DNA of 39,840 bases from Ectocarpus siliculosus (lineage: Eukaryota; Sar; Phaeophyceae; Ectocarpales; Ectocarpaceae): NCBI GenBank assembly GCA_000310025.1, contig FN648381.1:250280-290119 (forward strand). The letters are read 5' to 3'. Numbering within the stretch: position 1 is the first letter of the stretch; each line of letters opens with the position of its first letter. A program made the position numbers and the translations under genes. Below the pieces are notes generated by a model, which saw only the letters and a list, made by a program, of their open reading frames with translations, did no database searches and was not told the origin of the DNA. This document shows positions 1 to 39,840 of this stretch, in pieces.

Positions 1-2995
1 ACGCCCATAGGAAACAGGGGGAAGCGTACAACCGCTAACAAGACCCCGGCGTCGTCGAATACCCGCAAGACAAGGCTAGCGAAGGAGGCAGAGGAGCAGG
101 AGAAGTTGAAGACGTCCGTCATGCAGTTCAAGGCGGTGAAGCAGGGAATTTCGGACTGCTTCACTGCCCCGGAGTTCCTGCAAAGCTTGGTAGATGCGCT
201 CACTCCGCATGCGACGGACGGGGCGGCGAAGAGGGCGATCGCGAGCGCCCTCGCGAAGGAGTCGACCGCTTGGACGGATAGCGCCAAGACTAAGGGTGCC
301 GCTGCTGAGCAAGCTATTATCACCAACCTCCTTACTCCGAAGGTCACGGCAGCATGCAAGGTGATGACTAAGAATGACCATGCGTTGGGACTTGAATTTT
401 TGGGTTGTCCCTAACTCTACGGCGATAAACTTGTTGGTCGCGTAGGTACGTCCTAGACGTCGACATCAGGACGACAAAAAATGTGGTGGTGGGTTTTCTA
501 CTGCAACCTGGAAGTGGATGATATTTTGACGAAGTAGGTTGTACCGGGCTACGTCAATAACGAACGCTAATCTCTCACTCACGACACCTGTGCGTCGTCA
601 TATCTTTCGTTTTTTACCGGATGTGCAGTCGTTAGATACCTCTGTGGAAGCCGCTACCAAGGTACTCCAGGAGAAGCCCGACGTTGCCCCTGCGCGAGGC
701 TCTAGAGGGGTGAGGGAAGAAGAAGTCCCTGGAGTCGTATGCGATTTTGTGAAGCTGTGTGTAGACTGCAAGGCGGTTAAGGAGGAGCAACTGCCAGCCT
801 CATGCTGACGCTGGCAAAGAATACCGTATTTCATCTAATGTACGAAAAAAACACAAGACTTCCTGATGCGCTAAATAGTCGACATTGCTCACGGTGTCAC
901 TGCCTGTAGGACACCATACGGAGGCGTCGTGTGTGCTGGCACGTTCGGGTTGTTGTGAGGGCAGAATAACCGAAGGCCAATGCAGTCTCTCGAAAAAATC
1001 CAACCCGTAGTCTAAGCCGGAACCAACATTTTGAGCGGCCTCTTGTACTGCCGCCCCGTGCGCGCGAGAATCAACGGGTTCCGTTTTCCCGGTGCCCTCC
1101 GTGTGGCTACTGTGTCTCTGGTGCATTTATGTTGTTCTCTTGCGTATTTTTCGAACATCAATCTACACCAAAATGGGTTGGCACGTGCTCACCAAAAATT
1201 AACGGCCTTTGGGCCCCTTTAACGGCCTTTGGGGTGATAGGTCGGGTGAAATGTGCTCGCCGGTGTTGAGGTCGTTATTGGGTGGGAGGTAGATACTTGG
1301 ACCTTTCTTGCCACGCAAGCTTTGCTGACGTGACTCCACGACCGTTCGTCGAATCGCACCTCGCAGCCTTGGGTATCCGAATTGAAGGCAGCTGCCAAGT
1401 CAGGTGCGAAGGACGGAGCCAAGGACGGTTCAATATCCGCGAAGGAGGACATAGCCAAGGTGCAGACTGACGTCTCCAAGGTTCACTCGGACGTGAAAAA
1501 AATGGGTCAGGTGGTTGTGGCGGGCATGGGTGAAGTGTTGAAAGCTTCGCTCGATGAGTTTGCGAAGGCCCAGGAAGACATGTTGAAGAAGCACGCCGAG
1601 GCCCAGGATGCAAAACTCCGGGACTTGACGACGCACGTGACGGAGGGTTTCAGAACAGCGTGTGACTTCATCGTCCAACAGGTCATCGCCCAGGTACAGA
1701 GGTGAGTGTTGACGTCCTGGGGGTCAATTGTTAAAGTTTTAGTCTCCAATTCTACACTGTCGAGCGGAGAGCTGAGAGGAGAGCACACCTTCTGACGTAC
1801 ATGCGTGAGTGGGCGTGGGTGTGTAGGTGAAGAGATGGATATTGAAGTGACGCGACGTGGTTGTGTTGCTGGACGGTACATTTCGATAAGACGAGGCAAT
1901 TACTGTAGATGAAATTTGGCAAGCAACTGGAGGACAGCGTTGGAGATTAGCTCAGGAAACAGAGTTCGATCTGTCTTCCTTTTTTTTTCTTCATGTCTCG
2001 ATCTTGATTAGTCCGCAACGTTCGGAAAAAAAACAGATCCGATCCGGATCTGTTCGCATCTCAGTATTTTCCTAGACTTGCAATGTCGCCGGATTCGTCA
2101 AGGAAAGGGGGTTCAGCTGATAGTTTTAGGGTTGGAGTCAAGCTCGAAAATACCAGAGAAAAAAAAACGTGACGATTGTGTCGACAAACCATTTTTAGTC
2201 TCCAACCCCGCCCAGAGAGTGCATGCAGATGGATGGCAAGCAACTGAGGCTGCAACCTTGTAGATCTTAGTCCATCTGTACCCCCCTCCGGTATCCCCCG
2301 CAACGTGCTCAGCGGCATCAGGTCTGCCTTGGACGAAGACAGAGCGGGGGAGACCCGGAAGCGAGGCCCGCAGAGGAGCCATAAGATGGGAGAGACGCCG
2401 CCTTCCGCCAGCAGGACTCCATCCAGGCGCAGTCCGCGGAACCACGAAAGCTCTCACCGAATGTGCGTAATCTCCTGACAGCAGTTAGTTGACTTTCGCC
2501 AACTCTGGATCCGTTCACCGAAAGCTAACGTTTGTGTCGCCTCAGGTTGTGTTTCCCCATGTTCTCACGGAAGCACGTTCCTTCTATGTTTTGCGTTCCG
2601 ATTTGTTCGTCTTACTCCGCAGTTGCAGCGACAACCAAGAAACATCGGGGTCGCGGGCAGGATTGACATCCCGCAAAATGATATCATGCAGGTTGCGGTG
2701 GCTGCAGCCGTCGCCCAATCCCGCATGTCGCAGGGCCAGGCTCCCGGTGCTCAACAGACCCCGAACAGCAACCCCTTTGCCAATGGCAACCCCTTTGCCA
2801 ATGGCTTTGCTGGGAGCTGCCGGGTTCATGCCCGCTAACGGCATGAACCCGAGCGGGGTTGGCGGCGGCGCGAACTACGTGGCTTCCCAGGGCATGGGTG
2901 GATCCGTCGGAGTCTTTCCGCAGGGCTTCGCGGGGCATAGCAGCAACAACCCGTTCAATGGTAACGTGTTCGGTAGAGGTCCCTATGGTAATTGA
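1..2995 (+). CDS. Split gene, 3' part: coiled-coil, Asn/Gly-rich protein of unknown function (frameshifted near its end)
   Basis: I do not recognise the family. The frame is open from base 1, so the start lies outside the window. Four exons fit with phase 0 at every junction: 1-360 (donor GTGATG), 629-709 (after GTGCAG, donor GTGAGG), 1367-1693 (after CTCGCAG, donor GTACAG) and 2623 onward (after CCGCAG). The first exon is basic and Ala-rich (AKEAEEQEKLK). The third is a charged amphipathic helix region (KVQTDVSKVHSDVKKMG, EFAKAQEDMLKKHAEAQ) and is probably a coiled coil. The last exon is Gln/Asn/Gly/Pro-rich with repeated NPFANG. Its frame stops at 2838, but the neighbouring frame continues the same composition (NNPFNGN, GRGPYGN) to a stop at 2995, so a one-base indel is likely near 2788-2820. 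The alternative donor AG|GTGAGT at 1701 reaches the 2995 frame directly but reads through an unnatural stretch. It could be a host or a transposon-derived gene. Confidence 0.5.
2770..2805 (+). repeat. Two tandem copies of an 18-base unit encoding NPFANG
   Basis: The unit AACCCCTTTGCCAATGGC occurs twice in tandem inside the last exon of the first gene. The reading frame breaks just after it, which fits slippage or a sequencing error in the repeat. Confidence 0.7.
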
Positions 2996-3315
2996 CCTTG
3001 GAGTGGTGCTGACAATCTGCCGCGAAGAACTTCGTCTTTGCGGGTCATAGGTCAGAAGCGTGGCGGGACCCCTTGTGGTGTTCGGTAACAACGCGTGGAC
3101 AGAAAAAGTAGCAAGTAGGGTCGCTCTGGTGGCGGTGTTGGTCGTTGGCGGTTTGAAGGATTACGTTAATGGCGACCACCGGTATAGCACGGCCGTCGAG
3201 GAAGCTGGTTACGCGGGAACGGGAAATCTGTGTTCGTGCAGTATTGATGGAATCTCGTGGTTGACTCGTAGCAATCTTTCCGTGGAGTCGAGACATCCTA
3301 TGAAGTACAGCAGCG
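2996..3315. other. Stretch without a recognisable gene
   Basis: Short open frames exist, but none has a splice context or motif I can support. This is probably the 3' flank of the first gene. Confidence 0.4.
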
Positions 3316-4038
3316 ACAATCTGAATTTTACACACTACTACGTTGCCACAGGTTCCTGTTCGTTCTGAGGAAACCTACAGAGCAGTAGCCGTGCTTTTAT
3401 CGCAAGCACTAAATGAAGTCATACCTCGGTGAGTGACATGCCAGAAATACAGAGCAAAACACCGGCCACATGCGACGGCGGTGATCTCTGCGCATCTTCA
3501 TGCGCTCCACTTTTATCGCAAGCACTAAATGAAGTCACACCTCGGTGAGTGACATGCCAGAAATACAGAGCAAAACACCGGCCACATGCGACGACGGTGA
3601 TCTCTGCGCATCTTCATGCGCTCCATGAAAGTTGAAGGGTGCCAAACCAAAATACAAAAATACTGCCGTTGCAGACATTGCGTAAGACAGCAGTTGTCTA
3701 CAACAGCTGAAGCAGCAGCCACAATCTGGATTTTACACACTGCTACCTTGCCACAGGTTCTTGTTCGTTCTGAGGAAAGCTACACAGCAGTAAGTAGCCG
3801 TGCTTTTATCGCAAGCACTAAATGAAGTCACACCTCGGTGAGTGACATGCCAGAAATACAGAGCAAAACACCGGCCACATGCGACGGTGATCTCTGCGCA
3901 TCTTCATGCCCTCCATGAAAGTTGAAGGGTGGAGGACGATTCAGGGTGGAGGACGATTCCCTCTTATCACACCAAACCGAAATACAAAAATACTGCCGTT
4001 GCAGACATTGCCTAAAACAGCAGTTGTCTACAACAGCA
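3316..4038. repeat. Nested direct repeats
   Basis: A unit of about 116 bases beginning CTTTTATCGCAAGCACTAAA starts at 3394, 3510 and 3803. The first two copies are in tandem. A second unit containing TTTTACACACT and CCACAGGTTC occurs at about 3316-3393 and 3721-3802. A third unit containing ACTGCCGTTGCAGACATTGC occurs at about 3640-3705 and 3972-4038, ending in CAGCAGTTGTCTACAAC. The order of the blocks indicates one duplication of about 405 bases on top of an older 116-base tandem duplication. No coding role is seen. Confidence 0.8.
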
Positions 4039-4358
4039 GCATCTTCGAGGAGGACGGGGCGAAACACGTGTCAACACAGAGGTGGTTGCGCCGGAGTCGT
4101 ATCAGCAGAGGCTGTATGTGGACCGGTTATACAAAACAGCGGCAAGACCCACCTGCACACCTGCACCTGGAGAGAAACCGGGAGAGCGACGAGCGGAACG
4201 CAGGGTCGAGTGGCCCGATGGTCCATTCGTCCATTTCTCGGCCTGTTCGTTCGCACTACGGTCTGTTCAAAATCCAAAATTCAAAACAAGCGACCTCAAA
4301 ACCTCAAAACAAGTGACCTCACCTTCTCTGGGAGGACACGCGGGCACTCTGCTCTGCG

Positions 4359-7300
4359 ATGGGCATCTTGTCGCTGTCAAAATATGCGAAGAGTGTGGGG
4401 TCGCTGAGCGTAAACCTGCAGCACGCGGAACACGATGACCGCATCGTAGTGGACGGCGGCTTTCTCCTTCACCGCTGCTGTACAAGGAGGACAGCGGCAC
4501 GCGATTTTTTGCTGCACGACGACGTCGCCCCGCTTGTCAAAGAGTGTGCTGCTGAGGTCTCGCGGTTCGAGTCGCGTGGTTTCAAGGTCACCGTAGTCCT
4601 CGATGGAAGCACTCCGCCGGCGAAGAAGAGCACTTCCGAAGCTCGCAGAACCAAGCGGGAGGCTGCAGCCAGTGAGGCCCGCGAGCTCCAAAGAACTGGG
4701 GGCCGACTTACGGAGATCAACAAGAAGGCCAGCAGTGCGTGCGTGTTCGACGCCCGCGTTGTTGCAAGGGTTGCAACGCTCTTGCGACCCCAGATAGCAG
4801 GAGAGGTTTACATCGCTTCAAGGGAGGCCGACCCACAGATAGTGATTTTCCAGGACATCTACCTAGAGACGGGGTGTCCTGTGTATGTTTTCGCGAACGA
4901 TTCGGACTTGATCGTCCTCGGTGTTCGATCGTTGCTGTGGGACGTCAGAGGGACTGATGTGGGAAATCTCACGGGGGTGTGCATCAGGTCGAGGTTGATA
5001 TTCCAACCTCCGGAGTGGGCTTTCGCGATGGACGCCGAAGGCTACGATTTTCTCCGGCAACTGCACGGGCTTCCCCGCAGGCACACGCCTAACTTACGCG
5101 CTTCTCCTCTTACCGAAGCCGCCGCCCGCCGTAGGCTGAGTTTGTTCGCCACTCTCGCCGGAAACGACTTCGCCGATTTTAAGAACATCGGCCCTGTCAG
5201 GGCGGCCAAAGTAGCCTTCGAATTGATCGAACCAGATCCTCGGGGAACAGCCGCCGTTGTGCCTTTTGAGGCGCTTGTGGGCAACTTGGCAAGGATCGTC
5301 GTGCAGGACTCCAAGGAGGAGGAAACACCAGCGGCCCTGGAGGAGGCGGAGGAAAAGCTCAGGAGGTCTCAAAACATGTTCCACAATGCGGTAGTGTGGG
5401 ACCCGTTGAAGAACACCCTCCGACATTTCTCCTGTGCTGCGTCTTCGCTGGCCATCACCAAAGACACAGGTCAGAGTCGTGGGGATCGTGTACGTGTCAC
5501 CTGCTCCTCTAACTCCAAATATCCCCCACCTACGTGTAGTATCTCGGGGGTAGCATGTTGTTCGGTGTCTGTACCTTCTCGTTCCGCATTAATGGCTAAA
5601 CGTATCGTCGACGTCGTGTCTATGTGCGTGCATGTGTAGTCTCCAGACAGAGTATTTAGGTCTTTGGTGCACATGCGGTGCAGCCTCTATTGTTCGAATC
5701 TGGACTTTGCCCATGTCGTGGCACCGGAACGAACGCAACATTTTTGTCCGACTCTCAAGCGCGCCCGGAATTGCCGTGGGGCACTCTGCGCAATAACAAC
5801 ATACATCCATAGTATTGTAGACGAGCTAGCTTCCGGTGTCTGTGTGTGGAACATGAAACAATACTGCTGTACCACGGTTGCTCCTGCTGTATTACCACAG
5901 GTACCCTGGAGTTTTCCTCTGTCGCCTCTGGCATAGCATCGGGGGAAGTTTCTCCTACCACGGGCCAGGTGTGGGCCCCGCCATTACTGGAGACCCGGAT
6001 AGCACAAGAGTTTCGCCGTGCTACACGACGGGCGGGGAGCCAGATGCCGCCGCCGCCGCCGCCGGGACCGACGCCGACCCCGGACCAGAGTACGGGCCGG
6101 AACAAGCGCTCTCGCAAGGCGGTGACTCACGACACCAACAACTACCGTAAGCACGGGTTTAGTCGTCTCCCCGGTGCCGAAGAAGACTTCAACAAGTGGA
6201 CAGTCGCACAGCTACGCGAATTCCTCAGCGTGAGTCCAGCAGTTGCTTTCATGGTTACGTTTGGTATGCACACGGGATATTTATTTCAAGGGTTGAACAA
6301 TGGCGTCGCAAACTGCCGCGCGGGAATTTTAAAGTAGTTTATCGCTTGGATTATGCTTAAATATGTTGAGCTTTCGAAGGACACGCATTGATCACAGGAA
6401 CGAGTGTACGACGTCCCGTTGGTGTCGCGGCACCCCCACTGTTAACCGTTTGTCATGCGTACACGCACAGCGTGTTGCGAAGAAAAAATCCCCTCACGTG
6501 GTCCCTGTCCTATACTCGTGGCAGGTTTTTAGGTGCCTCGACCACGCCGGCCACAGCGCGTACCTCAAGGGCCCCCTCGCCGAGCTGGCGGGGCAGGTAG
6601 TGGCGATGATCAAGAAGTGCGGGTTGCTCAACAGCAACCAAGCGTTCCGCCATCCTGTCCCGGATCTCAGCTCTTTCCAAGACAAGGAGCGCATGGCCAT
6701 GCCCGGACTACCCGGCCCCCGTTCGCGGATCAGCGGCTTTGAACATCTACAGCAGCACCTCCCCGAAATGTCCAAGTCGGTGATTCTGCAGTTCCTCCGA
6801 CAAGTCAACCCCATCTCTGGCGAGGGTTCGCGGGTTGGGATGCAGAAGGTTATGGATATGGGGAACCTGAACAGGTTGTGGGGCGTCCCGGCCAAGAACG
6901 GGTTGATGTATCTGGGAATGAGGTGAGTAGCCACTGGATGGTGCGACCGGAACCACGCGAGAGGAACTTACTATTGTTGTTGCTGTCACGTGCTGGTGGC
7001 GTCGTATCCTTTCGGCAGGCCTGTAAGCGCTTCTCCCACACCGAACGCAGTCTTACCGCTACCAACTACATTCGACACGCATTTCGCGCCATAGTCTTCA
7101 AGATCACACCACAACCGCCCCCACCCCCACCCCCTCCTGCATCCCTCATGCTCTGGTAGCTTCGTTGGTGCTCTTTTGGCACAACCCACTAGTTCACTTC
7201 TACGGTAAGACGCCCACATTGTTATGCCATGCTCCTGACAAATGTATACCCACCAGTCCTCTTTAACGGTAAGAAACCCGCTTATTTTTTTTTTCATGCT

Positions 7301-8044
7301 TGTGACGCAAATACGACCTTGCCTCGACGATTGTACCTCACGCCATCTTCCTTACGTCCACGCTCGCTTCTGGTCAGCGCCGGTGCCTCCTTCTCGGATA
7401 CGAAAACGTACGAGGTCCGCATACAACTGCGGGTGGAGGCGTTGGACGAGAGCGCTCATCCCTCAGCAGCGGAGGAGGAGGGGCACGGGGTAGAATCTGG
7501 GCAATGGCCGAGACAGCCCCTCGTCGCCCTTGGTGTGGTCGCCGCTCTGTGCGAGTGTCCTGCCGGCATAAGCGGGGGATGCTCCCACACTGCAATGGTC
7601 CTCTTCTTGACTCGTCTGCTGCAGATGACCGAGGACGAACTAGCTACGTTCAACCCATCTACATGTACCGGTCGAGCTTGCAGTTGGATCATGCAGAACT
7701 GTAAGGGGGGCAGGTTGGGAGAGCAGTGTTCGTTGTATGGAGAACCTCTATCGCACGGCACGAATGTGGTCAGGAAAATGCGGGATCCTCGGCGAGGCTT
7801 TGACGACGACGTTACGGCGAAAGTACAGGGAGTAACCGCGATCGATCGAATGCAAGACTTCAACCCGCACCCCTCTGGAGGAAAGTGGGATGAACTGAAG
7901 CTCCACTTCGATGCTGGCAAGGATTTCAGTAGGTTCAAAATGGACAAGCTGCTGGCGTTCGTGGATTGTGCCAGGGGCCCGGATAACAGAGCAGTCGCCA
8001 TGAATTACCTTCCGCCGCTCGTGCGTGAAGATTGCGACCTGTAG
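4359..8044 (+). CDS. FEN1/XPG-family nuclease with SAP-like and SWIM zinc-finger domains (transposon accessory protein)
   Basis: Exons 4359-5469, 5901-6229, 6525-6922 and 7378-8044 join in matching phase (1, 0, 2) and total 2505 bases, giving 834 residues plus stop with no break. The start MGI matches the MGI start of FEN1 proteins. All seven metal-binding acidic positions of the family can be placed: D32 (VVDGG), D82 (VLDG), E156 and D158 (SREADPQ), D181 and D183 (NDSDLIVLG) and D270 (LAGNDF). D270 is followed by a helix-two-turn-helix-like segment (NIGPVRAAKVA). A proline linker (about 419-431) and a basic cluster (437-443) lead to a SAP-like segment (about 467-510, WTVAQLREFLS then KGPLAELAGQV) that spans an intron. 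A SWIM finger follows: C671, C673, C681, H683. Predicted role: structure-specific cutting of branched DNA during transposition, in the nucleus. The domains are visible; the role is inference. Cellular FEN1 has neither SAP nor SWIM. Confidence 0.8.
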
Positions 8045-9146
8045 CTTTGTGGTTCCTTTTCCCTTCAGAGTGTTTTCCGTGCAGAGTGTTTTGTGAGCGG
8101 CACTCCAATGTGGCCTCTCTTTGGTGACTTCTACGTAAACGTCTCTACAGGCTCGACCCTCAGAGGTTAGTGCAACATTATTTTGTGGTAGGTTCGTTTT
8201 ATTGGGTGTCATGGGGGGGGGTCTACGCACGGGTGCCACGTGGGACGTCTACGCACGGTAGGGTTGAAAGTACCTTTTCGCTTTGGGCGCGGCGTCATCC
8301 GTCCGTCGCGACCATACACCCCATTAATTTGTTGCAAGATGAAGCGGGGGACAAAGAGCTACCAGCTCTCGCAAAATACATGGGTTTTCTTTGGCGAGTG
8401 CATGCTTTGCCTGCCGCCTTCGCTACAATAGACTCTTTTTATAGCTCGCTGCACGAGCTGCGTGTATTCGCCCCTGAACACGGCCCTCGTGCCCATTTTA
8501 CCGTTCATCATGTGTCGGCAGAAGATTCGTGCGATATGATGGAGGGTTAATAGTGATATTTTCCTGTTTTTCCCTGACACACTTGCCTTCCGTCTACGGA
8601 ATCCCAACTAAAAACAGAGAATTAGAAACAGCTAAAGTAGGTATCATGCCAAACCCGAAGCAGTCACTGCTGCCGACCTGCGCTGAACTCAAATCTGGTA
8701 GGATGGGATTTAAGGCCATTGTTTCAGAACGTGATTACACAGCGAGGTTGTTGCAATGGTTCCATTAGCTCGGATGCTCTCTTGCAAAATATACACCGTT
8801 TAGGAGGTGCTCCCCGCAAGCGAACACTGACAATCCCGCACTAAGCCTGAGGTACCCCTATATCTAGCAAGTACATCACCGTGTATGCTCACTCGCCCAG
8901 CACATCCACCCGCCGAATATCTCCGTCTACTCTTGGATGTACTTCTACTACATGTACTACATAGAATTTTCCTCAAACCGCAAATGGCACAACACCAACA
9001 GAACACCACACAACATGCGCTTCAACAGGAACTCTAGCATAACACCACACAACACGCGCAACAAGGATGGGAGAGCCAACGCGACGGGGCAGCACATCCG
9101 CGCGCATACAGCGACACACGCACACACACCGTACACCCCGGTATCC
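8045..9146. other. Spacer between two convergent genes
   Basis: This holds the presumed 3' untranslated ends of both genes. A 40-base periodic pair (AACACCACACAACATGCGC near 9001 and its near copy near 9041) and a CA-rich run (9110-9130) precede the transposase stop. No gene is supported. Confidence 0.5.
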
Positions 9147-11533
9147 CTAGCTCCGAAACGGCTGTTGCATCAAGTTTACCAAAGCAGCCACTACATGAAA
9201 GCACATCTCCAGGTGATCGAGTTGCTTGTGATGGGACTTCGAGTCAACGATACTCCACTTCTTCACTGCTCCAATTGCTCGTTCTACGTGAATGCGCAAG
9301 TTGGCTACCTCCCAATTTTGCTGCATGTCGGCTTTGGTGAACTGAGTCTCGCCGCTAACCTTGAAGGGTGGCGCGCAATAGTGAATACCTTCCCTTATCA
9401 GCAAAGGCGAGATGGAGTTGAAACCCTTGTCGGCCATCACTTTGAAACCCATGTTAGCTAGACCGTTTTCCCTCATAGCGTCGACGAGACCAGACTTGCG
9501 GACAACCTCAACGTCACTCATCCACCCGGGGTACGCGGGTCCGATGTAGCAAATGGCACCCCCGGGGGTTATCGCTACAAAAATTTTAGCCGTGTGCCTG
9601 CCCTTGTACGTGGAAAAAGACACAAAATTCATGTTTGTTTGCCACGACTTGGGAATCTCTATCTCCGTGGCATCCAACACCAACGCGCAATTCTCGTAAC
9701 CTAAGTCGTCGAAGTTCTTGGGGAGAAGGTCGACGACCTCTTTTGCCGAAGGGAACCGTATGACAGGACGGAGGCTGCGATAGAGGAAATTCAGCCACGT
9801 CGTGAAAGCCCCCCCCCCGGTACTCTCGTGCACACCGAATAGAGTCCACGCCACAACCAGCGGCATCGCCGTGCGCAACACCATCAACGTAAAAAATAGT
9901 CCGTTGACACCACGAAAAGTCTTGACTCGCTGGCTGTTTCCACCCGCTGAAACGCCTGCCCGTTCTCGCTGATCGAAAAACACCATGTTCTCCGCAGCGC
10001 CGTCGGCGTTCGCGAACTCGTACAGCTTCTGCAGGGTAGGTGCGGGGAGATGGGAGAAAGGGAGAAAATAGCCACGGGTTATGCCGGTGAAGATTTTGTG
10101 GGCGGCTACGCGGTCACAGCGGCGGAGCAATGCCGCTATTCGGCCGAAAGCGAAATGTTTGAGCAGAGGCGTCCACGGCTTGAGCGGAGGCGATAAAACT
10201 AAAAGCAATGGCCGGCGGGAATGCAATCATACGTTGGTAATAATTTAGCGGTAGCCGGTCCTATTTTTCTTTAAGCGCTAACACGACTTTTCGCGGCAAA
10301 AACAGTAACGGCGGTACACCCGGTGAACGCCGGTGTTTGTGTAGGAAAATTGGCGCCAGGTTACTTACCGACACCACTTGAAAAACTGAACAAAACAATG
10401 CTTCGATTCGATCTGATAATCACCACTTGCCCTAGCCAGAAAACACACGAGGTTAACCGAAAATGCATGCCATTCTCGTTGGCGACAACCATCAACTTGG
10501 ACTCGTGTTGCATTTCTTAGTACTGCTGTCGTAGCCGATAGACGGGATGATGACAAACACCTACCAGCCTATTGCTGTAGACCTGGACAGCAGCAAAACC
10601 AGGACAGCACTCCTCTTGTCTCGGGCAAAGCATTACACAAACACGGGCGCCCACCACTACCGTATCTTCAGCACTGCTGTAAGACGCGCAGCAAATAATC
10701 CTGGTAGCCTAGTGGGGTTGTCTGCTGTAGTTTCGAGCGACATATCTTGAACGCACGAGCTCAGCTGCCACAACAGCAGTTAGTTGTAGACAACGTACGA
10801 ACTAAATACCAGTTTTTAGACTATGCAATGACGTGAAAAATGGGGCATGCGTTGTATCGGGGCTGCAGGCGAGGCGGGGGTGTCAATAAGAAACCCCACA
10901 GACATTTTCCCGCAAACTGTAAAAAACTAGCGTACAGCAGTCCTTACTTACCAGGAGAGCCTCGTGGGTGGGCACCCCCGCCAGGCAACGAACTTCTGTT
11001 GCCGTCTTTCCACGGAGGATGTTGTGGTCGACCCCAACGTCCGCCGGCTGTGATGACCTGCCGTGTGCTTCATGTTTATCCACCGCCTCCTTTAGCTCCG
11101 ACTCTAGCAGGGAGATCCTTAGCCCCAAATCTCTACTTTTCTCCTTGAGTCGTGCTTCCTTCTGAGCCCCAGCTAGCAGCGCTCTCCGATGTCGGTCGTT
11201 CAAAGCTTCGAGCTTGAGACTCCTTGCCAGGGCACCACGAGAAGCTTTGAGCATCTCCTCGCTCGTTTGGCTTGGCAGTGCTCCCTCCTTCACGCTAACC
11301 CCTACCGCTTCGCCGGTTAGGGATTTGCTCTTCACATCGGCTGCTAGGCTACCAGGAGGGAAGCGAGCGGCCGAAATCCTAGGGTCGCTCTTGGGGACTG
11401 GAAGGTCGTCTCGACCAAAAAGCGCGTTGCACCAGCTCTTGAACTTGCCCGCGTCTTTGGGCATCCGTATCGTCGCGTCTCCACCATCCTCCTCACAAAA
11501 TTTTGTTTGGCAGATGCATCTGTGTTTCCCCAT
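9147..11533 (-). CDS. THAP-like/DDE_Tnp_4 transposase (ISL2EU or Harbinger-related)
   Basis: The catalytic exon (10178-9147) has the DDE_Tnp_4 layout: ALVLDATEIEI, then VMADKGF, then RIHVERAIG, with spacing D-x80-D-x48-E (D363, D444, E493 in the joined model). Ahead of it is the helical segment FFTLMVLRTAMPLVVAWTLFGVH typical of this family. No ATG opens this exon. A strong donor (GTAAGTAAGG at 10951) ends an upstream exon 11533-10952 in phase 0, and acceptor CTCAAG before 10178 restores phase 0, giving about 537 residues. The upstream exon starts MGKHRCIC and resembles a THAP zinc finger: C8-x4-C13, MPKD, W34, RF-PP. The second zinc pair is missing (S54 and R57 where C and H are expected). 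A coiled coil follows. The acceptor is weak, so the junction is tentative; the core identity is firm. Confidence 0.75.
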
Positions 11534-12536
11534 TGTAAGCGCTGAGGATCCCTACGGCTGCTGGGCGGAGTGTGTGTTGTGTGCTCACGTGTCACCAGGC
11601 GACAACCGACAAGAGAGAGCGGGCCTGCAGGTTGCTGGTACACCGCTTGTATCTGTCTGAAATTCTGCGCGGAGTCCCCAAATCTCGCCGCAAAAGGAGC
11701 TGCCTAAAACGAAGCAGACGCCGAGCTGTTCTTCGTGATGGGAATGTCTAGAGCATGCCAAGGGGCGTAGGAGTGTTCTGCTGTCCTATCCTGGCGTTAT
11801 CGTTGCTCTGTAAGTGGTGTCACGGCCTCCGCAGCTGCCAAGCCAGCGGCTTCAAGTTTTGAAAAGCCCTCCCCAATTCGTCTTGGTTTTAGAGTGCCCA
11901 AAAAAGCGCATGCCCCCCCCCCCCCACAGGCGATTTGTAAAAAATGCGGGGCTATTGCAAGAAGCCTATGGCGAAACAGACAAGGTACAGTGAAGGTCGA
12001 CTCTTGCCGGCCACAGGAGGCGGAAGCTGCTCACGCTCGGGGACGGATCATGATTTTTTGCGGTTCTCCACCGAACGGATATCGAACGATGAGACTTCAG
12101 AAAAGCTTCAGAATTGCGAAACGTGCGCCCAGTTGTTGTATAGACATGGCAAGTTAAACACCAAAAATTAGAACTGAAATGATGGGTGGTGGGTGGGTGA
12201 CCGGCGGACCCCAGAAAGCAAAGCATGAAAAACGCGAACCACATTGAAAATACGTTTGAAAACTGAGGGAGATTGCATGCCCTACGACTAAAAGGGTGCC
12301 ACACACAAAACGCCCGACCAGTACCTAACACATTTCGTCTGCACCTTCCCAACATAACATATATGAGACACACAAGACAGCTACCAAACTGTCTTGTTGA
12401 GCCTGTTACCCGCAGGGGAGATGTCCCTATATGCTGTCTGGGAAACCGTAGACACAGGTACTTTCTGACGCTATGAATTCATTGCTAATCTGTCCCAGAC
12501 TCTTTTCTATGATAGAGATGGATTCGTTGTGTCATA
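11534..12536. other. Region between two transposons
   Basis: This is upstream of the THAP/DDE transposase gene and left of the PiggyBac element. It contains a run of C (about 11916-11929) and a dispersed repeat (see 11966-12085). The right end of the ISL2EU-like element should lie here, but I could not place it. Confidence 0.4.
11966..12085 (+). repeat. Dispersed repeat, copy 1 (second copy inverted at 23420-23535)
   Basis: About 115 bases containing GGCGAAACAGACAAGG and CGGCCACAGGAGGCGGAAGC match the reverse strand of 23420-23535 with many substitutions but almost no gaps. Translated, both copies read RNRQGT...SCRPQE.EAA. The conserved frame hints at a former coding segment of an unidentified mobile element. 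Confidence 0.65.
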
Positions 12537-12553
12537 TTAACCCTTACGTGACT
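12537..12553 (+). repeat. Left target-site TTAA and 13-base terminal inverted repeat of the PiggyBac element
   Basis: TTAA at 12537-12540 is followed by CCCTTACGTGACT at 12541-12553. It is the reverse complement of the right end with one mismatch (A against T at the sixth base). Confidence 0.75.
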
Positions 12554-12872
12554 ACACCCCCGAATCGGGCATGTTAGCAGGCACGATAACTCTTATATGC
12601 GACAACTTTCGAACCGAATTGAGCTGTGGATACCTGCGTCGACGACGGCTCGACGGTACGACTAGACCGCTCGAAAAGAAACAAAGTAACGACCGGGGAC
12701 AGAAACAGCACGTCCCCTATACAGAAAATTGAAAGCCTGGGAGTTGCAATGCTCCGCAGCACCCTGCATCCCGCGCTGCTGCTGTGCTGCTGTGGACCTC
12801 AGTCCAGCACGCAGAAACGCGATAATGATGCTGTTTTTCCTCCTGCTTGTTGCGATTTTTCGCACGAGCGCT

Positions 12873-15800
12873 ATGGACGGGGTTCCTGTGTATCACGTTC
12901 GCAAGGAACAGGAGCTAGCTCCCCAGCCGGCTGCGTTGGGCCAACGGGTACAGCAGCACATCGATGGATCTGCGTCGCGCATCATTTGCAGCACAGAATT
13001 GACAAGAGGTGGGAGGGTTATGGTCTTGCCCGACCGCGCTGGTGTGTATACCGTAAAGCCGGATGGCCACTGCGGGTTTAGTGCGATGTCCGCGGGTCTG
13101 CAGGTTTGCCTCGGTAGAACAAGGGCCGCCCCCACCCCAGAGAACATGAGGAGCGTGGTCGCCCGTCGAGCCACGGAACATGTTCTTGGCGCATCCGGTG
13201 TTGAGGACTTGACAGCTGTACTCTCACCAGACCAGCTTGGGCGGGCCCGGAGTGTGCGTATACCGGATGTTTTAGGAGCTGCCGTGGAAGAAATGACGGC
13301 GCCGGAGGATAAGACGGTCGGTTGGTTTCGCGAGAAAGCCCAGCTAAGTGCAACAACAAAATGGATTGACGTGACCTGGTTCTCTTTTCTGGCGTCGGAG
13401 TACGGGGTGAACATCATGTTGTGGGAGCCAAGCCCCACGTACGGCACAGTTCAGCCGTACTCAGCAGCCCTCACGGCAGGCATGTTCTTGTTCGAGAAAA
13501 AAGACAAAATGGACGAGGAGGGGGATCGCTGGGTGCATCTGCTCTATCGGAAACACGACGATCCGTGGGCAGCGCGCGAGGGTGTAGGTGAGGCAGGCCA
13601 TAAACAGCACAACCACTTCGACCGTCTGCAGCTTGGACTCAACGTACATACTTCCTTCATCGATGTCGTCAGAGTTGCAAAGGAGAAAGCGCTAGGAATG
13701 GCGGCGCCGGTGCCGTCGGCGAGCGCCACGGCCGGGAAGAAAGCGCCAGGGTCCGCAAAGGTGGACGGAGAAGAGGTGGACGATCCCGAGTTCAGCATGA
13801 GACCAAGCGGCAGCAACAGCAACAACAGCAGCAGCAGCAGCCGGCAAGCGGAGGGAAAGGCTGCAGCGGGAAAGAAAAGCAAGGCGAAGATCGGGAGTAA
13901 GGTCGGGGTGAAGCGACCAACCGAGAGGCAGCCAGGGGACAGCAAGAGGCACAAGGCGGGGGGTGCACCGGGGAAGCAGCGCAAGGCGGTTGGTGTGCCG
14001 GGGAAGCGCAAGGCGGGGGGTGCACCAGGGGAGGGGAGGGGTGCCGCAAAGAAATGCAAGAGTACGCCGACGGGTAGGAGGAAATCGGTGAAGAGCAACG
14101 GCCAAGTAGACGAAGCCAACTATGATTCCGACGGCAGCATCGGGGGGGGGGACCACGAGCGAACCCAGGGCTCCTTCGCTAGCATGTCGCAGAACGAGAA
14201 GAAGGTGGTGGCCGCCATGAAGAAGATCCAGGAGCTCAAGTACAGGCGGGCGTACTTGCTGAGCAACAAGAGGAGGGCGCGGGGTCTAAAGGTGGGTTTG
14301 TGTTCGTGTAGACTTTTCTCTTGGCATTTTCCAGGCGAATAGGCGGACCTAAGAGAAGACGACGATTTATGGTGGTGCAAAAGTTGAGTCCGATAAATAG
14401 TGCGAATCAATACTGCTGTAGCAGTTTCTTGCGTTTTTTTTTTCGCTTGGAATACCGAGTAGAGAGTGCCCTATCAACGCTGAACAAACGCGTGTCTAGG
14501 TAGGCACTTTGTTTCGCCTCGTGTGGTCGCTAGTCTCTACCAAAAATAATCTTAGAAGTGTTGGTAAAAAGCACCTGGTTGCTTGCATGATCATGTTGAC
14601 GCCTCCGTGCCTGGCTCCTGTTGCTCAACACGGGTGTGGTTTCCAATGTTGGCAGGGGGGCAACGAATGTCGAGTTCACGATTCGGAGTATGTAAATGCA
14701 TGTGCGTGACCTGAACACCCTACTGGCCCTGTATGGTGTTACTTTTGATCGCCGTGTCAGTTTCATGTGAATCTCTCGCTCGCTCGATTCGTAGGTGTTA
14801 GTGACACCGTCGCCTCGTACGACTTTATTTTTTTTCGGATGATTGAACACAACACGGCAGGGTATGAATTGACACACCTGCCGCTCTGTTTCCGCTGTTT
14901 GCCGACGACGTGCTCAACCCAGCTCAAGGCCATACGCGACAGGGAGAAGGAGAGGCTCAAGAAAGCGGCAGAAAAGGAAAAAGAAAACCAGCTTCGGCCG
15001 CGGCAGGAGGTGGAGGAGGAGGAGCGACAAGAGAGAGAGGAGCTAGAGAAGCAGCAGCAGCAGGAGCAGGAGGAGTTGAAAGCTGAGGCGGAGGAGTACC
15101 CGGAGGTGGCGTGGACTGACCGCGGCATTCCTGACTTTGCGGGAACGACGGACCACAAGAAGAGAACCCGGCGGCAAGCGGTCAGCGCTGCTTCGCTGTC
15201 GGCGTCCGCGCGATCGAAGTTGCCCTCTCTCGATACCTTCATGGGCGGCCGCGACGAGAACGGAGAGTTCCCGCTGAGTGGTTTGATGAAGACGTGCTTC
15301 AACATGATGTTCCCCGACAAGGCAGTAGATCTTTTCGTGCAAAAGGTGAGCATTGGTGTTTTCGTGTGGTCGCATTCCTTATTAAGTTGCACTCGAACAA
15401 CTCAGTAGGGGGGTTGCACGCAAGTAAGAGACCGAGCCGTTATGCGTCGGACTTGAAAGTAGTTCCGCGGGAAGGGGGGGAGGGGGGGGGGCGGGATGAA
15501 TTGTATGCCCTTTGTTGGTGTTTACACTGCATGATGTCGTCTGCATGCCTTGGTCGCCTAATCATACTGGCCGAATGTAGATCACAGCTCATCAAGATTG
15601 TCAAACACACGGGGGTTTATGCGGTGTTCATGCATACTTCCCTCCTGACGTGCTACGTACCAGCGTATCGTGCATGGGGTGGTTTGCAAGGGCGGATGCA
15701 ATACCGCGGAATGTACTCCCTGTAGAGAAGCACCCTCCCCCCCCCCTATCCAGCGCGCGGGATCCCTGTTATGTATGTTGTAATTTGATTACCGATATCC

Positions 15801-18800
15801 ACCCGACCAACCCAACAATTGAAAGCGGGTACTAGGTAGATGCCTGAGAACACAGTCTGTTGTGGCCCCTTGCGGTATTGCTTACGTTCCAAGACACCCG
15901 CGGAAGGCATATGCGGATTAATTTAATCAAACATGTCTGTGCTGCCACGGCTTGCATCAACAATCATTGTGTATATATACGACACCTCGGCGCGACCTCT
16001 GGGGCGAATATGCTAATCTTCGCTCCGTCTTGTTGTCCCTGACCTCTTCCGCGCGAAACGTGATACTTTTCCAGACCAACAAGTACGTGAACCTTTGCAC
16101 CACACCACCACCCCCCGGAGCTACGGAGAAGCGCAAGGAGCATCAGATGAAGAAGACGAGAACTCTAGGCAGGGTCACCCTGCCGGAACCCGCATTCGAG
16201 CGCAAGCACATCTACGGCATGCTGGGCATCACGATCACGATGGGGCTCACCAAGAAAACGCGCATGAGGAAGCACTGGAGTAGATCGTTGCACGACGACT
16301 ATCCTCTAGTGAGGGCGTGCATGCCGCGTGACTTGTTCGAGCTGTTGTACTGCCGTTTCATCCACTGCTCGGACGGCAACGCTCCTCCTCGATTGTTGGA
16401 CGAGGACAACACCCCTAACCCGGACTTCGATTCGAAGTGGCACATCAGGTGAGTTTTTACCCGTCGGAGACTTCGAGCGTTCTGACTGTTGGACCACGCT
16501 CCTCCATTTTTTCATGTGGTGAAATAAAACGGCCTCCAAGCCGGCGAGTACCCTAGAATCCAAATCCAAAGGGTTCATGTCGTTGTACCTGTCGTTGCCC
16601 TACACCACCCGCCCTCCCCGTGGAATACTACACGTGACCACTACAGTAGCGTACAGTTGTACACCACCCGCCCTCCCCGTGGAATACTACACGTGACCAC
16701 TACAGTAGCGTACGGTTGGGATGATCATAGCTACGGACTAGCGTGGTTGGTGTGTGTAATCAATAGGCGAGCATTCGTATGTCCGTTCGTGTCCCACGAA
16801 TGTTCTACAACAGATTAACCAACGCCACACCTCCGTGCTAATCTTGACGTCGCTTCACCGGCAGAGAGCTCGAAGACATCTTGAACACCGCGTGGACGGA
16901 AAACATGGACTTCAACCAGTGGGCTGTGCTACGACGAGCAGATGGTGAAGACTGTGTCGAGGTACGCGCACTTCCTCATGAGACACCAGCCCAAGAAGCC
17001 CATCACCCACGGTACGCGGTTTGTGTTTCGTGTTGTATGGACGATTCCTGCCGACTGTGTGTTTTCCTTGTGACGGCCTTGCGGTGTGAGGGCTCGGCGG
17101 CTGGGGACATGGGCGAAGACCTTGTATAGTATTCGGTTTTCAAGGGCCACCATGTGGTGGAGTTGTCATTTTTGCTTTGTGGAGTTGACCCCCCCCCCCT
17201 CTCCCTCTACTGGAAAAATAGGAGCAGGAACATTTTGGCGTTTAGGTCACATGAAGAAATCATGCCCGTGGGCATAATCCAAAGCTCGATTGCTACACAG
17301 AGCTCGGCGGTGCCGAAAATGGCGGAGCTGGAACCGTCAATGACTGTCCACGAGTTTCAAGCGGCAAACTCGAATAGAGTGCAAACGGGCACGATTGACT
17401 GCTGCGCCGCCTTGTTAATTCGCTCCACCATTTTTCCCTATTCACGTTGTTCCAATGCAGGCGTGAAGATGCTCGCGATCTGCGACGTCGCGGGGTACTG
17501 TTTCGTCAGCAGCGTCGAGGGTGGATTTTCGGGGGATCCCAAGCTGAGGAAGTGGTCTGACTGCCCTCTGGGACGGACCACTCGGCACGTTCTACATGTC
17601 CTGCTCGACGCCTGCAAGGAGTTCGGTGACAAAATCGACGGCTCTGGCGTGCACATCGCAATGGACAACTACTTCACAAGCCCGACACTGTTCGAGTGTC
17701 TTGCGGGCCACGACATCTTCGCGGTGGGTACGTGCCGGGTTAACCGAACCGCTGGCGCGATCCCTTTCTTGCAGAGCCTCGATCGCATCCCCGTCAAGCG
17801 GGGAGACATGAACTTTGCCCGCGCCGGCAATGTCGCATTCGTGCAGTGGCTCGACTCGAAGGATATCATCCTGTGCAGCACCATCCACCTCGCGCAACCC
17901 TCGCGCCGCCANNNNNNNNNNNNNNNNNNNNNNNNNNNNNNNNNNNNNNNNNNNNNNNNNNNNNNNNNNNNNNNNNNNNNNNNNNNNNNNNNNNNNNNNN
18001 NNNNNNNNNNNTCGCGCAACCTCGCGCCGCCATCGGCCAGCCCAAGAAGGAAGACGACGACGGCGGCGACGACCATTTCGCACCTCTACCTTACAGGTGA
18101 CCTTTTTTGTTGTTGTTGACCAGATTCATGTTTTTATTTCTGCGTCTTCATGTCGGATGCCTCGCTCGAGTAGCATGTCGGTCAAACTGGTTCGTGCAAA
18201 GGTTGATGGAGTTCAAAGTTTGGTGTTGCCAAAATGCAGCGGCTCGGGTTCATGCCTTTAGTATTCGGTTCGTCACACAGGCTGTTCTCACCGACCGGGA
18301 ACGTGCTTGGGGCTTGAGCATTGTAGTGTTGACAGGGGCTGATGCTACGCCGGGGTAAAAATAGGTTGCTACGTCCGACGACCTCCATCCAGTTCGTCGT
18401 CGCCGCAGCCGCAAGTGTGGTGCCTGACCCATGTGTTCCGCCTGCCCCCCCGCCTGCCTGCCCCTTTTCGTGCGTGTCCAGCCTGCGCAAAGCTGGGCAG
18501 AAGGGGAAACCCATGGAGCTACAGCAGCCGTGGATGCGTAAGGATTACGTGGCCAACATGGGGGGAGTAGATACGGCCGACCAACAGAATGGTTCCCACG
18601 CCCATGACCACAAGGCGTGCACGAACTACTGGCGGCGAGTGATGGAGGCCAAGATTGAGCAGACGTTCACCAACATTTTCGTGATGTTCAAGGCTTTGGT
18701 AGCCTTCTGGGACGGTGAAAGCGAAGGAGAGGCTCGAGAGAGGAGACCTAGACCTTGAGTCGTCGATGGAGTTGGAGGGAGTGGTGAAGGAGCTCCGCAG

Positions 18801-19146
18801 GTTGGCCAATCTTGAGAGGTCGGACTGGGACGAACAGATGTCGACGGAGCTCATGGGGAGGTGCGGTGTTGGTAGCCTCAACAAGGGGGGGAGACAGGTC
18901 AAAGATACGGAACCCCCGAAGGACGTTTGGGGGAGCGTTCACATTAAGACAAAACGCAAGTGCATGTACCCCGGATGCAAGAAAACGACAAGAAAAGGGT
19001 GTGCCTGCGAGGCGTTCTGCGGTGCAGGGCGGGAGGGGGGCGGGGGGGTTTTGATGTGCAAGGGATGCTTCGAGAACCCGGCGAGGCACGCTAGGGCCGC
19101 ACGGGCTGAACGGGAGGCCTCGGAAAAAGGACACGGAAGGATATGA
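12873..19146 (+). CDS. OTU-type cysteine protease fused to a PiggyBac transposase (frameshifted, gapped)
   Basis: Exons: 12873-14291, 14923-15345, 16075-16448, 16865-17011, 17461-18096 (with gap) and 18482-19146. Phases agree at all junctions. Exon 1 has an OTU signature: KPDGHCGFSAMS with putative Cys67, and NHFDRL with putative His248 and Asp250, about 185 residues apart as usual. A Lys/Gly-rich tail and a Glu/Gln coiled coil follow. The transposase begins at about exon 3. Catalytic aspartates are in YDEQMVK (exon 4), HIAMDNYFTSPTL (exon 5) and MGGVDTADQQ (exon 6). The C-terminus is a zinc ribbon (CMYPGCKKTT, CACEAFC, CKGCF). One-base frameshifts lie at about 16918-16926 and 18700-18720. 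Role: TTAA-specific cut-and-paste transposition. The OTU part may deubiquitinate host or element proteins (inference). An upstream in-frame ATG at 12825 would add a hydrophobic stretch; I prefer 12873 for a nuclear protein. Confidence 0.75.
16601..16717. repeat. 59-base tandem duplication in an intron
   Basis: The unit starting TACACCACCCGCCCTCCCCG begins at 16601 and again at 16660 with almost no differences. It lies in the intron between transposase exons 3 and 4, so it does not affect the protein. The near identity indicates a recent duplication. Confidence 0.9.
17912..18011. other. Assembly gap of 100 N inside transposase exon 5
   Basis: Exactly 100 N interrupt the exon. The bases before it (TCGCGCAACCCTCGCGCCGC) and after it (TCGCGCAACCTCGCGCCGCC) are the same sequence apart from one C. 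The gap is therefore probably an unmerged contig overlap and not missing DNA. Confidence 0.85.
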
Positions 19147-20427
19147 ACTGGTGCTCGTGACCGTTTTTTGTTGTTGTTGCGAGTGTTTCGGGCGGAGGAA
19201 ACAGGGATCGACTCGTGTAAGGGTCCCTTGACATATTTTTTGGCAGGCAGACTGATCGTAGCGCATCATCTTCCCGTCCGTCATGAAAATGTTTTACTCC
19301 GTCGTTTACCTGTTGTGTCTTCCCGATAGCAGTGGTATTATAGTGTGGGGCGTTTGTGTTGTGTACTTGTTTACCACCCATCTGTATCATGTAGCGGTCG
19401 AAGTACGATCGTTTTCATCCTTGCGAGATAAAGTGCAAGTTACTGAATCACAATATTGTAGGTCTTTTATTCCGCGCTATTTCTGAAAGCGTGTGTCTTT
19501 AGAGTCTGAAGCGTCCTCCGGGATATGCGGTGAAGAGTGCTTGTCGGGCAACTGTTGGTGGGCGCCGGCGGTGTCACCTGCGGTAGTGAGTTTTTAGCCC
19601 CCCCCCCTTTAGCCCCCATTCGCTTGTAACTACTGTCAGTGTTGTTGCGATTAGCCACGGCTCGTGTATCGCTCGTTGTGTGTCGTTTTTAACCCGAAAC
19701 CTATGTGGCAAGAGCCTTAGGTTTGGCGTCGGTATCCCGTGCTTTGGTCGACAGACATGTTCGCACGTAGACAAGGAATGGAGTACGAAGTGTACAAGGT
19801 TTGCAGATACCAAGGTTTGCAGATAAAATCGAAAGAAGTCTTCGGCATCTAGATAAACAACGTTTTCCTGGCACTTTAGTTTTTTCACTGCGTGCGGTGT
19901 AGTCTAGTCCTTTCGTGCGACAACGTCATACACACCACGTGCCGGTGGTGCTCACCAGTAGTTCAGAGACCGCAAACGGCATCGGAATCCAACCGTGTGC
20001 CAATGACAGACATTCCGGAGACCTTCATGCGATCAAGTCGTGAATACTTGCAAGATCATTTGTTCCATGTTTATTCCATTTCTTCATCTCGAAACCAAGG
20101 CGCTGATCTCTGCGAAAATGCAATACACATCTCCCGGCGAGTGCGCCTGCAACATGCGACGAAACATACGGAATTTTCAGATCACACCATTGCACCATCG
20201 GTTGTTCCACCGAGTTGTGCCTTGCAGCACTCTTTCTCCAAATAACCCCAGCGAATTGAACGACAAACCCAGCGAACTCAAAGTCATGCGCGGGGCACGA
20301 CGCCCTGCAAACTAGCCAAGCGCAAACCTTGAGGGTCTGCTCGAAACTCTTGTAAGTACGAAACCCTCTCCACCCCCCCACCCCACCCCTCAGGCTCCAT
20401 GATCAGCCTAAAACACGCGCTCGAGAA
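19147..20427. other. Non-coding interior of the PiggyBac element
   Basis: This lies between the transposase stop and the stop of the convergent gene. Short frames only; no motif, splice pattern or clear repeat supports a gene. Confidence 0.4.
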
Positions 20428-21683
20428 TCACGACAATGCCTCCGCAATGGCCGCTGGTATGGCTTCGTCTCCCGGCCACACCGCGCGGCACGCCTGCGTG
20501 AAGCAGTCCCTCCTCGTGATTTGAACGCCACGACCCCTCGCGTTGAGGCGGGTGCTCACGTCGAACGAAGCCTGCACGTTGCGGGGGAAAAAACGACGAC
20601 GTAGGCTTGTTTTTTTAGAGCGTGCACTCCAGTCTTTCGTGGGAAAATGGAGAGCCAACAAACGTTACGTGGCATGCAGTATCTGTGAGAGACAGACGTT
20701 CACGCAATGGGGCGGCGCGTGCGTCTTTTTCTCCGTTCGGACTACTAACCGCCCGTTCGGATTACAAAACCTAACTTCGGACAAGACAGAAAATTATGCT
20801 CGGCCTCCCCAGTACATCGTTACCCCTACTACTGTCTAATGCGGGGAGTACAAAGCTGCGGGCTGCCAGCCTATTCGTACGAAATGGGAGAGTCTCCAAC
20901 CTAACTGATACGGAAGATAACACCATATCTGTCTCAAAAGGGGAGTCGACGCGCTGGGCGCCGCTTGTCTTTCCAGAGCATTTGCTGAGCATTGCGGAGG
21001 TTCATAGGGATAGGGTTGCTGTAAACGCGTCTTTCAGGTCTCTCATCCCTCTTTCCTGTCTACTTCGTGTGGTGATATGATCTGTCTGGCAGCTGCATTG
21101 ATCCGCAGGCTCGAAAAACACACGCACGTTAGTCCAGGTTGAAGTTTGTGGGCCTAGTGTACTGCTGTTGTAGCACTCTTACAAGCCACCATGTCAAACA
21201 AAGCTGAACGTGAAGCACACCTATAATACACGAGGTGCAACGCGCACAGCAGGTGCACAACCGATCTGGGTCAGCAGCCCATCATTTGTGGGGTTGCCAA
21301 ATATCAATTGTACTATACTTACTTGATTCCTCAGACGCTTCGCTGTGACCTGCCCCCCCGAGCTCCTCTCGGCTGCCTTTGAGAAATCTACATCCCCGAT
21401 CCAGCGGGAGTGGTGGTACCCGCAGAGTCCGGGGTGCTGCTGAGCTGCGGTCCTCCTTGCTGCCAGGTCCCTTATGTCTGGGAGGGGCTGGGGCTCGTTG
21501 TCCCCGTGGCAGCAGAACCGCTTCCCAACCGCCCTGGCTGCAGCAGATGTCGCCTCGGGCAGGAGCTGGGGGTGTTGTGTCCGCGATGAGAACCAGCTCG
21601 TCCCACACAACTAGGGGAGCATTCACTGGGTCCCACTCAGCCGCTTTGGCCTCCCAGAACTGAGCGATGTCCTCTGGGTCCAT
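20428..21683 (-). CDS. Small convergent gene inside the PiggyBac element, unknown function
   Basis: I do not recognise this protein. Exon 1 runs from ATG at 21683 (MDPEDIAQFWEAKAAEWDP) to 21323, ending at a strong donor GTAAGTATAG in phase 0. Exon 2 starts after TTTTTTCCCCCGCAACGTGCAG at 20571 in phase 0 (ASFDVSTRLNARGRG) and stops at 20428. Within exon 1 the opening frame and the frame that reaches the donor differ by one base. The shift is best placed at the five-C run near 21574-21578, so there is an indel there or a different first exon. The later part has Cys and His pairs (RFCCHGDN, LCGYHHSRW) that could bind zinc. It has convergent orientation to the transposase, like the second gene of the neighbouring element. 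Confidence 0.45.
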
Positions 21684-22631
21684 GGTGGTGATGTTGGTAC
21701 TGCTGTACTGCTGTTGTTGCTGCTGTTGTGCTGGCAGGCTGTGGCGGAGTGACAAAGTGTCAAAAAGAGACACCCGCCCCCGTGCCTTCGCGTTTTTGAG
21801 AGGGTTTTCGTGACTACAGGCACGATAGGAGGCATGATAAAACCTGTCTTTATCTGGTACGATAAAGCATGCTCTCGCTGTTGACTTGTGTGCCTTCTTC
21901 CTTGCCTTCGGAATGTGGTTGCAGAACTGAAGGCCAAGCTTACGAGGCCTCTCCCCGAGTTCTCCTGCGCGCGTGTGTGTTCGAGTGTATTCCTTGTCCG
22001 TCTTCAACCAACCGCCACCACAAGGCATAGTTTATCTCTCGCGCGGCTCGTGCTTGCTGCTGCTGCTGCGGCGGGCTGCTGCTGCTGCTGCTGGTGCTTT
22101 TTCATTTCGTTTCGCATGCATGCATCCAACAAACAAACCGCGTGCGTGTGTGCTTCTTGTCTCCGCTGGATTTACCACCCAACCAAGTGGCATTGGAGGC
22201 GGTGCCATGCCTTGCGCCAGTGTGCTGCATCGGCGGCGGGGTAGAACTGCTGTGCATGCGATGTATCTCTACTGCTGCTGCTGTATCCATGTAGACTATC
22301 ACCATGTAATCGTGTTTGGGGTAAAGAAATACGGCGCCCTCTCCTCTCTCTCTCCTCCGGTTTCCGACAGCACCTACATACAGCAGTACAGCAGTCAGTG
22401 TAGTTATCGGTCACCTCATCACATTCTTCACGTGAGGGTTACGCTGCTGTTGGGCACTAAACCTTTGTGGCACCATGGGGTGCGTGCGGTTGACCCATGT
22501 GGGAACCTGTTGGTGCGCAAACAAACGTGCAAACGTTCAAGTGCAGGTGTCGTGTGTGTGTGTCTCATGACTCATCGGTCTATTCGGTCCCGGCAGAACA
22601 AAAAAAAACGCGGAAGATCCAGAAAGAACCC
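21684..22631. other. Right subterminal region of the PiggyBac element
   Basis: This is presumed promoter and 5' flank of the small convergent gene plus the element's right interior. CTG/CAG-rich stretches (21698-21735, 22050-22095, 22265-22285, 22380-22400) include several copies of TACTGCTGT. No gene is supported. Confidence 0.4.
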
Positions 22632-22648
22632 AGTCACGAAAGGGTTAA
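22632..22648 (-). repeat. Right 13-base terminal inverted repeat and target-site TTAA of the PiggyBac element
   Basis: AGTCACGAAAGGG at 22632-22644 followed by TTAA at 22645-22648 mirrors the left end with one mismatch. Confidence 0.75.
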
Positions 22649-22801
22649 GAAAAAAAAAAAAGTACATAAAAGGGAGAACAAAGCCAAGTGAGCCAGACGC
22701 GACAGGCTTCCGGGAGGTGGCGAAATAGAGCATAGAAAGGCCACTGTCGCCGCTCTGAACCGCTGGAAGCTGTCACACAGCACTGCATGCAGCAAACAGT
22801 A

Positions 22802-23340
22802 GGGGTCATGCCCATTGCTTTTCACGTAAAGGGGCAATGCCCATCGCCTCCACAGGTGGCCGATGGGGCACGTTATGGGAGGTTATGCCCGCGCATAACC
22901 TGCCCAGGTTGGATATACGCTGTATAACCTCTTTATGCTGGGTTACCAACCGCCGGTTTTCTATCGGATTAGAAAATCAATTTTAACCTTGCCTTGTCGG
23001 GCTGGCAACCTCAATCCGAAACAATGGGTGCAAGCTCGCCCGCAGCTGGGTGACAATCACCCCAGCGACGCAAAACTTCGCGTCGAGGCCAGGAACAATC
23101 CCAGACAGGGATTACGAAGCACACACACACGGAGTACACCACACGAGCATGGTGATTGGGCCAAAAACAAATAAAAAATACGGTACTCCCTCAGGTACGA
23201 AACGTGAGCTCGATCACGTAAGCCGGGGGGTCCCGCACGTAGTAAAAGTACGCCGGGGAGAGGGGCGAAATTCTGAAGCTTTAGCTTCAGTCTCATATTT
23301 CAATATCCGTGGGTGGGTGGAACTTTTCTTCGCATACCCC
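22802..23340. repeat. Field of closely spaced unrelated hairpins
   Basis: Many short inverted repeats follow one another, each with a different sequence. Clear examples: GGGCAATGCCC (22832), GGTTATGC with GCATAACC (22881-22900), TTTTCTA with TAGAAAA (about 22957-22976), GCTGGGTGA with TCACCCCAGC (about 23045-23066), CGACGC with GCGTCG, AATCCC with GGGATT (about 23098-23114), CTGAAGCTTTAGCTTCAG (23273-23290) and ATATTTCAATAT (23296). Stems of 6-9 bases are more frequent than I would expect by chance. No gene is seen. Confidence 0.55.
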
Positions 23341-23419
23341 ACCCCTTGCCCGACCCGGTCTCAAATGCTGATCTCGAGCTACAGTGCAAATTTCGTGGCG
23401 CCCCAAGTATGGTTCGGTA

Positions 23420-23535
23420 GGGAATCGCAAACCATGACCCCTTCCCGAGTTTCAGCAGCTTCCACTTCCTGTGGCCGACACGACTCGGCCTTGAATGTTC
23501 CTTGTCTGTTTCGCCATGGAAACGGCCGGTTGAAC
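23420..23535 (-). repeat. Dispersed repeat, copy 2 (inverted relative to 11966-12085)
   Basis: Read on the minus strand it aligns with 11966-12085. It keeps the same translated words (RNRQGT, SCRPQE) in an otherwise unrecognised frame. Confidence 0.65.
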
Positions 23536-23908
23536 AGCGAAAGAGGGTCCTGCGTGCTGCGCGCCACAATTTTATTTTTTTTGTTCTTCCTGAGTGACCA
23601 TGCTGCTGTTGTTGCTGAATTGCTTCAGACAAGGTTGTAGGCTATCGTGTCTGTCGCTTTGGGGTGCACGCGTCGCGTAGTAGGCGATGCGCGTCGCATA
23701 CTTTGTCGCCCGTTGTGTCGTTATACATGAAAAGCAACAACAGCACAATAGTTGAGACAGACAACAACAGGCCTTTTTTCTCTCTTTCTTGCTGCATATG
23801 CATGTGGGTGGTATGCAGCGTAATAGTCTAAGAGGCATATGCATGGGTGGCATACATCGAATAAGCGTGTTGATGCTTCACAGGTAGACAAATGGCGACC
23901 CACCCACA

Positions 23909-24442
23909 TTCCTCTGGGGAAAAATAACCCTCTAGAGGATTTGAAATCCTCTGGAGGATATTTAATCCTCTAGAGGATATGCGTGCGATATACTCCGAGG
24001 GAAAAACCCAAAACTTCCTCGGGAGGGGAGACAATCAGCCTCTCCCGAGGATGTAAAAATAAAAATCCGCCCGAGGTTAACGACACAGCAACCCCCAGAG
24101 CATCGAGTAGAAATCGTTACTCTGGGGGGTACGTGTCTGACGTATTCCTCGGAGGGTGGGCAACAAGTGTCCTCCGAGGATTTGAAAGGGCAATTTCCTC
24201 AGAAGGGGAAGATTTAGCATCCCCCCAGAGTATCACCTGAAATTAAGGTACTCTCGAGGATGTGCAGGACGCGTATCCTCGGGGGACAACATTTTATCTT
24301 TCCTCCGAGGGACATATTCGAACAAACCCTCACAGGGGGGAAGAATCAGCATCCTCGAGGGCAATAAATAAGAAGGAACTGCCCTAGAGGGAAAATGGCC
24401 CACAAATCCTCGGGGAACAATACTACAGAGTCCTCCAGGGAT
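23909..24442. repeat. Periodic array of about 22 degenerate CCTC/GAGG palindromes
   Basis: Palindromes built from CCTC and GAGG arms recur at about 23909, 23928, 23946, 23965, 23991, 24015, 24039, 24065, 24091, 24118, 24144, 24169, 24194, 24219, 24247, 24274, 24300, 24326, 24350, 24380, 24406 and 24430. The best copies are perfect (TCCTCTAGAGGA at 23966; TCCTCCGAGGA at 24170). Most are one or two changes away. Spacing is 18-19 bases for the first three steps, then 24-30, mostly 25-26. The intervening A/T-rich bases are all different. No reading frame fits. Confidence 0.8.
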
Positions 24443-25775
24443 AATTTGCGTTATCATCGTGGCAAACTGAAGGAAGAGGCGAAAAATATGTAAGACCTGG
24501 CGCCAGGGGAAGAGCCAGCAGCGAAGCGAGCGGTCATATTTCTCCGGTGGGTTTTGCCCTCTTCTGTTCACGTGCTAGCCGATATCTCGCCAAATACGTA
24601 TCGAGTTGCCTCAATAACGGTATCCGGAAGGAGCTGGCAACATGGGCTGTTGGGAATGCCAAGGTTTGGCGCCATGAGTTGCCGAATACACGCCGTAAAA
24701 AAAGGTTGTGTGTTCAAGCAAAAATGCCAAAACGGTTGCGAGCGGTGTTTTGGACCGCCGCGGGTTTGGTTATTATCCACCGACTAGGGTTAAGGATTTG
24801 CCCCCCGCCCCCCAATGGGGCTGTGGGCCAACATCCAGGACGGATGGTGGTGAGCGTCCGGGAGGACGGAAATAATAAGAAGAAGGGGAGAGGATTTGTA
24901 AGGGCGGGAAGAAGGGACGGTGTTGGGAGAGGCAAGGAAGTGATGAAGAATTTCGGCACTCGACGAGCGCGCGCTCCCGTCGGGGGTGAAAGGAACATGT
25001 CAGTCCGTAGTCTTGTCTATCGGAATCGAAAAGCCGAAAAATGGAGGTAAACATTATGTACACAACGACGGAGAAGGCCGACGAGGAAGGTACGAAGAGA
25101 GGAAATTGCACCCCACGTTCGAACTCCGGGTGAAAACCGCCGCAAGGATGGAGTGCGAAGGGAACAAAAAAAAAACGGAGACGTCGACGTTTGCGTCGTG
25201 GAGCGATCCTTCTGTATATCGCAGGTACTCACCAACGCAAGACGGGGAGGTAAAATACCCATCGTGAAAGTCAAAGCGCAGGTCATAGCTGCATATGACT
25301 CATGCGCGGAGAAGTTGCCACACGGAGACTTATCAACAAGAAGTTTGAAGGCCGGCTGAGAAGGTTTGAAGACACAAACACTTACGCGGCGACGATGGCA
25401 AGCGCAACGTCTAAACTTCACAAGAAGAAAAGTGCATACAAAAAAAGAAAAGCCGGATGGCGACCGATGGCTCTCTCTCTCCGAATGAAGGGATTCCCAC
25501 AATTTCCAACAGGTAGTCCACAAGTATCGAGGAGGACGTCGGAACGGTTTTTAATGTGGAGACAACAGCAACAACAACAACGATGAAGGTCGACCCGTCC
25601 TGTGTCGTTCAGTGTTAAATGATAAATGCAAAAGATGGACTGCGTAAAGATCCAGCGGTCTTTTTCGGCAGCGGCAAAGAAATATGCGACCACATGCCGC
25701 GAAAAAAAAAAAAGCTGAGCGGGATACCGTAGGACATAGAACACCGCCTTTTCTGTTGTTGCAGGCAGGTTTGCT
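24443..25775. other. Stretch without a supported gene
   Basis: Several overlapping frames on both strands, including a basic frame at 24547-25050 and a Gln-tailed frame at 25302-25586, have no recognisable domain or consistent splice pattern. A perfect 12-base palindrome CCTGGCGCCAGG lies at 24496-24507. Confidence 0.4.
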
Positions 25776-26384
25776 TCCAAAACCCGGGAGTCCAACCCAC
25801 TCTTGTATTTCGGCCTACAAGACTCCAATCGACACAAGCACCGGTAGGAGAGTGCGTGGGAGATGCCGTGACAGCACAACTCCACTCTCCTACGACATCT
25901 ATGTACAGTAGTACTGCTGTCGTTGTAGCACGATGTGGAACATCTCCGAGGGGTCCTCCTGCGCGGTAACGACAACATGGCGAGAGCTCTACGTGTACCT
26001 GTCGTCCACACATGTGGCAGCCGCGCGACACACGAACGGATATTTGCATCGCATTGTACTATGGTTCGCCGTGGCAGGAAGTATCCCATCCCGTTAGGTC
26101 GTTGCGGTACTTGTAGCACGCGGACGTCGTTCGGCGTCTAGTCCATACTGCTGTAGCAAAAACACAGCAGCAGTAATCGAGCTAAATTTATGCATGAAAT
26201 GTTTTGCTCTGGTTCACTTTTGCCTCCACAACCCGAGAATCCCACTGCTGTATCTCGAACTACAAGACTCCAATCAACAAACCAGCACTGGCAGAAGTGC
26301 GTGGAAGAATGCTGTGACAGCACAACTAAGTCGACACTCGTACGACTTCCATGTACAGTCGGCGTCTGGTCCATACTGCTGTAG
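25776..26384. repeat. Diverged direct repeat pair of about 155 bases
   Basis: Copy 1 (25776-25927) and copy 2 (26226-26384) share CTACAAGACTCCAATC, GTGACAGCACAACT and a final ACTGCTGT, about 450 bases apart. The segment before copy 2 also repeats the end block (TCCATACTGCTGTAG at 26142 and 26370). The minus-strand reading VDWSLV occurs in both, but the frame is broken. Confidence 0.7.
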
Positions 26385-26484
26385 AAATTCAAAAATTGAG
26401 CCATTTTTTATTTTATTTTTTTCCATACTAATAACAAGAAATGTATCACGTCACGACGACTATCCTGTAAGTATATATATAACA

Positions 26485-26760
26485 TGATAACTTTCCGAAG
26501 GAGGAAGCAACAGTAACAGCAGCAACGCCACGCGACGGGAGGTACCTCTTTGCTCCATATTACAAGCCCAAGGTTTGCTACCGTGTGGGGTATCGCGCGT
26601 ACAGGGAAAAACGTTTTGGTTGACCCTAAAAATATCCACGTCAGAGAGCGGTTAGTTCAAGTTCGCGCCGAATGTCTGCTCACAGTTTAGTTTTGAAGCG
26701 ATAACTCTTCGAAGGAGGAAGCAACAGCATTAGCAATGCCACGCGACGGGAGGTAGCTCT
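26485..26760. repeat. Direct repeat pair of about 62 bases
   Basis: GATAACTTTCCGAAGGAGGA at about 26485 and GATAACTCTTCGAAGGAGGA at about 26699 each lead into GCCACGCGACGGGAGGTA and then CTCT. The copies lie about 215 bases apart in non-coding DNA. Confidence 0.75.
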
Positions 26761-27076
26761 ACCCGCCATCTTTCTCGCACAAGGTTAGATGCGTTGGGGT
26801 ACCGTGAGTGTGGAGAAAAAAGGACGCAACTAGCCTCTCCCGCACGGAACAGCCCGAAAAAGCCGCGCAGCCCTCTGTTCTGATCGCCAGTCAGTCCGGT
26901 CACCGCTTGTCACGATCGGCATTTTCTCCCTTGCACCCAACGAGACGGCCCGTTTTTTGGCTTGCCGGCGAGCAGAGTCTTCCGGCTACAAATGTTAGGT
27001 CCCTCTAAGTGCAGTGTAACAGCAGGTCGTGTCGTACACTTGCTTTGCAGCGGCCTCGCGGCAGGTGTTTTATATA

Positions 27077-27275
27077 TCTCCTGAGGAAAAAATCGAACAA
27101 TACTCCTCTGGAGGAATCTGACATACATTCCTCTGGAGCGCCCCCGGTTCAGTAATTCCTCCAGAGGGTTTTTGGCCAATAATATCACCCAGAAGCATGT
27201 GTGTGACCTTTCCTCTAGGTTTTTGGCAGACGAAAAATCACCTGGGGTGAAAACCTTGAACAAAAATGCTCGAGG
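27077..27275. repeat. Second periodic array of CCTC/GAGG palindromes
   Basis: Related motifs occur at about 27077 (TCTCCTGAGGA), 27103 (CTCCTCTGGAGGA), 27128, 27156 (TTCCTCCAGAGGG), 27184 (weak), 27210, 27236 (TCACCTGGGGTGA) and 27267. The spacing is 25-31 bases, the same register as 23909-24442. Confidence 0.65.
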
Positions 27276-27470
27276 GGTAGTGTTTGGGGTGTCGGCGCGT
27301 GTACTATGTTATCACGCTCGCGGGCTCTTGTCGAGAGCGTGTTGCACAAAGGAGTGACTCAAGTTCCTTGATTCTTGGAGAGTTTAACGAGTGACAGACG
27401 TGAGCAAGAAGAGGCAAAGCCTGCTGCACCAAGTCTGTCTATCATACCCATATCTATCTCATCTGCGTAA

Positions 27471-27605
27471 CCCCCTCGGAGATCTCCGAGAATTGTATCC
27501 TGCCGTGTACACACACAAACAGGTAGTGCCGTAACAATCGTCGGGAGGATTGTTCTGGAGGATCGTTCCTCTGGACGGTGTTTCCTACCCAAGTTCCTCC
27601 CGACA
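27471..27605. repeat. Third palindrome cluster, inverted layout
   Basis: CCCCTCGGAGATCTCCGAG lies at 27472-27490. GTCGGGAGGA (27540) and TCCTCCCGAC (about 27594) form a 10-base inverted repeat enclosing CTGGAGGA and TTCCTCTGG at roughly 13-base steps. Confidence 0.55.
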
Positions 27606-28780
27606 TATTTTTTCTAAATGTCCATTGCTTCTGTTCATCTTGAGAAAAATAACACAGCAGTCAGTCACACCACGGGTGTTACGCACTACTGCTGTAGGCC
27701 TTATTGTGTAATTTGCAAGGCCTTTTCGATTGTCAAAATAATACACGAAAACTGGCGGGATGGCGTCTGCAAAAAGAAAGGTGTAAACACAAAGACGGCG
27801 ACACATCTCGATGGATTGCACACGCACAAAAAAGAGGAAGAGGCAGGACCCCTACCGCGGCCGCGCCTCCGAAGTAGCCCCATCCCAGCACCACAGCTGC
27901 TGAAGTCGCACGCACACAATAAAAGTATACACAGAGCATCATCAGTAGAAAAGATCAGGACGCCACAGCCTAGAATATCCCAAAAAGTTGCACTCCAACA
28001 AAATAGCGTTGTTGTGGTTACGAAACAACAATCGAGTCGCCGCGGCGATCACCATAGGCATTTTCCGAATAGCGCTCTGCGTACATAAGTTACCCGCGAA
28101 CCCCGCCCTCTCAAGAGCTGGCTATACTCGACAATATTGCCCACCCTATGCACATCACGCTTCTGTCGCACGCTGCAGGTGTGCTCGCGGACTGGGCACA
28201 CGGCGGGTCTCATGCACAACAGTCGACATGGAAGGCTTATCCACTTGCCCTTCACACAAGACGAGAAGCACCTGCCATTTTGTGCAACGCAGTTGGAGAT
28301 CGCAACACACGACCGAGCGCGACAACCTGAGGGCGTTAGCAAGTTAGAGACATGGGGGGCTCTATTGTAGATGTTGTGTCGGCCAAACGGGAGGTTCCGG
28401 CGGCCAACGTGCCCTTGCCTGCATGGCCTGCGTCTCCGTGTTCATAATTGAATTAAAATCGCGTGCAAGACACGAATGAATTAAATTGGTTCAAGAAAAC
28501 CTAGGAATTCCGCCCTGTTTCGGAGACATGCGGTGGGTGCGGCGGTGTTTCTGTGCTCTTTTTTGTGAGAAAATACAATGAACTGATGCTTGCTGGGAAG
28601 ACACGAAATATAGTCGGGGCAAATAGCCCCGAGGGGCAAAAAGCTACCAGTGGACAAACGATGATGCCGAGATGAACATTTTTCAACCCCGTTATTTTCC
28701 CAGATAAATAAGACGACGGACGGGTACGACGGCCCCGGGGCGCGGTTTTTAAAAGGTGTGGAGGGGGGGGGGGGGAGGGG
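27606..28780. other. Stretch without a supported gene
   Basis: A long open frame at 27618-28088 and small frames near 28050-28340 have no recognisable domain or splice logic. A TACTGCTGT copy lies at 27688. Confidence 0.35.
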
Positions 28781-29010
28781 GGGGGCTACTCGTAGTCGTG
28801 CATGCCGTATAGTCGTTTGACCTCGCATCCCTACAAAGCCGGGACGGAGCACGCCGGGTTATCACCGGACCAGGCTCTCACACCACCAAGCGCGAAGTGC
28901 CGTGAGGTATTCGGCGTGTCGCATGAAGGGTGCCCTGCATCCTGCTAATGGTGTCCGGCATCTTGTGCTTGCTTCATTGCGTATACGGATGAAAGCTGCG
29001 CATGCATACA
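28768..29010 (+). repeat. Dispersed repeat, copy 1 (direct copy at 32395-32632)
   Basis: A G-rich run leads into TAGTCGTGCATGCCGTA and then GCCGGGACGGAGCACGCCGGG, ACCAGGCTCTCAC and CATCCTGCTAA. The same order is found at 32395-32632. Sequence before the G-run is unrelated in the two places, so the G-run marks the edge. A short non-autonomous element is possible, but the type is unknown. Confidence 0.75.
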
Positions 29011-29596
29011 GTTAGGCTCTCGCGTGACCCCCCGAAATCGTGTATGCGCGTGACGCGATTATTCGTTTTTTGTGTGTGTGTTATTCCCAAAAACAAGTTG
29101 ACCCGCGCTACCTGCTGGCGACGCCACATCGCGATTTGACTTGATACTACTATGTGAACTGGAAACACGAAATACTCGCTCCCACCGAGGAACTTTCTCT
29201 TCATATTCAACACAGACCTGCGTACAGACCATACGGATGTTCTGGTAGTTCCGTTTTTGGATTGGACAAGATAAAGCTAGTATACGCTCTAAAAACAAGT
29301 GATTTTCGGTGTTTTCCACCGGCGACCGCGTACGTGTGTGGCGATAAAGAAAATCGTCAACTACCAAAACACAGCTCTCGTTTCTGCGAAGGCGACACAA
29401 CAATCGGCACCACAATCCACCACTTCGACGCGTCACAGCACGTCTTGCGAGATCGGGTACTGATGGGTAAAGCACGGTCCATGATTTGCGTTAGAGTCTG
29501 ATGATTTTTTTTGTAATTGAAGTTCTGTTTTTTTGTAGTCGTGAGCAGATTTGTGTACAAACGCGCCGTGTCGATACCGCAGGCGCTTGAGTAGCT

Positions 29597-29983
29597 TTTG
29601 CTACCGTTCCGACGCCAAAATTAGCTGTGGGTACAACACTCACGACGCAATGCTACTCGAACCTCGCCCAAGATGGGGAAGGGTGGGGTCGGATGCGATT
29701 CCTTTTTGCTGTCAACGGAAAAAAATACACACACGCACACACGGCTGATTGTTTTTGGCTGTGCGGAGTTTTTTCGGCATTTCGTTGCGAGCGTTTGCGC
29801 CAGGCGCACAGCGGCTTGCGCGGGCGCTAGAGCAGCTTTTGCTACCATTCCAGTGCCAAAAGTAGCTGTGGGTACCACACTCTCGACGCAATGCTACTCG
29901 AACCTCGCCCAAGATGGGGAAGGGTGGGGTCGGATGCGATTCCTTTTTGCTGTCTACGTGAAAAAATACACACACGCACACAC
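29597..29983 (+). repeat. Tandem pair of about 145-base copies, period 241
   Basis: 29597-29742 and 29838-29983 are nearly identical. Each contains ACGCAATGCTACTCGAACCT, AAGATGGGGAAGGGTGGGGT and ends in a CACACACGCACACAC run. No gene is seen. Confidence 0.85.
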
Positions 29984-30708
29984 ATGGCTGATATAACACA
30001 CGGACATCGGCTTGTTCAGGAGAAGCCGCGGGTTGGGCCTGAGCCTCACCGGCGTCGTCGGCCATTTACGTGGCGACGGTCCGCCCGGTCGTGTGGCGTG
30101 GTCTGTGTGTGTAGCAGACACTCTTGTATGACACTTGATGCTGCGGCTGTTGGCCCACGCATCGCCACGCAACACACACACAAAGCAAACAAAATAGAAA
30201 AAAACACGTTCGAACACAGATATTTGTAAACCTGTTCGCCGAAACGTTGACTCGGTTGTCATAATTCATGGGATTTTATTGGTCTAAATATTTTTAGGAA
30301 GGAATTAAAATCTGTTCAATTGTAGCTCCGCGTGACAGAAATATGGCCCAAAATCAGGGTCACGCGAAGGCCTAACAGTGCCAAAGGTTGTCCCTCCGGT
30401 TTCAGTTGACCGGCCAAACAAAACGTTTGACTCGGGGGTCCAATGAAAAAAAAAAACATTCCCAAGACGCCCATGAGATCGCGCACAAGATTGGATATTT
30501 TGTTTTTAGAATGTAAGGCGGAGTCTTACGGTGTGATTTTTTCGGATTTTTTAATTTTGTTCTGTCGGGGGGGGGGGTGGCCTGCACGGAAAAATTATCA
30601 AGATCCAAACGACCGTCTTACGGTTCCTCGAGGAATATTTTTGGGACAAAGAGGCTGATTCATGTTCGTTCTTGTGAGTCACAACATGCTTCAGTACACA
30701 GTTAGTTT

Positions 30709-31230
30709 TGGCTCGCGTGCGACCAACAAGACACCGAGCGCCCTGTTTATAGGTCGCCTGCAGAGGGCATGTGCATCATCGCACGCCAGTGGCTACAGTT
30801 TGCGGATGTCGTCGGCCAAAGGCCTCTCTCTGATGGCATGCGTTGTACACTGATCACAATCGAGTCGGGGCAAGCGGCAGAAAAAAAACAGCAAAGTCCA
30901 AAAATGCCAACACCGAACCACACCTCGATTCACGTTTGTTTGCAGTAGGCCGTGTGCAATCAAAACTGGACAATACGCTCTGTTTCTGGGACGCGAGCAG
31001 AGGGTATGTGTATGACCACACGCCACGGGCTGCTGTTTGTGGATGTCGACGGCTTAAGGCCTCTCTCTGGCATGCGTTTTGAACTGTGGTCACACATGCA
31101 GCAGGCGCAAAAGCGGATATTTTCGGCCCAAAGGCAAAGACGTCAGCAGAGCAATATGTGGCAGGGTTGACATTTTCGGCTCGTGTGCGACCAACACGAC
31201 GCAGAACGCCTTGAATTTTAGGTACCTGCA
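30709..31230 (+). repeat. Diverged direct repeats
   Basis: GGCTCGCGTGCGACCAACAA (30709) resembles GGCTCGTGTGCGACCAACAC (31177). The block from GCAGAGGGCATGTG to GGCATGCGTT (about 30760-30845) resembles about 30990-31078. The frames carry stops, so this is old duplicated non-coding DNA. Confidence 0.65.
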
Positions 31231-31399
31231 CTTTTTTGCCTCAGATAGGACCCCCCCCCCAAATCCAATCCGCAAATATGCACGCCGCGTAAGACTCAGC
31301 CTAAAAGACAAAAGCATTTAGTTTGTTTTTGGTCGGAAAAAATATCAGTGCATTTTTCAGGTGAAAAAAAAGGTGACGGGAAAAACAGATGTGACCCGT

Positions 31400-31466
31400 C
31401 GGATCCGAACTTACGAACTGCGGTATGCATGACCGCAGCCCACCCCCTGGTGCACTCAGCCATGCA
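31400..31466 (-). repeat. tRNA-like segment, possible SINE head
   Basis: On the minus strand an A-box-like GGCTGAGTGCACCAGG is followed by the perfect hairpin CTGCGGT-CATGCAT-ACCGCAG (a 7-base loop, as in an anticodon arm) and a B-box-like AGTTCGGATCC. The T-stem and acceptor stem do not pair, so it is not a functional tRNA gene. The reading as a tRNA-derived repeat is inference. Confidence 0.35.
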
Positions 31467-31910
31467 CAACTTTGCACAGGTACAAGGGAAATGTGCGCTT
31501 GTATAGAACGAGAGCGTACGATCATTTCACCGGATTTTTTTCGAGAATCGGCGAAGCACACGTTGAGTTATCTCAATTACATGATCGCCAATTTGTTTTA
31601 TCTATGCTGTTGAGGGTTGTTTTGTTTTTTGTCCTGATTACAGGGTGACGATTCTTTTTGGAACATTGTCAAAAAGGTTCAGAAATGGAACCGAGGTCAT
31701 AAAATAGTACCGAGAAGAGAGCTTCAATTATCTGCATTTTTTTTGGGGGGGTTCGCCGTTGTTGTCGAGATATGGAGGATTTTGTAGGGTGAAGTACCTT
31801 CGGTGGCGGTGGTAATGGGCCCATAACTTTTCATCCAGAGCGAACCCCCTCATTTCGAAAGGCTTATTCGAACGCTGCTGGCTAGAGCTTTCCAATGAAT
31901 ATTTGTTTGT

Positions 31911-32072
31911 CGTCCTGACAACCCCTTTTTTGTTATCAACCTGGCCCAAAACTATGGGACAACCTCTGGCACTGTATGACTTCATTTATTTTCCTGACAA
32001 CCCTTTTTTTGTTATCAACCTGGCCCAAAACTGTGGGACAACCTCTGGCACTGTATGACTTCATTTATTTTC
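31911..32072. repeat. 80-base tandem duplication
   Basis: The unit containing TTGTTATCAACCTGGCCCAA and TGTATGACTTCATTTATTTT occurs twice back to back with one clear substitution (CTATGGG against CTGTGGG). A fragment (CTTAATTTATTTTCTGGTGC) recurs near 32634. Confidence 0.9.
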
Positions 32073-32394
32073 TGGTGCTTTCACCCCCGGAGTTGCAATC
32101 ATTGTGTAACTGCCTCGAGGGTGTTTGACCAATTTAACACAACGTGCGATTATACCCTTTGCGCGTTGTGAGGGTTCTTGACCCCGCACAACATGATCTA
32201 CTCGACCACCATTCATGGTGACCGCAAAAACAAAACGGTAACCTGGTTGCCGAGTTCACGAAGTGATCGGCTTGTTTTACAACATCTGCCCGGGAAAAAA
32301 GAGAGAGAAAAGGCTTCAGTTGAGGCCGGGGCTACCTGTTCTTTTACACCATCGCTGCCAAGCGACGGAAACCCACCCCCCATGGCAAACACCG

Positions 32395-32632
32395 CGGGGG
32401 GGGGGGAGGTGTACTCATAGTCGTGCATGCCGTAGTCGTTTGACCATTGACCTCGCATCCCTGCAAAGCCGGGACGGAGCACGCCGGGTTCTCACCGGAC
32501 CAGGCTCTCACATCACCAAGCGCGAAGCGCCGTGAGGTATTTGGCGAGTCGCATGAAGGGTGACCTGCATCCTGCTAAGGGTGTTCGGTATCTTGTGTTT
32601 ACTTTCTGGCGTACGGGTGACAGCTACGTATG
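32395..32632 (+). repeat. Dispersed repeat, copy 2 (direct copy of 28768-29010)
   Basis: It begins with a G-run and GTACTCATAGTCGTGCATGC and shares the whole order of blocks with 28768-29010, about 3.6 kb away. The two copies do not flank a recognisable retrotransposon, so I do not read them as LTRs. Confidence 0.75.
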
Positions 32633-32992
32633 ACTTAATTTATTTTCTGGTGCTTTCACAGAGACAGTTGTAAGCACTGTGTAACGCGGGGGTGGGGGGG
32701 GGGTCGAATTAACAAGAGAGGAAATATATACACGCGGGGGCTTATCTAGGTTGTTGCTGTAATTACGAGGAGTTTTTTTCTTAAGGGATATGTGTCAATG
32801 ACACGAGGGAGACGAGCTCGAAGGATGCCAATGGGGTATTTTTGCCGCACAAGCAACCCGACCAACCCACGTCAATTACCACAACTGGGTTATCAAAATA
32901 TGTTCGAAATAGACGCAAACAGTCAAGTGCTGTCTTACCGAACCCCAAGCGAATCGACGTCCTCCTCACCTCTAACTAGCCCACATCTTGTC

Positions 32993-35900
32993 TCAGCCAA
33001 CACCGTCCTGAAAAGAACCCCGCCAGTGCTCGCTCAGCATGTACGCGTCCCGTGGCCCGGAGGGATTGGCCGCTGCTAGCCTGTAGTGGTGCTTCCAAAC
33101 CTTCCCCCCCCCTCTAGCTCTGTCATCAGCGTGAAGTCCGCACGAGTCGGGCGCTGGAGTGTGACTGACCCCGGTGGCGAAGCTCGACGCCGGGCAGTGG
33201 TGGTACATCATGACATGCGTGCGAATGGCTTCGATCGGGTAGACTGACGGAACCTGCTTAACCCCTCCCTGCAGCCAGTAGGTGGGGTGCTGTGTGACGG
33301 AATCTGCTTTCTTGGACCGTCCAGACCCACAAGTGACGAACTCGTACGCGAGGACAAACTCCATCGCGGGGCCCGCGCCAGGGATGGAGTCAGGGCGTCG
33401 GTTGCCCTCGTGGTCGAAGAAGTACAAGATCCTTGCCAACGTGACATGACCGTCACCGCTCAGGTCGTCCCTCTTGGCCATGGGGTTCGTAAAACTTTCT
33501 ACAGCGTCTCCTTGCCCGCTGCCCACCGCCCAGTCGCGCGGGGTTGCCCCGCCCGCGGTTGCTGCCTTCACGTCGCCCCCCTTGAACCGCCCCAGCCCGC
33601 TGCTGATCTTGGCAGGCACGCCGTGCTTGATCCGATGGCAGATGATCTCGTCATTTTTCAGACTCTTCCCTCCCCCCTCCCAGCAGGACGAGCACCTCAG
33701 CTCTTTACAGACGTCGCGGCCGTCACCGTCGGAGCGGCCGCAGGCATACCACAGGGTATTGGCGTTCAGGATGGCCCCCGCGCTGGGACGTACGGCACCT
33801 TTGCTCAAACACGCTTCCCACGCCTCCCTCACCCCCCCACCGCCTGCTGATCCGCCTCCGACGTCGTCGGGCGCCACTCCACCGCCTGCTGATCCGGCTC
33901 TGACGTCGTTGGGCGCGGCATCTTGACGCAGGATTGTCGCACGCCATGTGGCGGTGCCGTGGGGTTGCCCCGCCAACTTTGCTGCCGTCGGTTTCGTGCC
34001 CTCGGTGCCATCGACAACGTTCGCTATCCCTCCCGAGAGACTGTCGTCGAGCGCCTGTAGGACGCGCTGGCAGCCGGGACCAGAGGTCACCGTCTCGGTA
34101 ATCATAGTCTTTTTGGAGTAGGAGAACCGGGTTGCTGTGTAGGTCTCGGATGTAGCCGACCTCATCAGCGCCAGCTTGGTGTTCGTACTCCTCGCGTGGT
34201 GTGCCGGCGGGTCTCGTGAGCTGCCTGACTTGTTGTGTTTCTTGTGGTGTTGGTGTCCTCCCTCGCTGACGTCTGCATTCTGAGGGCGCCCTGATGGGAA
34301 CGGGCAGACGAGGGAGAGGTGGAAGCGTTTGTAGGGAAACAGAGGAAACTTGGCGTACTTTCTTGTACATTACTCTAGCAGCGAGCGACAAGAATAATCA
34401 TAAGAGCAACGGTCTGTGAAACGCATGAGATAGAAGTGCTTGTACGGTAAACGCATGTTGCTGGCATGATGAAATGGTTCGAAGACCAGTGTCACGTAGA
34501 TCCGCTGAATTTATCTGAGTACCATGAGCGACGACTCCTTTTCGTGCCCCCGACAGTCAGCCGACGTTATCGTTAAGACATATTCGAAATCAGCAATGGG
34601 AGCAGCACACATTTTGCTGTGAGCTCACATGGAGATTGTTCACCCTGCAACGCAAGACGTCGACGCTACACCACCAAAATCGCGATCAATACAGTACGAA
34701 CCCAACAGCAGCGGTTAGGGAACGAGGGCTAGGAACAAACAAGAGCGATCCCGGCGCGTTCTTCTAACGAGAGAGATATGGCCACTCTGAGAGCGTTAAG
34801 GAACACAACACAAGTTGCGGGCTAGCACCCACGTCGATCTCGACCAAAAAAACAGGTGGCGTTGATGCAGACACGAGGCTAAGACGAAGAGTTTGCCAAA
34901 AGACGTCGCCCAGTCTCTAGGTACCCTCTGATCCCCCACGTGCTCGATCCGTGTCTGTCACGCAGCGTTGCCATGCTATGTACTAGACACACAATGTTAG
35001 GACAGGCTGAAACACTGCTGGCTTTAAATGGTAACATCACAAAATATGTCGTTGAGTCTCCTTACCGTGTGCTTTGATGCTGTCGGCGAAGTGAAGCCAC
35101 GTGTGGTTGCTCGTCCTTATGCCCGCCCGCCCCAAGATAAGCTTCGCGTTTTCGACCTTTCGTCAATGAGGAAAAAAATGCGAAACGCGGAGCGAACACT
35201 CAGCAAGGTTGTGAGACCGAACGATAACGGCAGGGTGAACATATCGTTGGGTGCGGTTGGGGGAAAAAATCGTTGGGTTGGTTTCGAGCACGCAAAAATT
35301 CACACAGTACTGGACCCTCAACAGTGCACGTAAAACTTCTGGACACAGACAGCGCCCCCAATAGTGCAGGTTGGGCACCACCGCGCTTCGCAATAGTGCC
35401 GGTTGGACACACACACAACATATAGTGAAAGAGAGCAAGAGGTTCGAGCCAGATGACCCCCCCCACAACACACGACGAACGGCTACCGAACAACCGCCGA
35501 TAGCTGTAAGAATGACGATGAGAGTGATGAGGGTGAAAGGAAGGAGGACGATGGTGAACGCACCCAAAAACGACCTGGAGTGCAAGGTAGCAGCCTGGTA
35601 CACACAACCCTAAACCAACAACGATGTAAGGGTTTCAGAAATACACGCAGAGGCTGATGTCATCGCCACGCTCACATAGTCTCCCGCCCGTGTGTGCAGT
35701 TGGAGCAGGTCGAAATCGGTGAACTCTTGGCCGTTGGCGGCGAAGGAGAGCGAGGACGACGCTTGGAAGTACTCGAGTACACGATCCCGCGCTTCCTCGG
35801 GGCTCACGTGGCCCCATATCTCTCCGTTATACTTCTTCAGCGCCGTTGAGTTCAGATAGTGTTTCTGGTTGTTGAAGCGTTCGTCAATTCGGACGAAAGC

Positions 35901-37942
35901 AGGCGTTGATGGGGCAAGGGTAGGGGAGTTGGGGGTGGAAGCGGCCGGGAGTCGGGACGTCGACAGGGTACGGTATGTCTTTTTTGTGGAACAAAAGTAC
36001 CTGCAGTAGGCTCGTGCGTTGTTACCATTGGCGGCTCGTTTGTACCACACAGCAGAAGTGTTGAGTTGGGTTAGGTGACCAGTGTGATTTACACAGAGGT
36101 GGGGGCGGTGGTAGTCATCATGGGGAGCGAGAGAGCGGGGGGGGGGGGGGAGTATTTATCATCATCAGCGAGAGAGGGGGGTGGTGTTAATCATCTGCTG
36201 GTGTACACACAAGAAGGCAAGGATGCCTATACAACCCCGAGACCGAGCAACCCAGCAACCAAACAAGCACAAACGACAAACCGACAGGAGCAATCGCGCA
36301 TGCATGCGCGTCTCTCATATGTCTCCTGTTTGTCAGCTGCTCGATCGCGTGAGAGCAATAAGGCACACACAACAAGCACCAGACCAATAAGAACCAAAAC
36401 GCTTATTATTTCCTCTCGCTTCCGCCGTGTTGTGGCTACACCCGCCCGTCAGCCTTCCTCTCCCTGGTGGTATGTGTTCCGCTCCAGCCTCCCTCTCCCT
36501 CTGGTGTGCATCCCCCTCGTCCTACTGCCGTGTGTGCATCTTTTTGTATCGACAACTACCATACAAAGAACGTCTGCCTGAGTTTTTTTGGGGTGCGCTT
36601 GGTTCTCTCTACTTCAGGTTCGGCGCAGATGCTGTGCTACCTCGATGCGCCGAGCACGGATTGAGCTGGAGGCAGTTGTGACAGCTCGGGCAAAATGCTA
36701 CTTTTGTTGTGAACAAGTATTAGATTGCAATTTGGTGGCGAGTTCGTGAAATGGGCTCGAATTTCCTGTGTATCGCGCACGGACAGAAAAACAAAAAAAC
36801 CTTGCCCCCCCCTAGCGAGTTTTTCATGGTTTTGACATTCCCTCAAATCAACTACTGAAACTTCCTTGATGAAGCAAGACACCCCGCATGGAAATAGGGC
36901 GCAGACTTCGGCAGGTCTGTATTCATCGATGCGATATCGTTTGTGTCACTGCCGAACACTCTCACCATCGTGGCCGTGGATAAGAGCAACCCGCGCAGAA
37001 CGATGAGCTGTACACTCCCAAAAAGCGCCTTCTGCGCCCCGGTGTAACCTGGGTAGTCCTTAACAGGCTTCTTGAGTGGTGAGACTCCTGCACCAAGCAA
37101 GGTGCACCCCTGCCGGAAGATTCCCGCAACGTGTTCTCGGCCGGCTGGTGACAGAAGATCTAGGAGAAACGTCTGCGATTGACCGAGGTGGTTCTGAAAA
37201 CCAAAAGCCCGAGAGCGCAACGCACAACCAACAGCGGGGTAGGTATTATTAGCACATCGCTTGTAAAGGGTACGCCATCACCTCTACACTCTCTAGCCTA
37301 TTGTAGATAGTCACAAAAAAAAAAACAGTGGGCTACATTTCATGTCAGAGGCAGAAGCGGATGTGGCGTTCTGCATTGAGTGCGTTGCGACGCTCAGGCC
37401 TGCCGAGCGATGGCGACAGAGGAAAAGAGGTGCTCAACGCAATCGACTTTCAGCAAACACGATACCGCAACAGGCTCTGTGGTACAGGTGTGGGTCGAAC
37501 CTATACCCGCCTACGCTCAGTGAACATTGTCCGAACGAGTGGTGTAAAGGGTTATAACTCTCACCAGATTGTTGAGACGGAGGAGCTCCGGGCCCACACA
37601 CACCATGGGCGAGTGCATCGACGTCAGATCCCAAAGCGCCCGTGGATGACCGAGCAACGTGGGGTGTGGCTCCACGATGCCGAGCTCTTTGGACAACTTC
37701 ACCGCTTCTCCAGTCCCGAACCCCATTTCCAAGAGCTTAGACCGCCCGTGCTCGCACTCTCGTCGCGTTCGGCGGTTCTTGACGACGTCGTAGTCTCTCT
37801 CGCCCAGTTGTCCTCCAACGTCGTCAGCGTCTGCGGTCTGCTTGACCTTGCAAAGCGAGCAAGGATGCGATGTTCTCTGGCTGACGCCCTTGAAGCCGAG
37901 CGATCCTTGCCTCTCCGGTGTGTCTGCGGTTTTCGACACCAT
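32993..37942 (-). CDS. Probable split transposase gene, tentatively CACTA/Plavaka-like
   Basis: Several minus-strand exons read like one gene. Exon a ends at 37565 (CTG|GTGAGAG) and carries TSHPCSLCKVK. It runs back at least to an acceptor just inside the frame that opens at 37942. Exon b starts at 37193 after TTTGGTTTTCAG in matching phase 0 and contains PGYTGAQKALFGSVQLIVL. Exon c (36000-35676) ends in TAT|GTGAGC. The last exon is in the frame 34165-32993, with HVTLARILYFFDHEG and VYPIEAIRTHVMMYHHCP before the stop. A Cys-pair segment, a GPELLRLNNL segment where related enzymes have a D-LH motif, and a late helical C-terminal domain recall CACTA/Plavaka transposases. The similarity is from memory and weak, and the usual D is E here. 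Exons between b, c and the last are uncertain. It could be another superfamily or a decayed copy. Confidence 0.4.
33838..33916 (-). repeat. 39-base tandem duplication encoding a 13-residue Gly-rich repeat
   Basis: CCGCCTGCTGATCCG occurs at both ends of the unit. On the minus strand it encodes two versions of a DV-x-GSAGGG repeat in the last exon of the transposase-like gene. In-frame duplication keeps the reading frame open, which supports that frame as coding. Confidence 0.65.
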
Positions 37943-38340
37943 GCCTCCGCGGGCAAAGACCTATTACCAAAAAGACGCGAGGGACGCCACAACGGAAAGG
38001 AAGGGCGAACATTAACAGTGAAGGGTGTGTGGCTGTGTTGTGTTTTCGTTCTATTTATTATGACGACAGCCCCCCCACTTGTCGTGGTGAGGCGTGTACT
38101 ACACTTTTCAGTATATTTATTCGTACAACTACAACCATCCAAGGTCCCACAGGAGGGGGGTAAACGCGGGGAATTTATTGTGATTTCATTGCCCCACATT
38201 CCTCCTGCGGTGCATGCTGATTTTTTACTTCATCGCGACAAGGCTCCAGCCGTCCATTTCCCTCGTCGACGGTGCTAACGTAGACGTTTGCTAATCACGC
38301 GAGCTTATCAGTTTTTTTCTTTCGCTTGCGGGCAAAGATG
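37943..38340. other. Flank of the transposase-like gene without a supported gene
   Basis: Upstream of the CACTA-like exons. Open frames here have no consistent splice pattern. First exons may lie here but cannot be placed. Confidence 0.35.
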
Positions 38341-38349
38341 TTAATGTGT

Positions 38350-38457
38350 TACCCCATTGGGATTCGAACTCACGACTTTGCCACTATTTAGCGGTTTCGA
38401 GGTCACCACCATCTAAATAAACAGACCACCGGGCGGGGCGACCGGTTCTACCACTTG
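38350..38457 (-). repeat. tRNA-like segment with pol III box-like motifs
   Basis: On the minus strand TGGTAGAACCGG matches the A-box pattern and GAGTTCGAATCCC matches the B-box pattern. They are roughly 90 bases apart, too far for a normal tRNA, and the arms do not fold. A tRNA-derived SINE fragment is the likeliest reading. Confidence 0.35.
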
Positions 38458-38459
38458 AA

Positions 38460-39777
38460 AAGTTCAGAGATGACGCCTCGATCTACCATATACGTACCCG
38501 GAACCCGCACACATCGAAAACAAGGAAATTAGACTGAACAACAACACCCACATACTATTAACAGAGACCGGCGCCCGAATACGGTGCACCACCCTTTGCA
38601 AGAAATGACGCACGGCAAGTCATCTTTGGGGTTGCGACTCTCAAAGTCAGGGATGGTAACGCTTGCACTATAAAGCAGAGATATCCCGATTACCACACAT
38701 TGTACGCATTTAGCACAACACTGCCGTTCCACATTCATTTTGCACGCTCGCGCCGACAGAAAAAAAAATGTATGTATATGCTGTTCCACGGGCTCTGTCA
38801 CACGACGAATGGGAATGGAAGAAAAGAGTTGGACAGCCTGTAGTAGCAAGGACATATAAAGGACGAGCAACAGCTGCGGTGAAATATCCTCTCGATAGAC
38901 GATCAGGCGATATGCCGCAAGAGGAACCCCGCAAAAATACAAACAAACGCGGAACATCGATGGACTAATACGCGTACGTCACAACATGGTCTACATTCGC
39001 GCAACTTGAGAGGCTGCGTGCCATCTGCCGCCTGCTTGCTTATTTTGTTCAGCTTGTTGCGCCTCTCTCAGCATGGCGATGATTTACCAAAAAAGGAAGC
39101 AATACCTCGCGACCTACGACGCAGCTTTAGTTCGAAATGTATGATTCAATCTTTTCCACGAGGCCTACATGAGAAAACGACACAGACAGATATATATTTC
39201 GGTATGGAGGTGGCCAGCGCATTCGAGAGACGTGGGTGCAATGTTCATTCTCACCGTGCACTCGCAGCTCTCTCCCCGGACGCCACCAGAAGGTTCGACG
39301 ATTTTTGTGTAGCAACCTTTCTCGAGCTCGCGAAGAACACCTGCCGCAAACGCCATGGCTCCGTCATAACGCGCACCAGGTTCTGCCGTCGTTGTCGCAT
39401 GAAGCCAGCGCTTACGCCGAAGCAATCGCCGATCTAGCGTCAGCAACTGCCAGTACCCGGCCCCCTCCGAATACTGCAATGAGTATTGTGTACATTTCGC
39501 GAGCGGAGGGACGGAGAGAAAGATAACCATGAGTCCGACGGCGGCGAAATGATCACTAACGCAGCGTGTGCTTTATTACGCGATTGCCAAACACTACGAT
39601 CTAAGCCATAACCACCCGACAAAAAAGCACCGGATCAGAGATAGGTACATTCTCGCAACGGTTCCCTTAGGCTGAACAGATAGGGGGTGGTGCAATTTCC
39701 ACCTTTTCGACACAGCCACGGCACGGACACGGCGGCAAGAATCATTCGAAGGTATGAGCAAGCGGCGGCCGCAGCGG

Positions 39778-39778
<1 letters not shown>
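38460..39778. other. End region without a supported gene
   Basis: The longest frames overlap on opposite strands near 39006-39530. Neither has a recognisable domain, so I do not call a gene. Confidence 0.35.

Positions 39779-39813
<35 letters not shown>
39779..39813. repeat. Homopolymer of 35 G
   Basis: An uninterrupted run of G follows a CGG/CGGC-rich stretch and ends at TTTTT. The length as assembled may be inexact. Confidence 0.9.
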
Positions 39814-39815
<2 letters not shown>

Positions 39816-39840
39816 TTTCTATTCTTGCTTTCCGTAGCCT

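Follow-up and report, generated by a model that had tools for sequence, protein, structure and literature searches.

Why should a gene for a nuclease of the FEN1/XPG superfamily, continued by SAP-like and SWIM segments, lie beside a transposase gene in the genome of the brown alga Ectocarpus siliculosus, and are the two genes parts of one mobile element? The locus lies in a stretch of 39,840 nucleotides of contig FN648381.1 (positions 250,280 to 290,119 of the forward strand), which is called the window here and to which all positions without a contig name refer. In the available parts of one source (PMC4482050), the role of the additional open reading frames (ORFs) of PHIS transposons is stated to be unknown, and the ISL2EU elements are described as making an AT duplication in an A|AT|T context and as encoding a transposase with DDE, HTH and THAP parts, with a YqaJ nuclease as the second ORF in most of the autonomous candidates. 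The same parts give terminal inverted repeats of 6-259 bp, a length of ~4.8 kb, and 25 families in 14 species, all of them animals; the domain content is given likewise in the available part of another paper (PMC9179366).

A nuclease joined to a SWIM finger

The nuclease-SWIM gene has four predicted exons:

4359-5469, + strand: exon 1, EXO1/XPG-type nuclease with seven metal ligands and an H2TH-like segment
5901-6229, + strand: exon 2, linker with helix 1 of the SAP-like segment at its end
6525-6922, + strand: exon 3, remainder of the SAP-like segment together with a conserved region of no known fold
7378-8044, + strand: exon 4, SWIM finger, then CTGRACSW

Under the predicted splicing, the exons are joined via GT-AG introns into a frame of 834 amino acids with no internal stops. 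D32, D82, E156, D158, D181, D183 and D270 occupy what we take, from an alignment to EXO1, to be the seven metal positions of the FEN1/XPG family, and the intact gene with a full set of ligands that had been described at the outset is thus borne out. Because other copies show its exons in unchanged order, with 42-61% identity, the gene is more than a chance arrangement of open frames.

The best solved relative of the nuclease is EXO1, with E 2.4e-7 for the single protein as query; with a profile of 11 family sequences, human EXO1 is found at E 1.3e-13 and the best XPG/FEN1 entry at 1.2e-5. Pfam XPG_N gives 21.5 of the required 22 bits with the whole protein, slightly below the cut-off, and 23.5 bits, slightly above it, with exon 1 alone; among the 11 family members XPG_I is matched by nine, XPG_N by eight and XRN_N by six. 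Structure prediction for exon 1 gave a model of low confidence (mean pLDDT 54.9), for which EXO1 was again the best Foldseek match (E 4.8e-8, at a TM-score of only 0.36-0.40) and FEN1 the next. The superfamily of the originally predicted 5'-flap nuclease of FEN1/XPG type is therefore retained, but by profile comparison the enzyme is nearer EXO1 than FEN1. The protein resembles the EXO1/FEN1/XPG nucleases of hosts in its seven metal ligands, in the H2TH segment and in having human EXO1 as its best match, and it differs from them in being fused to SAP-like and SWIM segments and in occurring in many copies within transposons.

The SWIM pattern CxCx7CxH is formed by C671, C673, C681 and H683 (encoded at 7550-7588). 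The complete finger claimed for this protein stands, its ligands being invariant in all 12 aligned members, with a Pfam score below threshold (two of the 12 are matched, at best with E 0.018); searched against the whole genome the Pfam SWIM model gave no match, though the alignment shows the finger. The ACxW of the following CTGRACSW is kept in groups A-C of the copies described below and missing in the one fragment of group D. For the SAP-like segment, the match is weak (E 0.02-0.08) and covers the first 13-15 of the 37 model positions, which is the first helix only, but it falls at one common place in three groups. Pfam detected no YqaJ domain in the nuclease-SWIM protein or in the other family members. 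No significant match to the nuclease or the SWIM part was obtained in PHROGs, no relatives were found in IMG/VR with the nuclease and SWIM alignments as queries, and none in GTDB genomes with the SWIM alignment.

The transposase gene

The neighbouring gene is convergent with the nuclease-SWIM gene in the window and consists of two exons:

10952-11533, - strand: exon 1, THAP-like N-terminus and coiled coil
9147-10028, - strand: exon 2, HTH_Tnp_4-like segment and DDE_Tnp_4 catalytic domain

Joined as 11533-10952 and 10028-9147, they form an open frame of 487 amino acids, and the position of the intron is common to groups A (window copy), B and C. The identification of this gene as a transposase is confirmed by a DDE_Tnp_4 match with E 2.2e-30, accompanied by an HTH_Tnp_4 match with E 1e-5 (25.4 bits vs a cut-off of 27) and by matches to IS5 models that stay below threshold (best E 2.4e-7). 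A profile of the DDE exon retrieved only matches at E 0.0025 among solved structures, to a chain named carboxyl-terminal protease, and among plasmid records only bacterial transposases at ~24-26% identity were seen in the best 12 of 27 matches. The N-terminal exon is called THAP-like: the Pfam THAP model is matched below threshold in four of ten members (best E 0.0076, positions 1-85 of 87). Position 57 is Arg in the window copy and His in the other nine aligned members; judged by eye against the THAP motif, Ser appears to stand in place of the third cysteine. No THAP was found when a profile of this exon was compared with solved structures (best E 0.22, unrelated), and its predicted fold (pLDDT 60) retrieved no THAP structure (best Foldseek E 3.8).

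Ends of the element and a third gene

No terminal repeats are evident within the window alone, because the left end of the element lies outside it. The boundaries, which became apparent with the adjoining part of the contig (C53), leave these features in the window:

1-11967, no strand: part of the transposon inside the window, delimited by the inverted repeat pair and by breakpoints common to copies
11660-11967, + strand: right terminal inverted repeat, ~98% identical to the left one
11968-11969, no strand: AT adjoining the right end and taken for the right-hand copy of the target-site duplication

The remaining 3,232 bp are located at C53:247048-250279, including an assembly gap at 248400-250279, and the left inverted repeat starts at C53:247048 (C53:247046 with the AT). 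The complete transposon comprises 15,199 bp between the AT pairs, 1,880 of them N, and its inverted repeats are ~310 bp long (AT included). The flanks of the group A copies all end at window position 11969. Both ends are seen in six copies, each with both genes between them, and the length of the element ranges across copies from ~10.9 to ~15.2 kb. Copies of groups A and B have AGGCTTC as their terminal sequence, those of group C AGACCAC. With just 14 matches to its end sequence in the genome, including a weak one, this is a low-copy, large element.

The element had been predicted to contain two genes; this has to be revised, as a third, Cys-rich gene is also present in groups A and B. Its exon at C53:247574-247963, left of the window, matches the same place in C390, C13, C15 and C122, with 34-38% identity between A and B, and further matches were found in C124, C19 and at a second place of C15. 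In a BLASTP of two sequences without composition correction, the C13 and C15 exons match each other at E 3e-15. In group C the matches are weak (E 0.002 or worse), and none is a clear counterpart. Open frames at 1-412, 1334-1705 and ~2310-2995 of the window may be later exons of this gene. Upstream of the nuclease gene (3394-3918), a unit of 116 bp occurs three times, two of them in tandem, and is matched in other copies of the element.

Copies in the genome

The genome of the window itself, the only one searched, comprises 189 Mb in 492 contigs. It contains 66 light-harvesting matches and at least 150 matches to the EsV-1-7 motif, 150 of 880 candidates having been scored; proteins with this motif are reported to have multiplied in brown algae (PMC12477816), and we read these matches as those of a brown-algal genome. 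With the nuclease-SWIM protein as query, 67 exon matches were obtained, distributed over 20 contigs; the DDE exon as query had 34 matches, on 19 contigs, and both genes occur on 17 contigs (17/20 and 17/19, respectively). The pair is arranged tail to tail in 16 of these 17, the genes of C12 being on one strand, and is spaced as widely as ~12 kb in C239 and ~6 kb in C122. Among the contigs with one gene only, C376 and C454 end at contig ends and C372 runs into a gap. In C114 an unrelated reverse-transcriptase-like frame, followed by a gap, occupies the expected place of the nuclease gene, and C4 carries a fragment like group C with surroundings that were partly read. The linkage of the nuclease-SWIM gene to a DDE_Tnp_4 gene within common ends, foreseen in the original prediction, is thus seen for this one genome in the 17 contigs and the six full copies. 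From the window alone, a host repair gene lying next to a transposase gene by chance could not have been excluded; with both genes on 17 of 20 contigs of a 189-Mb genome, and with termini common to the copies, we give this explanation practically no weight.

The copies were sorted by identity into four groups, of which B, C and D are backed by DNA alignments for the copies compared. Group A, including the window copy, occupies 7 contigs, mostly with ~90-98% identity; identity is ~42-61% in B, ~30-42% in C and 31-32% (nuclease) in D. Some copies among the four groups keep open frames. Five other XPG_I loci are present in the genome (C2, C44, C14, C21 and C16), none of them on a contig with the element, and no DDE_Tnp_4 match was found on their contigs. 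A single YqaJ match exceeds the cut-off in the genome (C16:4387488-4387868, E 2.6e-8) and one, in C112, falls below it; none was found on the contigs of the element.

Two copies have particular surroundings. That in C407 has a separate Harbinger-like DDE gene (L018, C407:5082-5870) ~3.4 kb from its own DDE gene, and no right end was found for it. That in C15 (flanks L044 and L032) lies between exons which by eye look leucine-rich-repeat-like, in opposite orientations.

The target site

AT adjoins the element at all six left ends and at 11 of the 12 right ends read, the exception being C200; these counts come from only some of the 14 sites that match the end sequence, and group D was left out of them because its one right end was guessed from one copy. 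No left end was found for group D. The window copy is flanked by an AT pair. The copy in C94 also has AT on both sides and is inserted in a repeat, for which there are at least 40 empty copies among 885 candidates. Twelve of these 40 empty sites were fetched. At the point of insertion eleven of them read AT, in one case alongside a 2-base deletion, and the twelfth reads AA. The C94 site is as a duplication of AT, 2 bp long, would leave it; the same letters could also result if an element with TA at its end inserted bluntly. The empty copies listed include none for the four other joined sites, the C94 repeat filling the list. The A|AT|T context of ISL2EU, with both of its letters, was found in none of the five sites, and an ANT or TNA/TWA duplication, as in Pangu and PIF/Harbinger, was absent from the sites read.

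Two group C copies, in C94 (L045/L039) and C261 (L046/L036), occupy equivalent positions within the same repeat and have further flanking DNA in common, so they probably represent one insertion duplicated together with its surroundings.

Conservation between diverged copies

The protein alignments do not include copies with truncated ends, stops or broken frames (excluded from A1, L004-L007; from A2, L011, L030 and L006/L021; from A4, L014, L016, L022, L029 and L038). D158, D181, D183 and D270 are kept in 11 of 11 members and E156 in ten, L030 having Lys instead; for D32 and D82 only groups A and B are covered. When these two groups are compared, dN/dS is 0.10 in the DDE exon, 0.16-0.25 in nuclease exon 1 and 0.30-0.35 in the THAP-like exon, values that are rough because dS is at least 1.2 (1.2-2.5 where finite, and often infinite); in the SWIM exon dS is saturated and dN is 0.29-0.30. 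By these codon estimates, the groups differ by fewer protein-changing than silent changes.

What is observed, then, is that two linked genes lie between mobile ends and that both have conserved catalytic letters. The retention of the metal ligands across diverged groups suggests that the element needs the nuclease activity. A competing explanation would put the nuclease outside the chemistry of transposition, as a captured enzyme of host type that is kept for the repair of ends, for copying into homologous sites, or for action against silencing or competitors. It is compatible with the role of the PHIS second ORF being stated as unknown (available part of PMC4482050), and with the weak constraint among near-identical copies, where dN/dS is 0.37-1.27 with few changes. 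The conservation of D158, D181, D183, D270 and the SWIM ligands down to ~31-40% identity, beside a transposase, speaks against it, and we consider it unlikely.

Relationship to known transposons

The element is like ISL2EU, as described in the available literature, in its AT duplication, in a transposase with THAP-like, HTH-like and DDE_Tnp_4 parts, and in a second gene with a nuclease domain. It differs from ISL2EU in that the nuclease is of EXO1/XPG type and N-terminal, without YqaJ; in inverted repeats of ~310 bp starting with AGGCTTC, where those of ISL2EU are described as starting with GG; in its length of ~10.9-15.2 kb, its third gene in groups A and B and the lack of A|AT|T; and in its algal host, ISL2EU having been reported, in the parts of the literature available, only from animals. 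Because AT and the transposase fit ISL2EU but YqaJ was not found, we call the element an ISL2EU-like variant, not a member, with a predicted EXO1/XPG-type nuclease in the place of YqaJ.

Related DDE transposases are also encoded by the PIF/Harbinger and Pangu elements, which differ in their TNA or ANT duplications and in a second ORF that is Myb/SANT or unknown (available part of PMC4482050). Harbinger elements of Ectocarpus itself are described, in the available part of a paper on its transposable elements, as having two tail-to-tail genes (PMC12477816); the main text of that paper contains no occurrence of XPG, SWIM or ISL2EU.

Since an AcademX transposon likewise encodes a nuclease (available part of PMC10045372), the possession of such an enzyme by a transposon is not new in itself, and one may ask whether the algal element is of the AcademX type. 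Its 2-bp AT differs from the 3-4 bp duplications given for AcademX in the same part of that source. Moreover, the algal transposase belongs to DDE_Tnp_4, with sub-threshold IS5 matches, and an AcademX affiliation is highly improbable. The nuclease of AcademX is of the XPG type. Chance adjacency, a host gene and AcademX were all dropped as explanations.

Searches of the literature by title and abstract found nothing that combines SWIM, flap endonuclease, transposon and DDE; no element with XPG and an Academ transposase, or with XPG/PIN in a DNA transposon; and, for YqaJ with SWIM, only unrelated work.

A possible role for the nuclease

We consider it probable that the nuclease-SWIM gene encodes a helper of a large cut-and-paste transposon of the PHIS group, ISL2EU-like in its target site and transposase, and that the nuclease has a part in transposition. 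In the mechanism that we propose, the transposase would bind the inverted repeats, excise the element and, by cuts staggered by 2 bp, insert it at AT. Through its SAP-like and SWIM parts the helper would stay bound to the transposon DNA, where its nuclease would remove 5' flaps or resect 5' ends at the joints of excision and insertion.

The second protein of ISL2EU has a SAP-like start, a SWIM finger, a CTxxxCxW motif and YqaJ at the C-terminus. The proposal that one nuclease fold was swapped for another in an ISL2EU-like slot is partly supported, namely by the AT site, the transposase, the linkage of the two genes and the lack of YqaJ; as to a swap within a homologous protein, its basis is position and architecture, not an alignment to ISL2EU ORF2. 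YqaJ-type exonucleases (such as lambda exonuclease) and EXO1 both work from 5' ends, and such an exchange would thus be functionally conservative. It is tempting to go further and suppose that a 5'-end nuclease is obligatory in ISL2EU-like transposition, and that its fold was exchanged (YqaJ in animals, EXO1/XPG in brown algae) on related SAP-like/SWIM scaffolds, the algal elements forming a separate, three-gene lineage of PHIS; this extension is tentative, and we would put its chances at somewhat below even.

No replacement need have taken place if the helpers of PHIS elements recruited their nucleases independently, EXO1/XPG in algae and YqaJ in animals, which is otherwise compatible with the helper role proposed above. 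The N-terminal nuclease, as opposed to the C-terminal YqaJ of ISL2EU ORF2, would agree with this history, as would the lack of a YqaJ match on the contigs of the element in this genome. Nothing speaks directly against it, the polarity of the change not being readable from one genome; we regard it as somewhat unlikely.

If the helper reading is true, the ISL2EU-like design would extend from animals to brown algae, and the algal elements would offer a test of what the second ORF of PHIS transposons does. A ligand-keeping EXO1/XPG-type nuclease in the slot of that ORF suggests that nuclease activity, and not a particular protein, is needed, and hints at DNA cutting from the 5' end as part of the movement of such elements. 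With four groups in one genome, and open frames in some of their copies, the question of the second ORF becomes testable.

Two further open frames lie to the right of the element in the window. Directly beside it, a frame of 550 codons (12690-14342, + strand) looks OTU-protease-like by eye and has no Pfam match at E 0.01. Further on, an open frame at 17130-18119 (+ strand) matches DDE_Tnp_1_7 (Transposase IS4) at E 6.5e-12 and represents another transposase, of the piggyBac type.
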